NCBI GenBank assembly: GCA_030041495.1
Contig: JASHNT010000087.1
Span: 1 to 64,000 of the forward strand
Reading direction: 5' to 3'
Length of the DNA: 64,000 bases
Source of the DNA: Bryobacteraceae bacterium
Lineage (GTDB): Bacteria; Acidobacteriota; Terriglobia; Bryobacterales; Bryobacteraceae
In this document: positions 1 through 64,000 of the stretch, piece by piece
Layout of the letters: each line of letters begins with the position of its first letter
Numbering within the stretch: the first letter of the stretch is position 1
Program-made: the position numbers and the translations under genes
Notes under the pieces: generated by a model
The model's database searches: none
Told to the model about the DNA's origin: nothing
Seen by the model: only the letters and a program-made list of their open reading frames with translations

Positions 1-2
1 TA

Positions 3-170
3 TTCTGTCCGAAGTGTGGCTCTACCGATGTGCGCCGTTCCCGCACCGAGGGACCGGTCGCGTTCTTCTTTGGCCTGTTCGGGCGCTTGCCGTTCCGCTG
101 CCGCAGTTGCCGGCTTCGATTTTACAGGCACGCTCCGGAACCGCAGGAACATCCGGAAGTGGATCACTGA
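3..170 (+). CDS. zinc-ribbon protein, C-terminal part (5' end outside window)
   Basis: Frame 3 reads FCPKCGSTDVRRSRTEGPVAFFFGLFGRLPFRCRSCRLRFYRHAPEPQEHPEVDH*; paired CxxC motifs. Absent from the ORF track because its start is outside the window. Confidence 0.7.
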   Translation, partial: FCPKCGSTDVRRSRTEGPVAFFFGLFGRLPFRCRSCRLRFYRHAPEPQEHPEVDH

Positions 171-260
171 TCCGGCCGCGGGCTCTTATCTGGGCGACTC
201 GCCCGCAAGAAGGGAGCGCGCGGGTAGTCGAATCGAGGGTGCCCGCGGGCCCTTTGCAGG

Positions 261-1022
261 CTAGTGAGCGGCGTCCTTCTGGCGCGCCAGCAGAGCCTTG
301 ACCTCCTCGGGCAGCGCGAATTTCCCGGCCGGAATCGGCTCGTTCGATTTCGCCGAATCAATGGTGATGGTGAACTCCTGGCCCGCAACCTTCTCGGTCA
401 CCTTGGCGGGCTCCAGGATTCCGTCGAAACTCTTATACTCGGTCGAGATCGAATCCGCGGCGATGTCGCCAAGCTGGCTCGCCGCGACCACGGAAGTCTT
501 GCGCAGCAGACCGGACTGTTCTTCGAAATACATCGTCACGGGGCTGCCTGTGTCCGGCGTGAGAACCACTTTGAAACAAGGCTCTCCTTCCACAACCTCC
601 TCGCCGGCGGTCTCGGCCATTTTGAACAAGTCGCGCCATTGATACGCTCCGTTCATCGCGGCTTCACGCAAGGCTTGCGCGCGCTCCTCGCCGGTCTTGA
701 TGCGCGGTCCTTGCAGCACGCTGTTCTCCCAGGCCACGCCGTCCACCAATCCGGTCTCGATCTTGCCGACGCCCGCCAGATCCATCGCCATATAGTATTT
801 GCCGGGATCTTCGTAGTAGGTCACCATGGTGCCCTTTAATCCCATGGCCTTGAACTCCACCGTCCCGGTGACGGTTTCGGTTTTGCGGGCCGCGTAGGCG
901 TCCTTGCCGCCGGTGACCCCGACAAAGCGATCGAGGATCGAGTCCGGCGTAGGCAGATCCGCCGCCAACAACGGCGCGGCCAGCGCCACAGCGAACACGG
1001 CGAGCGTGTAACGTCGATTCAT
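261..1022 (-). CDS. secreted conserved hypothetical protein (outer-membrane lipoprotein/LolA-like fold suspected)
   Basis: MNRRYTLAVFAVALAAPLLAADLPTPDSILDRFV...; signal peptide; ATGA overlap with the upstream S41 peptidase. Confidence 0.75.
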   Translation of the reverse strand: MNRRYTLAVFAVALAAPLLAADLPTPDSILDRFVGVTGGKDAYAARKTETVTGTVEFKAMGLKGTMVTYYEDPGKYYMAMDLAGVGKIETGLVDGVAWENSVLQGPRIKTGEERAQALREAAMNGAYQWRDLFKMAETAGEEVVEGEPCFKVVLTPDTGSPVTMYFEEQSGLLRKTSVVAASQLGDIAADSISTEYKSFDGILEPAKVTEKVAGQEFTITIDSAKSNEPIPAGKFALPEEVKALLARQKDAAH

Positions 1023-2359
1023 TTCTTTATCCCTTCTTCCTTGATCCCGTCTTGCTTGATGCCTTCTTGCTTGATCCACTGCAGCGCCGCCTCCAGCACA
1101 GGATCGCGGCCCGCAAGCAACGCGGCGCGCGTCAGTTTGACTTCGACGTCCGGCGTCACTCCTTCGCCTTCCAGAGGCTTGCCGCCTTCGGAGATGTAAT
1201 TGCCCACCGCGTATTGGAAGCCGTCGCCGTTGGGCAGCCGCTCGATCACCGAGGGCAGAGCCGCGGCGGCGCTTCTGGTCCCGAAGATCCGGGCGCGGTG
1301 GAGGTCCTTCAATCCGCCGGCGAAAATCTCCGAGGTCGAGGCCGAACAAGCGTCCAGCAGCATCGCCACCGGGCCCTTGAAATCGGGGTAGCGAGGATTC
1401 ACCGCGAAGTTGAGCTGCGCGTCGCGCGTGTACATGGTCCCCAGACGCAGCCCCGGCATATCCAACAAATAGCCGGCCATGCCCATGGCCATCGCGCCCA
1501 GCCCGCCGGGGTTGCCGCGCAGGTCGACGATCAGGCCGGAGCATTTCTGGCAGGCCTTGATCTCGTTGCCGAAGCCCTCCATCACGTGCGGCAGGTCGAG
1601 GAAGTAGTTGAAGTGCACGTAGCCCGCGCCGTCCATTTGCTTCGCTTCGAACCAGACGCGCGTCTCCGGCAGATTGCCGAAGGTCGACGGCACACCGCGC
1701 GGGGCTTCCAGCCCCAGGCTCACATCCCGGCGTTCTCCGTCACCGTCCAGAAACTCCACCGGCAGCGTGCCTCCGATCGGGCCGCTGATGCGGGCGGCGA
1801 GCACGCGCGTGTACACGATTTCGGGAATGGAGGGGTCGGCGGCCAGTTCCTTCGCCGCGGCCGCGAGGTTGACTCCCTTGGCGCTGAGGATGGCCCAGCC
1901 TGGCTTCACCCCCGCGCGTTCCGCGGTGGAGCCTGGATCGACGCCCGTAACGATGGCCTGGCCGTCCAGCACGCGCAGATCGATGCCCGTGGATCCATCG
2001 CCGGGCGTGTCGAAATCCTCGACGGCCGCGTAGACCGTCGCCGGGAGAATCGCGAAGTGGGTCTCGTGCAGCCGGCTCAGCATGTCCTTCAAAATCTCGC
2101 GGAGCTCTTCGATGTTCGCCGCCTTCTCAACGCGCGGCCGGTATTCTTCGTGAATCGCCTGCCAATTCAGGCCGCCGGGATTTTTCTCCCAGTGCTTATC
2201 GCGAATCGTGGTCCAGACCTTTTCGAAGGTGTCGATCGCGATCTGACGCTGCTGGGCAGTGGGCTGCGCAGCCGGTAAAGTTAAGGTCGCAATTTGCGGC
2301 CTTAACGGTATCGCCAGCAGGAGTAACAAGAGCGCCCGCACACACCCCATGCTTTCCAC
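1019..2359 (-). CDS. S41 family C-terminal processing peptidase with PDZ domain
   Basis: PDZ-like GVDPGSTAERAGVKPGWAI and catalytic region LLDACSASTSEIFAGGL; signal peptide. Confidence 0.85.
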   Translation of the reverse strand: MESMGCVRALLLLLLAIPLRPQIATLTLPAAQPTAQQRQIAIDTFEKVWTTIRDKHWEKNPGGLNWQAIHEEYRPRVEKAANIEELREILKDMLSRLHETHFAILPATVYAAVEDFDTPGDGSTGIDLRVLDGQAIVTGVDPGSTAERAGVKPGWAILSAKGVNLAAAAKELAADPSIPEIVYTRVLAARISGPIGGTLPVEFLDGDGERRDVSLGLEAPRGVPSTFGNLPETRVWFEAKQMDGAGYVHFNYFLDLPHVMEGFGNEIKACQKCSGLIVDLRGNPGGLGAMAMGMAGYLLDMPGLRLGTMYTRDAQLNFAVNPRYPDFKGPVAMLLDACSASTSEIFAGGLKDLHRARIFGTRSAAAALPSVIERLPNGDGFQYAVGNYISEGGKPLEGEGVTPDVEVKLTRAALLAGRDPVLEAALQWIKQEGIKQDGIKEEGIKK

Positions 2360-2360
2360 G

Positions 2361-3614
2361 CTACAGCAACACGCGCGGCCGCGCAGTACTAAGTTGCCTC
2401 ACCAGCCGGGCTTCGCGGCGGGCGAGTTGTTCGGAATCCTCGATGGCCCGCGCGGCGCGGGTGCAGCGCAGCGCCGCCGCGCGATCCTTGGCGCGATGCT
2501 CGTGATGCTTGGCCAGCTCCTCGAGCGCGCGCGCGCGGAACGGATTTTTCGCTGAGGCCAGATCCTGCCACACCGCGAGCGCGGCATCCTCAGCTTCCAG
2601 CTTGCGCTCCAGGTGCGCCAGGTCCCATAAGGCCCGGAACAAAAGCTCGTCGGAGAGCCCGGCATCGACCCCCCGGCGCAGCATTGCTCGGGCCCCCTCC
2701 AGATCGCCGGTGGCCTGCAGCCAGCGAGCCAGGCCAACCATTTCACTGCCGTGGCGCAGCGGGACGTTGGCGGGGTCCCGGAAGGCGTGCGGCACGATGC
2801 CCGTCAGGCAAGCCAGCGTCAGAATATCCAGCGTATTGTGCTCGAACACAGGCAGCAGGCGCGTGGTCTGGCGCGAGCGCAGGTACTCGAAGTACACGTA
2901 CGGAATCAGCGCGCCGGGAATATCGCCCTGGCGTTCCACGCCCAGCACCTGGCTTTCCAGGTCCACCAGGCGGCAGCTTTCCAAGCGCAATTTCCACAAC
3001 CGCCGCGCGCCGTACAGCAGATCCAGATGCTCCATGCGCGTGAATGGAGCCCGCGCCCGATGCATGCGGTAGCGGGTTTCAAGAAGCGGCTGGTCAAAGG
3101 CGCGGCCGTTATAGGTGATGACGACGCGGAACGGCTCCAGATGGCGCGCCAGCGCCTCCAACTGGCTGGCCTCCTCGCTGTAATCGCGCATGAAGAACTG
3201 GCGCACGCGAAAGCCGCCCGGCGTTACGCGCCCGACCCCCACCAGGAACGCGCAGGTGCCGGTGTCGCCTGCCAGGCCCGTTGTTTCCGTGTCGAGGAAC
3301 GCCCACTCCTCCGGACCCGCGTCGGCGATCGCGCCCGCTGAAAGCGCGGCCAGCAAGTCGCGCGGAAGTTCGCTCAGCGCGCCGATATCCGCGCTGCCGT
3401 GCCGGCGATGAGCCGCATACAATGTTTCGCGCTCCAGATGTTTTCCGTAGGCGGTTTCAACTTCATCTCCGGAAATTTCGTACAGCCGGGGCGCGTCTTT
3501 CTTATCCGAAGCCGCGTATTTTCGATCGCAAGCAGCGTATTTTTGATCGCAAGCAGCCGCGACCCGCTTAACGCGCGCGCGCAACTCGGCGAGCTGCTGC
3601 TCTAGATCGCTCAT
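2361..3614 (-). CDS. ribonuclease H-like (YprB-type) domain protein with C-terminal TPR-like region
   Basis: FLDTETTGLAGDTGTCAFLVGVGR...ITYNGRAFDQPLLETRY...EHNTLDILTLA; start chosen at MSDLEQQ rather than the longer ORF start. Confidence 0.75.
   Translation of the reverse strand: MSDLEQQLAELRARVKRVAAACDQKYAACDRKYAASDKKDAPRLYEISGDEVETAYGKHLERETLYAAHRRHGSADIGALSELPRDLLAALSAGAIADAGPEEWAFLDTETTGLAGDTGTCAFLVGVGRVTPGGFRVRQFFMRDYSEEASQLEALARHLEPFRVVITYNGRAFDQPLLETRYRMHRARAPFTRMEHLDLLYGARRLWKLRLESCRLVDLESQVLGVERQGDIPGALIPYVYFEYLRSRQTTRLLPVFEHNTLDILTLACLTGIVPHAFRDPANVPLRHGSEMVGLARWLQATGDLEGARAMLRRGVDAGLSDELLFRALWDLAHLERKLEAEDAALAVWQDLASAKNPFRARALEELAKHHEHRAKDRAAALRCTRAARAIEDSEQLARREARLVRQLSTARPRVLL
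3494..3557 (-). repeat. three tandem ~21-bp units encoding AACDQKY/AACDRKY/AASDKKD
   Basis: Adjacent units cgtattttcgatcgcaagcag and cgtatttttgatcgcaagcag, plus a diverged third unit cgtctttcttatccgaagc. Confidence 0.75.
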
Positions 3615-3752
3615 TCGCCTTTTCTTTGCTAGGGTAACACAGTCCCTGATCCGGCCGTTCGGCGTCCCGGGAAAGCGGCGAACCAAACCGGGCGCGCGCA
3701 GCGGAGATTCGCTCGAACCCCTGAAAAATGGCGGTTTCCGTGCACTTTTTCC

Positions 3753-3781
3753 TTTACACGCGTCCTTCGATCCCGTATCAT
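3753..3781 (+). promoter_or_regulatory. predicted sigma70-type promoter for the HU gene
   Basis: TTTACA-N17-TATCAT, about 84 bp upstream of the HU start. Confidence 0.5.
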
Positions 3782-3864
3782 TTAGGTGCATCGCGGAACC
3801 CGACGTGGGTGCGGGTGCGCGTGTAACAAACGTACAAAGGGAGAATCAGTACACAAGGAGAACT

Positions 3865-4164
3865 ATGGCAGCAAAGATGACTCAATCGCAGATGGTGAAG
3901 GAACTGGCGGGCGCGGTCGGCGTACCGAACAAGGTCGCAAAGTCGTTCACGATCGCTTACGCCGAACTCGCTGTGCGCGAGACCAAGAAGAGCGGCGTCG
4001 CGGTTCTGCCCGGCTTGGGCCGGTTGGTGCGTGTCGATCGCAAGGCGCGCATGGGCCGCAATCCGGCGACCGGCGAAGCGATCAAGATTCCGGCCAAGAA
4101 GGTGGTTAAGTTCCGTGTGGCGAAGGCCGTGCGCGATTCCATCGTTCCGCCCAAGAAGAAGTAG
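3865..4164 (+). CDS. HU family DNA-binding protein
   Basis: MAAKMTQSQMVKELAGAVGVPNKVAKSF...GRNPATGEAIKIPAKKVVKFRVAKAVRD; aaggag SD at 3855-3860. Confidence 0.92.
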   Translation: MAAKMTQSQMVKELAGAVGVPNKVAKSFTIAYAELAVRETKKSGVAVLPGLGRLVRVDRKARMGRNPATGEAIKIPAKKVVKFRVAKAVRDSIVPPKKK

Positions 4165-4195
4165 CCACTGGCCAAGAATTCCCGAGGAAAGAGAA

Positions 4196-4235
4196 AACCC
4201 CGCGCGGCGTCACGGCTTGCGCGGGGTTGTGTTTT
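4196..4235 (+). terminator. rho-independent terminator after the HU gene
   Basis: AACCCCGCGC (4196-4205) pairs perfectly with GCGCGGGGTT (4219-4228), followed by GTGTTTT. Confidence 0.85.
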
Positions 4236-4282
4236 AATTCCGATTCAGACGCGGTTCAAACTGCGGACGGCGCCAGGAAGCC

Positions 4283-4468
4283 TTATGCCTGCTTCTTTTC
4301 ACCAGGAGTGGGTGGTTGTTCTTCGTCGCCCTTCAAGGCGGACTTGAAGTTGCGGATACCTTCCCCCAAACCTTTGGCAACCTCGGGAATCTTCTTGCCT
4401 CCAAATAGGAGCACAGCGACTACCAGGATGACCAATAGCTCGGGCAGACCGATCGATTTCAGACCCAT
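4283..4468 (-). CDS. tatA: twin-arginine translocase TatA/TatE family subunit
   Basis: [47 protein letters not shown]. Confidence 0.93.
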
Positions 4469-4506
4469 ACGGCCTCCTCGCCATTCAGTCTAGCATACGC
4501 ACGCCA

Positions 4507-4692
4507 ATGAAACCGAGGGCCAAAAAAACGGCGAAGAAAGCCGCCAAACTCGACCGGAAGAAGGAGGTCCGCGCCATCGCCCGGGAGCGGGTGGGCGCGG
4601 TGAAACCCTCTCATCCCATTCCTCCCAAGACCAGCCGCAAGAAGCCGAAGCACAAGCAGCCGCCCGAGTCGATCGAGTGGGAAAATCAATAG
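4507..4692 (+). CDS. small Lys-rich hypothetical protein
   Basis: 61 aa basic ORF whose stop directly abuts the Rieske start codon. Confidence 0.45.
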   Translation: MKPRAKKTAKKAAKLDRKKEVRAIARERVGAVKPSHPIPPKTSRKKPKHKQPPESIEWENQ

Positions 4693-4998
4693 ATGCCTTT
4701 TGTGAACGTAGGTCGGGCGTCGCAGTTTCCTCCCGGATCGGTTATGCCGCTGGACATAGGCGATCAAACAATTGCGCTATGTAATGTTGCGGGAGAGTTG
4801 CACGCGCTGGAAGGCACCTGCCCGCATGCCGGCGGCCCTCTGGGAGAGGGTGCGCTGCACGGGACCACGCTGGTCTGCCCGTGGCACGCCTGGGAGTTCG
4901 ACTGCCGCACCGGAGTCAACGACTTCGATCCCGATGTCAGCGTTGCGACCTTCCCGGTAAAAATTGAGGCCGGCGAAATCCTGATCGAAATTCCTTAG
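4693..4998 (+). CDS. Rieske (2Fe-2S) ferredoxin-like protein
   Basis: CPHAGGPLGEG...CPWHAWEFDCRTG Rieske motifs. Confidence 0.93.
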   Translation: MPFVNVGRASQFPPGSVMPLDIGDQTIALCNVAGELHALEGTCPHAGGPLGEGALHGTTLVCPWHAWEFDCRTGVNDFDPDVSVATFPVKIEAGEILIEIP

Positions 4999-5012
4999 AG
5001 CGACCCTCCGCA

Positions 5013-5792
5013 ATGCCTGAACTTCCCGAAGTCGAAACCGTAGTGCGCACGGTCGCGCCGCACCTGACCGGCCGCCGCATCCTCGCGGCCGAGTTCACCT
5101 CGCGCTTTGTGACCCCTGGAAACCGGGCTGCGCTGGCGCGGCGTCTGGAGGACCGCACGATTGAATCCGTGCGCCGGCGGGGCAAATTCATCGTCGTCAC
5201 GCTCGATCAGGGCGTGTTCACGATCCATCTGGGCATGACCGGGCGCCTGCTGATTTCCGGCAAGCCCGGCGAGCATACCTACGGCGTGTTCACGCTCGAA
5301 GACGGCGTGCTGCTATATGACGATCCGCGCCAGTTCGGCAAGATCGAGTGGAATCCAGCCAGGGTCTCCCGGCTGGGTCCAGAGCCTTTGGAGATTTCCT
5401 TCGACGAGTTTCGCGCGCGGCTCAAGCGCAAAGCCCGCATCAAGCCTCTGCTGCTGAACCAGGCGTTTCTGGCCGGGATGGGGAATATTTACGTGGACGA
5501 ATCTCTGTTCGCCGCGGGCATTCATCCTCTGGCTTCGGCCTCGCGCATCAGCGCGGCGCGCGCGGCCAAGCTGCATCAGGCGATTCGCGGGATTTTGAGC
5601 GCGGCCATCGCGGCCGGCGGCTCTTCCATTTCCGATTACGTCGACGCCGAGGGCCGCCGCGGCTGGTTCCAGGTGAGCCACCAGGCCTATGGAAGAGAGG
5701 GCGAGCCGTGCGTGAACTGCGGCACTCCCATCAGGAAGATCGTTGTCGGCCAGCGGGGGACGCATTACTGCCCGAAGTGCCAGAACAAGTGA
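5013..5792 (+). CDS. mutM: formamidopyrimidine-DNA glycosylase
   Basis: N-terminal MPELPEVETVVRTV and C-terminal zinc finger CVNCGTPIRKIVVGQRGTHYCPKCQ. Confidence 0.96.
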   Translation: MPELPEVETVVRTVAPHLTGRRILAAEFTSRFVTPGNRAALARRLEDRTIESVRRRGKFIVVTLDQGVFTIHLGMTGRLLISGKPGEHTYGVFTLEDGVLLYDDPRQFGKIEWNPARVSRLGPEPLEISFDEFRARLKRKARIKPLLLNQAFLAGMGNIYVDESLFAAGIHPLASASRISAARAAKLHQAIRGILSAAIAAGGSSISDYVDAEGRRGWFQVSHQAYGREGEPCVNCGTPIRKIVVGQRGTHYCPKCQNK

Positions 5793-5816
5793 GCCGCGAA
5801 TTCACGCGAATGGGAA

Positions 5817-5836
5817 TGATAGCAATGATATCATTG
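5817..5836. promoter_or_regulatory. palindromic candidate operator of the FitAB-like TA operon
   Basis: Perfect 14-bp palindrome CAATGATATCATTG at 5823-5836, 5 bp before the antitoxin ATG, with TGATAGCA at 5817-5824. Confidence 0.55.
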
Positions 5837-5841
5837 GGGTG

Positions 5842-6087
5842 ATGGCGAGCATTCTCATCCGGGGATTGGACGACAAGGTCAAGGCAAAGCTGAGAATCCG
5901 CGCAGCTACGCACGGACGGTCGATGGAAGCCGAGGCGCGGGAGATCCTCGAGGCGGGGTTGCGCGTAAAGTCGAAGCGTGAGCCCAGCCTGGTCGAGTCG
6001 ATGCGGCGCTATTTCGAGCCGTTCGGCGGCCTGGACATCAAGCTCCCCGAGCGGGAGCCCATACGCAAGCCGCCTACTTTTGACTAG
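5842..6087 (+). CDS. FitA-like ribbon-helix-helix antitoxin
   Basis: MASILIRGLDDKVKAKLRIRAATHGRSMEAEAREILEAGL. Confidence 0.85.
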   Translation: MASILIRGLDDKVKAKLRIRAATHGRSMEAEAREILEAGLRVKSKREPSLVESMRRYFEPFGGLDIKLPEREPIRKPPTFD

Positions 6088-6091
6088 CGCG

Positions 6092-6514
6092 GTGCTGATC
6101 ATCGACACAAATGTACTCTCGGAGGTCCTGAAGCCAGCCCCGTCGGTTACCGTCGCCGGTTGGCTGAACGCACAGGATCGATCCGCAGTGTTCATCACTT
6201 CGATTACCGTTGCAGAAATTCTGTATGGGATCGAATCGCTACCGCAGGGACAGCGCCGCTCGCAATTGCTGGCCAGAGCAGGAGAGATGATCGAGGTCGA
6301 GTACCGCGGCCATATCCTCGCCTTCGACGAGACAGCGGCCCGGGCGTACGCTCAAATTGTTGTCGCGCGAACGACGGTGGGCAGGCCCATTGCTCACTTC
6401 GATGCCATGATCGCGGCGATTGCGAGAGCGCATCACTTCACCGTCGCGACGCGCGACACCGCGGGGTTCCAGCACTGCGGCGTCCGCCTGATCAACCCTT
6501 GGCGGGAGAGCTAG
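6092..6514 (+). CDS. FitB/VapC-like PIN-domain toxin (GTG start)
   Basis: VLIIDTNVLSEVLKPAPS...TSITVAEILYGIESLPQGQRR...FDAMIAAIARAHHFTVATRDTAGF. Confidence 0.87.
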   Translation: MLIIDTNVLSEVLKPAPSVTVAGWLNAQDRSAVFITSITVAEILYGIESLPQGQRRSQLLARAGEMIEVEYRGHILAFDETAARAYAQIVVARTTVGRPIAHFDAMIAAIARAHHFTVATRDTAGFQHCGVRLINPWRES

Positions 6515-7365
6515 GCGGGCTCTTCGCGCGCCCTCGCGATTTCGTCGGCAACCTCCACCACCGGCTTCATCGCCTTGACGTCGTGCACCCGAACCAAGTG
6601 CGCTCCGCCGAGGATCGCCGCGGTCACCGCGGCGGCGGTGGCGAATTCGGTCTCGATCGCCGATTCTTTCGCGACGAAATGCTTGCGTGACGGCCCGGTC
6701 ATGACCGGCAGCTCCAAACGCGCAAGGGCTTCCAAATGCGCCAGGATGACGGCGTTCTGCTCCTTGCGTTTGCCGAAGCCGAGCCCCGGATCGGCCGCCA
6801 GTTGCCTCCGCTCCAGGCCCGCGTGCACGGCCCGATGCACCGCCGCATCGAGCTCCGTGACGATGGTGCGAATCGGGTCCTTGAGCGGAGGCAGTTTGGC
6901 CCAGGTCTCCGGAGTGCCGCGCATATGATTCAGGATCAGCCCCGCGCCGCCGTGCAGCACGGATTTGGCCAACTCGGGATCGAAGGTGAGGCCGCTGGGG
7001 TCGTTGATGATGGAGGCGCCTTGCTCCACGGCCTTCGCGGCGACCCCGGCCTTGTACGTGTCGACGGAGATGATCGTGCCAAGCTTGCCTTTCAGCCGCT
7101 TGAGCACCGGGACCAGACGCCGCAATTCTTCGGCCTCGGAGACGCGCGCCGATCCGGGCCGCGTCGATTCCGCGCCGATGTCGATGATGTCCGCGCCTTC
7201 TTCTTCCAATTCAATCGCGCGAGCGAAGGCCCGGTCCGGGTCGAAATACTTGCCGCCGTCGGAAAACGAATCGGGCGTTACATTGAGGACCCCGACAAGC
7301 AGCGTCCGGTCACCGAGAACGAGTGAATCATCGCGAATCTTCCATTCGTAGCGCTTGCGAGGCAT
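6511..7365 (-). CDS. folP: dihydropteroate synthase
   Basis: LVGVLNVTPDSFSDGGKYFDPDRAFARAIELEEEGADIIDIGAESTRPGS. Confidence 0.95.
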   Translation of the reverse strand: MPRKRYEWKIRDDSLVLGDRTLLVGVLNVTPDSFSDGGKYFDPDRAFARAIELEEEGADIIDIGAESTRPGSARVSEAEELRRLVPVLKRLKGKLGTIISVDTYKAGVAAKAVEQGASIINDPSGLTFDPELAKSVLHGGAGLILNHMRGTPETWAKLPPLKDPIRTIVTELDAAVHRAVHAGLERRQLAADPGLGFGKRKEQNAVILAHLEALARLELPVMTGPSRKHFVAKESAIETEFATAAAVTAAILGGAHLVRVHDVKAMKPVVEVADEIARAREEPA

Positions 7366-7465
7366 GAGTCTTCAGCGTAGCAGGGCGCACGCTCGCGTTA
7401 CTCCGCGTAGACGCTGCTGACGAGATTGGCCACGCTGTTAATCGGCCAGTCCGGCCCCGCGGATC

Positions 7466-9187
7466 TCACCCCGTGATCGACTTCCAATTCTTCGCCAAAT
7501 GCTCCGCGGTGCGCCACGCCAGAGCCTGGATGGTCAGCGTCGGATTGCGCGCACCGCTGGTGCCGAACACGCTGCCGCCGAGCATCGCCAGATTCGGAGC
7601 CTCGTGCGAAAAACCCCACTTGTCGACCACGCTGGTCTCCGGGTTATCGCCCATGCGCGTGCCGCCGTAAGTGTGCGTGCTCAGGTTGGGACCGTTGGGA
7701 TTGCCTTTGCTGACCATGATCGCGCCGGCGGCCCGGAACCACTGCTCCATCTTGTCCTGCGCGTGCATCGCGGCGCGGCGCTCATTTTCGCGGCTCATCG
7801 TGGTCACGCGAATCACGGGATCGCCCAGCGGGTCCTTCACCTCCGGATCGAGGTCGAGGAACGTGGTCTCATAAGGAAAGGTGTTGGTCTGAATGTAAGC
7901 CGAAACGGTCCGGCACGCGTTCTGGTGAATCCATTTCTTCCATTCCGAGCCCCAATTGCGCCCGGTCTGGCCCCAGGTGGATCCGCTGGCAGCAGCGATG
8001 GGATGGCGCTCCGTGTAGACCGTCAGGCTCGCGCCGCCGATGAACCCGAGGCCGCTGTGATCGAAGCTATCGTCGGCCCATTCGTCGATCACCACGCCTT
8101 GCGAAAGGATCGCGCCGTACCAGACGTTCAAATCCTCGGGGAACAAAGCGCTCGCGTTGGCTCCGGCCTGCGCATCCCAGTGCCCGAAATAGTGCTTGCC
8201 CACTTGGCCGTGGTTGTTCGCGAGGCCGCTTGGGTATGCTTTCGATTTCGACAGCAGCAGCAGCCGGACATTTTCGTAAGTGTACGATCCCACCAGCACG
8301 GCCTTGGCAGGTTGAAAATATTCGCGATTGTCAAAGATGTAAGTGACGCCGGTCACGCGGCCGCGGTCGTCGGCATTGATGCGCGTCACCTGTGCGCGGT
8401 CAACAATCGTCAGGTTTTTTGTCTTTTGGGCTTTGGGAATGGTTGAAAAGCAGGTGGAATTTTTCGCCTGCAAATGACAGCCCCCGCGATCGCAATAGCC
8501 GTGATAGCCGCAGGAGCCGCGGCCGTCGCGCGGGACCGAGTTGATGGCCGCGGGCGAGTGAAACGGATTCCAGCCCAGGCTCCGCGCGGCTTTCTTCATC
8601 ATTTCCAGATAATCGCAGGAGCGCAGGGGCGGCATCGGGTATTCACGGCTCCGCGGGCCCTCGAAAATATTACCCGCTTTATCGATCTTGCCCTGGACAT
8701 TTCCCGCCTTCCCGCAGACGCCGACTTCGTGTTCCACGGTGTCGTAGTACGGCTCCAGCTCGTCGTAGCCGATGGGCCAGTCTTCGACGGTCGAGCCTTG
8801 CGGGAGGTAGGTCTTACCGTAACGTTTGACCGTTTCGCTGACGGTCTTGAAGTCCCAGGGCTTCAGCCGCCAGCTTTGCGCGTGGTAATGAATGGACGTT
8901 CCGCCAATGGCGTTCATCATCGGGCTGGGGCCGCCGCGCCGGGCTGTGCCGGTGGGGCTGTTGCGCACCGTGGGCGCCTCACGGCGGAGCTTATCGCCGG
9001 TGGTGACCATCGCGCGAACGTTGTTGTAAATTTCGTCGGCCTTGAAATCGCGATGCGGATCCATCCACGTGCCGGCTTCGATCCCGGCGACCTTCAATCC
9101 GGCGCGGCACAACGGCAGCACCGCGACTCCTCCGGCCGCGCCCAATCCGACAACGGCAACGTCCACGGGTTTGAGCGTCACAGGCAT
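7466..9187 (-). CDS. GMC family oxidoreductase
   Basis: Flavin-binding VDVAVVGLGAAGGVAVLPL; GGTSIHYHAQSWR; C-terminal THTYGGTRMGDNPETSVVDKWG...NPTLTIQALAWRTAEHL. Confidence 0.88.
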   Translation of the reverse strand: MPVTLKPVDVAVVGLGAAGGVAVLPLCRAGLKVAGIEAGTWMDPHRDFKADEIYNNVRAMVTTGDKLRREAPTVRNSPTGTARRGGPSPMMNAIGGTSIHYHAQSWRLKPWDFKTVSETVKRYGKTYLPQGSTVEDWPIGYDELEPYYDTVEHEVGVCGKAGNVQGKIDKAGNIFEGPRSREYPMPPLRSCDYLEMMKKAARSLGWNPFHSPAAINSVPRDGRGSCGYHGYCDRGGCHLQAKNSTCFSTIPKAQKTKNLTIVDRAQVTRINADDRGRVTGVTYIFDNREYFQPAKAVLVGSYTYENVRLLLLSKSKAYPSGLANNHGQVGKHYFGHWDAQAGANASALFPEDLNVWYGAILSQGVVIDEWADDSFDHSGLGFIGGASLTVYTERHPIAAASGSTWGQTGRNWGSEWKKWIHQNACRTVSAYIQTNTFPYETTFLDLDPEVKDPLGDPVIRVTTMSRENERRAAMHAQDKMEQWFRAAGAIMVSKGNPNGPNLSTHTYGGTRMGDNPETSVVDKWGFSHEAPNLAMLGGSVFGTSGARNPTLTIQALAWRTAEHLAKNWKSITG

Positions 9188-9199
9188 CCGCTCATTCCC

Positions 9200-9772
9200 T
9201 TACTGATTCCCCCAAGCAGATCCCCGATAGGGTGGGGCTTCCTTGTCCATCCTCTGCATATCTGCCGAGGTTGCCGAACGCGGGCCGGGATAACGAATAA
9301 TGTCCCAGCCCTTGCCGCCGGTGTTACCGCCATAATGCGGATCGCCGAAGGTTCCCTGCAGCGTGTAGGTGCGCGCCTGATTAAAGAACCCTTGCAGATT
9401 CTGGGGAAGGGACATCAGCACGGCGTCGCGTTTTTCCGCGGACAAGTCCCCGAACCCGGCGCCCTGGGCGCGGATCGCGAATTCGTCCAGCGCGGCGAGT
9501 CCAGCCACCCACGCGTCTTTCTGCGGCGCGAGGTAGCCCGCCATTTGCACATCGATGTAATTCGCTGCGCCCAGCTCCAGCGCGCCCGGACCCAGCTCAT
9601 CGGCGGGGATGATGCGATCCACCAGCATCTCCGTGGTGCGGCGCTGGGCGGGACTGAGCGAGCGCGGCTGGTTCGCGGTTTGCGCGGCGGAGCGGATCGC
9701 CGAAACCGGCACCAGCGCCGCGGAAGCCGCGGTTACGATCACCGCTCGCCGGCTTACTTCGTGGTCAGCCAT
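9200..9772 (-). CDS. gluconate 2-dehydrogenase subunit 3 family protein (Tat-type leader)
   Basis: MADHEVSRRAVIVTAASAALVPVSA...; located directly upstream of the GMC oxidoreductase, the usual pairing. Confidence 0.78.
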   Translation of the reverse strand: MADHEVSRRAVIVTAASAALVPVSAIRSAAQTANQPRSLSPAQRRTTEMLVDRIIPADELGPGALELGAANYIDVQMAGYLAPQKDAWVAGLAALDEFAIRAQGAGFGDLSAEKRDAVLMSLPQNLQGFFNQARTYTLQGTFGDPHYGGNTGGKGWDIIRYPGPRSATSADMQRMDKEAPPYRGSAWGNQ

Positions 9773-9822
9773 GCCGACAGTATATCGCGGCGAAGATTTC
9801 ACGGCAGGGCGGGCCGCGCGTT

Positions 9823-10725
9823 TCAGCGTCCCGCTTGCGAACCCATGTTTTGGCCGCTCAAAAGCATGCTCAGACGCTTGAAGTTGAACGCGAGGAGCGC
9901 ACGAAGAATCGCGCCGCTGCGGAACCGGAAACCAGCGAAAAAGCCGTTGTATTTCCCAAGAAACTCGGCCGCGCCCACGATCCGGTCCGCCTGCGCCAGA
10001 GGGTAGTCGCGCAGAGGATCTTCGCCGGCATGAAGGGTGGCATGAATGGAAGGGATCACGTAAATCTTTTTGCCCGTGCGCCGGACCTGCATTGCCAGGT
10101 CCAGATCCCCCCAGTACTCCCCGAAACGCTCGTCGAAGTAATTCATGTGGCGCAGAAACTGTTTGCGCACCAGCAGCGCGTCGCGGCTGGCGTATTCGAC
10201 GGCGGCGGGCTCCCCGGACGGATCGATCTTCATGACGCGCAGGACACCCGCCGCCAGATCCTGCGCGGAGGGAATGCGATAGGTCCGCGACACAGGCTCG
10301 CCTTCGGGATTGAGCAACAGCGGGCAAACCGCAGCCGCACCGGAATCCGCTTCCAGCCGGTCCGCCAGGCGCGCCACCGTATCCGGAAGCACTTCCACAA
10401 AAGGCGAGAGGAACAACAGGAGTTCGGCTTTGGCCGTGCGCAGGGCGATGTTCATCGCGCGGGTCGCGCCGAAGTGTTGGGGCAGGCGCAGAATCTGAAC
10501 CGAGGGATACTCGGCGTCCAGGCGAGGGCCGTCGTCGTGGCTGCCGCAATCGACAATGAGGATTTGCAACCGAGCGGCATCGCTCGACCGCTGCAAGGCC
10601 TCGATCGCGCGCCGTAGCTCTTGGGCTTGATTAAACGCGACCAGAATCGCCGAGACGCGAGGGCCGCTCGGTTCCTGCTGAACCGCCGCGGGTTCAGGCG
10701 CGACCACCGGGGGCTTGGCTGGCAT
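9823..10725 (-). CDS. family 2 glycosyltransferase
   Basis: VSAILVAFNQAQELRRAIEALQRSS...ILIVDCGSHDDGP; follows the exopolysaccharide export genes. Confidence 0.87.
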   Translation of the reverse strand: MPAKPPVVAPEPAAVQQEPSGPRVSAILVAFNQAQELRRAIEALQRSSDAARLQILIVDCGSHDDGPRLDAEYPSVQILRLPQHFGATRAMNIALRTAKAELLLFLSPFVEVLPDTVARLADRLEADSGAAAVCPLLLNPEGEPVSRTYRIPSAQDLAAGVLRVMKIDPSGEPAAVEYASRDALLVRKQFLRHMNYFDERFGEYWGDLDLAMQVRRTGKKIYVIPSIHATLHAGEDPLRDYPLAQADRIVGAAEFLGKYNGFFAGFRFRSGAILRALLAFNFKRLSMLLSGQNMGSQAGR

Positions 10726-10745
10726 GTTCTAGAGCAAGCCCGGAC

Positions 10746-11714
10746 CTATCGCTGGGCCGGTCCGGACGGCGTGTGGGAGCCTCTTGGCGAGGGCGCAGGG
10801 CCCACTGGCATGGCATCCTGCTCCATTGTCCCTCCCTCGATCTCCTCCGGCTCGCCGGCTTCCTTGGGCGTGTAGTAGGAGTGATAGTAAGTGTACTTGC
10901 TGTACAGTTCGCCGCGCCGCGCGCCATTGACCACGATGCCCAGCACGTTATTATTGCACAAAGATTGCATCGCCCGCGTGACCGAATCGATGGTGGTATG
11001 CCCGATGCGAACCACCAACAGAGTGCCGTGGCACAGCGTCGAAAGCAGGTTGGCGTCGGCGGCGAACAGCAGCGGAGGGCTGTCGAGAACGATCCAGTTG
11101 AACAGACTGGGCAGCCGGTCCATCAGCAGCTTTACCTCGCGTAGGTTCAGCAGTTCCAGAGGATTGATCACCGCTTCGCCCGCCGGCATGACATACAGCG
11201 TGGTGCCGGCCAGCTTGCGGATGCATTTGTGCAAGGGAGCCTTCCCCAACAAATAGTCGGTGATGCCGGGGCTGCGGTCCAGCCCGAACAGCGTGTGCAT
11301 TAACGGGCGGCGGAAGTCGAAGTCCGCCAGCAAGGTATTGTTGCCCGCCAGATGCGATTCCGCCAGCGAAAGGTTCGCCGCGGTGAGGGATTTGCCTTCG
11401 GCCGGCGAGGGGCTGGTGATCACCACGGAGTAAATCGGCTGGAGGCTCTTCATGTGATTGAGCCGCGTGCGCAGCGTGCGGAACTCCTCCATGGGAGCCT
11501 CATGCGGACGGTTGATGTCGATCAACAGCGAGTCCGTCGCGGCGCGGAACGGGACCTCCTCAATCTGCTCCAGAAGGCCGGCCAGGTTCGCCCCCGGCGC
11601 TTCCAGCGTAGTGGTTGCCGCAGTGGCGGGTCCATTTTGTTGAGGACGCGCGGCTGGCGACGAAAGGAGCCCGGCCTGTTCGGCGCGGCGCAGGGCATCA
11701 TGTACTCGGCTCAT
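10746..11714 (-). CDS. CpsD/CapB-type tyrosine-protein kinase (BY-kinase)
   Basis: Walker A SPSPAEGKSLTAANLS, Walker A' LLADFDFRRP, WIVLDSPPLL; Tyr cluster ELYSKYTYYHSYY. Confidence 0.86.
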   Translation of the reverse strand: MSRVHDALRRAEQAGLLSSPAARPQQNGPATAATTTLEAPGANLAGLLEQIEEVPFRAATDSLLIDINRPHEAPMEEFRTLRTRLNHMKSLQPIYSVVITSPSPAEGKSLTAANLSLAESHLAGNNTLLADFDFRRPLMHTLFGLDRSPGITDYLLGKAPLHKCIRKLAGTTLYVMPAGEAVINPLELLNLREVKLLMDRLPSLFNWIVLDSPPLLFAADANLLSTLCHGTLLVVRIGHTTIDSVTRAMQSLCNNNVLGIVVNGARRGELYSKYTYYHSYYTPKEAGEPEEIEGGTMEQDAMPVGPAPSPRGSHTPSGPAQR

Positions 11715-11730
11715 ATGTGAAATTCCTCCG

Positions 11731-13386
11731 CTATTGCGCCCGGGTGGTGAAAATATAATACGCGACCGAACCAGCCATGAGCACCGCGGCGGCCAGGCAG
11801 GCGGTGGTCCAGCCCAGCCACGCCAGACGCCGCCGACGGCGCACCACGAAGTCGTTTTCCAGCAGCGGGATGCTTCCCAAGATCGCCATCTGCGTATACG
11901 CCCGCACGTCCTTCAGGTTCTTGAGGGAGGTGTCCTTCATCTCGCGCGCTCCGGCGATTACGATGCCAAACACCAAGCCCAGGCCGGCCCCCACCGCGAT
12001 CACCTCGGAACGGATCGGGTAGGTGGGACTTTCGGGATCGGACGCCGGGTCCAGGATTTGAAGATTCTCGCCCTCCTGGCGGTTCTCCATATCCTGCGTC
12101 ACCTGACCCGCCGTCAACTTCTTGCTCATTTCCTCGTATTTCTCTTTCTTGAGGTCGCGCTCCCGCAATAAATCCTGATACTCCTTTTCACTTTGCGGAA
12201 CACCATTGATGAGAGCCTGCAGCCGGGTGGCCTGTTGGTCGATGGTCTTAAGCTGGCGGTTCAGGTCCTCGAGTTGCGCGTCATCGGCCTGAATCTGCAT
12301 TTGGTAGTGTTGCATGTCGGCCTGCCGCTGCAGGTCTTCCCTAACCACGGCCGGGCTGACGGCCTTCCCCGAGGTTGCGTCTTTCTTAGCCGCGGCATCC
12401 TCCTGCGCGATCTTGTCCCGATCGGCCTTGGCAATTTCCAGTTGCGCCTTGGCGGCTTTCACATCGGGGTAACTGTCGGTGTAGCGCTGGAGCAGTTCCT
12501 GCACCATCTTTTCGAGATTGTCCACCTGGTTTTCCGCTTGCAGCAAGCGGGGACTTTTCTGCTGCTGCTGCTGTTGGGCTTCCTGGGGCTTGATCTTCTC
12601 CAACTCCTCTGAGCTGGTCTTGTAAATGTTGAGGTTGCCCTCCAGCATCAGCTTTTCCGCCTGCACGCGGCTGATCGATCCATTGACGTTGCCGCGCTCC
12701 TGTTCGAGAAGCTGAAGCTTCTGGTAATTTTCGCCCTGCTGCTCCGGCAAAGTTCCGTTGTTCTGCGCCTTGTAGGCCGCCAATTGCGTTTCGACGGCTT
12801 CCAGGTCCTTGCCCGCATTCTCGGTTTGATCGTGGAGAAATTGCGTAAGTTGGGCGGCGCGATTGGCTTCATCCCGGGAGCTGGCGTCGATAAATTTGCT
12901 GATCAGCTCATTCACCACTTTCATCGCCTGGTGGCGATCCGGGTAAGAGAAAGATACCTTGAAGGCGGGCACGGTGTGGCCTTGCTGGGTGACCCCCAAG
13001 GGATCGATCTTGATGTCCTTCCGCATACTGTCCAGCACGTCCTCGAGCGGCTGGCGGCTGAGTTCCTTGGGGTACAGGTTGTAGGTGCGGACGATGTTGG
13101 TCAGGGTCGCGCGGCTCTCAATCTGCTCCGTCATCGAATTGATCTGGTCGAGAATATCCTGGGTCATCACGCCCTGGACCAGGTTGGTGGGCAACTGCTG
13201 CTGTTCCACCTTGATGATGCCCTCCGAGACGTAGGTATCCGGCCATAGATACGCGCCGACGACGCTCGCAACCAGACAGAATAAAAAGGGACCAAAGATC
13301 CAGCCCTTGTGCCGTCGCAGAATATCGATATAATCCTCGACATCCAACGCCCTTCGCTGAATGTTATATCCTTCGGTTGGCTGCAT
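11731..13386 (-). CDS. Wzz/GumC-type polysaccharide chain-length determinant
   Basis: Two transmembrane segments flanking a coiled-coil; N-terminal VEDYIDILRRHKGWIFGPFLF; C-terminal YPIRSEVIAVGAGLGLVFGIVIAGAREMKD. Confidence 0.87.
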   Translation of the reverse strand: MQPTEGYNIQRRALDVEDYIDILRRHKGWIFGPFLFCLVASVVGAYLWPDTYVSEGIIKVEQQQLPTNLVQGVMTQDILDQINSMTEQIESRATLTNIVRTYNLYPKELSRQPLEDVLDSMRKDIKIDPLGVTQQGHTVPAFKVSFSYPDRHQAMKVVNELISKFIDASSRDEANRAAQLTQFLHDQTENAGKDLEAVETQLAAYKAQNNGTLPEQQGENYQKLQLLEQERGNVNGSISRVQAEKLMLEGNLNIYKTSSEELEKIKPQEAQQQQQQKSPRLLQAENQVDNLEKMVQELLQRYTDSYPDVKAAKAQLEIAKADRDKIAQEDAAAKKDATSGKAVSPAVVREDLQRQADMQHYQMQIQADDAQLEDLNRQLKTIDQQATRLQALINGVPQSEKEYQDLLRERDLKKEKYEEMSKKLTAGQVTQDMENRQEGENLQILDPASDPESPTYPIRSEVIAVGAGLGLVFGIVIAGAREMKDTSLKNLKDVRAYTQMAILGSIPLLENDFVVRRRRRLAWLGWTTACLAAAVLMAGSVAYYIFTTRAQ

Positions 13387-13409
13387 AAAAAATCTCCTCC
13401 GAGGCCGGC

Positions 13410-14105
13410 TTATTTGACGATGATGGTGTCGCCGTTTTGCAGGGCGATGTTTTTATCCAGGTTCTTGCCCTTGACGTAATCGTTGTAGTTGAAAAAGTAG
13501 CGGTCTTTGCCGCGGATAATGGTGATCTTGCTGCGATTGGCAAAGGTGTCCAGGAAGCCGCCGGCTTCGTTGATGGCTTCAAACACGGTGGTCGGGTTCT
13601 TGATCAGCGGATAATCGCCGGGCCGTTTGACCTCCCCGGTGACTGAGTAAGTTTTGCTGCGGACGTCGTAGACCGTGACGGTGACGCTGGGATCCTTGAT
13701 CTGCGACTTCAGTGCGTCGGATAGCTGCTGTTCCAACTGTTTGGGAGTAAGCCCCGCGGCGCGCATTTCACCCACCAGCGAGACGCTGATCATGCCGTCC
13801 GTACGAACCGGATAGAGGTGGCTCCAGTCCTTTTCCCGGAACACATCGATGTCCAAAATATCGTTTGGTCCAATGATGTATGTGGACTGATCCACGGCGG
13901 CGCTGTTGGCGGCCGGATCGCTCAAGCCGGGGAGCGGTTTGGGGGCATCGGGAGCCCCACTGGGGGTGCCAACGCCCGTATTGTTGTTGTTGTTATTCTG
14001 GTTTTGCGCGTCGGCGGCGGCCGCGAACAAAACCGGAAGAACTAGCAGTACCGTCAAACCTCTCCAAGTCACCTGACTGCTCCCTGGGAAGCTATCCCGC
14101 AACAT
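13410..14105 (-). CDS. polysaccharide export protein (Wza/SLBB type)
   Basis: STYIIGPNDILDIDVFREKDWSHLYPVRTDGMISVSLVGEMRAAGLTPKQLEQQLSDAL plus an SLBB-like repeat. Confidence 0.88.
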   Translation of the reverse strand: MLRDSFPGSSQVTWRGLTVLLVLPVLFAAAADAQNQNNNNNNTGVGTPSGAPDAPKPLPGLSDPAANSAAVDQSTYIIGPNDILDIDVFREKDWSHLYPVRTDGMISVSLVGEMRAAGLTPKQLEQQLSDALKSQIKDPSVTVTVYDVRSKTYSVTGEVKRPGDYPLIKNPTTVFEAINEAGGFLDTFANRSKITIIRGKDRYFFNYNDYVKGKNLDKNIALQNGDTIIVK

Positions 14106-14256
14106 TCAAACCTCTTTACAGTGTATAACGTAGTCGATCAGCCGACGCCATCGCCCCGGGGGATGATGTCATACCATAAATAGAAGAACAAACATCTGGA
14201 GGCCCTGTCTAGTAACCGATGTACCGGGACCGAACCATGTTTTTCGCAGGCACCTT

Positions 14257-14676
14257 ATGAACTATTTCCTAGCCAAAACCGACCACGACACCTATTCCAT
14301 CGACGATCTGGAGCGTGAGCATAAGACCACTTGGGACGGAGTGACTAATCCCCAGGCCGTCCGAGCCATCAAGGAGATGCGGCCGGGGGACAAAGTGTTC
14401 ATCTACCATTCGGGCAGTATATCTGCCGTCGTGGGATTGGCCGTTGTGCAGTCCGCCCCCCGGCCCGACCCACGCAACGCCAAATCCGCAGTCGTCGATC
14501 TCGAGTTCCTATGCCGCATCGACCCGCCCGTGACTCTGAAAGAGATCAAGGAATCCAAGAAGTTTGAGGATTGGGCCCTGGTCCGGCAGGGGCGGCTATC
14601 GACCATGTCCGCTCCGGCGAAATTTGTGGACTGGATGCGGAGCCGCTCCAGCTCATTCGCCTCGGCTTGCGGCTAA
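14257..14676 (+). CDS. EVE domain-containing protein
   Basis: MNYFLAKTDHDTYSIDDLEREHKTTWDGVTNPQAVRAIKEMRPGDKVFIYHSGS. Confidence 0.88.
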   Translation: MNYFLAKTDHDTYSIDDLEREHKTTWDGVTNPQAVRAIKEMRPGDKVFIYHSGSISAVVGLAVVQSAPRPDPRNAKSAVVDLEFLCRIDPPVTLKEIKESKKFEDWALVRQGRLSTMSAPAKFVDWMRSRSSSFASACG

Positions 14677-14803
14677 CCCGCCGTCGGCAGGTAATCTCAG
14701 AAGCCGGCACAGGGCCGGTGCGGCCCAAAAACGGCCAGGAACCGTGGCCCTATGCCCCGGGCCAGGCGTAGTTCACCCGCCGCGGGTTGTGGCGGCGAGT
14801 TCC

Positions 14804-17800
14804 TCAGAAGCTGAAGCGCGCGATGACCGTCCCGGTGCGAGGGGCGAATACCTGGTTGTTGGGCGGTTGCGATAGGGCCGTATTCGGCGCTGCGTACGCG
14901 TCGATTACACCGTAGCCCGCTGTAAGCACTTTCACTCCGTTAACGAGACCGCCGTAGATGATCGGACTCTGCGGATTGAAGGACGTGCCCGGGTTGGCCA
15001 TGATGGTGCGGTTGAAGACGTTCACGAACTCGCCGCGGATCTGGAGGTTCATCCTCTCCTTAATCCGGAAGTTGCGGCCGATATTCGCGTTCTCGATGGG
15101 CATGCGCGGTCCGCGAAAACCCGGGTACAGCGTGCCTGTCGCCGGACAAGCCGCGTTGATTGGACACTGAGCCCAGGCGCCCGGATTCAGAACCTGGGTG
15201 AAATACGGGTTGAAGGTGCTGTGGTTGTTGATGTTCACACCGTGCATATAGAAGGGTTGTCCGGTGTAGAACTCTTCTCCGTTGACCTGCTCCGCAGTGG
15301 GATTGCCCGGAGGTGTGAGTAACTGGCCGGTCTGATAGTTCCCAAAGAAGCCAACTTGCCATCCTTCCGTTACTAAGTTCTCCCATTTGTTGAAGAAGCC
15401 GGCCTTGGGAACCGTGTAGATCAGGTTGAAATTGAGCGTGCGAAAAGGGATGTTCTGCAGGTCCCAAACCGAGTTGTTGGGATTGAAAAAGTCCGACTGC
15501 CGCGCGGCGCGCGTGAAGCTCTTGGCCCAGGTGAAAGAGCCGCCGGCTTGCAGATTGTGGGAGAAGCGCTTGGTTGCCTTGGCCTGGAGCGAGTTGTACA
15601 GCGAATCGCCGGTAGGCGAGCCCGACGGTCCCAGATTCGGGAACTGCGGGTAAGCCTTAATCGCGGTCGAAAGTAACGTGGAGGGCGAGGCGCTGTAGTA
15701 GGGCAGTAAATATCCGCTGTTGGGCAGGCCGGCGGCGGCTTCGTGCTGCATCACGGCGACCGAGCTGACGGGCTGGCTCAGCAGAGCCCGATCCGCATTG
15801 TTGTTGTAGGTCGAGCTGGGGCAAACCGTCAGAGGATTCGACGGGCATGGACCGGTGCCCGGCAGCGGGAACAATCCGTACATGGCGTAATCCTGCGCCG
15901 AAATCTGGTTCAGAAAGCCCAGAGGCCCGGGGAGCCACACTGCATGGTTGCCCACATAAGCTGCTTCCAGGATGAAATTGCGGGTAAATTCGCGCTGAAT
16001 GCCGAAACTGTATTGATCGATGCGCGGCGGCCGGTTCTGATTCCGGTCCGGCATGGTCGGCGCTCCGGCCGTGGTGCCGTAGTTGGGGTAGATGCTGGCC
16101 GGGTTTACGCATCCGATACCGCAATACGGGCTCGACGGTAAAACCGGCCACACCGGTTGGGGAACGGCGCCCGGCGTTTCGATGTCGACAAAAGAGTTGA
16201 TGCCGGCCGGTTGATTCAATCCTGAAACGGACACTGTGCTCCCCGCCGCCGCACCGACAAACTGGTACGCGAGGCCCCATCCCGCGCGCAGCACCGTTTT
16301 AGGATCGAGCTGATAGGCCACGCCGATGCGGGGTCCGAACGCCCAGGGATAAGCGGGCTGGTATTGGAAGCCGGGATAGCCGCCATACACCGTGCCGCCC
16401 GGATGGCCGCCGGCGTTCAGGTTGATGACGTTCTCGCCGAACTGAGCCCAGCGGTTGTAGGTCTCTTTCTCGACCGTGTTCAGGTCGTAGCGCAGCCCGT
16501 AATCGATGGTCAGCTTACGCGCGATCTTCCAGGAGTCCTGCGCATACCAATCCCAGGTCTGATAGCCGGTGTGCGTTTCGCCGGGGGCGCTCTGCGCGAT
16601 GGTGTTGTAGTCGCCCAGCAGGAAGCTGGCGTAGTTGAACCCCGTGCTATACGGCAGATAGCTGACCGCCGGAGTGAACGGTTCCGAGGTCGCATTCTGG
16701 CCCGCGGTGAATGTGACCACGGGGTACGGCTCCGCGATGTCGCCGGTGAAGTACGCTTCGCCGCCGAACTTAAATGTGTGCCGGCCTTTCACCCATGTCA
16801 GGCCGGTCACGGAGGTGACCTTGCCCTCCCATTTCGTAGTTTGGCTGGGAGGTCCGACATTCTGCATGCCGCCGAACTGGCCATCCGTCACGCCGTTAAG
16901 GACCGGAATGTTGCGGTTCGCCAGGAAGCCGGCGATCCCGATAGTCTGCTCCGCGTTGTAGTTCAGGACCGGCGCGGGGTCGTCGTACTTTGTGCGCTGG
17001 TAGCCGATTCCCATGTGCAGTAATAGCGTCGGAGACAGCGTACGATCGTAATTCAGGCGGTAAATCCAGGTCGGAATAAACGTGCCGACATACTGCCCGA
17101 TGCTCAGCGGCAACCCGTCCGCAAATCCCTGAGCGGACACCTGGCTCTGAGTATTGTTCTCCGAATAGTAGAACGACAGCTTGTCTTTGGCCGAAACGTT
17201 GTGGTCGATCTTGATCGACGGAATCGCCGAGTAACGGTGGCTAGGAATCTGACCGTCATAGTTGCCGGAAATCAGGCTCGGCGTGGAGGGCGCGGGGAAT
17301 TCGTCCTGGAAGATCACCGAGACGCGGTCGAAACGCGTCGGCGGAATCGAGTTGGCGGGGAACGGGTACGCGTAGCCCAACCCGTTGGCGGCTGTGCCGC
17401 GCGTTAGCGGATCGTAGATCTCGTTGGCGTACTGCACACTGCCAAGCGGATCCTTATACCCGTTGCCCAGGGGCTGAGTCGCGCTACCCGTCAGGCCGGC
17501 CAGCGCGCACAAAGAGCAGGTCCCTACGGGCGAAATGCCCGAGAAGTTGCCCTGAGTGTAGGCCGAGTAGGGAACGGTGTCCGTGAAAGACAACTGCGTG
17601 GTTTCCAGATACTCCTCGTAGCTCCAGAAGAAGAACGTTTTGTTGTGGCCGTCGTAGATTTTCGGAATGTAGACCGGCCCGCCGAGCGTGCCGCCGAAAT
17701 CGTTGCGGCGGTTGCGCGGCCGGAACTTCCCTCCGTCGCCGCCGGAGAGACTGCCCGGCCCGCCGCTAATGCTGAACGGGTCGCCGGCGTTCAAGTCTTC

Positions 17801-18601
17801 GTTCACGAGATACTCGTACCCGCTGCCGTGAAATCGGTTCGTCCCGCCCTTCATGGTCAGGTTGATCACCGCCGAGCCGGCCTGTCCGAACTCAGGAGCG
17901 TAGTTGGAAACCTGATAAGCGATTTCCTGGACGGAATCGGCTCCGGGCTGGCCGATCTCCGTGTAGTCGTACGCGCCGAACAGACGCACTGTGGCGTCCT
18001 GCCCTTCCACGCGCATGGTCTCCGTGGTGGAGAAAGCATTGCCCAAGCCGTTCACCTGGAACGGACTGTCGGTCTGGTAGTTGCTCACGCCGGGAAGGGT
18101 CAGCAAAGTGTTATACGGATTGCGATAACCCGCGGGGCCGGCGTTCACAGTGCCAATGCCCAGCAGCGGAAGCTGGTCCATGTCGCCGACTGTTACGTTG
18201 TAGGCCAGTTCGCCGCTCTCGGTCTTGAGCAGCGAAGTTTCCGCCCGGACCGTCACCAATTCGGTGTTCGTTCCAGCCTCCAGCCGAACATCTTCGCGAA
18301 CAGTTCCGGCCGCTTGCACCGTCAGGTTGGAGTGCAAGAATGTCTTGAACCCCATCATGGTGACCGTGAGCGCGTAGCTGCCGGCCGGCAGGTCCGCGAT
18401 GGTGTAATTTCCGGTGGCGGTGGAAGCCGCAGGGTAGACAACCCCGGTTTCCGCGTTCTTTGCTTCCACCTTCGCGGCGGCGACGACTGCGCCGGCTTGG
18501 TCAGTTATGGTTCCGGTGACGGTTCCGTTGCCGACCTGCCCCCAAGCGATCAATCCAACCAACAAAAAACAGAAAACTGACGAGACTACTTTCGGCTTCA
18601 C
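14804..18601 (-). CDS. Oar-like TonB-dependent receptor with carboxypeptidase-regulatory (Cna-B-like) N-terminal domain
   Basis: GTVTGTITDQAGAVVAAAKVEAKNAETGVVYPAASTATGNYTIADLPAGSYALTV; plug and large beta-barrel, C-terminal IARFSF. Confidence 0.92.
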   Translation of the reverse strand: MKPKVVSSVFCFLLVGLIAWGQVGNGTVTGTITDQAGAVVAAAKVEAKNAETGVVYPAASTATGNYTIADLPAGSYALTVTMMGFKTFLHSNLTVQAAGTVREDVRLEAGTNTELVTVRAETSLLKTESGELAYNVTVGDMDQLPLLGIGTVNAGPAGYRNPYNTLLTLPGVSNYQTDSPFQVNGLGNAFSTTETMRVEGQDATVRLFGAYDYTEIGQPGADSVQEIAYQVSNYAPEFGQAGSAVINLTMKGGTNRFHGSGYEYLVNEDLNAGDPFSISGGPGSLSGGDGGKFRPRNRRNDFGGTLGGPVYIPKIYDGHNKTFFFWSYEEYLETTQLSFTDTVPYSAYTQGNFSGISPVGTCSLCALAGLTGSATQPLGNGYKDPLGSVQYANEIYDPLTRGTAANGLGYAYPFPANSIPPTRFDRVSVIFQDEFPAPSTPSLISGNYDGQIPSHRYSAIPSIKIDHNVSAKDKLSFYYSENNTQSQVSAQGFADGLPLSIGQYVGTFIPTWIYRLNYDRTLSPTLLLHMGIGYQRTKYDDPAPVLNYNAEQTIGIAGFLANRNIPVLNGVTDGQFGGMQNVGPPSQTTKWEGKVTSVTGLTWVKGRHTFKFGGEAYFTGDIAEPYPVVTFTAGQNATSEPFTPAVSYLPYSTGFNYASFLLGDYNTIAQSAPGETHTGYQTWDWYAQDSWKIARKLTIDYGLRYDLNTVEKETYNRWAQFGENVINLNAGGHPGGTVYGGYPGFQYQPAYPWAFGPRIGVAYQLDPKTVLRAGWGLAYQFVGAAAGSTVSVSGLNQPAGINSFVDIETPGAVPQPVWPVLPSSPYCGIGCVNPASIYPNYGTTAGAPTMPDRNQNRPPRIDQYSFGIQREFTRNFILEAAYVGNHAVWLPGPLGFLNQISAQDYAMYGLFPLPGTGPCPSNPLTVCPSSTYNNNADRALLSQPVSSVAVMQHEAAAGLPNSGYLLPYYSASPSTLLSTAIKAYPQFPNLGPSGSPTGDSLYNSLQAKATKRFSHNLQAGGSFTWAKSFTRAARQSDFFNPNNSVWDLQNIPFRTLNFNLIYTVPKAGFFNKWENLVTEGWQVGFFGNYQTGQLLTPPGNPTAEQVNGEEFYTGQPFYMHGVNINNHSTFNPYFTQVLNPGAWAQCPINAACPATGTLYPGFRGPRMPIENANIGRNFRIKERMNLQIRGEFVNVFNRTIMANPGTSFNPQSPIIYGGLVNGVKVLTAGYGVIDAYAAPNTALSQPPNNQVFAPRTGTVIARFSF

Positions 18602-18731
18602 CGGCTCTGCCCCTTGGAAAGTACAAGCGTACGAAGCCGCTAGAGATTTGAGTGCGTTCTAGCAAGGCTAAACTTTCACGCGATGCTACACCCATTTACA
18701 GGCCTGTGTCAATAAAAGCCGCCGATTCGCT

Positions 18732-19478
18732 TCAGAGCTGAATGCGCGAGAACAGGTACGCTCCGGCAATCACCAGGATCGACGCGATCACGACCAGCAC
18801 CAGGGTATCAAGGCTGCCCGCGTAGAAAGCCTGCCCGATCAAAGCCCCCCGCAGGCCATCGACGCCGTAAGTCAAAGGATCCAGACTCGCGGTGATCGCC
18901 AGGGCCTTGGGCAGGCCGGCCAGCGGGAACAGAGCGCCGGAGAGGAAGAAGATCGGCATCACCAGGAAATTCATGACCAGTTGAAAGCCCTGAAAATCGC
19001 TCAACAGCGAAGCGACAGCGGTTCCGAGCGCCGTGAACATGACGGCGACCAGAATCATGAAGAGCACGGCCGCGGGCACTCCTGAAAAGCTGGTCACCCG
19101 GAACCCCGCGGCGAAGCAGATCAGAATCACGATGGCGCCTTGGAACAGAGCCACGGTCGCGCCGCCCAGAGTTCTGCCGGCCATGATGTAAACGCGCGGC
19201 ACCGGCGCTACCATGGTCTCTTTCAGGAATCCGAACTGGCGGTCCCAGATCAACTCGATGCCGGAAAAGATCGCTGTGAACAGAATGGTCATACCGATCA
19301 CTCCCGGCGCCAGAAACTGGAGGTAGCTGCCCTGACCGGCGCGCTGGAAGATCGGTCCGAAGCCAAAGCCCAGCGCCACCAGGAACAGCAAGGGCTGCCC
19401 CAGCGACGCAATGATCCTGGGCCGCGAACGGAAATAGCGTTTGACTTGCCTCAGCCACAAAATGTAAACGGCGTTCAT
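18732..19478 (-). CDS. ABC-2 type (daunorubicin-like) transporter permease
   Basis: Multi-transmembrane; FLAPGVIGMTILFTAIFSGIELIWDRQFGFLKETMVAPVPR. Confidence 0.9.
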   Translation of the reverse strand: MNAVYILWLRQVKRYFRSRPRIIASLGQPLLFLVALGFGFGPIFQRAGQGSYLQFLAPGVIGMTILFTAIFSGIELIWDRQFGFLKETMVAPVPRVYIMAGRTLGGATVALFQGAIVILICFAAGFRVTSFSGVPAAVLFMILVAVMFTALGTAVASLLSDFQGFQLVMNFLVMPIFFLSGALFPLAGLPKALAITASLDPLTYGVDGLRGALIGQAFYAGSLDTLVLVVIASILVIAGAYLFSRIQL

Positions 19479-19479
19479 C

Positions 19480-20283
19480 TTATCTGCCTCCTGGGCGCCG
19501 GCCGCGGAACATGCGCGACATGTTGCGCATCTGATCGAGCGAACTGGCTTCTTCCTGGCGGATGGTGGAGCCGGTGAGCTTGAGGAACGCGTCTTCGAGC
19601 GATTCCGCGCCAGTTTGCGCCTTCAGGTCGGCCGCGGTCCCCTGCGCGACGATCACTCCATGGTCGATGATGGCGATGCGCTGCGCCACTTTTTCGGCTT
19701 CCTCCATGTAGTGCGTGGTCAGAAAGACGGTGACCTGTTCTTCTTCATTGAGCTTCCTCACATGGGTCCAGAGCTGATTGCGGGTCTGCGGATCGAGGCC
19801 CAGGGTGGGCTCGTCCAGGAACACGATTTTGGGAGTGTGCAAAAGGCCGCGGGCGATCTCCAGCCGCCGCTTCATACCGCCGGAAAATTGCTTGACGAAG
19901 CTGTCGCGGCGGTCCCACAGCTCGAATAATCGCAGCAACTTTTCGATGCGTTCGGCGCGGATTTTCCCCGGAACTTTATACAAAACGCCGTGAAAATCCA
20001 TGTTCTCGTACGCGGTGAGCTCTTCATCGAGGCTGGGGTCCTGGAATACGATGCCGAAGCGCTTGCGCGCCTCATTGTGCTGGACGGCCGGATTCAGGCC
20101 GTCGATCTCCACTTCCCCGCTGGTCGGCTTGAGCAGAGTGGTGAGGATTTTGATGGTGGTGGTTTTCCCCGCCCCGTTCGGACCCAAAAAGGCAAAGATC
20201 TCGCCTTGAGCGACGTCGAAAGAGATGTTCTTGACAGCCGCGAAGTCGCCGTAATTCTTCACCAGGTTCGTGACACGGATCAC
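19480..20283 (-). CDS. daunorubicin-type ABC transporter ATP-binding protein
   Basis: Walker A GPNGAGKTTTI; signature FSGGMKRRLEIARGLLH; VFLDEPTLGLDPQTR. Confidence 0.93.
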   Translation of the reverse strand: MIRVTNLVKNYGDFAAVKNISFDVAQGEIFAFLGPNGAGKTTTIKILTTLLKPTSGEVEIDGLNPAVQHNEARKRFGIVFQDPSLDEELTAYENMDFHGVLYKVPGKIRAERIEKLLRLFELWDRRDSFVKQFSGGMKRRLEIARGLLHTPKIVFLDEPTLGLDPQTRNQLWTHVRKLNEEEQVTVFLTTHYMEEAEKVAQRIAIIDHGVIVAQGTAADLKAQTGAESLEDAFLKLTGSTIRQEEASSLDQMRNMSRMFRGRRPGGR

Positions 20284-20825
20284 CGTGAATCCTCCGGTCC
20301 CGGCTTGGCCAGGAGCGTGATTTTCGCCATCAGTTGCAGAAACAATTCGCGCTCAGCGCCACTCAAAGGCTCCAGCCAGCTACGCGCCACGATCTTGCGG
20401 TTATCGCGGAAGGTCTGCTGGAGCTGGCTTCCGTAGTCGCTCATTTTCACCTCCACCACCCGGCGGTCTTCCTCGCTGCGATTGCGCTCGACCAATCCCT
20501 TGGCGACCAGCCGGTCGACGGTGTGGGTCGCGGTGGAGAGCGGCACGCCCAGAGACTCGGCCAGATTGGACATGGTAAGGCGCTCGCCGGACTCGAGCAG
20601 CAGCATGGCGCGGATCTCCTCACGCGAGATTTCGATTTGCGGGTCGTCCGCCAGCTTGCGATTGAGCAGCAAGCGCCGGAAGAGGGTCTCCAGATATCCG
20701 ACCAGTTGAGTGGATTGCTGGTCCAGCCCCGCCCTGGTCTCCGGCTCGACCGCCGCTATGGGAGCGGTGGCTGTAGTTCGCTTTTGCAATATTTCGATTA
20801 TCGAAGGGATTGCCTGTCTTGTCAA
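20280..20825 (-). CDS. MarR family transcriptional regulator
   Basis: SGERLTMSNLAESLGVPLSTATHTVDRLVAKGLVERNRSEEDRRVVEV; ATGA-like overlap with the ABC ATPase. Confidence 0.88.
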   Translation of the reverse strand: MTRQAIPSIIEILQKRTTATAPIAAVEPETRAGLDQQSTQLVGYLETLFRRLLLNRKLADDPQIEISREEIRAMLLLESGERLTMSNLAESLGVPLSTATHTVDRLVAKGLVERNRSEEDRRVVEVKMSDYGSQLQQTFRDNRKIVARSWLEPLSGAERELFLQLMAKITLLAKPGPEDSR

Positions 20826-20826
20826 G

Positions 20827-23241
20827 CTACCGCAGCGCGGATTCCAAGTTCTGCAACTCCTCCGGCGAGCCTTTGAACAACCCGTTGGGAAATTGCAAGT
20901 AGTTGGTTATCTGCTGCTTGATGGCCGGAGCGTCGTTCCAGTTCAAGCCCATGCCGGCCATGTATTGCAGGCGCAGGTCGAGGTCCGTGTTGACGTGGGC
21001 ACCCTCCAGCCACGGCTTCAGATCCTGCGCGCGGCCGGCGTAGGTCGACATCAGATCGGTCACCGAATTCAACCCGACTTCGCGCAAGGACTGCGCCACG
21101 GGGCCGGTAAAGCGGCGGGTCATTTGGTTCAGATCGATGGGAGCGTCGCCGTTCTGGCCCATCAGCACTGTGTCGTAACCCTCGCCGTTAATATCGTTGG
21201 CCCAGAGGGTGCCGTTGGGGAAAACCTCGAAGAACGTGGCGAGCTCGGTCTTGATGGTGTCAGGATCGCTCTCATAAAGAGGCACCCATTGCGTTACGAT
21301 CCCGCCGGGGTTGAGATGCTCCTTTACGACCTCGAAATATTCCTTCGAATACAGCGTCGCGGTGCCCTTGACCCAAGGGTGAATCGGATCGGAAGTGATG
21401 ATGTCGAACTTGTCTCCGGTGGTGAGCACGTAGTGCCGTGCGTCATCGTAGTGCACGGTGGTGCGGGGGTCGGTGAGGACGTGATAATTCTGCGGCCCGA
21501 AAAACCGTGAAGTCGCCGGGGGAATGATTTTTTCGATCTCGCAAATGACGATGCGCTGCACCTCGGGATGCACCACGAAGGTTCCGGCGGTGACACCCGC
21601 TCCGAATCCGACGATCAGCACCGATTTGGGATCGGGATGCACCAGCGCCGGCAGATGCCCCAGCATGCGCTGCAGGCGCATGTCGAACGGTTCGGTGGAC
21701 GCCTCCACTTTGCCGCTGACGTGAAAATAGATTTGTCCGCCGGGAAGCTGGGAGACGACGATGGAAGAATTCATCCCTTCGCCGCGATAGAGAGGCGTGC
21801 CGGCGTCGCTGGTGGTGAGCATTCGGCGGCCGTAAGCGATGGCCAGCCAGGGGACCTCATCGACTTTCCAGATCAGCAGTCCGGCCAGTGCAGTGGCCAC
21901 GGTTGCGGCGATTCCCATTCTGACCGAAGCGCTCCGCGACAGCATCAGCAAAGCGGAGGCAACCGACAACGCGATCAGCAACCGCTCGGAATCGCGCGAG
22001 CCGATCCAGGGGATGAAGACAATGCTGAAAAGAATCGAGCCGAGAATCGCGCCGACCGTGTTGGCCGCATAGGTTTTTCCAACCAGCTTTCCGGGATCGT
22101 CATCGCGCGATGCCGCCGCGGCCAAGGCGAGAGGGAAACTCGCGCCCCACAAAATCGCGGAGGGTAGAATGGCCCACAGGCAGCGCACGATATCGACCTG
22201 GAAGTTGAACCAGGGGCTGGTGGAGAGCAGCGGATTCACCGGCCAATAGGGGATTGAATCGGAGAGCGCAAACGCGGCCCATGCGACCGCGCCCGCCAGA
22301 GCCATCTGGCACCACCCCAGCGCGTTTCGCGAGCCCGAACGGGCCAGGATCGACCCGCCTCCACTGCCCAGCCCAAGCCCCACCAGAAAGACGGCTAGAA
22401 TGATCGAAAACGTGTAAGTGGTGGCGCCGATCATCACCGAAAGCAGGCGCGTCCAGATGACCTCCGCGCCGAGAGCGCACAATCCGGAGATCGCGATGGT
22501 GACGTAGACATCCCAGGGCTTGTTGGTGGAGACCGGCGGGGGCGCGGCCTCTTCTCTTAAGGGGGCGGCAGCCGGTTCGTACGACATTTTCCTGGCGAGC
22601 GAGAAAGCCGCGAGGGCCACGACAAAGTTGATCGCCGCGCCGGCATAGGTGGCGACGGCCATATCGAAAACGCGCAATAAATAAAAACCGGCGAACAGGC
22701 AGCCGAAGACCGCTCCGGCGATGTTGCCTCCGTACAGGAACCCGAGCCAGGAGACGCCCTCCGGCGTGGCCTCCACCCAGCGCGCGATGGCGGGCAGGGA
22801 GGCTCCCATCAGGAAAGTGGGAGGAAGCAGGCAGATGGCGGCGATCACGGCTCGCAGGAAGACTCCCTGAAAGCCGTGTTGCGCGATGGCCGCGTACAGC
22901 GAATCCAGCATCGGAATCAGAAACAGGACGACGATGCCGAAGATCCCAATGCCCATCTCGAGCTTGGCGTACACGCGCAGAGGATGCTGCGATCGCGAGA
23001 CCAAGCGCGGCAGCAGCAGGCTGCCCAGGCACATCCCGCCCATGTAGGTCCCGAGCAGAACACCCAAGGAGACGGCCGAACTGCCCACCGCCAGTTGCAA
23101 CAACTGGAGCCAGACGATTTCGTAGATCAGCGCCGCACAACCGCTGCCCGCGAACAGCAACAAAAGGAGAGGCAGAAACGGGCGCAGATGTCCGGGGCTG
23201 GAGGAAACGGCGCTGGGGGAAACAGACTGTGTGGTGCTCAT
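20827..23241 (-). CDS. fused membrane/spermidine synthase-like protein
   Basis: N-terminal transmembrane domain SGCAALIYEIVWLQLL; C-terminal synthase-like SVLIVGFGAGVTAGTFVVHPEVQRIVICEIEK...YDVITSDPIHPW-type motif. Confidence 0.85.
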   Translation of the reverse strand: MSTTQSVSPSAVSSSPGHLRPFLPLLLLLFAGSGCAALIYEIVWLQLLQLAVGSSAVSLGVLLGTYMGGMCLGSLLLPRLVSRSQHPLRVYAKLEMGIGIFGIVVLFLIPMLDSLYAAIAQHGFQGVFLRAVIAAICLLPPTFLMGASLPAIARWVEATPEGVSWLGFLYGGNIAGAVFGCLFAGFYLLRVFDMAVATYAGAAINFVVALAAFSLARKMSYEPAAAPLREEAAPPPVSTNKPWDVYVTIAISGLCALGAEVIWTRLLSVMIGATTYTFSIILAVFLVGLGLGSGGGSILARSGSRNALGWCQMALAGAVAWAAFALSDSIPYWPVNPLLSTSPWFNFQVDIVRCLWAILPSAILWGASFPLALAAAASRDDDPGKLVGKTYAANTVGAILGSILFSIVFIPWIGSRDSERLLIALSVASALLMLSRSASVRMGIAATVATALAGLLIWKVDEVPWLAIAYGRRMLTTSDAGTPLYRGEGMNSSIVVSQLPGGQIYFHVSGKVEASTEPFDMRLQRMLGHLPALVHPDPKSVLIVGFGAGVTAGTFVVHPEVQRIVICEIEKIIPPATSRFFGPQNYHVLTDPRTTVHYDDARHYVLTTGDKFDIITSDPIHPWVKGTATLYSKEYFEVVKEHLNPGGIVTQWVPLYESDPDTIKTELATFFEVFPNGTLWANDINGEGYDTVLMGQNGDAPIDLNQMTRRFTGPVAQSLREVGLNSVTDLMSTYAGRAQDLKPWLEGAHVNTDLDLRLQYMAGMGLNWNDAPAIKQQITNYLQFPNGLFKGSPEELQNLESALR

Positions 23242-23326
23242 GAGCAGGGTCGGATTCGGTTTTCTGAGGCTAGTGGGCCATCATACCGCAGCCGCCCGCT
23301 CCGCACCACAGGAGCTCACACGCGCG

Positions 23327-23350
23327 GGGCGGAGCCCAATTACTCCGCCC
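23327..23350. repeat. 8-bp perfect inverted repeat between csbD-like and spermidine synthase-like genes
   Basis: GGGCGGAG (23327-23334) and CTCCGCCC (23343-23350); no T-tract on either side. Confidence 0.6.
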
Positions 23351-23369
23351 GGGTTCGGAACCGAGCCAG

Positions 23370-23639
23370 TCAGCGTTTGTGCGCGTGCTCCTCGGCTTGG
23401 GAGTGCAGAGGCATGTGCTGCTCGCCGGCCGCCGCGGGGATTTTCGCGGACATCAGCCACTCATCAGCTCTCTTTTGCGCCTCCTCGCGGAGGTAGCCAT
23501 AGCGTTCTTGCAACTTGCCGATCAGGCGCTCGCGCTGGCCGGCGATCATCTCCAGATCGTTTTCGGTGAGCCGCCCGAATTGCTGCCGGGCAGCCCCTTT
23601 CAACTGTTTCCACTTGCCTTGAAGTTCATCGGAATTCAT
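23370..23639 (-). CDS. CsbD family stress-response protein
   Basis: MNSDELQGKWKQLKGAARQQFGRLTENDLEMIAGQRERLIGKLQERYG. Confidence 0.9.
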   Translation of the reverse strand: MNSDELQGKWKQLKGAARQQFGRLTENDLEMIAGQRERLIGKLQERYGYLREEAQKRADEWLMSAKIPAAAGEQHMPLHSQAEEHAHKR

Positions 23640-23911
23640 AAGCCACGAAACTCCTTCTTGCTTTTTGAGCGCAGGTGAACTGCGCGCCAGAAACAATGCA
23701 GCCGGTGTGCCAGGATCAGTATCCGGCTGAATCGGCAGGGACGGAGCTGCGCGACACGGGACTGCGTGGGAAGATTGTGCAGCCGGATGGAAAGATTTTC
23801 CGCGCGGGGCGCAGAACCACACGAGCCTGGATCACCGCGCCGGATCGTGGAACTTCGCGCCCGGCAACTCTTAATCACCCGCGGGCTATCCTGATAGAAG
23901 GAGCGCAGGGT

Positions 23912-24151
23912 ATGGCAAGCCTCGATTGGTCACAATGCCCCGCCGTGGAGAGCATCCCCGGCAAGGTGAGCGGAGCATGGGTGTTTCGCGGTACACGCGT
24001 TCCCGTGGCTGCGATTTTCGAGAATTTGAAGACATCGCCGATCGAAGAGGTGCTTGAAAACTTCCACGTGACGCGCGAGCAGGTTCAGACCGTGCTCGAC
24101 TTCGCCGCCAAGAGCGCAGATGCACCGCTCGAAACCTTGCGCGCCGGATGA
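23912..24151 (+). CDS. DUF433 domain antitoxin
   Basis: MASLDWSQCPAVESIPGKVSGAWVFRGTRVPVAAIFENLKTSPIEEVLENF. Confidence 0.88.
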   Translation: MASLDWSQCPAVESIPGKVSGAWVFRGTRVPVAAIFENLKTSPIEEVLENFHVTREQVQTVLDFAAKSADAPLETLRAG

Positions 24152-24472
24152 GGATTCTTCTCGATGAAAGCGTCCCGCAAAAGCTGCGCTTGCTGATCGA
24201 GGGCCATACGGTCGTGACAGCGTGGTATCAAGGCTGGTCCAGCTTGCAGAACGGAGAACTGCTGGACGCGGCGGAACACGCGGGCTTCGAGCTGTTCATT
24301 ACGGCGGACCAAGAGTTGAGCTATCAACAGAATCTGACGGGCCGGAAAAATGGCGCTGGTGGTGCTCAGCACGAATAACTGGGATCTCATCAAGGCAGCG
24401 ATTGCCAAGATTACAGCCGTGATCGACGCGGTGACGCCGGGCAGCTATACCGAGGTAGAGATCCCCGAATAG
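24148..24472 (+). pseudogene. DUF5615 (PIN-like) toxin, frameshifted by one base in an A5 run
   Basis: Frame 1 MRILLDESVPQKLRLLIEGHTVV...ELFITADQELSYQQNLTGRK; the shifted frame continues MALVVLSTNNWDLIKAAIAKITAVIDAVTPGSYTEVEIPE*. Junction at AAAAA 24346-24350. Confidence 0.8.
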
Positions 24473-24571
24473 CCCCCACTTCTCGCTGCAAGACCATGGG
24501 TAACGTCCTGAAGCGCACTTTTGGAACGCTATCGGACCACATGGCGATCCTGAAGCCGTATACTGACCGTC

Positions 24572-25237
24572 ATGAACTGGCCTTCATGGGCCTGGCCTCA
24601 CTGGTCTCCGTGGACGTGGACGGAGGGGAGAACGATCCTTGTGACCGCGCTGGCTGCGTCATTCTTTACGGCTTGCATAACGGAGCCGACTAAGACCTGG
24701 CTTCAGGGGAGGATTCAACGACGAAGAATTAGGCGCTGGCTGTATCGGGAAATGATCCACAATTGCTCGGCGCTGTCGGGATGGGTTCTATCGGCGAAGG
24801 ATCATCCGGAGATGCAAGTGCACACCGCGGTCCAGTTCGCCAGCGAGTACAGGAAACTGGCTTACGAGCTCGCCGTCAAGGACTCGGGGTTCTATTCGTT
24901 GCGGGGGGATGAGCCTTACCGTATTGATGCGATTTACCGTGAGTTCGATCGCATAAGCAGCGGCTCTTACGAGGATCCCCAGGACTGTTTTCTGCGGGCG
25001 CAGGTTGCGTCGGCAGCGGTCTTGCACGCGGTGCAAGATAGACTTTTGAGCAGACGTGTCGTGTTCCGCGTCAGCACGACGCGGCATAAGAGGTATCTGC
25101 AGGAGAATCTGCCTCGCAAGTTTTTTTGCATCAACGCAGATGTTGCTCCACCTTGGCGGGAGAGACTGCGGCGTTGTTGCGATGCGGCCTTGTACTGGTT
25201 CTGGCGGAGGAGATACCCGCCGTCTCCCAAAAGTTAG
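24572..25237 (+). CDS. hypothetical membrane-anchored protein with Trp-rich N-terminus
   Basis: MNWPSWAWPHWSPWTWTEGRTILVTALAASFFTACITEPTKTW then a soluble helical/basic region. Confidence 0.6.
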   Translation: MNWPSWAWPHWSPWTWTEGRTILVTALAASFFTACITEPTKTWLQGRIQRRRIRRWLYREMIHNCSALSGWVLSAKDHPEMQVHTAVQFASEYRKLAYELAVKDSGFYSLRGDEPYRIDAIYREFDRISSGSYEDPQDCFLRAQVASAAVLHAVQDRLLSRRVVFRVSTTRHKRYLQENLPRKFFCINADVAPPWRERLRRCCDAALYWFWRRRYPPSPKS

Positions 25238-25473
25238 CCGCCTTGCCCTGGGCTGTGATTACGGAGGAGGATGCGCTGATAGAACGGCCTGGATCCCCGA
25301 TGCTACAGCCTCTGCCGCCGGTCACGCTGTGGTGATCTCGACTCGACATTACCGCCGCATGTTGAGGCGCAGGCCCGCCGTAGCATCGTGCCCAGGACTG
25401 CGGACGCATGGCCGGTCACGGCCTCGACGGGACCACGCCGCGGCCTGCCCGCCGACTTCGCCGATAGGCCAGC

Positions 25474-26157
25474 GTGATAAAATCACCCCGTCGGGACTCT
25501 TCCCGCCTGGAGGCGCCTACGAGCAAGATCTCGCGACGGCATTTCGTGGAAGGGACCGGCGCAGGCATCGTCGCCGCGAAGGTCGTCCCCGCACTCAAGG
25601 GGCAGACCGCAAAGCAGGCGAAAGCGCCAGAGGCGCCGCTGGCCGGACCGGCGCTTGACCCGTCCGTCCCGCACAGCACCATCAAACTCACGATCAACGG
25701 CCAGGAGCATCGCGTCGAAGTCGAGGACCGCTGGACGCTGGTCGAGCTGCTGCGGGATCACTTAAAGCTGACAGGCACCAAGATAGGCTGCGATCGCGGC
25801 GAATGCGGAGCCTGCACGGTGCTGGTCAACGGCGAGTCGGCTTACTCCTGCAGCCAGCTCGCAGTGTGGATGGACGGCAAGACGGTGACCACGGTGGAGG
25901 GCCTTGCGAGGAACGGCAAGCTCGACCCGCTGCAGGAGGCCTTTATCGAACATGATGGGCCGCAGTGCGGTTACTGCACTTCGGGGCAGTTGATGAGCGC
26001 TAAGGCTCTGCTGCTCAAGAATCCGCATCCGAATCGCGATGAAGTTCGCGCCGGGATGACCGGCAATATCTGCCGCTGCTCCAATTACAACCACTATGTG
26101 GAGGCGGTACTGGCCGCGTCAGGCACATTGGCCGCGGATGCCCGGAGGCGCGCATGA
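25474..26157 (+). CDS. (2Fe-2S)-binding subunit of a molybdenum hydroxylase, with Tat leader
   Basis: SRRHFVEGTGAGIVAAKVVPAL; CDRGECGACTVLVNG...CGYCTSGQLMSA...GNICRCSNYNHYVEA. Confidence 0.93.
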   Translation: MIKSPRRDSSRLEAPTSKISRRHFVEGTGAGIVAAKVVPALKGQTAKQAKAPEAPLAGPALDPSVPHSTIKLTINGQEHRVEVEDRWTLVELLRDHLKLTGTKIGCDRGECGACTVLVNGESAYSCSQLAVWMDGKTVTTVEGLARNGKLDPLQEAFIEHDGPQCGYCTSGQLMSAKALLLKNPHPNRDEVRAGMTGNICRCSNYNHYVEAVLAASGTLAADARRRA

Positions 26158-28271
26158 CTCCGCTCAAAACCGCCGGCAAACCCACCCCTCGCATCGATGC
26201 CATCAAGCGCGTCACGGGCGCAGCGACTTACACCGCTGACATCACGGCTCCGGGCATGCTTTACGCGCGCGTTTTGCGCAGCCCTTATCCGCACGCGCGG
26301 ATCAGGAAGATCGACGTATCGAAGGCGCAGGCTCTGCCGGGCGTGAAGACCATCCTCACTTATGAGAACTGCGACATTCAGTGGTCCACCGGAGACACGC
26401 GCAACAAGCGGCTGTTGTTCAACAATCCGGCGCGCTATGCCGGAGATGCGGTCGCGGCCGTAGCTGCCGTGAATCGCCATGTGGCCGAGGAAGCCATCCG
26501 GCTGATCGACGTCGATTACGAGCAGTTACCTTTCGTGCTGGAGCCGGAAGAGGCGCTGAAAGACGGCGCTCCGGAAATTCAACCCGGCGGCAATCTCTCG
26601 CCCAACGGACGCGGCCAGCATGAGCCCGATAAATACAGCCGCGGAAATATCGCCGACGGGTTTTCCGCCGCGGATCACGTGCTCGAAGACTCCTACACAA
26701 CGCCACACATCAACAATGCGCAGATGGAGATTCGGGCATCGATGGCCGAGTGGCAGGGCGACAAGCTGATTGTGCATGCGTCCACGCAAGGCATCGCCAA
26801 TTGCCGCACCGACATCGCCAAGGACATGAAGATTCCGCCCGAAAAAGTTGAGGTGATCTGCCTCTACATGGGCGGAGGGTTCGGCAACAAAAATCAGTGC
26901 CACGATTTCGACTTGATGGCCGCGGAACTTTCGCGCCGCGCCGGAGCTCCGGTGCGCGTCGAATTCACCCGCAAGGAAGATTACATCTCCGTGCACGGCC
27001 GCTGGCCGACCAAGCAGACTTACAAGATCGGTGTGAAGAATGACGGCACGCTCACCGCGATTCAGATGACGGCGTTCAGCGGGATGGGGCCGTACCGCAA
27101 GGGCCAAGGCGATATCAGCGGCATCGAGGTGTATCAATGCCCCAACGTCGAGCGGACCACTTCGATGATCTACACCAACATGGCCGTCTCGGCGAATTTC
27201 CGCGCGCCGGCGTATCCGCAAGGCGTGTTCGCGATTGAATCGCTGATGGATGACGCCGCGCACAAGCTGAACATGGACCCTCTGGAATTCCGCCTGAAGA
27301 ATTTCTCGCGCAAATTCCAGGACCGCACAGCATATTCGAGCAGCGGCCTGGAGGATTGCCTGCGCAAAGGCGCCGAGAAATTCGGATGGAGGGCGCTTTG
27401 GCGCCCCGCTGGCTCTGACTCAGGAGTGATGCGCCGTGGCGTCGGCATGGGCATGGGCATGTTCCCGTCTTCGCTCGGCCGCAGCGCGGCGATCATTCAG
27501 GTGGATTCCAAGGGCATCTACCATCTGCACGTCGGCGTGACCGACTGCGGCACTGGAGCCAAGACTACGATGGGGCTGATTGCGGCCGAGGCTCTGGGTG
27601 TCCCGCTGGACCGCGTCGACGTGGTGTGGGGAGATACCGACATTTGCCCCTATTCGGTGGGCGAATCCGGCAGCCGGACCACCGTGCAGACCGGCACTGC
27701 GGTCATCGAAGCCGCGAAAGACATCCAGAAGCAGATCGCCGAGAAGGGCCTGCCCAGCGGCAGCGACTTGCTGACGGCGAGCGCGGACACCAGCCCCGCT
27801 CTGCGCGACTTCGCGCGTTATTCTTTCACCGCGCACTTCGCCGAGGTGGAAGTCGATACCGAAACCGGCCACATCCGCGTGACCAAGTATGTGGCGGCGC
27901 ACGATAGCGGACGCGTGGTGAATCCGCTCACCGCGGAAAGCCAGGTGAAGGGCGGAGCCACCACCGGAATCGGCATGGCCCTGCATGAGCAGTTGCTGTA
28001 CGACAAGCGCACCGGCCTTCCGCTGAGCGCCGGTTACTATCACGCCCGAGTCATGACGCATCTGGATGCGCCGGAGATTGAAGTGCTGTGGGTGGAATCC
28101 GAAGACGCCTACGGCCCGTTCGGCGCGAAGACTCTTGGCGAACCGACCATTATTCCATCGGTGGCTGCTGTGGCGAATGCGTTCTTCAACGCGACCGGAA
28201 AGCGGGTGAGAGACTTGCCCATAACTCGCGACAAGGTTCTGCGGGTTTTATCCGAAGGAGCGCTGGCATGA
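26154..28271 (+). CDS. molybdopterin-binding large subunit of xanthine dehydrogenase family
   Basis: RIDAIKRVTGAATYTADI...GGGFGNKNQCHDFDLMAAELSRRAGAPVRVEFTRKEDY...GAKTLGEPTIIPSVAAVANAFFNATGKRVRDLPIT. Confidence 0.93.
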   Translation: MTPLKTAGKPTPRIDAIKRVTGAATYTADITAPGMLYARVLRSPYPHARIRKIDVSKAQALPGVKTILTYENCDIQWSTGDTRNKRLLFNNPARYAGDAVAAVAAVNRHVAEEAIRLIDVDYEQLPFVLEPEEALKDGAPEIQPGGNLSPNGRGQHEPDKYSRGNIADGFSAADHVLEDSYTTPHINNAQMEIRASMAEWQGDKLIVHASTQGIANCRTDIAKDMKIPPEKVEVICLYMGGGFGNKNQCHDFDLMAAELSRRAGAPVRVEFTRKEDYISVHGRWPTKQTYKIGVKNDGTLTAIQMTAFSGMGPYRKGQGDISGIEVYQCPNVERTTSMIYTNMAVSANFRAPAYPQGVFAIESLMDDAAHKLNMDPLEFRLKNFSRKFQDRTAYSSSGLEDCLRKGAEKFGWRALWRPAGSDSGVMRRGVGMGMGMFPSSLGRSAAIIQVDSKGIYHLHVGVTDCGTGAKTTMGLIAAEALGVPLDRVDVVWGDTDICPYSVGESGSRTTVQTGTAVIEAAKDIQKQIAEKGLPSGSDLLTASADTSPALRDFARYSFTAHFAEVEVDTETGHIRVTKYVAAHDSGRVVNPLTAESQVKGGATTGIGMALHEQLLYDKRTGLPLSAGYYHARVMTHLDAPEIEVLWVESEDAYGPFGAKTLGEPTIIPSVAAVANAFFNATGKRVRDLPITRDKVLRVLSEGALA

Positions 28272-29275
28272 AGACCTTCACGAGCGCGAATCCGAAAAGC
28301 GTCAGCGAGGCGGTGAAGCTGCTGGCGAAAGGCAACGCCGCTGTGGCCGGCGGAGGAAGCGACCTGCTGGGCATGGTGAAGGATCACCTGGTCTCGCCCG
28401 ACGTGCTGGTGAATCTGCGGTCGATTCAGGGGCTCGATCAGGTGAAGGAGCAGGCCAACGAAGTGGTGATCGGCGGCTTGGTAACTCTGGCTGAGCTGGC
28501 CGAGCATCCCTTAATCCGCGGGCGCTACGCGGTGCTCGCTGAAGCTGCCAGCGTTGTCGGCACGCCGCAGATCCGCAACGCCGGAACGCTGGCCGGCAAC
28601 GTCTGCCAGAGGCCCTGGTGCTGGTATTTCCGCAACGGCTTCCCGTGTTATAAAAACGGCGGCAAGACCTGCTTCAGCGTCATCGGCGAAAACGAATTCC
28701 ACGCGATTTTCGGAGGCGGCCCGAGTTATATCGTGCATCCTTCGGATACCGCTCCGGCGCTGGTCGCGCTCGACGCGAAATTCAAGATCGCCGGCCCCTC
28801 CGGCGAGCGGATGGTCGAGGCAGCCGACTTCTTCGCGCCGCCGTCAAAGGATCCGGGTCGTGAAAACGTACTGACTCACGACGAGGTGCTTACCGAGGTG
28901 CGGCTGCCCACCTACCCGCACTGGACTTTCATGACGCCCTACTCGGTTACGAGTTCGACGCTCCGCAGCACCTATCACAAGGAGCTCGACCGCGAATCCT
29001 GGACCCACGCCGTCGCCAGCGTCGCGATCGCCCTTGCCATGGAAGGGCCGACTTGCAAGAAGGCTCGCGTGGTGCTGGGCGGAGTCGCGCCGATTCCGTG
29101 GCGAGTCCCTAAGGTCGAAGCGATGCTCGAAGGCAAACGCATTACGCCGGAGCTGGCCGCGCAGGCCGGACAGGCTGCGGTCGAGGGCGCAAAGCCCCTC
29201 GCAAAGAACAAATACAAAGTCGCACTGACGGCGGCCATCGTGAAACGGACCCTCACTGATTTGGGCTCAGCGTAG
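28268..29275 (+). CDS. FAD-binding subunit of xanthine dehydrogenase family (possible extra 4Fe-4S)
   Basis: VAGGGSDLLGMVKDHL; NAGTLAGNVCQRPWCWYFRNGFPCYKNGGKTC; ATGA overlap with the large subunit. Confidence 0.92.
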   Translation: MKTFTSANPKSVSEAVKLLAKGNAAVAGGGSDLLGMVKDHLVSPDVLVNLRSIQGLDQVKEQANEVVIGGLVTLAELAEHPLIRGRYAVLAEAASVVGTPQIRNAGTLAGNVCQRPWCWYFRNGFPCYKNGGKTCFSVIGENEFHAIFGGGPSYIVHPSDTAPALVALDAKFKIAGPSGERMVEAADFFAPPSKDPGRENVLTHDEVLTEVRLPTYPHWTFMTPYSVTSSTLRSTYHKELDRESWTHAVASVAIALAMEGPTCKKARVVLGGVAPIPWRVPKVEAMLEGKRITPELAAQAGQAAVEGAKPLAKNKYKVALTAAIVKRTLTDLGSA

Positions 29276-29276
29276 T

Positions 29277-30107
29277 ATGCGGATTCCGGTTCTCCTTGCA
29301 GGCACGGCCCTGGTGTTCTACGGGACGCTGTGCGCCTTCCAGAAGCCTTTCAAGGAGTTTTCGGGCACCGAGTATTACATCGGCGACATTCCTCTTCCGC
29401 CGGACTGGAACCAGAAGACCGATTTCGTGTTCGCGCGGCTGATGTTTCCGGGAGGGCCTCTGGACGGATACCAGCGCACCGGCCGGTTCACTGGGGATTA
29501 TCACTTCGGCTTGTCGTTATGGACGCAGGATTATCCGCGCGCGGACCGGCATTTCCTAGCGGCAGTGCGTAGGCTGACGCGGGTGGACGCGCGCTCCGTG
29601 GAGCAGGTAGTCGATCTCGAAGACGGCGACGACGTCTACAACTGGCCGTTCCTCTATGCCGTGCAGGCGGGCGAGTGGGGCTTGACCGAGAAGCAGGGCA
29701 AAATTCTGCGCGAATATCTGGATCGCGGCGGCTTCTTCATCGGCGACGATTTTCACGGTCCGGCCGAGTACGGCGAGTGGGCCAGGCGCATCGGCTACGC
29801 GTTCCCGGATAAGTCGCTCCAGGATATTCCCAACAACGATCAGGTGTTTCACACGGTCTATGATTTGAACGACCGCCACATCATCGTCGGACACGATCAT
29901 TTACGCGAGGGCTCAAAGAACGGCGGCACCGTGCCGCGCTGGGTCGCTATCTACGACGACAAGGGCCGTATCATGACCGAAGGCTGGTTCAACCAGGACG
30001 TCGGCGATTCCTGGGAGTGGGCCGACGATCCCTATTACCCTGAGGAGTTCTCCGAACAGGGCATCCGCATGGGCGTGGACTCGATCATTTACGCCATGAC
30101 GCATTAA
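29277..30107 (+). CDS. DUF4159 domain-containing secreted protein
   Basis: YYIGDIPLPPDWNQKTDFVFARLMFP...YLDRGGFFIGDDFHG; signal peptide. Confidence 0.85.
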   Translation: MRIPVLLAGTALVFYGTLCAFQKPFKEFSGTEYYIGDIPLPPDWNQKTDFVFARLMFPGGPLDGYQRTGRFTGDYHFGLSLWTQDYPRADRHFLAAVRRLTRVDARSVEQVVDLEDGDDVYNWPFLYAVQAGEWGLTEKQGKILREYLDRGGFFIGDDFHGPAEYGEWARRIGYAFPDKSLQDIPNNDQVFHTVYDLNDRHIIVGHDHLREGSKNGGTVPRWVAIYDDKGRIMTEGWFNQDVGDSWEWADDPYYPEEFSEQGIRMGVDSIIYAMTH

Positions 30108-30108
30108 G
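30048..30108 (+). repeat. 61-bp direct repeat, copy 1 (3' end of DUF4159 gene)
   Basis: 60/61 identical to 30760-30820. Confidence 0.95.
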
Positions 30109-30163
30109 GCGCTCACAGAGGCCGTCTTTTCTTGCGTGAGCAACGTCTTGACGGTGAGGGCCC

Positions 30164-30439
30164 ATGCGCATTGCCACACTCCAGAAAGCATCGCTCGCCG
30201 TCCTATTCTGGTTTACATGTCTCGAGTTCACGCAGTCTTGGGTAGTCGGCGCAATTTGGCCTCCGCAGCGCAGAATCGCCGCGACCCTTGCCGGGGAGCT
30301 CGGAGAAGACGTTTGCCCTCCGCTCCCGTTCTGGGCGCACTTCATAATACTCGCCGTAGCCTCTGCAGTCACTGGTTTTCTGGTCTTCCTGTACAGCATG
30401 CGGGACAAGCGTCCAACCGGCAAATTTGCAATAGATTGA
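30164..30439 (+). CDS. small hypothetical membrane protein
   Basis: 91 aa with two hydrophobic segments: LQKASLAVLFWFTCLEF and FWAHFIILAVASAVTGFLVFLY. Confidence 0.5.
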   Translation: MRIATLQKASLAVLFWFTCLEFTQSWVVGAIWPPQRRIAATLAGELGEDVCPPLPFWAHFIILAVASAVTGFLVFLYSMRDKRPTGKFAID

Positions 30440-30441
30440 GA

Positions 30442-30658
30442 ATGATCGACTGCGCTATTCTCTCCGATCCCGAGGTCATGAGTGGAACACCCTGCTTTCG
30501 TGGTGCGTGGGTTCCGTTCCAGAATCTGATCGATTATTTGGAGGACGGTCACTCGCTGGGTGACTTTCTTAAACAGTTCCCCTCGGTCACGCGCGAAATG
30601 GCGATCCGGGCTCTCTAGAGAAGAGGCTAAGCAGTCGTTACTCGCGCGAATCGCGTGA
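30442..30658 (+). pseudogene. DUF433 antitoxin, frameshifted near 3' end
   Basis: MIDCAILSDPEVMSGTPCFRGAWVPFQNLIDYLEDGHSLGDFLKQFPSVTREMAIRAL* (30442-30618); another frame continues EAKQSLLARIA* to 30658. Confidence 0.75.
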
Positions 30659-30729
30659 AGATTCTTCCGTACGAGTGTCTGCCGGTCGAATTCCAGCGCA
30701 ACTTCCCGACCGTGATGCGCAAACAATAA
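30655..30729 (+). pseudogene. truncated DUF5615-type toxin N-terminus
   Basis: GTG start VKILPYECLPVEFQRNFPTVMRKQ*, resembling the N-terminus of DUF5615 proteins. Confidence 0.5.
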
Positions 30730-30759
30730 CGGCCCGACAGCCTCAGCTACCCCGGGCAT

Positions 30760-30820
30760 TTCTCCGAGCAGGGCATCCGCATGGGCGTGGACTCGATCAT
30801 TTACGCCATGACGCATTAAG
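30760..30820 (+). repeat. 61-bp direct repeat, copy 2 (DUF4159 3' fragment)
   Basis: FSEQGIRMGVDSIIYAMTH* encoded; one mismatch to copy 1. Confidence 0.95.
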
Positions 30821-30870
30821 CAACCAAGCCGCGAATCGACGCGAATGAACGAATTCTTATTTATTGGTGC

Positions 30871-32205
30871 TTATTCGCGGCTACTCTTTTTCGGCTCTTT
30901 TCCCGGCAGATTTTCCGGGTTCTCATGCACTCTCGCGCGGAACGTCGCCGGCATTCCGGCGGCGAGCGAGACAACCGAGTCGCCGTACTTGTCCCGCATT
31001 TTGTCAACGGCTTGAAGCGTCTTGCGCCAGGCCTCGGTCTTCTCTTCCTCCAGCAGATTGGCCTGGCCTTCGCTCGCCTCGAGCTGCTGGGCATAGACGC
31101 CTAACAAGCGGATCGGCTTCTTCTTCCAGGCCTTGTGAAAGAGGTTGCGGGCGGCGGAGGCTAGCTCGGAGTCGATCTGCGTGGCGCGCTCCAGAGTGCG
31201 CGCGCGGGTGAAAGTCGAAAAATCGGAGTACCGCAGCTTGATCTGTACAGTGCGGGCGTACAACGCGTGATCGCGCAAGCGCCGCGCGACCATCTCGGAA
31301 AGCCGCGTCAGCATTGCGTCGAGCGCCGCGGCATCGGCGGTGTCTTCCATGAAAGTGTGCTCGTGACTGATCGACTTCGGCTCCGCCTCGCCGACCTCAT
31401 GATCGAACCATCCTCCGGCATCTTCGCCCCGGGCTTTTCCGGCCAGCGCCACGCCCCATTGGCCGAAGCGTTCTTCCAGGAATTCGCGATCCAGCGCCGC
31501 CAAGTCGCCCACCTTGCGGATGCCGCAGGCGTGGAGATTGCGCTGGGTCACTTTGCCGACGCCGGGGATCCTGCGCACGTCGAGCGGCGCAAGAAAACTC
31601 GCCTCCTGACCCGGCACGATCCACAAAATGCCGTTGGGCTTGGCCTGATCCGAGGCGACCTTCGCGACCATGCGCGATGCCGCGATGCCGATCGAGCAGT
31701 TCAGATTGGTTGCCTGCTTCACGGCTTGGTGCAGCTTCTGCGCGGCGGCGAGCGGAGGGCCGTGCAGTCTCTCGGAGCCGGTGAGATCGAGATAGGCCTC
31801 GTCAATCGAAGCCATTTCGACGCTGGGCGAGAAGCGGTTCAGCACCTCGAAGACGCGCCCTGAATATTCGCAGTAACGGTCGCGATGTCCTTCGACGAAG
31901 ATCGCCTGCGGACACATTTTGTACGCGGTGCGCAGAGGCATGGCGGAATGGACTCCACACTTGCGCGCTGCGTAAGACGCCGCGGAGACCACCCCTCGCT
32001 CATTCGGCTTGCCTCCGACCACCACCGGCATGCCCTTGAGCGAAGGATCGAACAGCTCCTCGACGGAGACGAAGAAAGCGTCCATGTCGAGGTGGAAATA
32101 GGTCCGCTTCAGAGTCGCGGGGCAGGCGCTCTTTTCGCCGATACCACGCGAGGGATTCCCGCCAGGTCCGGCGTGATCTCGACGCTCGTCCACGTGTCCG
32201 CCCAC
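30871..32205 (-). CDS. dinB: DNA polymerase IV (start codon uncertain)
   Basis: TYFHLDMDAFFVSVEELFDPSLKGMPVVVGG...MASIDEAYLDLTGSERL...RRIPGVGKVTQRNL. Confidence 0.93.
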   Translation of the reverse strand: MGGHVDERRDHAGPGGNPSRGIGEKSACPATLKRTYFHLDMDAFFVSVEELFDPSLKGMPVVVGGKPNERGVVSAASYAARKCGVHSAMPLRTAYKMCPQAIFVEGHRDRYCEYSGRVFEVLNRFSPSVEMASIDEAYLDLTGSERLHGPPLAAAQKLHQAVKQATNLNCSIGIAASRMVAKVASDQAKPNGILWIVPGQEASFLAPLDVRRIPGVGKVTQRNLHACGIRKVGDLAALDREFLEERFGQWGVALAGKARGEDAGGWFDHEVGEAEPKSISHEHTFMEDTADAAALDAMLTRLSEMVARRLRDHALYARTVQIKLRYSDFSTFTRARTLERATQIDSELASAARNLFHKAWKKKPIRLLGVYAQQLEASEGQANLLEEEKTEAWRKTLQAVDKMRDKYGDSVVSLAAGMPATFRARVHENPENLPGKEPKKSSRE

Positions 32206-32950
32206 GCACCTAGCATAGCTGACACGTTTTCCGCTTCTTTCCAGCCGATTTCCATTACGAGATGGCCGCCGGGCTGGAGCAAGCGCGCGGCATCGGGGAT
32301 CAGCCGACGGTAGATCTCGATCCCGGCCGGGCCGCCGAACAATGCGACGTGAGGCTCATAGTCGCGGACTTCGCGCTGGATGCCGGCGCTGTCGCTTTCG
32401 GGAATATAAGGAGGATTGCACACCACCAAGTCGAAAGCGCCCGAGGCCAAAGCCGAGCCAAGGTCGCACACGACGCATCGAGCCGGCGCTTCCAGGCGCC
32501 GGGCATTCGCCGTGGCGACGCGGACCGCTGCCTCGGAGATATCCGTACACACCACGGGGACTTTCAGCTCCAGAGCAAGCGTCGCTCCAATGGCTCCCGA
32601 TCCGGTGCCGATATCCACGATGCGGCTCCCGCCGATGGCAAGAGCGGCTTCGACCGAATGCTCAGTCTCCGGCCGCGGGATCAGAACATCCGGCGTGACG
32701 CGGAATTCGCGGCCGTAAAACTCCTGGAGCCCGGTGATGTATTGCGTGGGTTTGCCTTTGATGCGCTGATGCAGGTATCGGCCGTAGTGGATCCACCACA
32801 GCTCGCGCAGTTCTTCATCGGAATGCGCATAGAGCCAGGGCCGGTCGCAGCCGATAGCGTGAGCGAGCAGAACTTCAGCCGTGAGGCGCGGCGCGGCGAC
32901 ACGAGCGTCGTCAAGAAGCTGCTGGCCCTGGAGCAGCGCGGTCTGGATGT

Positions 32951-32954
<4 letters not shown>
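32109..32954 (-). CDS. prmC: peptide chain release factor N(5)-glutamine methyltransferase
   Basis: [33 protein letters not shown]. Confidence 0.95.
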
Positions 32955-34036
<1,082 letters not shown>

Positions 34037-34051
34037 GGCAATCGGCGGGCG

Positions 34052-35053
34052 TTACGCGACCACCAGGGTCCCGCCCTGCTTGGCTTCGAGTTCCATCGCG
34101 CCGCTCAGCGCGTGAAGGGCAACGGCAGCCTGGGTATCGTCAGGATTCTTGGTGGTGATGCGCTGCAGCCACAGCCCCGGAAGCGTCACCAGGTTTAACA
34201 GAGTGCCTTCGCGGCGCGCGGCATAGCGGATCAGCTCATAACTCAGGCCGACCACCAGCGGCAGCAGCAGAATCCGCAGGGCAAGCTTGGCCAGGAAGCC
34301 ATCCACCGGAAGGAATGCGTACAGGACCAGAGCCATCACCACAATCACGAACAGAAAGCAGGTGCCGCAGCGCGGATGAAAGGTGGTGAACTTGTGCGTA
34401 TTTTCGATGGTCAGCGGCTTGCCGGATTCGAAGTTGAACACGGCTTTGTGTTCCGCGCCGTGATATTGGAAGATGCGGCGCATGTCTTTGGGCAACGAAA
34501 GCGCGTAGAGGTAACCCAGCAGGATGGCGATGCGGATCAGGCCGTCGGTGATATTGATCGCCAAGCGGCTGGAGAGCGCCTGCACATGGTGCCCGATCTG
34601 GGTGGCCAGATACAGCGGAACCACTTTATAGAGCCCGATAAACAACAGCAGGGCCAGCACGAAGCCGAGCGTCAGCATGTTGGAGCTGATCTCCGCGGGG
34701 GCTTCGCCTTCTTTGGCAAGCTCGGGGCCTAGAGCCGTATTGAACGAAAACTTGGTCGCCTTCGCGCCCAGAACCAGCGTCTGGCCGATGCGCGCGAGCC
34801 CGCGCAAAATCGGGAGCTTGAAGAGGGGATGCTTGTCGGTGAACTTGGCGACCGGGTGTTCGTGGGTCACGATCTCACCGTCGGGCTTGCGCACGGCGAT
34901 GCAGCAGCTATGCGGTGCCAGCATCATGACGCCCTCCATCACGGCTTGGCCGCCGATAAGGGTCTCCTCGCCGCCTTCGAGAATCGGCAGAAGCTGCAGG
35001 TGCGCGGAGAAGCGCAAGAATCTTTTGATGGTTGCGAAAGTCACCGCCTTCAT
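34052..35053 (-). CDS. DUF1385 membrane protein
   Basis: LIGGQAVMEGVMMLAPHSCCIAVRKPDGEIV...YHGAEHKAVFNFESGKPLTIENTHKFTTFHPRCGTCFLF. Confidence 0.9.
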   Translation of the reverse strand: MKAVTFATIKRFLRFSAHLQLLPILEGGEETLIGGQAVMEGVMMLAPHSCCIAVRKPDGEIVTHEHPVAKFTDKHPLFKLPILRGLARIGQTLVLGAKATKFSFNTALGPELAKEGEAPAEISSNMLTLGFVLALLLFIGLYKVVPLYLATQIGHHVQALSSRLAINITDGLIRIAILLGYLYALSLPKDMRRIFQYHGAEHKAVFNFESGKPLTIENTHKFTTFHPRCGTCFLFVIVVMALVLYAFLPVDGFLAKLALRILLLPLVVGLSYELIRYAARREGTLLNLVTLPGLWLQRITTKNPDDTQAAVALHALSGAMELEAKQGGTLVVA

Positions 35054-35310
35054 TATAAACCGCGCAGTCGCCGCCACATCGGTCGCACCTCCCACTGGCT
35101 TGGGGCGAAGTCAAAGCGGACCACAGAAGCGGCCTCACACCCGGCCGACTTCGACGGGGCCAGACCTCAATCACATCGACGAGAGGCTGCGGACCGACCT
35201 CGAGTTCCTGAAGATGGCGGTCCACCAGTTCTCAAGGGAGCTATTCGACTTCGTCGCTTCACGGAGGGTCTACTGGCCGTCCCCGGACCCATGACATGGG
35301 CTCCCGGCAT

Positions 35311-36072
35311 TTACGCCAGAGTGTCCATCGCCAGAAACTCGTGGATATGCGGATGGGTCGATTTTTCCAGGTCCGCCACGGGGCCGAAGTAGATGGCTTT
35401 GCCTTCGAACAGCACGACTACCTTGTCGGCGACGCGGCGCATCAGGTCGAGGTCGTGGGTCACCACCACGCCGGTGAGTTGCAACTGAGTCTTCAACCGG
35501 AGCATCAGCTCGCCCAGATGGTCGGCCATGATGGGATCGACCATGGTGGTGGGCTCGTCGTAGAGGATACATTCCGGCTGGGCGGCCAGCGCGCGCGCGA
35601 TGGCCACGGCGCGTTTGTGGCCGGTGGACAGGTCGGCCGGGAAGGTGTCTTTGTAGTCGGTCAACCCGACGATCTGCAGCAGCCCGTGCACCACCTCCTC
35701 TTTATTGTCGGCATTGTAGTCTTCGCGAAGCTCGAGCGAAAACAGGATGTTTTCGCGGACCGTCATTGAATCGAAGAGGGCGCCGGACTGGAAGACCATG
35801 GTCACTTTTTTACGGATTTTGCGTAGCAACGCATCATCGCCATCGGTGATGTCCAGATAGGAGACGTAGACGCGGCCGGAGTCGGGCTGGAGAAAGCCCA
35901 TTATGTGCTGCAAACTCACGGACTTGCCCACTCCGCTGCGGCCGATGATCGCAAGCGTTTCGCCGGCGTCCAAAAAAAAGCTGACGTCGTCTAAAACCGG
36001 GTAGTCGAACGTCTTACAGACATGGGCGAACTCGATGTAATGGGACGAGCCGGGACTTTCCGCAACGAGCAT
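35311..36072 (-). CDS. MlaF-like ABC transporter ATP-binding protein
   Basis: IIGRSGVGKSVSLQHIMGFLQPDSG; LSTGHKRAVAIARALAAQPECILYDEPTTMVDPI. Confidence 0.9.
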   Translation of the reverse strand: MLVAESPGSSHYIEFAHVCKTFDYPVLDDVSFFLDAGETLAIIGRSGVGKSVSLQHIMGFLQPDSGRVYVSYLDITDGDDALLRKIRKKVTMVFQSGALFDSMTVRENILFSLELREDYNADNKEEVVHGLLQIVGLTDYKDTFPADLSTGHKRAVAIARALAAQPECILYDEPTTMVDPIMADHLGELMLRLKTQLQLTGVVVTHDLDLMRRVADKVVVLFEGKAIYFGPVADLEKSTHPHIHEFLAMDTLA

Positions 36073-36084
36073 GCTGATGAGATG

Positions 36085-36849
36085 ATGGTAGCAAGCGAAA
36101 TCCGGCCGGGGTTGACGGATGGCCTCGCGCGGACAAACAAAAGCGTGTATATTTGTTTCATACTGGCACTGGTGATGTTAGCCGCCTCCCCCATGCGCGC
36201 TGCCGACGCCGAGCTGCAGAAGAACGCCGAGGTGCACAAGATCATTGTGCGCGTCGATCCGCACACGGGTAAGCTGGTGCGCTACACGATCGTTATTCAT
36301 CCGGCGGCGGCTTCCGCGCCGCCCGCATCGATCTCCGAACTAGTAGAGAAAACCTCCAAGGCGCATAACGTGGATCCGCTACTGGTGGATTCGGTGATCC
36401 AGGTGGAAAGCAACTACGATCCCAACGCGGTTTCGCCCAAGGGCGCCGAAGGCCTGATGCAGTTGACGCCGCCGACCGCGGAGATGCTGGGCGTGAGCAA
36501 CAGCTTCGACCCGGCCGAAAACATCGAGGCGGGCGTGAAATATTTGAAGTACCTGCAGGATCTTTACAAAGACGACCGGCTGGCGCTGGCCGCCTACAAT
36601 GCGGGGCCGGCTGCGGTGGATCGCTTCAAGCAGGTTCCTCCGTATCCGGAGACGCAGAAGTACGTGGAGAAGGTGGGCAAGAAGTATGGCGAGGCCCGCA
36701 GCGCGCGCGATCGCAAGACTACCGCAAGCGTGACGGCGGCTGTACCCGCGCCGCCTCCGCAGCAAACTCAGCCGGAACAGGAGCGGCACCCGAAGTTAGA
36801 GCAGTTTGTCGACGCCAATGGCAGATTGCACCTCAGAACATCGCAGTAG
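36085..36849 (+). CDS. lytic transglycosylase (SLT) domain protein
   Basis: VDPLLVDSVIQVESNYDPNAVSPKGAEGLMQLTPPTAEMLGVSN...LALAAYNAGPAAV. Confidence 0.92.
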   Translation: MVASEIRPGLTDGLARTNKSVYICFILALVMLAASPMRAADAELQKNAEVHKIIVRVDPHTGKLVRYTIVIHPAAASAPPASISELVEKTSKAHNVDPLLVDSVIQVESNYDPNAVSPKGAEGLMQLTPPTAEMLGVSNSFDPAENIEAGVKYLKYLQDLYKDDRLALAAYNAGPAAVDRFKQVPPYPETQKYVEKVGKKYGEARSARDRKTTASVTAAVPAPPPQQTQPEQERHPKLEQFVDANGRLHLRTSQ

Positions 36850-38404
36850 CGGGAGGGCCTGGGCGGCGGCGTTCGCCGCACTGGCGCTGCTGACGCCGGA
36901 GGTGTCCGGCGCGGGCAAGGCTGCGCACGCCGCGCCGCAGGCAGCCGGCAAAGTGACGGCGGTGCGCTTCTGGTCTCTGGGCGAAGTAACGCGCATCTCC
37001 ATCGAGGTCTCTTCGGATTTCAAATACCGTTCGGACCGTCTGCCGGATCCGGACCGTCTGTTTTTCGACATCGAGGGCGCGCGGCCGGCGATCAGCGAAA
37101 AAGGAATGCATGTGGTTCCGGTGGAGGACGCGCTCTTGAAGGAGATTCGCGTGGCGGAAACGCAGCCCGGCATCACGCGAGTGGTGCTGGACCTGGAGCC
37201 GCACGATCCGCCCGTAACCTACACTGCATCGCAGCTCTCCAATCCGGACCGTCTGATAGTGGAGGTCCACTTAAAAGACAAGCCGGCTCCGCCGGCAGGC
37301 GCGAGCGTGAGCGGAGTCAAAACGCTCAGCGACACACCGTTGAGTGAGGTGGCGCCGGATCTCCGGACCGCGGCGCCAACCGCGCCGGCTGAACTCAGAT
37401 CGCTCACCATCCCCGCGGTGTTCTCCAAGCCTGCGCCGAGGGCTTACCACCCGCCGCCGGAGCCTCTGCCCGCGCCGCTTCCCACGTTGGCCATGGATCC
37501 GTCGGGGCCGCCGGCGCTGCCGATGATGGCGCTAGCCGGCCCGGCGATTGCCGCGCAGCCCTTGGCGCTGCCCACTCTCAAGTCAACTGTGCCTCCGCAG
37601 CCTACAGCTCCTGTTTCCGCCGGTCCTGTAGCCACCAATCCTGTGAGAGACGCGCTGCCCGCCAAGACCAATTCGGGCGAACCTTCCCTGACGCGCGTGC
37701 TGGGGCTGAAACTGGGCCGCGTGGTGATCGATGCAGGCCACGGCGGGCATGATGCAGGCACGCACGGAGTCTCGGGATTGCTCGAAAAGGACGTGGTGCT
37801 GGATGTGGCTCTGCGCTTGGGTACGTTGCTCCGGGACCGATTGGGCAGCGATGTGGTCTTCACGCGCAGCGACGATACTTACGTTCCTCTGGAAGAGCGC
37901 ACTCGCATCGCGAATGAGCACAAGGCGGACCTGTTCCTTTCCATCCATGCGAACTCCTCGCCGTTCAAGACGGTCGGAGGCGTGGAGACCTACTATCTGA
38001 ATTTCACCACCAGCAAGAGTTCGCTGGAACTGGCGGCGAAGGAGAACGCCGGCTCGCAGAGCAGCATTTTCGACTTGAGGGACGTGCTGGCGAAGATCGC
38101 GATGCGGGACAAGATCGATGAATCGCGGGAGTTCGCCGCCAGCATTCAGAGCGCTCTGTTCGCGCTCTCAGCGAAGAACAACGCGGCAGTCAAGAACCGC
38201 GGGATCAAGAAAGCTCCTTTCGTGGTGCTGATCGGCGCGCAGATGCCCAGCGTGCTGGCTGAGATCGGCTTTCTCACCAACCCGGCGGATGAAGCGCTGC
38301 TGCGCAAACCGGAGCATCGCCAGAAAATTGCTGAAGCGCTGTACAAGGGCATTGCCGCTTATGCGGACTCCCTGAGCCACTTTCAGGTGGCCAAGCGCCA
38401 GTAG
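36806..38404 (+). CDS. N-acetylmuramoyl-L-alanine amidase with AMIN domain
   Basis: VVIDAGHGGHDAGTHGVSGLLEKDVVLDVALRLG...LFLSIHANSSP...VLAEIGFLTNPADEALL. Confidence 0.94.
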   Translation: MSTPMADCTSEHRSSGRAWAAAFAALALLTPEVSGAGKAAHAAPQAAGKVTAVRFWSLGEVTRISIEVSSDFKYRSDRLPDPDRLFFDIEGARPAISEKGMHVVPVEDALLKEIRVAETQPGITRVVLDLEPHDPPVTYTASQLSNPDRLIVEVHLKDKPAPPAGASVSGVKTLSDTPLSEVAPDLRTAAPTAPAELRSLTIPAVFSKPAPRAYHPPPEPLPAPLPTLAMDPSGPPALPMMALAGPAIAAQPLALPTLKSTVPPQPTAPVSAGPVATNPVRDALPAKTNSGEPSLTRVLGLKLGRVVIDAGHGGHDAGTHGVSGLLEKDVVLDVALRLGTLLRDRLGSDVVFTRSDDTYVPLEERTRIANEHKADLFLSIHANSSPFKTVGGVETYYLNFTTSKSSLELAAKENAGSQSSIFDLRDVLAKIAMRDKIDESREFAASIQSALFALSAKNNAAVKNRGIKKAPFVVLIGAQMPSVLAEIGFLTNPADEALLRKPEHRQKIAEALYKGIAAYADSLSHFQVAKRQ

Positions 38405-38513
38405 CCACCCGCCCAACTCGTTGTATTTTCAACACGAACCGGATTGGCACGGACCAGGACTCTGGTTCCTTGCTCGCCCCACCGATGGGAGATAGAATGA
38501 GGGTGCCACTTTG

Positions 38514-39323
38514 ATGCCCGCCCAATTCGATCTCGCCAAGTTGAGTGTTCGCCAGTTTGCGGAACGCTTCCGCAGCGAAATGATTCCGCTCAGCAGCACG
38601 ATCTCATACTTCTGCGCTTCTGTCCCGATGACGGAGGACGATCTCAAAGAATATCTGGAAGAACCGGTGGCGGCGCTGCCTCCGGCGATCGCCGCGGCGC
38701 TCCCCAAGATATCAATTCTGCTGGTGCCGTACCTGGAGCGATCCAACGGAAAGAGCAATGGCGCCAAAGAAAGCGTTCATGGGCAGGAACCCGCCGGCGA
38801 TTACGTTTCGATCGAGAAACCGCCGGAGAGCCGCATCTCCACTTCCACCCAACTCAAGCTGGGGGAAGAGACCGTGCTGGCGTTCGCGCTCAAGGGGCAG
38901 GAGGTCGCCGAGTACCACTATCGCTTCTACCATCTGCTGGCGAGCGTGCTGGGCGAGACCTGGAGCGAGGATGTCGAGACGCGCTACAGCCGCCTGGTGC
39001 GCGAGGAGTTGAGCGCGGAGGCGCACGGCGAGGTCGACGAGCCAAGCTGGCGCCTGAAGCAGGGGCTGCGGCGAAGCAAGAACGGCTCCGCAACTGCGAT
39101 GGCGGCGCGGGCGTTCCGCTCCTACGCGCAGCAATCCTTCATCGATACGCTAACGCTGTATCTGCACGGCATCTGCTGCGATATCGACGTGGACACCGGT
39201 CCCCGGCAACTTCCCAGCCGGTTCCTGCGCAAGCGATTGCTGGCGCTCGAAGAGTTGTTCCCGCCGCCGCAAGGCTACGCGGTGTTCCCCGAACAACTCG
39301 AGCCGGAGCGAAGCACTGGCTGA
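38514..39323 (+). CDS. conserved hypothetical protein
   Basis: 269 aa ORF MPAQFDLAKLSVRQFAERFRSEM..., no recognised domain. Confidence 0.65.
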   Translation: MPAQFDLAKLSVRQFAERFRSEMIPLSSTISYFCASVPMTEDDLKEYLEEPVAALPPAIAAALPKISILLVPYLERSNGKSNGAKESVHGQEPAGDYVSIEKPPESRISTSTQLKLGEETVLAFALKGQEVAEYHYRFYHLLASVLGETWSEDVETRYSRLVREELSAEAHGEVDEPSWRLKQGLRRSKNGSATAMAARAFRSYAQQSFIDTLTLYLHGICCDIDVDTGPRQLPSRFLRKRLLALEELFPPPQGYAVFPEQLEPERSTG

Positions 39324-39392
39324 AGCTCGCACTGCCTGAAGCTCGCGCTGCCTTAGTGTTAAGGTGGTGATTAGGCTGGCGGGGATTCATCA

Positions 39393-41327
39393 GTGTGCGG
39401 AATCGCGGGATTTACTCACAAAAATAAGAGCCGGGACCCGGAGCGGATTTGGGAGCTCACGCGCTCTATCCTCCATCGCGGTCCGGATGAGCAGGGAATC
39501 TGGGAGTCCGACCACGTTTCTCTCGGCGCGGTGCGACTGAAGATCATCGATCTCGAGCACGGCCAGCAGCCCATGTTGAGCGAGGACGGCAACACGGTGC
39601 TCGCCTATAACGGCGAAATCTACAACCATGCGGAACTGCGGCGGGAATTGGAGCAGCGAGGGCATCGCTTCACTTCGCATTGCGACACCGAAACCCTCCT
39701 GCACGCGTTTCTTGAATGGGACACGCATGCTTTCGGAAAACTGCGAGGGATGTTCGCGGCGGCCTTCTGGAACGAGACTCAGCAACGGCTGGTGCTGGTG
39801 CGCGACCGCATGGGAATCAAACCTCTGTATGTGGCGCGGCGCGGCAACGAACTGTATTTCGGTTCCGAAGTAAAAACCATCCTCGCTCATCCAGCCATCG
39901 AGCGAACCCTCAGCGCGGCAGGGCTGCGTCATTACCTTTCGCTTAATTGGGTCCCGCAGCCAGCGACCATGGTGGAGGGGATCGACAAGCTTGCTCCGGG
40001 ACACTGGATGGAATGGCGCTCCGGGCGAGTGTCGGTAGAGCCGTATTGGAAGCTGGAATTCGCTCCCGATCATCGCATCCGCCTGCCGGCGGCCAAAGAG
40101 GAGTTGGACGGGCTGCTGCGCGATTCCATCCGGGAGCACCTGGTGGCCGACGTTCCGTTGGGCGTGTGGTCCAGCGGAGGGTTGGATTCGTCGACCATGG
40201 TGCACTACGCCGCGGAACAGGCGTCCGGACGGCTCAAAACTTTTTCGGTTTCCTTCAAGGGCCGTTCCTTCGACGAGAGCGATTATTTTCGCCAGATCGC
40301 CCAACGCTACGGCACGGATCATCACGAGTTCAATTTGGATGGGGACTCCGGATTGGCGGATGCGATCGAGGAATTCGCATACTTTTCCGACGAGCCGAGT
40401 GCGGACGCCGGAGCGGTCCCAGTGTGGTTTCTTTCCAAGATGACACGGAGGGAGGTGACCGTCGCGCTCTCGGGCGAAGGCGCGGATGAAATCTTCGGAG
40501 GCTACACCACGTATCTGGCGGATCGTTATGCCCGCGGCCTGCGGCTGTTGCCGCGATGGATGCGGCGATCGGCAAGGAGCGCCACGCGGCTGCTTCCGGT
40601 GTCCGATGAAAAGATCGGCCTCGACTACAAGATCGCGCGGATGCTGGAAGGCTCTTTGCTTGATCCGCTGGAAGCCCATCTTTTCTGGAACGGGACCTTT
40701 TCTCCAGCGGCGGCGCGCGAGCTGCTAAATCCGGAGAGCCGGCGCACGATGCAAGCGGGGGATACGCTGATGCTTCCGGGGAACCCGGCCGCTGGCGATC
40801 CCGGCTACTTGAACCGGTTCCTGTGGCTCGATCAGTTGTATTATCTTGCGGACGACATTCTGTACAAGTCCGACCGCATGAGCATGGCGCATTCGCTCGA
40901 GGTGCGGCCGCCATTTCTGGATCACCGCATTGTGGAGTTCTCCGCGCGTCTGCCGCAGAGCCTGAAGATCCGTGGAAACCAGTTAAAGTTGGTCCTCCGG
41001 GAGCTGATGAAAGACAAACTGCCCCGGCCTGTCGTGCGCCGCAAGAAAGAGGGCTTCGATATTCCCGCGCATGACTGGATGCGAAGCGCCTTGCGTCCCC
41101 TGTTGCTCGATACGGTCAATGAGCGCAGCGTTCGCGAGACCGGAATTTTTTCGTGGCCGGCCATCGACGCGGCCGTCCGCGCCCACCTGGAGAGGCGTGC
41201 TAACCTCGGTTATCACCTATGGGGGCTCCTGGTTCTGTTCCTCTGGATGAGACGCTGGGGATTCACACAGGCGGCTCATACGGCGAGGAGCGGAAAGCTC
41301 GGCGGGATCGTTTCCGTAGCGGGCTGA
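39393..41327 (+). CDS. asnB: asparagine synthase (glutamine-hydrolysing)
   Basis: MCGIAGFTHKNKSRDPERIWELTRSILHRGPDEQGIW; GVWSSGGLDSSTMVHYAAEQ. Confidence 0.95.
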   Translation: MCGIAGFTHKNKSRDPERIWELTRSILHRGPDEQGIWESDHVSLGAVRLKIIDLEHGQQPMLSEDGNTVLAYNGEIYNHAELRRELEQRGHRFTSHCDTETLLHAFLEWDTHAFGKLRGMFAAAFWNETQQRLVLVRDRMGIKPLYVARRGNELYFGSEVKTILAHPAIERTLSAAGLRHYLSLNWVPQPATMVEGIDKLAPGHWMEWRSGRVSVEPYWKLEFAPDHRIRLPAAKEELDGLLRDSIREHLVADVPLGVWSSGGLDSSTMVHYAAEQASGRLKTFSVSFKGRSFDESDYFRQIAQRYGTDHHEFNLDGDSGLADAIEEFAYFSDEPSADAGAVPVWFLSKMTRREVTVALSGEGADEIFGGYTTYLADRYARGLRLLPRWMRRSARSATRLLPVSDEKIGLDYKIARMLEGSLLDPLEAHLFWNGTFSPAAARELLNPESRRTMQAGDTLMLPGNPAAGDPGYLNRFLWLDQLYYLADDILYKSDRMSMAHSLEVRPPFLDHRIVEFSARLPQSLKIRGNQLKLVLRELMKDKLPRPVVRRKKEGFDIPAHDWMRSALRPLLLDTVNERSVRETGIFSWPAIDAAVRAHLERRANLGYHLWGLLVLFLWMRRWGFTQAAHTARSGKLGGIVSVAG

Positions 41328-43093
41328 TCGTATCCGCGGTCGCCGCCGTCATCTTTCTGGGCTGCATCGTGAGCCCGCCTTCCCTGATGGACGACGTCGA
41401 CGCGGTGCAGGCGCAAATCGCGCGCAACATGATCGATTCCGGCGATTGGGTCACCCCGAGGCTGGACGGCATCGCGTACATGGAAAAATCCCCGCTCAAA
41501 TATTGGATGATCGCGGGAGCGTTCAAAATTTTCGGCGTGCATGACTGGGCCGCGCGATTGCCCGTGTCGTTGTCGGCCATGCTTCTGTGCTGGCTGGTGT
41601 TCCGGATGGGCGCTTGGGCATTCTCGATCAGAGCGGGCCTCTACGCCGGACTCGCGATGGCGACCTGCGTGGGATTGTTCCTGTTCACGCGCTTCCAGAT
41701 TCCCGAATCCGCTTTGGCCGTGACCATCGCGCTAGCGATCTGGAGTTTCTTGCGAGTGATGGATCCGGAGGAGCGCAGGCCGGGCGTGTGGGCCTCGACG
41801 ATGGCGGCGGCCATCGGGACTGGCTTGTTATTGAAGGGGCTGATCGCGGCGGTGTTTCCAGCCGCCTCCGCGCTGCTGTATCTCGCGTTCACGCGCCAAA
41901 TCCTTTTACGCGATACGTGGAAGCGCGTGCAGCCAGGGCGCGTGCTGGCAATCGTGCTCGCGATCGCCGCGCCGTGGCATGTGCTGGCGACGCTTCGCAA
42001 TCCTCCGTACTTCGCCTGGACCCTGCACAGCGGGCCGGGCCAATATCACGGATTTTTTTGGTTCTACTTCATCAATGAACACGTGCTGCGGTTCTTGAAC
42101 CTCCGCTATCCGCGCGATTACAACACCGTGCCTCGCGCGTATTTCTGGTTGTTCCATCTGCTGTGGCTGTTTCCCTGGAGCGTCTACTTTCCGGCCGCAG
42201 CGAAACTCGGCTTCCGGCCGGTGGACCGCGCCGGGAGAATGCGGCTGATGTGTCTGTGCTGGACCGGCTTCCTGTTGACGTTTTTTACGTTCTCTTCCAC
42301 ACAGGAGTACTATTCGCTGCCGTGTTACGCGGCATTGGCTCTCTTGATCGGCTCGGCGTTACCGGGTTCTTCAATTGAAGTCCGGCGATGGCTGCGCTTC
42401 GGGACCGGCGCGCTCATCGTCATTGCCGCGGCGGCCGCGCTCGCGACCGGTTGGATTCTCGCGCACGTCTGGAGCCTTCCCGCACCGGGCGACATTTCGC
42501 GCGCGCTGATCGAGCAGCCGATCGAGAAGTACACGCTGTCGCTCGGACACATGGGGGATTTGACGCTACGCTCCTTTGCGTACTTGCGAGCGCCTTTAGC
42601 CTTGGCCTTCGCCGCGTTCGTGCTGGGCGTGCTGCTGATCCGGCGCTGGAGAATCGCCGGAGCGGTGGTGATGATGGTTCTGTTCTTCCACGCGGCTCGG
42701 CTGGCGCTGGTGGTTTTCGATCCGTATCTGGCTTCGCGCCCGTTGGCGGAGGCTTTGAATCGCGCGCCGCGAGGGACGCTGATTTTGGACAACCCCTATT
42801 GGGAGTTTTCCTCCATCGTGTTTTACGCCGAAACCTATCACGGCCAGCGAGTGTTAATGCTCAACGGGCGCAGGAACAACCTGGAGTATGGATCCGACGC
42901 GCCCGGTGCTCCGGGCGATGTGTTCATCGACGATGCCGGATTCCGCGCGCGCTGGCTTTCTTCGGACTTGTTCTATGTCTGCGTGGAGCATGAGAAGGTC
43001 GACGAGCTGCGAAGGCTGGTCGGAGCCGGCACGCTGCATGAAATCGTAGAAAGCGGAGGAAAAGTCGTGTTCTCCAACCGGCCGGCGGCATAG
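41219..43093 (+). CDS. ArnT-like/GT39 family membrane glycosyltransferase
   Basis: Multi-transmembrane; LMDDVDAVQAQIARNMIDSGDWVTPRLDGIAYMEKSPLKYWMIA. Confidence 0.87.
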   Translation: MGAPGSVPLDETLGIHTGGSYGEERKARRDRFRSGLIVSAVAAVIFLGCIVSPPSLMDDVDAVQAQIARNMIDSGDWVTPRLDGIAYMEKSPLKYWMIAGAFKIFGVHDWAARLPVSLSAMLLCWLVFRMGAWAFSIRAGLYAGLAMATCVGLFLFTRFQIPESALAVTIALAIWSFLRVMDPEERRPGVWASTMAAAIGTGLLLKGLIAAVFPAASALLYLAFTRQILLRDTWKRVQPGRVLAIVLAIAAPWHVLATLRNPPYFAWTLHSGPGQYHGFFWFYFINEHVLRFLNLRYPRDYNTVPRAYFWLFHLLWLFPWSVYFPAAAKLGFRPVDRAGRMRLMCLCWTGFLLTFFTFSSTQEYYSLPCYAALALLIGSALPGSSIEVRRWLRFGTGALIVIAAAAALATGWILAHVWSLPAPGDISRALIEQPIEKYTLSLGHMGDLTLRSFAYLRAPLALAFAAFVLGVLLIRRWRIAGAVVMMVLFFHAARLALVVFDPYLASRPLAEALNRAPRGTLILDNPYWEFSSIVFYAETYHGQRVLMLNGRRNNLEYGSDAPGAPGDVFIDDAGFRARWLSSDLFYVCVEHEKVDELRRLVGAGTLHEIVESGGKVVFSNRPAA

Positions 43094-43102
43094 GCGGGCG
43101 CA

Positions 43103-44182
43103 ATGCGGATCACTATCGACGCGACGTCCCTGTTACTGCGCAGCGCCGGGGTCAAGAATTACACCTATCATTGGCTGCGGCACCTGCGCCGGCAGTCGGG
43201 GGAGGGCGAGGAGATCCGGGCGTTTCCGTTCCTGGGCGACGTAGCCGAGCTGGATCACGAAGCCTCGGCCCTTTCGTTTTGGCGGACTGCGCCGAGGCTG
43301 GCGAGCTTGTTCGCGGTGAATGCGCTGGGGCCGGCGGCCTTGGATGCGGCGATCGGGCGGACGGATATATTTCATGCTTCCAACCAGGTGCATCACGCGC
43401 CTCGAAGAGCCCGGCTGACGGCAACGATTCACGATCTGACCGCATTGCTCATGCCGGAGCTGCATACGCCCGGCAATGTCCGGGCGGACCGAATCTTCGC
43501 GGAACAGGTTTTGGAGCGCGCCCACGGGCTGATCGCGGTTTCGGAGAATACGCGAATGGATGCGATTCGCGTGTTGAACATCCCGCCGGAAAAGATCACG
43601 ACCATTTATTCCGGCATTCCGCAAGCGTATTTCGATGCCGCACCGGCGGGCCGGTCGAAGCCGTACGTGCTGTTTCTGGGCGCGATCGAGCCGCGCAAAA
43701 ATCTGGAAACGCTACTCGACGCCTGGCTTGCCTTGCGCAGGGATTTGCGCGAGGTTTTCGAGCTGGTGGTCGCCGGTCCGATGGAGTGGGCGCCACAGAC
43801 GACTAAGGCGCGGATTCGTAGCGAATCGGCCTACCTGGGATACGTGCCGGAAGCTGAACTCCCCGGGTTGATGGCGGGGGCGGCGGTCTTCGTTTACCCG
43901 TCGCTGTATGAAGGCTTCGGATTTCCGGTGGCGCAGGCGATGGCAGCCGGGGTCGCGGTGGTAACCTCGAACGTATCCTGCCTGCCGGAGGTCGCCGGGC
44001 CGGGAGCCCTTCTGGCAGACCCGCGCAGCCCAGCAGAGATCGGGGCCGCGATCGAGAGGCTGCTGGAATCGGAGGCTTTACGGGAGGAACTGGGAGAGCG
44101 AGGGCGCGAGCGGGCGAAGCAGTACCGCTGGGAGAAGTGCGCGGCGGAGTCGCTCGAATTTTTCCGCAGGGTGATGGGGTGA
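43103..44182 (+). CDS. GT4-family glycosyltransferase
   Basis: MRITIDATSLLLRSAGVKNYTYHWLRHL...VLFLGAIEPRKNLETLLDAW...VFVYPSLYEGFGFPVAQAMAAGVAVVTSN. Confidence 0.92.
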   Translation: MRITIDATSLLLRSAGVKNYTYHWLRHLRRQSGEGEEIRAFPFLGDVAELDHEASALSFWRTAPRLASLFAVNALGPAALDAAIGRTDIFHASNQVHHAPRRARLTATIHDLTALLMPELHTPGNVRADRIFAEQVLERAHGLIAVSENTRMDAIRVLNIPPEKITTIYSGIPQAYFDAAPAGRSKPYVLFLGAIEPRKNLETLLDAWLALRRDLREVFELVVAGPMEWAPQTTKARIRSESAYLGYVPEAELPGLMAGAAVFVYPSLYEGFGFPVAQAMAAGVAVVTSNVSCLPEVAGPGALLADPRSPAEIGAAIERLLESEALREELGERGRERAKQYRWEKCAAESLEFFRRVMG

Positions 44183-44245
44183 CGACTGCACGGCGGGCGG
44201 CTTTTGAACGTCAATGTAGAAAAAGGCGTCAACAAGGAGGATTGA

Positions 44246-44815
44246 ATGCCTGGAATTCACCGCGCTGCCGCGCTGGCTGTGTTTTTGGCGGTTCTCACAA
44301 CCGGCCAGAACGCGGAAAACGCGACCCCGGCCCCGGCGCAGCCGTTCCCGCCTCCGGCGACCAAGTTGGAAGCCTTCCAACCGCCTACGGACGCGGTGTA
44401 CACCGTCGCCCGTGAGGACCTGGGCAACATAAACGGAGTCGCCGTCGAGGTGCGGGAAATGCGAGATGCGCGGGGCAAGCCGGTGCGCGGGTTGGTGGTG
44501 GAAATTCCAGGGCCGGAGGGTTCGCGCCGGTCCTATGTCGACGCCGATGAGTTAGCTGCCCTGATTCGCGGCTGCGATTCCCTGCTCGCGCTTGACTCCA
44601 ATCCCACCCCGTTTAAGACCTACGAAGCGCGCATTTCGACGCGCGGCAGCTTGCAGCTCGCCGCCTCCACCAGCGAGGACAAGGGCGTGACTTACAGCGT
44701 CACGGTCGGCCGGTTCCGGACCGCCAGCAGGATGAGCTTGACTGCGGAGCAGATGAACCAGCTTCGCGGGATGTTTGCGAGCGCAGCCGAGAAAATCGCG
44801 GCCTTGCCGGATTAA
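44246..44815 (+). CDS. secreted hypothetical protein
   Basis: Signal peptide MPGIHRAAALAVFLAVLTTGQNAENA; no recognised domain. Confidence 0.65.
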   Translation: MPGIHRAAALAVFLAVLTTGQNAENATPAPAQPFPPPATKLEAFQPPTDAVYTVAREDLGNINGVAVEVREMRDARGKPVRGLVVEIPGPEGSRRSYVDADELAALIRGCDSLLALDSNPTPFKTYEARISTRGSLQLAASTSEDKGVTYSVTVGRFRTASRMSLTAEQMNQLRGMFASAAEKIAALPD

Positions 44816-44874
44816 TGCGCCCGGCCCGTCTGGCGGCGATTGGAGTAACGTAGGTAAAGGAGAATTTGCCTACC

Positions 44875-45456
44875 ATGAAAAAATTCTTTTCCTCAGGTGC
44901 GGTAATTTTGGCGCTCACCGCAGGCGTGGCGCTCTCTCAGGACAAAGGCGGCAAGGGCAAGGGCCGCGGACCGCAAGGACCCGGGCTGACGCTGACCTCG
45001 CCCGATATCGAAGACGGAGCCGTGATCCCGGAGAAGTTCAGCATGCGAGCCAATGGGACTTCGCCCACGCTGGAATGGACCCACGTTCCTTCCGGGACCG
45101 AAAGCTTCATTCTGCTGTTCCACGATCCGGACGTGGCGCTGAACAAGTCGCTGAACGACGTCACCCACTGGATGGTATTCAACATTCCGGGTGCGGCGAC
45201 CGAGCTTGCCGCGGGACAGCCGGTGGAGGCGAAGCTTCCGGACGGAGCCATCCAGGTGAAAAATACTCGCGGACAGCCGGGCTACATGGGTCCGGGCATG
45301 GGTCCGCAAGGTCCGTACCATCACTACACGTTTGAGCTGTACGCTCTCGACACCAAGCTGGATCTAGGCGAAAATGCGACTCGCGAAGAGGTGATAAAGG
45401 CGGCCGACGGACACATCCTGGCCAAGGGCGTCCTGGCCGGGCGATACCACCAGTAG
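44875..45456 (+). CDS. YbhB/YbcL (PEBP/RKIP-like) family protein
   Basis: SPDIEDGAVIPEKFSMRANGTSPTLEWTHVPSGTESFILLFHDPDV...VTHWMVFNIPG...YHHYTFELYALDTKL. Confidence 0.92.
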   Translation: MKKFFSSGAVILALTAGVALSQDKGGKGKGRGPQGPGLTLTSPDIEDGAVIPEKFSMRANGTSPTLEWTHVPSGTESFILLFHDPDVALNKSLNDVTHWMVFNIPGAATELAAGQPVEAKLPDGAIQVKNTRGQPGYMGPGMGPQGPYHHYTFELYALDTKLDLGENATREEVIKAADGHILAKGVLAGRYHQ

Positions 45457-45539
45457 GCGCGCGATCACGAGGCTCCGGCGGCTCGGCCACGACAGAGAAA
45501 CGGGCCGCTGTGAGCCAACTCGACACACTGAGCGGGTAC

Positions 45540-45656
45540 TTACTTCACGGAAGGAATGTCTTGCGAGTGGTCGTCGCGCCGCTTGGGCGAGGAGGAAACC
45601 ATCTCGAAAAACAAAGAAACGATAAGTAAACCAGCGATGCCTGCTCCGATTAACAT
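45540..45656 (-). CDS. small single-pass membrane protein (38 aa; below ORF-track cutoff)
   Basis: MLIGAGIAGLLIVSLFFEMVSSSPKRRDDHSQDIPSVK*, preceded by an AGAGGG Shine-Dalgarno-like site. Confidence 0.5.
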   Translation of the reverse strand: MLIGAGIAGLLIVSLFFEMVSSSPKRRDDHSQDIPSVK

Positions 45657-45816
45657 AGGACCCTCTGTTTCCCTTTTGACCTTCTGACGGTCGATCCGAG
45701 CACTTCGGCTTCCATTTGCTCATCGGAAGCATCCGTGACTTTCTTTAATCTGGCTACGCGTCTTCGATGCGGGAATCGGATCATGGGACTCACTGCCGCG
45801 TTAGACTGTTAGGTGC

Positions 45817-46305
45817 ATGCCCAAACAATACAAGTCCTCTCCGCCGATGACCATCGATGCCAATAAGAAATACACGGCAACGTTCAAAACCTCTCGCGGC
45901 GAAATCGTCTGTGAGCTGTTCGCCCAGGACAAGCCCCAGACGGTGAACAACTTCGTCTTTCTGGCCAAAGACGGTTTCTATGACGGGACTACGTTCCATC
46001 GGGTGATTTCGGATTTCATGATCCAGGGCGGCTGCCCACAAGGCACCGGCTACGGCGGGCCGGGGTACAAGTTCGCCGATGAGATCGCCGGTAAGACTAA
46101 CAAACATAAGCCTGGATCGCTGTCCATGGCGAACGCCGGCCCCAACACCAACGGCAGCCAATTCTTCATCACGCACAAGAACAGCAGCACCGGCTATCTG
46201 GATCCCAAGCATACGGTTTTCGGTCAGGTGACCAAAGGCCAGGACGTGGTGGAATCCGTGAAGCCGGGCGATAAGCTGGAAACTCTCACCATTACCGAAG
46301 CCTAG
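45817..46305 (+). CDS. cyclophilin-type peptidyl-prolyl cis-trans isomerase
   Basis: [30 protein letters not shown]...[20 protein letters not shown]. Confidence 0.95.
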
Positions 46306-46314
46306 TCCGCACTC

Positions 46315-47013
46315 GTGAAAACCAAGATCCTGGCGGTGGGTCCCCATCCCGACGACATCGAGTTCGGGTGCGCTCCCGTATTGATTCAGGAGGTCCGAAA
46401 CGGGAACCAGGTCAGGATCTTAGTACTCACCCAGGGGGAAGCCTCTACTTCGGGCGCTCCGGAAGAGCGCATCGAGGAAGCTCGGGCGGCGGCCAAGGCG
46501 ATGGGCACCGAAATCGAGTTTCTGGAGATGGGTGGAGATTGCCATCTGCGCCAGGATATCCAAAGCGCGGTGGCGATCGCCCGGGAAATCCGGCGGTTCG
46601 AGCCGGAGATTGTGTTGGCGCCCCATCCGGACGAAAACCAGCATCCCGACCATGTGGTGGCGTCGAAACTGGTGCGCGACGCAACCCGGCTGGCGCGCTA
46701 CGGGGGGTTGACTGAACTGCGCGATCTGCCCCGGCACGCCATCGGGCACCTTTATTTCTACTCGATTACACAAACTTTCTTGCCCACCCCCGACATCGTA
46801 ATCGACGTGAGCAGCATCGAATCCCAGTGGGAACAGGCGATCGCCTGCCACCAATCGCAAATGAAGACCAAAGCCTACCTGAGACTGGTGCAGACGCGGG
46901 CGCGGGCGCTGGGGGCGACCATCGGAGTGAGCTCGGCGGTGGGGCTGTGGGCCAACGATCCGATCCGCCTGAGCCGGTTAAGCGACTTGACGCTGTCCTC
47001 GCGGAACTATTGA
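46315..47013 (+). CDS. bshB1: bacillithiol biosynthesis deacetylase (PIG-L family)
   Basis: ILAVGPHPDDIEFGCAPVL...EIVLAPHPDENQHPDHVVASKLVRDATRLARYGGL; followed directly by bshA. Confidence 0.88.
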   Translation: MKTKILAVGPHPDDIEFGCAPVLIQEVRNGNQVRILVLTQGEASTSGAPEERIEEARAAAKAMGTEIEFLEMGGDCHLRQDIQSAVAIAREIRRFEPEIVLAPHPDENQHPDHVVASKLVRDATRLARYGGLTELRDLPRHAIGHLYFYSITQTFLPTPDIVIDVSSIESQWEQAIACHQSQMKTKAYLRLVQTRARALGATIGVSSAVGLWANDPIRLSRLSDLTLSSRNY

Positions 47014-47015
47014 CA

Positions 47016-48191
47016 ATGAAGAAACTCGCGATCGGGATCACTTGCTATCCCACCGTCGGCGGCAGCGGGATTGTGGCGTCGCAATTGGGGAGTGAGCTGG
47101 CCAAGCTCGGACATCGCATTCACTTCATCAGTTATGAGCCGCCGTTCCGCCTGGATCTCGGCCAGCCCAATGTCTTCTTCCACAAAGTCGAGATTAACGA
47201 GTATCAGTTATTCAAGTATCCCGATTACACTTTGCCGCTGGCGGTGAAGATGGTGGCGGTCGCGCAGAAGCACAAACTGGATCTGCTGCACGTGCACTAC
47301 GCGGTTCCGCACGCGACGGCCGCTCTGCTGGCCACCAGTATCTTGAAGGCGCAGTGCCGGCGCGCGCCGCACGTGGTGACCACGCTGCACGGGACCGATA
47401 TTACTTTGCTGGCGCGGGACCCGAACCTGGGGCCGATCATCAAGTATTCGATCGAAAGCTCCTGCGGGGTGACGGCGGTTTCGGAAAGCCTGCGCAAAGA
47501 AACCATCGCGGTGTTGCGGACCAAGAAGCCGATCCAGGTGGTGCACAACTTCTATCGTGCGGCCGCGCCCAGCCGGGAGCGCGCAGCGATACGGCGGTCG
47601 CTCAAACTGCGCGACGGCGATTTCGTGCTGGTGCACATGTCGAATCTACGGCCGGTGAAGCGCTTCCTCGACACTCTGCGGGTGCTGGCCGAGCTGCAGG
47701 ACGTGCCTCGTGTGAAGCTGCTGATTCTGGCTGGAGGAGGATTCGAGGAGTTCAAGGCGGCGGTTAAGGAAATGGGCATCGCGGACAGGCTAGTGATCCG
47801 GCGCGACGTGGTGGACATCGAAAACTACGTGCACGCCGCTGACGCCGGATTGTATACGTCGGAAAAAGAGAGCTTCGGCATGGGTGTGCTGGAGACAATG
47901 AGCTTCGGCAAACCGGTGGTCGCGACCGGGGTGGGAGGAGTACCGGAGATCGTGATCGACCGTAAGACGGGATTTTTGGCGAAGCTCGGCGATGTGAAGG
48001 CGATGGCGCGGCATGTACGCAAACTGGCGAGCGACCCGAAGCTAGCGGAGGAGATGGGCGCTGCGGCGAAGGCCCGCGCGGCGGAGGAATTTTCGGCGGA
48101 AAAAAGCGTTACGCGATATCTCGAGTATTACCAGACCGTGATGAGCTCCTGCCCCGGCGCGGAGAGGATGAGCGCAGTCGCGGGGGATTGA
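47016..48191 (+). CDS. bshA: N-acetyl-alpha-D-glucosaminyl L-malate synthase
   Basis: MKKLAIGITCYPTVGGSGIVASQLGSELAKLGHRIHFISYEPPFRL...VHYAVPHATAALLATSIL; ESFGMGVLETMSFGKPVVATGVGGVPEI. Confidence 0.93.
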   Translation: MKKLAIGITCYPTVGGSGIVASQLGSELAKLGHRIHFISYEPPFRLDLGQPNVFFHKVEINEYQLFKYPDYTLPLAVKMVAVAQKHKLDLLHVHYAVPHATAALLATSILKAQCRRAPHVVTTLHGTDITLLARDPNLGPIIKYSIESSCGVTAVSESLRKETIAVLRTKKPIQVVHNFYRAAAPSRERAAIRRSLKLRDGDFVLVHMSNLRPVKRFLDTLRVLAELQDVPRVKLLILAGGGFEEFKAAVKEMGIADRLVIRRDVVDIENYVHAADAGLYTSEKESFGMGVLETMSFGKPVVATGVGGVPEIVIDRKTGFLAKLGDVKAMARHVRKLASDPKLAEEMGAAAKARAAEEFSAEKSVTRYLEYYQTVMSSCPGAERMSAVAGD

Positions 48192-48194
48192 TGG

Positions 48195-48584
48195 CTAGAC
48201 GGCTCGCAGACCGAGGTGCTTCACGAAGGGATCGAAGTCGCGGTCGTCGTGGAGCAACTGGTACCCGCTCTCGATGCAGCGCGTGGCGATGAGGCAGTCG
48301 ATCGTCTTCCGAACCGTCACCCCCAATCCGCGCAGCGTGTGGAAATTTTGTGCGGCTTGTATCGCGACGTGCAAGCCGCCGATTTCGACAGTCACCAGCG
48401 CCCTGAGACGGTGAACCGCCAGCCTGAACTCCTCGTCACGATCAAAGCCCTGCAGGACCTCGGCCAAGATTAAGTCGCCGATCGCGAGTTGCTCACGTTC
48501 AAGCAAAGCCTGGAGCTGCTCGGTTTTGGCGGTAACAGCTCCCCTGAAATAGGCGATCCAGACGCTCGAATCGACGAGAATCAT
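48195..48584 (-). CDS. VapC-type PIN-domain toxin
   Basis: MILVDSSVWIAYFRGAVTAKTEQLQALL...TIDCLIATRCIESGYQLLHDDRDFDPF. Confidence 0.92.
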   Translation of the reverse strand: MILVDSSVWIAYFRGAVTAKTEQLQALLEREQLAIGDLILAEVLQGFDRDEEFRLAVHRLRALVTVEIGGLHVAIQAAQNFHTLRGLGVTVRKTIDCLIATRCIESGYQLLHDDRDFDPFVKHLGLRAV

Positions 48585-48775
48585 CGATCAAGTCTCATCG
48601 CCTCCAGGTCGCCTTCCCAGTGAAGCTTCCCACGCAGATCCCGAATCCGCGCTTGCTTCCGGAGTCGAACCAGCGTGCGAAGTCCCGCTTCCACGGCCTC
48701 GCGTTTGGTCTTGAACCCCGTGGCCTTGAGCGCCTCACGCATCAGCTTATCGCCGATGACGATGTTGGTTCGCAT
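48581..48775 (-). CDS. VapB-type antitoxin
   Basis: MRTNIVIGDKLMREALKATGFKTKREAVEAGLRTLVRLRKQ; ATGA overlap with vapC. Confidence 0.92.
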   Translation of the reverse strand: MRTNIVIGDKLMREALKATGFKTKREAVEAGLRTLVRLRKQARIRDLRGKLHWEGDLEAMRLDR

Positions 48776-48809
48776 GATGTGTATGATCCACTACGATTAT
48801 GCACATCAT
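48774..48809. promoter_or_regulatory. candidate VapBC operator, inverted repeat
   Basis: ATGATGTG (48774-48781) and CACATCAT (48802-48809), 8-bp perfect arms with partial symmetry in the centre. Confidence 0.6.
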
Positions 48810-49282
48810 CCCGACCACGACTCGAGCTGCCCGATGACGGCCGCGGCCAGCGGCTCCAGCGCGGCGCGGACGGGAGGCGTCAACTCGGCGCTCCATTCGG
48901 TGGAAAGAGGCTGGACGCCGAGAACGACGACTTCCTCAGGCGAGCCTCCGATAAGCTGCAGCGCGGTCATCAGGTCGGCGAATCCGAGCTGGTGAACGGA
49001 TGGTTTGCCGGGAAGTCCCTTCAGCGCCGCGCCTTCGATCCGGACCACGGTGCCGGGCGCCTGGCCGACATCAACCGCATCGACCACCAGCAAGCGGCGC
49101 AACCCGGAAATGCGCGAGAGCAGATTGAGGCCGTGCGTGCCTCCATCGAGCAACTCGACGCCGGAGGGGACGCGCGGGTCGTCCGCGAGCCGGTCGATCA
49201 GATGTACCCCGATTCCATCGTCGGAATGGACCAGGTTGCCGAGGCCGAGGACCATGGTCCCGGCGAGGGTTTCTGCCATCAT
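48806..49282 (-). CDS. hydrogenase maturation protease (HyaD/HupD family)
   Basis: MVLGLGNLVHSDDGIGVHLIDRLADDPRVPSGVELLDGGTHGLNLL. Confidence 0.92.
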   Translation of the reverse strand: MMAETLAGTMVLGLGNLVHSDDGIGVHLIDRLADDPRVPSGVELLDGGTHGLNLLSRISGLRRLLVVDAVDVGQAPGTVVRIEGAALKGLPGKPSVHQLGFADLMTALQLIGGSPEEVVVLGVQPLSTEWSAELTPPVRAALEPLAAAVIGQLESWSG

Positions 49283-50028
49283 GGCAATTTGGAATACAGC
49301 TCGTCGTCTTTTTTCAGGTCTTCTTCCGGGATCACTTTGTAGCCGATGAAAATGCTGTCCATCAGCCCCTTCTTTTCCTCGCGCGAAACCAGCATGGCCA
49401 GGTGGACGTGCAGGATGCCGAAAGCGATGAAGATCCACATCAGACAGAAGTGGATCAGCCGGATGTTGGGGGGGCTGATAAGGCGCGGAACCCAACCCAC
49501 GAAGAATCCGAGAATCGCGCTGTGCCGCAGCACGTTGTACATCACCAGGCCGGTGACAATTTCGACGAACACCATGGCGTAGAGGCCGACGTAAGACATC
49601 GCGGCCAGCGCGTTGTGGCCGATCTTGGAAACCGGCTCAGGCTTGACGAATAGGTAGAACTTGGCCATTTCCACCATTTCGCGGAACTGCTGCTTGCGGT
49701 AAGGGACGTAACTGCGCCAGCGGACCCAGCGGTTTCCCGCGAAGAACAGATACATGCGCAGCACGAACAGCGCGATGAAGATCATGGCAAAGACTTCGTG
49801 GACAAAGCGGAATTCGCCCATCAGGAACGGGTTGACCTGGCCCACGATGTAGGGATCGTGAATGTAGTAGCCGGTGACGCTGAGCACTGCGATACAGATC
49901 ACGATGCCCCAGTGCACCAATCGCAGAGGATATTGCCACACGTAGACGGACACCGCCCGGCCCATCGGCACGGTAGGATGGTGGCCATCGCCGGTCTGGA
50001 TGGCGGGAAGATGATTTACGGGTGTCAT
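49279..50028 (-). CDS. Ni/Fe-hydrogenase b-type cytochrome subunit
   Basis: YVWQYPLRLVHWGIVICIAVLSVTGYYIHDPY...FRFVHEVFAMIFIALFVLRMYLFFAGN. Confidence 0.93.
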   Translation of the reverse strand: MTPVNHLPAIQTGDGHHPTVPMGRAVSVYVWQYPLRLVHWGIVICIAVLSVTGYYIHDPYIVGQVNPFLMGEFRFVHEVFAMIFIALFVLRMYLFFAGNRWVRWRSYVPYRKQQFREMVEMAKFYLFVKPEPVSKIGHNALAAMSYVGLYAMVFVEIVTGLVMYNVLRHSAILGFFVGWVPRLISPPNIRLIHFCLMWIFIAFGILHVHLAMLVSREEKKGLMDSIFIGYKVIPEEDLKKDDELYSKLP

Positions 50029-50042
50029 GAGCAGCCTCCTTC

Positions 50043-51755
50043 CTACCGCACGTTGGGAAGCGTAAACCTGCGGCCGTTAGCGTCGAGCACGTGCACCGCG
50101 CAGGCGATGCACGGATCGAAAGAGTGAATGGTGCGCAGAATTTCGAGCGGCCGGTCCGGATCGGCGACCGGCGTATTCAGCAGCGAGGCCTCATAAGCGC
50201 CGCGCTGACCCTGGCCGTCGCGGGGGCCGGCGTTCCAGGTGCTCGGCACCACTGCCTGGTAGTTCTTGATGGACCGTCCGCTGATTTCAACCCAATGGCC
50301 CAGAGACCCGCGCGGAGCCTCATGCCAGCCGTAGCCCGCAGCGTGATCCGGCCAGGTGCTGGGATCCCAGCGAACCGGATTGAAAATCGCGGTCTTGCCG
50401 TGAGACAGGTTATTGTCCAACTCATCCACCCAGTCTTCCAGGTGCTTGGCCATAATCTGGGTTTCGAGAGCCCGGGCGGCGATGCGGCCCAGCGTTGAGA
50501 AGAGCACCGCTGGCTGGGCATTCAGCGCTTTTAGAGCGCCGTTGACCGCCGCCCGGATCTCTGGCTGGCCCGCGGCGTAACCGACCACCATGCGCGCCAG
50601 CGGTCCCACCTCCATCGGCTTGCCGTCGTAACGCGGCGATTTCAGCCAGGAGTATTTCTTGTCGACGTCCAGTTGTTCGAAAGGCGGCTTCGGGCCGGTG
50701 TACTTGGGATTGGTTTCACCCACCGAAGGATGCTTGCCGTTGCCGTTCCCACCCGAGTATTCGTACCAGGAATGATCCACAGCTTCAGTGATTTTTCCCG
50801 GATCGACCGGCAGCACCTTGCTGATGTCGTGGTTCATCACGATGCCGCGAGGGAACAGGAAAGAGCTGGGATCGTTGGCGCCGCTTGAGCCGTAATCGCC
50901 GTAACACAGGAAGTTGCCCAGACCCTCGCCGCGCGAAAACCAGTCGCTATAGAGCGGCGCGATGGCCAGAACGTCGGGGATATAAACCTGGTCGACGAAC
51001 TTGCGCGCGCTTTTTGCCAGGTCGCGGAGGAAGGTAATCGTGTCCGGATTGATGACCGCTGCGGGCTCATTGGGGTCCATGGCGGTGGTCATGCCGCCGA
51101 CCAGGAAGGTTTGCGGATGCGGATTCTTTCCACCCAAAGCCGCATGAATACGGATAAAATCCTTCTGCCAGGCGAGCGCTTCGAGATAATGCGCCACGGC
51201 CAGCAGGTTCACCTCCGGCGGCAGCTTGTAGGCCGGATGACCCCAGTAGCCGCTGGCGAACAGGCTCAACTGGCCGCTATCGACCACGCCTTTAACGCGC
51301 TGTTGAATGCCCCGGAAATAGGTGGTGGAGGATTTCTCGTAATCGGAGATGGATTGCGCGATCTGCGAAGTTTTCGCCGGATCGGCCTTGAGCGCCGCAG
51401 CGACATCCACCCAGTCCAAAGCGTGCAGGTGATAGAAGTGGATCACATGATCCTGCACCATCTGGGAGCCGGCGATCAGATTCCGGACTATATGGGCGTT
51501 GTCGGGGACTTCGATTTGCAGCGCGTTTTCGACCGCGCGCACGCTGGCAATGGCGTGGACCATGGTGCAGACTCCGCAGATGCGCTGCGCCCAGATCCAG
51601 GCTTCGCGGGGGTCGCGGCCTTGCAGGATCATCTCGATGCCGCGGAACATGGTGCCGGAGCTCCAGGCGTCGGAGATTTTGCCTCCTTCGAGCTGGGCTT
51701 CAATGCGGAGATGGCCTTCAATACGATTGACGGGGTCGACCACCAGGCGTGCCAT
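50043..51755 (-). CDS. [NiFe]-hydrogenase large subunit
   Basis: RICGVCTMVHAIASVRAVENAL and C-terminal SFDPCIACAVHVLDANGRRFTLPNVR. Confidence 0.96.
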   Translation of the reverse strand: MARLVVDPVNRIEGHLRIEAQLEGGKISDAWSSGTMFRGIEMILQGRDPREAWIWAQRICGVCTMVHAIASVRAVENALQIEVPDNAHIVRNLIAGSQMVQDHVIHFYHLHALDWVDVAAALKADPAKTSQIAQSISDYEKSSTTYFRGIQQRVKGVVDSGQLSLFASGYWGHPAYKLPPEVNLLAVAHYLEALAWQKDFIRIHAALGGKNPHPQTFLVGGMTTAMDPNEPAAVINPDTITFLRDLAKSARKFVDQVYIPDVLAIAPLYSDWFSRGEGLGNFLCYGDYGSSGANDPSSFLFPRGIVMNHDISKVLPVDPGKITEAVDHSWYEYSGGNGNGKHPSVGETNPKYTGPKPPFEQLDVDKKYSWLKSPRYDGKPMEVGPLARMVVGYAAGQPEIRAAVNGALKALNAQPAVLFSTLGRIAARALETQIMAKHLEDWVDELDNNLSHGKTAIFNPVRWDPSTWPDHAAGYGWHEAPRGSLGHWVEISGRSIKNYQAVVPSTWNAGPRDGQGQRGAYEASLLNTPVADPDRPLEILRTIHSFDPCIACAVHVLDANGRRFTLPNVR

Positions 51756-51756
51756 G

Positions 51757-52875
51757 TTAATTCTCCCTTCCTTGTTGCGGGGTGGTTTCGGCCGCAGGTT
51801 CGGGCTTAGGCACGGGCTTGATCATTTTGATGAGTCCGTGAGCGGTGACTCCGGCGATGGTCGCTCCCACCAGCCCGACGCCGATTTCACCCGCCGTGAC
51901 TTCGACGCCGAAGCCGGGCACGTTGGGCACGCGCTCATAGAACGGCGACATGTGGTCCCAGAAGCGCGGCGCGGCGCAGGCGATGCAGCCGTGTCCCGCG
52001 CGGACCGGCCAACTGGTATGGTCGTTCCACTGTACAATCGGGCAGTTGAAGGTCCCCACCGGACCTTTACAGCCCATTTTGTACAGGCACCATCCCTTGC
52101 GATGGCCCTCATCGCCCCATTCGGTGACGAAGCGGCCGGCGTCGTAATGGGCGCGGCGCTCGCACTGGTCGTGAATGATGCGGCCGTAGGCGAACAACGG
52201 ACGGTTGTACTGGTCGAGCGCGGGAAGGTCGTTGAAGGTGAGATAGTGAACCAACACCGCGGCGGTATTGGCCGCATTGTGCGGGCACCCCGACATATTG
52301 ATCACCTTGATTCCCGGAACGGCTTCGTGCACGCCGAGCGCGCCGGTGGGGTTGGGATTGGAACGGACCAATCCCCCGTCGAAGGCGCAGGCGCCGACCG
52401 CGATGGTCGCCGCGGCGTTGCGGCACACCGTCTCGGCGATCTCCATGGCGGAATGGCCGCCGATGGTGCAATAGACTCCGTCATCGCCGGTCGGGATGGC
52501 GCCCTCCACGACAACCAGATACTTCCCCTTCTCCTCTTTGACCACGCGATCCAGGATGGCCGTGGCATGCCCGCCCGCGCCTGCCATGATCACTTCGTGA
52601 TATTCCCAAGAGAGCAGGTCGAGCACGACATCGGCGACGTCGGGATGGCTCGACCGTAACATCGATTCCGAGCAGCCGGTGCAATCCTGGAATTGCAGCC
52701 AGACCAGCACGGGTTTGCGCGCCTTGCCCACGGCGGCGACGGTCTGGGCCAGGTAGCGCTCCGGCAGAGCCAGGGTCGCCAGCACACCGCTGCAAAACTT
52801 CACGAGTTGCCGCCGGGTGATGCCGCGCTTGGCGAGCGCCTGTTTCAGTTCAAGATCCTGTGAAAGCATGGCCAA
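51757..52875 (-). CDS. [NiFe]-hydrogenase small subunit with Tat leader and C-terminal anchor
   Basis: TRRQLVKFCSGVLATLAL; VWLQFQDCTGCSESMLRS; MSGCPHN; GHGCIACAAPRFWD. Confidence 0.96.
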   Translation of the reverse strand: MAMLSQDLELKQALAKRGITRRQLVKFCSGVLATLALPERYLAQTVAAVGKARKPVLVWLQFQDCTGCSESMLRSSHPDVADVVLDLLSWEYHEVIMAGAGGHATAILDRVVKEEKGKYLVVVEGAIPTGDDGVYCTIGGHSAMEIAETVCRNAAATIAVGACAFDGGLVRSNPNPTGALGVHEAVPGIKVINMSGCPHNAANTAAVLVHYLTFNDLPALDQYNRPLFAYGRIIHDQCERRAHYDAGRFVTEWGDEGHRKGWCLYKMGCKGPVGTFNCPIVQWNDHTSWPVRAGHGCIACAAPRFWDHMSPFYERVPNVPGFGVEVTAGEIGVGLVGATIAGVTAHGLIKMIKPVPKPEPAAETTPQQGREN

Positions 52876-52911
52876 ATCTCCTTGATGGCTTGCTTGTCTC
52901 CGATTGCGGTG

Positions 52912-53646
52912 TTAAATGGGATGGGTGGCCAAAGTCATCATGACCTCGGCTTTTTTGCGCCCGGCGCGGGCGTCGAGCCACTTCATCCAGCGGTCGAACC
53001 CCGCTCCGGTGGTGCAGGAAGTCTCGATGATCTCGATCTCCGGGTGAATGCGGCGGGCGTTTTCGCGCGCCAGCTCCGGTTTGAAAGGAACATGCGGCAG
53101 CAGATCGACCTTGTTCAGAATCATCAATTCGGACTTGCGGAAGATGCCCGGGTACTTGAGCGGTTTATCTTCGCCTTCGGCCACGCTGAGCACCACCACC
53201 TTGGCGTCCTCGCCCAGATCGTAGCTAGTGGGACAGACAAGATTCCCGACGTTCTCGATCAGCAGCAGCTCGAGCTCGTTTTCGTGATCGCGCACAACGC
53301 CGCGCTCAGGCGGTGCGCTCAGGTCGAACCAGCCGTTCAAATGCGCCTCAATCATGCGGGCGTCGAGATGGCAGCAGCCGCCGGTCGTGATCTGGCGCAC
53401 CGGGTATCCGTAGCGCTGGAGACGAATCGCATCGTTCTCAGTCTGGATGTCCCCGGTGAGCACGGCGGCGCGAGTGTGGCGGGGCAGGCGCTCCAGGGTC
53501 CGTTCGAGCAGCGCGGTTTTTCCGGCCCCTGGCGAGCCGATGAAATTCAGCGAAAGAGTGCCGGCCGAGGTCAACGACTGGCGAAGTTGCGTCGCGATGC
53601 GGTCGTTCTCACTCAAGACCTTCTTCTCAATCACGACTTGATTCAT
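52912..53646 (-). CDS. hypB: hydrogenase nickel incorporation GTPase HypB
   Basis: LNFIGSPGAGKTALLERTLERL...LTGDIQTENDAIRLQRYGYPVRQITTGGCCHLDARMI...ILNKVDLLPHV. Confidence 0.95.
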   Translation of the reverse strand: MNQVVIEKKVLSENDRIATQLRQSLTSAGTLSLNFIGSPGAGKTALLERTLERLPRHTRAAVLTGDIQTENDAIRLQRYGYPVRQITTGGCCHLDARMIEAHLNGWFDLSAPPERGVVRDHENELELLLIENVGNLVCPTSYDLGEDAKVVVLSVAEGEDKPLKYPGIFRKSELMILNKVDLLPHVPFKPELARENARRIHPEIEIIETSCTTGAGFDRWMKWLDARAGRKKAEVMMTLATHPI

Positions 53647-53659
53647 ACCGATACCTCGT

Positions 53660-53962
53660 TCACGCCGACACCTCGTGGGCCGCTCCCGCGCGCTGATCCG
53701 GGGGTGTGTCTTCGGTGTCATCGAGCTCAAGATGGGCCAGATCAAGGTCTTCCGCGCCGGGCCGCCAGTCGATGGCCAGCTCCAGCGGCTCGAACTCGCT
53801 TCCCTTGACCAAAGCCTCGAAACAAAAACGGAGGGATTCGGGGTCGACTCCCGCGTATTCGCCAATGCGGACGCCAACCTTGACGGCGCGGCGCCCGGGG
53901 TAACGGTCGAGCTCGCGGTGAACCGCCTCAAGGATTGAATTGGCTACGCCCATCTCATGCAT
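53660..53962 (-). CDS. hypA: HypA-like nickel metallochaperone lacking zinc-ribbon cysteines
   Basis: MHEMGVANSILEAVHRELDRYPGRRAVKVGVRIGEYAGVDPESLRFCFEALVKGSEFEPLELAIDWRPGAEDLDLAHLELDD; positioned next to hypB. Confidence 0.85.
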   Translation of the reverse strand: MHEMGVANSILEAVHRELDRYPGRRAVKVGVRIGEYAGVDPESLRFCFEALVKGSEFEPLELAIDWRPGAEDLDLAHLELDDTEDTPPDQRAGAAHEVSA

Positions 53963-54050
53963 ACTCGACTTCCTCAGGCGACGCGAGATAAATCCAACCG
54001 CCGACTTCACGCCTACCCCGCTTGCATTTGAACCTCCACGCAAGCCGGCA

Positions 54051-54338
54051 TCAGTTACCCTCACCACCTCGTGCACCCTCACCGCCCTCCGGAACGAGGC
54101 CTTCCTCTTCCAGCGCGCCGATCTCCTCCAAATATGCAAATGTCCGCGCAGCTTCTTCCTCATCTACGCGGGTTAGGGCAAATCCTACGTGGACTAACAC
54201 GTAGTCACCGACGCGAACCTCCGGAGTAAAGGCCAGGCTGACGTTTTTGCGCACGCCGCAGAAGTCGACGCAGGCGGAGCGGAACGCAGGATCGGCATCT
54301 TCTACGCTCAAAACTTTTCCAGGAACAGCCAGACACAT
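54051..54338 (-). CDS. hypC: hydrogenase maturation chaperone HypC
   Basis: MCLAVPGKVLSVEDADPAFRSACVDFCGVRKNVSLAFTPEVRVGDYVLVHVGFAL. Confidence 0.94.
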   Translation of the reverse strand: MCLAVPGKVLSVEDADPAFRSACVDFCGVRKNVSLAFTPEVRVGDYVLVHVGFALTRVDEEEAARTFAYLEEIGALEEEGLVPEGGEGARGGEGN

Positions 54339-54415
54339 TCCAGGCCGCCTCCCAGCGGCTCCTATTTGAGTTTGAACTGTTTCATCTAGCGTGCAATTTA
54401 GACGCCACTATTCTC

Positions 54416-54475
54416 AGGTCAAATCGGCCTCTACTCCTAGGGGAATGGGTCAAATCCCGCAGCCGTGGGTCATAT
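54416..54475. promoter_or_regulatory. direct-repeat cluster in the hypC/cytochrome divergent intergenic region
   Basis: AGGTCAAAT (54416), GGGTCAAAT (54447) and GGGTCATAT (54467): steps of 31 and 20 bp. Confidence 0.4.
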
Positions 54476-54536
54476 GGCGCGACATCGAAATTCCGATTTG
54501 AGAAACGACCGGCTTGGGTTATAACGGAGGTTAAGT

Positions 54537-55643
54537 ATGCGCCAATTGTCGATCGTTTTCGCCTTCGCTGCCGGATTGAACGCGGCGACGGTCGCGGCGG
54601 ATTCGTCCCGCGGAAGCGAGTTGTTTGGGACGCTGGAATGCGTCCAATGCCATAGCATCAACGGCCAAGGAGGCAAGGCCGGTCCCGACCTGGGGCGCCG
54701 CGTGGATCGCGGATTCACTCCGGCCTCGCTCGCGGCCACCATGTGGAATCACGCCCCGGCCATGTGGGCGGCCATGAAAGAGCGCGATGTCGCCGCCGGT
54801 AAACTCGATGAGCAGGCCGCCATGGACCTGTTCGCGTATTTCTACTCGGCCCACTTTTTCGATAAACTGGGCGACGCCGGCCGCGGCAAGCAGGTCTTTT
54901 CCTCCGGCCATTGCTCGGAATGCCACGGCTTGACCGAAGCCCAACCGAAATCGCCGGACGCCAAGCCGGTGTCGGAGTGGACCGCCATCGGGCGCCCCAT
55001 CGAACTGGTGGATGCCATGTGGAACCATGCGGCAACCATGCGGCCGGAGTTCGCCAGGCGTAAGCTGAGCTGGCCGGAGCTGACCAGCCAGGATCTGACG
55101 GACCTGCTGGTGTACGTGCGGAACTTGCCCTCCACGCGCGAAAAACCGGCCCGGGTCGAAATCACGGCCGGGACCAACGGCGAAGCGCTATTCATGTCCA
55201 AAGGCTGCGCGGCGTGCCACACTGGCGGCAACACCTTAGGACCGAAGCTCAAGGGCATGACGCTTGGCGACATCGCCGTAGCGATGTGGAACCATGAGCC
55301 GAAAATGCCGCCCAATGCGCCGCAACTAAGCACCGACGAGATGCGCGATCTGGTCAGCTATGTGTGGGCCGGGCAGTTCTTCGAAGATTCGGGCAACGCG
55401 GCGGCAGGAGCAAAGGTCTTTTCCTCGAAACATTGCGCGAGCTGCCACGAGGGCTCCGGCACGGCACCCAAACTGGCGGGGAAGACCTTCACCGGCGCGG
55501 CTATGGTCTCCGCGCTGTGGCATCACGGGCCCCGCATGCTGGACGAAATGAAGACGAAAGGCGGGGCGTGGCCGAGATTTGACGATAACGACATGGCCAA
55601 CCTGCTCGCCTATCTCAATAGCGGCGGAAACGCTAAGAAATAG
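54537..55643 (+). CDS. four-CxxCH c-type cytochrome with four tandem repeats
   Basis: CVQCH, CSECH, CAACH, CASCH; matching MWNHAPAM, MWNHAATM, MWNHEPKM, LWHHGPRM; signal peptide. Confidence 0.92.
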   Translation: MRQLSIVFAFAAGLNAATVAADSSRGSELFGTLECVQCHSINGQGGKAGPDLGRRVDRGFTPASLAATMWNHAPAMWAAMKERDVAAGKLDEQAAMDLFAYFYSAHFFDKLGDAGRGKQVFSSGHCSECHGLTEAQPKSPDAKPVSEWTAIGRPIELVDAMWNHAATMRPEFARRKLSWPELTSQDLTDLLVYVRNLPSTREKPARVEITAGTNGEALFMSKGCAACHTGGNTLGPKLKGMTLGDIAVAMWNHEPKMPPNAPQLSTDEMRDLVSYVWAGQFFEDSGNAAAGAKVFSSKHCASCHEGSGTAPKLAGKTFTGAAMVSALWHHGPRMLDEMKTKGGAWPRFDDNDMANLLAYLNSGGNAKK

Positions 55644-55681
55644 CGACCTCATTCGAGAGTGGCTCATGCCGTGCACAGCGC

Positions 55682-56371
55682 ATGGTGATGGCGGTACGAA
55701 TTCACCTGCGGGTGTTGCTCCTCCGGCTCATGGCAAATGGGCTGATCCTGGCGGGGACCGGCGCGCTAGCGTACTGCGGGTGGTCGGTGGGAAAAGGGAT
55801 GCTGTATCAGTACGCGCAGGAAGAGCAGTTCGATTCAGCCACGGCGGCCGCTCCGGAAGCCGGCCCCAGGCTTCCTGGGGAAATCTCTGAAGGAACGCCC
55901 GCGCGGACGGAGGCGATTATTCCCAAGCCCCTCCGCCCGCGACTGAGCATGCTGATGCCGCCGGACCCGCGATTGATCGGACGGCTGGAGGCTCCTTCGA
56001 TCGACCTCGCGGTGATGTTGCGCGAAGGCAACGACGACGACACGTTGAGCAAGGCCGCCGGCCATCTGCCCTCCAGCGCATGGCCGGGCGAGCTCGGAAA
56101 CTTCGTCGTTCTGGGTCATCGGGATACGTTCTTCCGCCCCTTGAAAAATATCGAGCGCGGCGATTTAATCCGTGTGGTGACGCACCACGGCCGATTCACT
56201 TACAGCGGCGAGTCTTTTGAAGTCACCGATCCGGAATCGGTTAAAATCGTCGAGGGCGGACCGGATCCGATCCTGACCCTGGTGACCTGTTTCCCGTTCC
56301 GTTACATCGGACCAGCGCCAAAACGTCTGGTGGTTCATGGCCGCCTGGCTGCCAACGGGAAAACGGATTGA
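55682..56371 (+). CDS. class D sortase
   Basis: N-terminal transmembrane segment; [26 protein letters not shown]...[24 protein letters not shown]. Confidence 0.9.
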
Positions 56372-59093
56372 TCTTCGCCGCATGCCTGACAACCCGCCCC
56401 CATCGATGGTCCAGCGCAGAGCGCCTCTCGAAGTGTTCTTCCATCCGCGCAATGTGGCCGTAATCGGCGCGACCGAAGAACCTTCGAGCGTGGGGCATTC
56501 CGTAATGAAAAATCTCACCGAGGAGTCCTTCGAAGGACGGGTTTTCCCGGTGAACCCGAAGCGGACCACGGTGATGGGCTTGCCCTGCTACCCCAATGTC
56601 GGAGCGGTGCCGGTGAAAGCCGACCTGGCGGTGATTGTGACCCCCGCGCGGACGGTCCCCGCAATTATCGGCGAGTGCGCGAATGCGGGAGTCGAAGGCG
56701 CGATCATCATCTCCGCCGGATTCAAAGAAACCGGCGCGCACGGCGCGGAATTGGAAGCGGAAATCCTGCGCCAGGCGCGGCGAACCGAGATGCGGATCGT
56801 GGGGCCGAACTGTCTGGGCATCATGCGGCCGGACTACGGATGGAACGCGACCTTCGCCAACTCCATGGCGCGCCCCGGAAATCTCGGGTTCATCAGCCAG
56901 AGCGGAGCGCTGTGCACAGCGATCCTGGACTGGAGCCATCGCGAGATGGTCGGCTTCAGCGCGTTTGTTTCCGTGGGCTCCATGCTGGACGTGGGATGGG
57001 GAGACCTGATCCAGTACCTGGGCGACGATCCGAAGACGCACAGCATCATCATCTACATGGAATCGGTGGGAGACGCGCGAGCGTTCCTGTCCGCGGCGCG
57101 TGAAGTTGCGCTCTCAAAACCGATCATCGTGATCAAGCCCGGACGCACGGAGGCCGCGGCCAAGGCTGCCGCGTCCCACACCGGAGCTCTGACCGGGCAG
57201 GACGACGTGCTGGACGCGGCGTTCCGGCGCTGCGGCGTAGTGCGCGTCAACACCATCGCGGAGCTGTTCAACCTCTCCGAAGCGCTCGATAAGCAGCCTC
57301 GCCCGAAGGGGCCGCACCTGACCATCGTCACCAATGCCGGAGGGCCCGCCGTGCTGGCAACCGACGCTCTGCTCAGTGACGGAGGGCGCCTGACGGAGTT
57401 GTCTCCGGGTACCGTGGAGCAGCTCGACCGTTGCTTGCCGCGGCACTGGAGCCATCAGAATCCGATCGACATCATCGGCGACGCGGACGCAGGGCGCTAC
57501 GCGAAAGCGGTCGGCATCGCGGCCAAGGATCCGGCGACCGACGGTCTTCTGGTGATCCTCGCGCCGACGGGTTTGAGCGATCCGACAGCGGTCGCGGCGC
57601 AAGTGAAACAGTTCGCCAAGCTGGACGCGAAGCCGGTGATCGCAAGCTGGATGGGCGGGCAGGACATCGCGGCCGGCGAAAAGCTCCTCAGCGAGGCCGG
57701 GGTTCCGGTCTACGGCTACCCCGATTCCGCCGCGCGGGTGTTCAACCTGATGTGGAGCTATAGCGCCAATTTGCGGGCTCTGTACGAAACGCCGCAGCCG
57801 ATCGATCCCCAGCATCCGGAGGCGGTGACAAAGGCGTCGAGCATTGTCGAGACGGCGCGCGCGAAGAATCGCGAGCTGCTGACAGAGGCCGAATCGAAGA
57901 GCCTGCTGAAGGCGTACGGAATTCCAACCGTGGAGACCTGGATCGCGGCCAGCGCGGATGCGGCCGTGGAGGCGGCGGCGGGGATCGGTTACCCGGTGGC
58001 GCTGAAGCTGCACTCGGAGACCATCACCCATAAAACCGACGTTGGCGGCGTGCAGCTTAATCTGCGCGACGAAGCCGCGGTGCGCTCGGCGTACCAGGCG
58101 ATCCAAGACTCAGTCACGCGAATCGAGGGGCGCGAGCATTTTCTTGGCGTGACCGTCCAGCCTATGGTGCGGGCGGAAGGTTACGAATTGATCTTGGGCT
58201 CGAGCGTCGATCCGCAGTTCGGGCCGGTGCTGCTGTTCGGCAGCGGAGGCCAGCTCGTCGAGGTGTATAAGGACCGGGCCATCGGTCTGCCTCCGCTCAA
58301 CACGACTCTGGCGCGGCGTCTGATGGAGCGCACCAAAATCTTCACGGCTCTGGGCGGCGTGCGGGGACGAAAACCGGTGGACCTGGTGGCGCTGGAACGC
58401 TTGCTGGTGCGCTTCAGTTACCTGGCGGCGGAGCAGCGCTGGATCAAGGAAATCGATATCAATCCGCTGCTGGCATCGCCGGAGGGGCTTCTTGCGCTGG
58501 ACGCGCGCGTGGCGCTGCATCCGGTGGGCGTGACGGATTCGCCGCGCACCGCGATCCGGCCGTATCCGGTCCAGTACGTTCAGCCGTGGCGCTTCGAGGA
58601 CGGCGCGGAGGTGCTGATTCGCCCGATCCGTCCGGAAGACGAGCGGTTGATGATCGGGTTCCACGCCAAACTGAGCGAGAAGAGCATCTATCAGCGCTAT
58701 TTCCATCTGCTGACTCTGGACCAGCGGACATCGCATGAACGGCTGGTGCGGGTGTGTTTCGGCGATTACGATCGCGAGATCGCATTGGCAGCCGAAATGC
58801 GGAGCGGAGAAGCTGGAGAGCGTGAGCTGGTGGCGGTTGGCCGGCTGAGCAAGGCGCACCTGATGAACGAAGCGGAACTGGCGGTGTTGATCGTGGATGA
58901 GTATCAAAGCCGCGGCTTGGGAAGCGAGCTGGCGCGGCGGCTGATCGATATCGCGCGGGCGGAGAAGCTCGACCGGATCACGGTCGAGATCCTCGGCGAC
59001 AACCGCTCCATGATCGAAGTCTGCCGGGGAGTGGGATTTCAACTGGATCACCTCGAAGACGGCGTGATCCACGGCGTTTTGGAACTTGTATAG
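56337..59093 (+). CDS. ADP-forming acyl-CoA synthetase fused to C-terminal GNAT acetyltransferase (start possibly 56406)
   Basis: [28 protein letters not shown]...[10 protein letters not shown]...[16 protein letters not shown]-terminal [32 protein letters not shown]. Confidence 0.92.
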
Positions 59094-59101
59094 GAGACAG
59101 A

Positions 59102-59965
59102 ATGGCGATCAAACATATTCTTTTCCCTTTCGATTTTTCGAATCCGGGAGTTCTTGCGGCTAGATTCGTGCGCACCGCGGCGCAGCGCTTTGAAGCGCGC
59201 GTCACCCTGTTGGGTGTGGTGCCGCCGGTGTGGGAGGTTCCTCCGCTGGTTGGCATGCCGCTGGTGTTGGAAGCGGACACCGAAGAACGGGAGCGCGCGT
59301 TGAAGGCGCGTCTGGATGCCGCACTGGCGGATGAGTTGGCCGGGTTGACGGTGGAACGCGTGACCGCGGCCGGCGATCCGGGCTTGAAGGTCGCCGAATA
59401 TGCGGAGGGACACGCCATGGACCTGATCATGATGCCGACCCACGGCTTCGGAGTGTTCCGCAGCTTGCTGATCGGTTCGGTGACGGCGAAAGTTCTGCAC
59501 GACGCCAAGTGTCCCGTGTGGACCGCCACACACGCCGAGGAACAACACTCGCGCGAGACGCCGCGAACTGTTTTGTGCGCGGTCGACGGCACGGCCAAAA
59601 CCGGGGCGCTGGCGCAATGGGCCGCAGAATATAGCCGGCACATCGGGGCGGCGCTGAAGCTGCTGCACGTGGTTCCTCCGTTGAGCGACTGGCTCTCTCT
59701 TCCGTCAGAGCGCGAGCTTCAGGAGCAGGCTCGCGAGACCGCGCGAGCCCGGATTGAAGACCAGCTCAAATCGGTGGGCCTGGCGGATCTGACGCCACGA
59801 GTCGCCGTCGGCCAGATTGCCGATACCGTCACGGAGGAGGCGCGGCAGGAAGGCGCGGACGTGGTGATTATCGGGCGGGGCACCCTGCAAGGGCCGATGG
59901 GCCGCCTGCGCACGCACGCGTATGGCATTATCCAAAAGTCGCCCTGCCCCGTCGTCAGCGTTTGA
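59102..59965 (+). CDS. universal stress protein, two USP domains
   Basis: HILFPFDFSNPGVLAARFV...DLIMMPTHGFGVFRSLLIGSVTAKVLHDAKCPVW; second domain ends ADVVIIGRGTLQGPMGRLRTHAYGIIQKSPCPVVSV. Confidence 0.93.
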   Translation: MAIKHILFPFDFSNPGVLAARFVRTAAQRFEARVTLLGVVPPVWEVPPLVGMPLVLEADTEERERALKARLDAALADELAGLTVERVTAAGDPGLKVAEYAEGHAMDLIMMPTHGFGVFRSLLIGSVTAKVLHDAKCPVWTATHAEEQHSRETPRTVLCAVDGTAKTGALAQWAAEYSRHIGAALKLLHVVPPLSDWLSLPSERELQEQARETARARIEDQLKSVGLADLTPRVAVGQIADTVTEEARQEGADVVIIGRGTLQGPMGRLRTHAYGIIQKSPCPVVSV

Positions 59966-60057
59966 CGTGAGCGTTTAAAAAGCTTCACGCCGAAGCTGAA
60001 TCCTCCCGCGCGCATTTTCGCGTCGAATAGGTGACGGTCTCTCAAAAAGGAGGATGC

Positions 60058-60354
60058 ATGAGACGCTGCTTTTGGTTAGCGTTGGCTCTGGGATCTGTGA
60101 TGCTGGCCGGCTGTGCAGGGGGCATCGGATACTATGCGGCAACACCTCCGCCGCCGCTACAGGCGGAAGTATATGGGGTCGCTCCTGGTGCCGGTTACGT
60201 CTGGCTCAACGGATATTGGGGCTGGGGCGGAGGAAGGTATTCCTGGGTTCCGGGCCGCTGGGAACGTCCGCCGCACGCCGGCGCGCATTGGGAACAGCCT
60301 CGGTGGGAACACCACGGCAACGGCTACCGGTTTCATCAAGGCCGCTGGAGATAA
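60058..60354 (+). CDS. YXWGXW repeat-type lipoprotein
   Basis: Lipobox LAGC; YVWLNGYWGWGGGRYSWVPGRWERPP; SD aaggagg. Confidence 0.87.
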   Translation: MRRCFWLALALGSVMLAGCAGGIGYYAATPPPPLQAEVYGVAPGAGYVWLNGYWGWGGGRYSWVPGRWERPPHAGAHWEQPRWEHHGNGYRFHQGRWR

Positions 60355-60358
60355 GCCG

Positions 60359-61114
60359 CTACATCAAGTGCCGGATGTAGCCGGCGCCGAACCAATGCAC
60401 GGCTACCGGATAGAGCGGCTCTAGCAGCTCGAAAATCCCCTCTGCCTGGGCCTGCGTGGGGCTGTAAGCAACCAGGAAGGAAGCGCCGCGCCGGGCCCAG
60501 ATGCGGTACCGATCCACCAGACCGGCTTCGGTATCCAGCAGGCGCGAGAAGCGCATCATCAGGTCCGCCCACATGGAATGATGCTTGCGAGTCTGTTCGA
60601 TGAAGTCTTCGACTTCCTCTCCCGGGATCGCAATGACTTCCCATAAGCGGAATCCGGCGGCGGAGAGGATCTCCCGCGCCGATTGCGCTGCCGCATCGGA
60701 GGCGAATACCGCGACCACGTGCTTCTTGGGATAGAAAATGCCGAGACTCACGCCGGTGCCATGAAAGAAATCGGCAAGCCCTTGGGCGTTAGCGCGAGGC
60801 CCGCGGAGGCTTAGAGCCGCATGATGCCGCCAATGCGCCGGCGGGAAGGGATGGAGATCGTGAAGCATCGCATTCACGGTTTGCTTGACCTCGTCCGCTA
60901 ACGATTTGGCAGGGAGCGCATCGGCAGCCTGGCGGGCCAGTTCGAGGTTGTGGATGCATTCCTCAGGCATCGCGCCCTGAAGGTAGGCGTGTGCGGTTTG
61001 CAAATGTTCGACCAGCAGCTCGCTATCCTCCGACCGTTTGAGTCTGGCGATCAACGAATCCAATTGGTAGGGATCGGTTGTTATAGAGAATTGCATTGGG
61101 GCTGAGACTTGCAT
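60359..61114 (-). CDS. conserved hypothetical protein (possible two-copy stress-type fold)
   Basis: VSLGIFYPKKHVVAVFASDAAAQSAREILSAAGFRLWEVIAIPGEEVEDFI and ASFLVAYSPTQAQAEGIFELLEPLYPVAVHWFGAGYIRHLM. Confidence 0.7.
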   Translation of the reverse strand: MQVSAPMQFSITTDPYQLDSLIARLKRSEDSELLVEHLQTAHAYLQGAMPEECIHNLELARQAADALPAKSLADEVKQTVNAMLHDLHPFPPAHWRHHAALSLRGPRANAQGLADFFHGTGVSLGIFYPKKHVVAVFASDAAAQSAREILSAAGFRLWEVIAIPGEEVEDFIEQTRKHHSMWADLMMRFSRLLDTEAGLVDRYRIWARRGASFLVAYSPTQAQAEGIFELLEPLYPVAVHWFGAGYIRHLM

Positions 61115-61118
61115 ACGT

Positions 61119-62705
61119 TCACTCCGTTTTTACGGCTGCCGCCAGGCCTTCGCGCTCCTCCGGCGGCAGTTCGTCGAACAGTGCGGTGAAGACCGCGTTG
61201 GTCCAACCGAAGCCGGCTTCATTGGTGCGATAACCGAAACGAAGGCTCCGGCTGACATCGGCCTGGCGCCGCACGACGTCGTATTTTTCTTCGATATTCC
61301 CGGTTTTCAAATACTCTTGGTGCACCATGGAGAGGAACTTCATGGAAATGCGATCGGCATCTCCTCGATATCCGTAGCGCCGCAACCCCTGGACCGCGAT
61401 CCACTGAAGCGGAGCCCAGCCAAACGGCGCATCCCACTGATCGCCGGTTTGCTTGGAGCTGGTTTGCAAGCCCCCGGGCTCCTCGAACAGGTGCAGGTTG
61501 CGTTCGACTCGTGCAGCTTGAGCGGCGCTGGCGATGCCGGCCCACAGGGGATAGAACGTGGTGAGGAACGGATAATGGCGAACGCGGCGGTGGACCAAAT
61601 CGTAGTCGAGATACAGACCGTCCGATTCGCTCCACATTAGTTGGTTGATGCGCGCGGCGCGTTGTTGGGCGCGCTCCCGCCAGTCGGCCGCATCAGAGCT
61701 ACGTCCGAGAATCGTCAGGATTTCCGCGGTTTGATCCTCCATCCAATACAGAAGCGTGTTGAGACAGACCGGATTGTAGTGAATGATGTCGATACTGAAG
61801 GGCCCGAACCGGCTGGAGGGATCGAAACCCGACTCGCGCATGGAGCGGTCGCCGGTGTAAAACAGCGGCGTGAATCGATTGGTTGTGGCGTCGTAATACC
61901 GGGTGAGGTCGTAAGCGGTAACTTGATGGGTGCGGAAGTAGTCGCGGATCAGGTCGTAGTCATTCTCGCCGCTCACGCCGTGTTCGGAGGCGAGAACTTC
62001 GGGCGAAGGCCCGGCTCCAGAGTCGTAGTAACGGGACAAACCGGTTTCCGGCGTCAGGTGCGGAGGAGCGGTCCAGTAGCGATAATATTTTTCGATTTCC
62101 GGCAGCGCGGCCTCCAGCCAGTGCCGGTCTTGGGTGCGCCGGTACAGCGCCAGCACCATCTGGGTAAGAAATGGGGGCTGGGAGCGGGTGAGGTAGTAGG
62201 TGCGATTTGCGTTCAGCACCTTCCCGTATTCTCGAACTTCATACAAAGCATCGTCCGCCATGTTCTTCGCCAACTCGATCTGGCCGTCGCGCAAGAGGCC
62301 CATCTGAATGAAGAAGCTGTCCCACCCGTACATTTCATTGAAGCGGCCTCCCGGGACAACGTACGGCTCCGGCAGATAGAGCAGGCCCTGTTCCCGAACG
62401 GAGGTATCGCCGGGTAGCTGCAGCAGGACGATTTTCCTGAAATCGGCGAGCGGCATTTCGGTTCGCAGGCGCTCCTCTACACTAGAAAAATTCTCTTGAG
62501 GAGAGACATAAACCGGCCAGGCGCCGAGCTTGGGCTTGGGAAACTTGGGGTCCGGCGCGGCTTCGGCCAGATTGGCATTCGAGCGAGTCATGATTTTCCA
62601 GGTCTGCCGGATGTAATCCAGAATCGGCAGAGGCGAGGCGGACATCGCCGCGGTCACCGCAGCACAGCTCAGCACCCATTTCATCGCTCTCAAAGCTCCT
62701 GTCAA
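61119..62705 (-). CDS. trehalase family (GH37) glycosidase
   Basis: Signatures PGGRFNEMYGWDSFF and QWDAPFGWAPLQW; signal peptide. Confidence 0.93.
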   Translation of the reverse strand: MTGALRAMKWVLSCAAVTAAMSASPLPILDYIRQTWKIMTRSNANLAEAAPDPKFPKPKLGAWPVYVSPQENFSSVEERLRTEMPLADFRKIVLLQLPGDTSVREQGLLYLPEPYVVPGGRFNEMYGWDSFFIQMGLLRDGQIELAKNMADDALYEVREYGKVLNANRTYYLTRSQPPFLTQMVLALYRRTQDRHWLEAALPEIEKYYRYWTAPPHLTPETGLSRYYDSGAGPSPEVLASEHGVSGENDYDLIRDYFRTHQVTAYDLTRYYDATTNRFTPLFYTGDRSMRESGFDPSSRFGPFSIDIIHYNPVCLNTLLYWMEDQTAEILTILGRSSDAADWRERAQQRAARINQLMWSESDGLYLDYDLVHRRVRHYPFLTTFYPLWAGIASAAQAARVERNLHLFEEPGGLQTSSKQTGDQWDAPFGWAPLQWIAVQGLRRYGYRGDADRISMKFLSMVHQEYLKTGNIEEKYDVVRRQADVSRSLRFGYRTNEAGFGWTNAVFTALFDELPPEEREGLAAAVKTE

Positions 62706-62860
62706 AAAGATCCTCCGGGAAGGTTTTGCGTAACACTCCCCGCAGGAGTTACCGCAAGGGCCGGCTCAATGCAGACAAAGTTCGCGAAATTGCGCCGTTT
62801 TCGTGTATGTTCCTTTGGCCTGAAACATGCTGCATACTGGCAGTGGAGGTGAATATACAA

Positions 62861-63544
62861 ATGAAAGCCATGCCTCTGTTTGTGACGCTGTTGGTGGCCG
62901 CGGGCGCTGTCGCGGCTGACACGCCGGAGCCGGTTAAAAGAATTCACGAATCGGCTGCAGTGCTGGGAGAAATCATGAACGCCGGCGACCGGAGCGTCCC
63001 ACGCGACCTGCTGAAGAAAGCGGAGTGCGTGGGCATCGTCCCGAGCCTCAAGCGTGCAGGCTTCATCGTCGGCGCGAAATACGGCAAGGGCGTGATCACT
63101 TGCCGCGTGCCGAATAGCATCGGATGGAGCGCTCCGTCCACCATCCGGGTGGAAGGCGGCAACATCGGCTTCCAGATCGGCCTGGGAGAGACGGACCTGA
63201 TCTTCGTAGTGATGAACAGCAAGGGCGAAAACGATCTGATGCGAGACCGTTTCACCGTGGGAGGGGATGCCAGCGTGATGGCCGGACCGGTGGGGCGAGA
63301 CACCGCCGCGGAAACCGACGCGATGATGCGCGCAAAGATCCTGGCGTATTCGCGCTCGCATGGGATTTTCGCGGGGGTGACGCTGGACGGCGCGACGCTG
63401 CGGCCGGACGACGACGACAACATGCAGATTTACGGAACCCGGTTCAGCCAGGCGGAGATCCTGCACGGCAAGGTAGCACCGCCTCCCGCCGCCGACGAGC
63501 TGTACGCGGAGCTGAACAAATACGCTCCCGTGAAGACCCACTAA
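62861..63544 (+). CDS. SYLF (Ysc84-like) domain lipid-binding protein
   Basis: CVGIVPSLKRAGFIVGAKYGKGVITCR...GGNIGFQIGLGETDLIFVVMN; signal peptide. Confidence 0.92.
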   Translation: MKAMPLFVTLLVAAGAVAADTPEPVKRIHESAAVLGEIMNAGDRSVPRDLLKKAECVGIVPSLKRAGFIVGAKYGKGVITCRVPNSIGWSAPSTIRVEGGNIGFQIGLGETDLIFVVMNSKGENDLMRDRFTVGGDASVMAGPVGRDTAAETDAMMRAKILAYSRSHGIFAGVTLDGATLRPDDDDNMQIYGTRFSQAEILHGKVAPPPAADELYAELNKYAPVKTH

Positions 63545-63547
63545 GCG

Positions 63548-64000
63548 ATGCCCGGTGGTCCGCTGTCTTACTGGTTCGCAGTAATTGGGACCGCTCTGGC
63601 GGCCGCGGGGCAAGTTCTTCCGAGCTCTGCGGCCCCGCCCGCGCCGGCAGACCAAAAAGCTCAGGACCCGCTGAACCGGACCTCGCCGCAAAGCTCGATA
63701 CTTTTCTTCCTGGACGCGTGCCACTCGAAGAACTATGAGCAGGCTGTCCACTACCTCGATCTGAGCCAGATCCCCGCGGCTGACCGGATGAGGCAGGGCG
63801 TTCAAGTGGCGCAGCAACTGGAGGAGATCCTCAATCGCGATGCTCAGTTCGACGTGGCGGCTCTGAGCCGCGATCCGGGAGGCGAGCTTCAGGACGGGTT
63901 GCGTCCGGACCGGGATCCTCTGGCGACGCTGGAGTTGAACGGACAAAGCGTGCACCTGGAGATGCAGCACGAGAAGCTGCGCAGCGGAATCCTGGTGTGG
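63548..64000 (+). CDS. secreted/membrane protein N-terminus, truncated by window end (mechanosensitive channel-like suspected)
   Basis: MPGGPLSYWFAVIGTALAAAGQVLPSSA...SSILFFLDACHSKNYEQAVHYLDLSQIPAADR; open to the window end. Confidence 0.55.
   Translation, partial: MPGGPLSYWFAVIGTALAAAGQVLPSSAAPPAPADQKAQDPLNRTSPQSSILFFLDACHSKNYEQAVHYLDLSQIPAADRMRQGVQVAQQLEEILNRDAQFDVAALSRDPGGELQDGLRPDRDPLATLELNGQSVHLEMQHEKLRSGILVW

Follow-up and report, generated by a model that had tools for sequence, protein, structure and literature searches.

A HypA homologue without a zinc ribbon in a Bryobacteraceae hydrogenase operon, and its recurrence among relatives

The 64,000-nucleotide stretch of DNA analysed here (hereafter the window; contig JASHNT010000087.1 of a Bryobacteraceae bacterium) encodes a HypA protein from which the zinc ribbon is cleanly missing. 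The protein is a homologous variant of HypA and not a canonical HypA, because the ribbon is absent although the zinc site has been called universal, a 2019 review stating that every HypA has a zinc site in addition to the nickel site (PMC7055735). In a 2025 review, HypA is likewise described with both domains and apparently no exception is named (PMC12134894), and we found no description of a ribbon-less HypA in the open-access literature searched. Very probably, the protein is a working but reduced, single-domain nickel metallochaperone whose ribbon was cleanly deleted, in frame, from between the last two strands. This reading is supported by the retention of nickel ligands, fold, operon, HypB partner and target hydrogenase, by purifying selection and by recurrence in related genomes.

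The gene, classified as type A hypA, lies at 53660..53962 on the reverse strand and encodes 100 amino acids. Residues 1-69 match positions 1-69 of the 112 positions of PF01155 (E 3.9e-14; 53.1 bits against a cut-off of 28.9), and the cut-off of the NCBIfam equivalog TIGR00100 is missed (37.5 bits against 88.1), positions 1-65 alone being matched. On reading, the ATG at 53962, with TGAGGAAG immediately upstream, appears to be a sound start; a longer in-frame ORF (to 54163) was rejected, as it runs into hypC and would place the MHE inside the protein instead of at its N-terminus. The original prediction, a HypA homologue that keeps the Ni-binding N-terminus and the core, retains one cysteine and runs from the core straight into the final strand, was borne out in all these respects. 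The nickel site residues Met1, His2, Glu3 and Asp40 are present, the ORF contains no CxxC and hence not the Zn(Cys)4 ribbon with its two CxxC motifs, there is a single cysteine, and in the alignment the segment DLDLAHLELDD corresponds to the last strand of ribbon-bearing relatives. In the window protein, 6 residues connect the last two strands (type A median 6, range 6-12), as compared to 37-43 (about 39) in ribbon-bearing HypA. Alignment with the HypA from genome G023, together with the linker lengths, places the deletion point at approximately 53756..53768 (reverse strand), within ...AIDWRP/GAED..., where relatives carry a two-CxxC ribbon of about 33 residues.

A structure model (AlphaFold) of the protein, built from 33 aligned sequences, reached a pLDDT of 90.7 overall and about 96 over residues 1-80, the C-terminal tail being of low confidence. 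It consists of a helix (2-18), a strand (24-34), a second helix (41-52) and two further strands (61-67 and 73-82). When the model was compared with the PDB by Foldseek, the 14 best matches were all HypA chains, as was every match at E <= 0.001 (for example 5aun, 1.8 A over 66 columns), which identifies the HypA core fold. In the model, the last strand simply completes the hairpin, which in canonical HypA is broken up by the ribbon.

Genetically, hypA is linked to hypB and to a [NiFe]-hydrogenase in an intact operon on the reverse strand with the order hypC-hypA-hypB-hupS-hupL-cytB-protease, and this synteny is conserved in relatives. Spacers of 88 and 13 bases separate hypA from hypC (54051..54338; 95 aa; PF01455, E 5.3e-27) and from hypB (52912..53646; 244 aa; PF02492, E 9.9e-23), whose product keeps the CHLD metal motif and the N-terminal docking motif. 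They are followed by hupS for the hydrogenase small subunit (51757..52875; PF14720 and PF01058), hupL for the large subunit with both active-site CxxC pairs, RICGVC and DPCIAC (50043..51755; PF00374, E 5e-230; the only [NiFe] large subunit in the genome), the gene for the cytochrome b subunit (49279..50028; PF01292, E 5.3e-23) and that for a maturation protease of the HycI/HupD type (48806..49282, start approximate; PF01750, E 1.1e-25, residues 97-222 of a 229-aa ORF). The genes hypD, hypE and hypF are grouped on another contig, C2 (L194, 4904-10494), such that, together with hypC, hypA and hypB in the window, the HypA-F maturation set is complete except for the ribbon. On contig C2, a 390-aa ORF, whose product looks like a protein with two sugar-isomerase domains of the SIS type, is located between hypD-hypE and hypF, and in the encoded HypF one zinc-finger cysteine is replaced by aspartate, just as in L031 and L033. 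Two small overlapping ORFs resembling a VapB antitoxin and a VapC PIN-domain toxin (48195-48775, reverse strand) lie just downstream of the hydrogenase operon, and a multi-haem cytochrome c with several cytochrome c domains (54537-55643, forward strand) is encoded as the divergent neighbour of hypC.

Profile search of the draft genome, which is 98.2% complete, yielded neither a second PF01155 match nor a separate HypA-like ribbon piece. A second canonical hypA, originally envisaged as a sign of a specialised role, was thus not detected, and the window gene is apparently the only hypA of the organism rather than an extra copy; a further hypA could be absent from the draft assembly.

The recurrence of zinc-less homologues that had been anticipated was readily apparent among Bryobacteraceae-like Acidobacteriota, here termed the family. 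HypA matches in a first sample of relatives were either full-length or mostly ended at profile position 57-69. A census then returned PF01155 matches in 131 of 237 family genomes with a bimodal distribution, most of them extending to positions 110-112 and some forty stopping around 52-69. The proteins with short matches were read individually and assigned to types, and ribbon-less HypA was found in 38 of the 131 HypA-bearing genomes: type A in 27 (including that of the window), type B in 10 and type C in one (G008). It is the only HypA detected in 34 of these genomes, while four (G036, G177, G113 and G237) also encode a ribbon-bearing copy. Within a sample of 396 genomes from the phylum, judged by the best E-value per genome, a reading that genomes with both forms escape, three genomes outside the family proved ribbon-less, two with type B (G334 and G634) and one with type D (G567). 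The type D protein (L186/L195), encoded along with its own hypB, hypF-C-D-E and a hupS-hupL-cytB-hupD operon, represents a separate change of ribbon state. An alignment-based scan of genome contigs, which gives nearest matches and not a census, contained 12 ribbon-less proteins among the matches listed, all from Acidobacteriota, and the listed matches from other phyla bear the ribbon; a single-sequence scan of genome contigs returned no matches, and no full-length type A relative was found in plasmids. One of the 12 is a broken fusion (L153, identical to L103 8804-9427, genome G223) in which the first part of a type A hypA continues in frame into the terminal part of the protease gene hupD, as if the intervening operon had been deleted, or through misassembly. 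Genome G118 encodes, among group 3b hydrogenase genes, a very divergent HypA-like protein (L101 1566-2018, reverse strand; MHESAVVGALV...) with the unusual cysteine pattern TCVCGH and CAAC.

A phylogenetic tree was calculated for the HypA core, leaving out the ribbon columns. Type B forms a clade of its own (starred branch, 99), type C falls inside a ribbon-bearing clade of the MHELSIA type (starred, 96), type D is placed elsewhere, and all type A proteins reside in a 71-row clade (starred, 95), intermixed with ribbon-bearing sisters. As the short HypA core resolves little, the neighbouring HypB was used for further trees. Without implying a direction, which such counts do not carry, the HypB tree requires seven changes of ribbon state, at least four of them forced by starred branches. 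When HypB and the HypA core were combined, a careful search gave four changes for type A, bootstrap trees gave four to five, and a single origin of the type A ribbon-less form appeared in no bootstrap tree; a topology grouping all type A rows, i.e., one origin, was rejected (p-AU = 0.0005). In the combined tree, the window HypA belongs to a nine-row clade that is ribbon-less throughout (100/98, starred). It is sensible to read the changes as losses, because both the solved structures and the HypA proteins sampled from other phyla carry the ribbon; in one branch, the ribbon was possibly regained by replacement of hypA alone. Between close ribbon-less pairs, dN/dS amounts to 0.10-0.16 and once to 0.35, and the low values in most close pairs point to purifying selection.

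The simplest account would be that ribbon-less HypA does the canonical job with its N-terminal site alone. Ni(II) would be bound by the amine of Met1, His2, Glu3 and probably Asp40; in Helicobacter pylori HypA, Asp40 is a likely nickel ligand and His2 and Glu3 have also been named as ligands (PMC5557546). The protein would dock on HypB at the hydrophobic N-terminal motif of the latter; HypB is known to bind HypA via hydrophobic residues that lie N-terminally in the GTPase domain (PMC3287977). It would then take over nickel from the Cys/His site of HypB and hand it on to HupL while the active site is open, ahead of protease cleavage; nickel delivery to the large subunit by HypA is described in the 2025 review (PMC12134894). 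Of the 29 HypB partners of ribbon-less HypA, all retain the metal motif and 26 the docking motif, as compared to 90 of 92 motifs found for the partners of ribbon-bearing HypA. Zinc-linked sensing of pH or nickel cannot be performed by a HypA without the ribbon. Published counter-evidence has to be weighed here: the H. pylori zinc-site mutants C74A, C91A and C94A retain 9-12% hydrogenase activity, which is as low as the 12% left upon hypA deletion (PMC5557546), and ribbon loss is therefore harmful in that protein; moreover, in Thermococcus kodakarensis the high-affinity nickel site of HypAB is completed by His98 (PMC7055735), for which ribbon-less HypA has no evident counterpart. The original prediction went further in proposing a reduced nickel metallochaperone adapted to this hydrogenase. 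While its first part is retained, the adaptation is not: relatives combine the same hup operon type with a ribbon-bearing HypA (L035, L112, L120 and L143), so that the ribbon-less form is not specific to this hydrogenase, and other ribbon-less types occur with other hydrogenases.

Among the alternatives, it is unlikely that ribbon-less HypA has given up carrying nickel and serves as a scaffold or regulator for the docking of HypB onto the large subunit, with nickel stemming directly from HypB or from the free pool. The HypA from Escherichia coli also acts as a docking platform for HypB (reviewed in PMC7055735), and high nickel can bypass HypAB according to the 2025 review (PMC12134894), but His2 and Glu3 are invariant in type A and Asp40 is more conserved in type A (26 of 27) than in ribbon-bearing HypA (38 of 103). 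We consider it highly improbable that the ribbon was shed as a zinc-saving measure in habitats poor in this metal. Ribosomal proteins with zinc-free paralogues provide an analogy and the repeated, independent losses would fit, but the zinc fingers of HypF are kept in operons with ribbon-less HypA and, Zur sites left aside, there was no sign of a zinc-linked pairing of both HypA forms. Supply of the ribbon in trans by another small protein has still less in its favour: it is conceivable if the ribbon in question is not related to the HypA ribbon in its sequence, but the genome contains no second PF01155 piece and the gaps of 88 and 13 bases around hypA leave no room. Least credible of all is an error of sequencing or assembly or a gene decaying toward a pseudogene, since, although most of the genomes concerned are metagenome-assembled drafts, the clean architecture is found in 38 family genomes with open frames, a conserved operon and the low dN/dS values of most close pairs.

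The same architecture in dozens of independent genomes confirms that the clean ribbon-less form is real and due neither to chance nor to sequencing error. A frameshift, which had been thought an insufficient explanation from the outset, or an assembly error is ruled out by recurrence and dN/dS, and recurrence also excludes an overlooked CxxC-encoding segment.

Type B extends the picture. Its loci (L023, L077, L080, L082, L084, L085, L088, L090, L092, L094, L185 and L187 as well as the plasmid loci L191 and L193) are hydrogenase operons of group 3b (and Hox-like ones) in which the genes follow the order protease-hypA-hypF-hypC-D-E and hypB is missing. No HypB (E <= 1e-10) was found in any of the 10 tested genomes whose only HypA is of type B, whereas those genomes tested that encode a HypA of type A, C or D or one with the ribbon do have it. 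Group 3b hypAFCDE clusters lacking hypB are known from Nitrosococcus oceani AFC132 and others, and UreG has been suggested as a stand-in (PMC7285500); a tie to a ribbon-less HypA is apparently not described there. Some type B proteins are already labelled HypA in databases, where we found no comment on the missing ribbon. On balance, we lean slightly towards a broader proposal, namely that the zinc ribbon is dispensable for hydrogenase maturation and has been deleted naturally several times, that zinc-free single-domain HypA constitutes a functional class, and that type B in group 3b systems works even without HypB, as a minimal HypA-only nickel insertion.

The role of the HypA zinc site is debated, with structure, sensing of pH or nickel and contacts to partners under discussion. 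Repeated natural deletions with all else kept make this question directly testable, and the repeated loss of a part of HypA thought to be universal, which is of interest in itself, suggests that the zinc part is not needed for nickel hand-over. Ribbon-less cases furthermore reveal where profile-based annotation misses HypA, and they provide a chaperone of smaller size for producing hydrogenases in heterologous hosts.

With the established HypA/HybF proteins (PF01155, TIGR00100; H. pylori 6g81/2kdx, T. kodakarensis 3a43/5aun) the window protein shares the N-terminal MHE nickel site, the core fold, the final strand, the neighbouring hypB and the location in a hydrogenase operon, but it lacks the CxxC pairs and the ribbon, has some 33 residues fewer between its last strands and scores below the TIGR00100 equivalog cut-off. 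Ribbon-bearing HypA proteins from Acidobacteriota of the same clade (L029 of G023, L035 of G060, L112, L120 and L125) share the gene order, at L035, L112 and L120 with the same hup genes, and the G023 protein is 58% identical to that of the window; they keep RRxRCxxC...CPxC between the same two strands, and the window HypA does not. Type B proteins (L023 and L077; L191 from Pandoraea and L193 from Paraburkholderia) are ribbon-less like the window HypA and retain the N-terminal HE where an MHE or VHE start was read, the plasmid-encoded ones being annotated as hydrogenase/urease maturation nickel metallochaperone HypA. Unlike type A, they form a separate clade, mostly have E-H instead of F-C at residues 46-47, and reside in operons and genomes without hypB.

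Follow-up and report, generated by a model that had tools for sequence, protein, structure and literature searches.

A gene for a tetraheme cytochrome, here called CYT4, faces an [NiFe]-hydrogenase operon in a 64,000-nucleotide stretch of DNA from a Bryobacteraceae bacterium (the window). This siting raises the question of which electron transfer system the cytochrome serves. The initial annotation described CYT4 as divergent from the hydrogenase genes, and this is borne out: hypC of the minus-strand hupSLC-hypBAC operon lies opposite, 198 bp away (Table 1). It also suggested two roles, as an electron acceptor of the hydrogenase or as a wire across the periplasm.

A tetraheme cytochrome with a conserved motif

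The CYT4 ORF begins with ATG behind a good Shine-Dalgarno sequence (GGAGG) and encodes 368 amino acids. On inspection its N-terminus resembles a signal peptide and no membrane anchor is seen; the protein is putatively periplasmic. The four CxxCH sites and the four motifs MWNHAPAM, MWNHAATM, MWNHEPKM and LWHHGPRM are all present as first annotated, and the proposed tandem array of mono-heme domains is recovered by Pfam as four class-I-type cytochrome c domains. The heme pattern is not due to chance, because Pfam Cytochrom_C matches four stretches with E=2.8e-30. Scores exceed the gathering thresholds for both PF00034 (105.9 bits vs 21.3) and PF13442 (98.7 vs 27), with four stretches each, and the repeats are ∼23-30% identical among themselves.

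The motif was also said to be unusually conserved, and the alignment agrees. An alignment of 49 homologs, reaching down to 30% identity, shows no change at any of the four CxxCH sites, and ∼95% or more of the alignment cells for the motif's Trp, His and final Met retain the residue. For motifs 1-4 the counts are 48, 48, 49 and 48 for Trp, 47, 46, 47 and 46 for His, and 49, 48, 44 and 48 for the terminal Met. Homologs from a search that was not seeded with the motif also carry (M/L)WxHxxxM, nearly all of them in four copies.

Table 1. Features of the CYT4-hydrogenase locus (window coordinates unless a locus is named)
Feature	Position	Strand	Evidence
Hydrogenase maturation protease (start approximate)	48806..49285	-	homologs at same position in relatives' hup operons
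hupC, hydrogenase b-type cytochrome	49279..50028	-	TIGR02125 above cut-off
hupL, large subunit, both NiFe-binding CxxC motifs (RICGVC, DPCIAC)	50043..51755	-	
hupS, [NiFe]-hydrogenase small subunit, Tat-type RR leader, proximal-cluster motif CTGCSES	51757..52875	-	
hypB (start approximate)	52912..53646	-	family scan
hypA	53660..53965	-	family scan
hypC, hydrogenase maturation chaperone	54051..54338	-	family scan
hypC-CYT4 divergent intergenic region, 198 bp	54339..54536	.	
CYT4, exported tetraheme cytochrome, four tandem class-I-type heme domains	54537..55643	+	Pfam, motifs, alignment, AlphaFold
CYT4 putative Sec signal peptide MRQLSIVFAFAAGLNAATVAA, lipobox absent	54537..54599	+	by-eye sequence inspection
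CYT4 heme site 1, CVQCH	54639..54653	+	
CYT4 motif 1, MWNHAPAM	54741..54764	+	
CYT4 heme site 2, CSECH	54912..54926	+	
CYT4 motif 2, MWNHAATM	55017..55040	+	
CYT4 heme site 3, CAACH	55206..55220	+	
CYT4 motif 3, MWNHEPKM, last Met weakest conserved (44/49)	55284..55307	+	
CYT4 heme site 4, CASCH	55434..55448	+	
CYT4 motif 4, LWHHGPRM	55515..55538	+	
Truncated hypC fused to RIC/ScdA-like ORF, also in L177	L005:2575-2670	-	

The neighbouring operon reads hypC-hypA-hypB-hupS-hupL-hupC-protease and its catalytic motifs are complete; hypD is intact elsewhere, on contig C2 of the same genome. HupS reads CTGCSES and GACAFDGG, without the supernumerary Cys of a [4Fe-3S] proximal cluster; this is the standard motif and not that of the O2-tolerant group 1d. 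hypA and hypC adjoin directly in the window and in genome G014; relatives L142 and L119 hold two more hyp genes between them, hypE and hypD by appearance. The hypC-CYT4 intergenic region contains a single promoter-like match, on the minus strand and near chance level. On the other side of CYT4 lie genes for a sortase, an acetyl-CoA synthetase and UspA. The class D/E-like sortase gene (55682-56371, +) starts 38 nt past CYT4; such a gene is unexpected next to a periplasmic cytochrome, and none of the relatives compared has one beside CYT4. An ADP-forming acetyl-CoA synthetase-GNAT fusion gene occupies 56337-59093 (+), and in L008/L162 the C-terminal piece of such a gene adjoins the mtr operon.

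CYT4 orthologs belong to MtrCAB operons

CYT4 homologs were searched in GTDB contigs and in genomes of the same family, and neighbouring ORFs were clustered without bias. Within the order, CYT4 occurs in 145/257 genomes; the hydrogenase, traced by HupL, is rarer (44/257). Close orthologs close an operon of the clusters c9, c2, c10 and CYT4, often followed by c14 and c7. Cluster c9 is an OmcA/MtrC decaheme cytochrome (TIGR03507, 448 bits; cut-off 209) and c2 a DmsE/MtrA decaheme cytochrome (TIGR03508, 260 bits; cut-off 192). The c10 barrel matched no Pfam or NCBIfam HMM; its AlphaFold model finds 6r2q_B, the MtrB of the Mtr complex, as the best PDB match (TM 0.62-0.64, E 6.8e-12), which identifies it at the level of predicted structure as an MtrB/PioB barrel. 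All four c14 copies tested score over the NapC/NirT gathering threshold, the N-terminal region of c14 is hydrophobic, and the protein contains six heme motifs, one of them CGQTCH. The operon order around close orthologs is thus mtrC-mtrA-mtrB-CYT4(-NapC-like). Counting distinct loci at >=42% identity with enough upstream sequence, the MtrB barrel lies directly upstream of CYT4 in 38 of 47 orthologs. It is this partnership with MtrCAB that supports the reading of CYT4 as a wire across the periplasm.

The position has been described before. Baker et al. (2022; PMC8805035) reported 'c-cyt group 5', a tetraheme cytochrome predicted to be periplasmic and encoded immediately 3′ of mtrB in Acidobacteriia Group 5, and the orthologs of the window's CYT4 hold that same place in Bryobacterales. 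By lineage and operon position CYT4 is assigned as an ortholog of c-cyt group 5, and the cytochrome family is already published. The same study mentions no hydrogenase and found no inner-membrane quinone oxidoreductase near Group 5 mtrCAB (PMC8805035), whereas here a NapC/NirT-type gene follows CYT4 at many loci. The inner-membrane donor not seen in that study could be its product, c14.

More distant CYT4 relatives, from Acidobacteriota, Rokubacteria, Gemmatimonadota and others, are encoded within gene clusters for Qrc-like complexes (QrcABC/NrfD; molybdopterin/FeS/NrfD) or for Rieske/cytochrome b complexes (loci L027, L031, L036, L059, L066; L044, L049). The CYT4 architecture is therefore a versatile carrier that serves several quinone-linked complexes. 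These loci also suggest quinone-linked complexes that include a tetraheme partner and have hardly been described.

Displacement of CYT4 in the window's genome

Unlike c-cyt group 5 in its published siting, the window's CYT4 stands outside the mtr operon, beside hup/hyp. The mtrC-mtrA-mtrB genes of this genome are on contig C40, followed by the NapC-like c14, and both decaheme proteins have 10 CxxCH each, with scores of 433.5 bits for MtrC (TIGR03507, cut-off 209.3) and 250.8 bits for MtrA (TIGR03508, 192.2). The usual CYT4 slot is empty: ∼7 nt separate the mtrB stop from the NapC-like start. A CYT4 remnant between these two genes was considered and ruled out, as ∼7 nt leave no room. The sole full-length CYT4 of the genome is the window copy, and so lies away from mtrB. 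Phylogenetically this copy groups (support 91/95) with mtr-linked orthologs from its own genus and from near relatives. By gene content and phylogeny, CYT4 was displaced from the mtr operon to the hydrogenase locus and not duplicated. No homology was found between the hypC-CYT4 intergenic region and mtr upstream regions.

Two further cytochrome sequences of this genome deserve mention. A second CYT4-like sequence on contig C42 (L004:8984-9806; G000:C42:56992-57805) is broken, with one internal stop and its ORF in pieces, and is apparently a paralog in decay. Behind the NapC-type gene in the mtr locus lies a gene for a small triheme c7-like cytochrome (L113:12586-12924), whose product could be a stand-in for the displaced CYT4.

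Recurrent linkage of hydrogenases and electron conduits in the order

As a conserved neighbour of the hydrogenase, CYT4 fails: HupS/HupL were found at 0 of 79 CYT4-homolog loci with flanks of up to 8 kb, and the conserved partner is MtrCAB. Exact hydrogenase-CYT4 adjacency is restricted to the window's genome. CYT4 is near hup/hyp in only 2/45 HupL loci (the window and G085), with a hypC-linked copy also in G220; some hydrogenase-bearing genomes are without CYT4 (G014, G032, G084) and most CYT4 genomes are without this hydrogenase. The neighbourhood test proposed with the first annotation accordingly has a divided outcome. The direct pairing is not conserved, but in several Bryobacteraceae the hydrogenase does lie beside MtrCAB or NapC-type parts.

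Order-wide, Mtr or NapC-type parts are near a group-1 hydrogenase at 9/45 HupL loci; these span 7 genera and both hydrogenase clades. The arrangements differ. The hyp genes are divergent from CYT4 in the window, from mtrA-mtrB in G014 (with c14-c7) and again from mtrA-mtrB in G084, where mtrC lies beyond hup. G085 reads hup...hypC...hypA-hypB-mtrC-CYT4. hupS is divergent from c14-c7 in G157 and from c7-c14-mtrC-mtrA-mtrB in G179 and G182. In G036 and G065 a relative of the NapC-type c14 sits within the hup operon; without these two, the count is 7/45 loci in 5 genera. With two EET (extracellular electron transfer) loci per 6.3-Mb genome, we estimate the chance per locus at ∼0.8%. For the 40 loci inspected at that stage this gives p ∼4e-8 for 7/40 and p ∼2e-5 for 5/40, one per arrangement, both rough values given that loci share ancestry, several contigs are incomplete and the per-locus chance is assumed.

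Two genomes of the window's own genus connect the two systems. On one contig, G220 (HupL 82%) carries hypC, an acetyl-CoA synthetase-GNAT homolog, mtrA, mtrB, CYT4 and c7; the synthetase homolog, 60% identical to the window's, lies between hypC and mtrA (L171). A misassembled window was considered as well, and this combination of hypC, synthetase homolog and CYT4 in G220 argues against it at the level of synteny. In G218 the first ∼31 hypC codons run in frame into an ORF that resembles RIC/ScdA by eye, and this fusion sits immediately upstream of mtrCAB-CYT4-c14, in divergent orientation. No HupL was found in G218, and the hypC fragment beside mtrCAB is apparently the scar of a lost hydrogenase locus. 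Because of the synteny in G220, G218 and G014/G084, we suggest an ancestral divergent locus of hup-hyp and mtrCAB-CYT4 that was later reshuffled, the window having kept only CYT4.

These loci also bear on the idea that the siting is accidental, a random rearrangement having moved CYT4 and left a carrier now unconnected to H2. The uniqueness of the arrangement to the window's genome would fit, as would the sortase, acetyl-CoA synthetase and UspA genes downstream. Against it stand the recurrence of the linkage, for which the rough chance expectation is <1 locus, the single G220 locus and the hypC scar in G218, and we consider an accident unlikely.

Fold, heme ligation and comparison with known carriers

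The AlphaFold model of CYT4 is confident and all-helical (pLDDT 88.4, pTM 0.83), and each WxHxxxM motif lies within a long helix. In ordinary class I cytochromes, by contrast, the distal Met is carried by a loop. Aligned with cytochrome c6, domain 4 has an invariant Trp (WPRF) at the canonical Met position, and in domain 3 the motif Met falls near the canonical place (KMPP...LSTDEM). The motif Met or His is missing in some aligned rows, never both together. Met is our first guess for the distal ligand and is moderately favoured; His comes second. A His ligand is not far-fetched, because MtoD is a bis-His class-1 shuttle (PMC4412085). Foldseek with the whole model returned no match below E 0.001, probably due to the tandem arrangement, and single domains matched ordinary cytochromes c.

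Tandem CxxCH cytochromes of the QcrC/CcoP type are among the best PDB and NCBIfam sequence matches. All of these matches are below curated cut-offs, and CYT4 differs in its four domains, its WxHxxxM helix and the lack of a visible anchor. The periplasmic cytochromes CctA and FccA have multiheme folds other than that of CYT4, and the CctA NCBIfam profile does not match it. In Shewanella they serve, as CYT4 may, the step from the inner membrane to MtrA (PMC8805035). MtoD of Sideroxydans lithotrophicus is likewise a shuttle with the class-1 fold, its gene lying with those of an MtrAB-like conduit; it has a single, bis-His-ligated heme, against four hemes and a His...Met motif in CYT4 (PMC4412085). 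A precedent for joining a conduit to a hydrogenase is Geobacter extEFG, an outer-membrane conduit in a Hox-type [NiFe]-hydrogenase transcription unit (PMC6148476); it departs from the mtr three-gene pattern, and its enzyme is bidirectional and Hox-like, unlike the cytochrome-b-linked group-1 hydrogenase here.

The likeness to MtoD invites the thought that the same conduit runs in reverse, so that CYT4 would accept electrons that MtrA has drawn from Fe(II) or another donor outside the cell, and deliver them to a bc-type complex, an oxidase or quinone. Class-I-type heme domains would suit a high-potential carrier; MtoD, from the mto cluster and a proposed inward carrier in iron oxidisers, has a potential of +155 mV (PMC4412085), and the Rieske/cytochrome b genes that co-occur with distant homologs fit inward flow too. 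The linkage to uptake-type hydrogenases and NapC-type cytochromes nevertheless fits export better than uptake, and we regard the reversal as a serious but unlikely alternative.

Proposed function

CYT4 is probably a soluble periplasmic wire of MtrCAB-type EET that has been displaced in this genome, in a lineage that links H2 oxidation to EET at the level of its genes. Electrons from H2 would pass through HupSL and HupC to menaquinone, with other donors possible. The quinol would be oxidised by an inner-membrane NapC/NirT-type cytochrome, most likely the product of the gene directly downstream in the mtr operon. From there electrons would cross the periplasm on CYT4 to the decaheme MtrA in the MtrB barrel, and leave through MtrA/B/C to an acceptor outside the cell, for example Fe(III) or humics. 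There are counterpoints: the hydrogenase-CYT4 adjacency is confined to one genome, distant relatives mark the family as a versatile carrier, and His/Met ligation, if that is what the CYT4 hemes have, may set their potentials high for a reductive chain fed by menaquinol. That HupSL passes electrons straight to CYT4 in the periplasm of this organism, bypassing quinone, is very unlikely, for although the divergent hypC/CYT4 pair at 198 bp, the empty mtr slot and the Tat-type leader on the small subunit would suit a direct acceptor, the operon retains its normal one, the cytochrome b HupC, and the adjacency is not conserved. As part of the MtrCAB wire, CYT4 in its siting beside the hydrogenase hints that these bacteria may use H2 to power electron export. 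A bolder proposal, which we hold only tentatively and think doubtful, is that Bryobacteraceae repeatedly built a co-regulated, one-unit H2-to-mineral module from a group-1 hydrogenase, a NapC-type cytochrome, a CYT4-type wire and MtrCAB.

Outlook

Acidobacteria rank with the most abundant bacteria in soil, and carry MtrCAB systems of putative function. In the open-access full-text literature we found no description of a hydrogenase-MtrCAB linkage in Acidobacteria or Bryobacteraceae. The tetraheme His...Met helix motif of CYT4 lends itself to a clean test of how hemes are ligated in EET shuttles. If the hydrogenases and MtrCAB are functionally coupled, the donor reported missing for Group 5 MtrCAB gains a concrete candidate in the NapC-type gene next to CYT4, and the consumption of H2 in anoxic soil would be coupled directly to the reduction of iron or humics. 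Should the one-unit module prove true, soil Acidobacteria would be H2-driven extracellular reducers.
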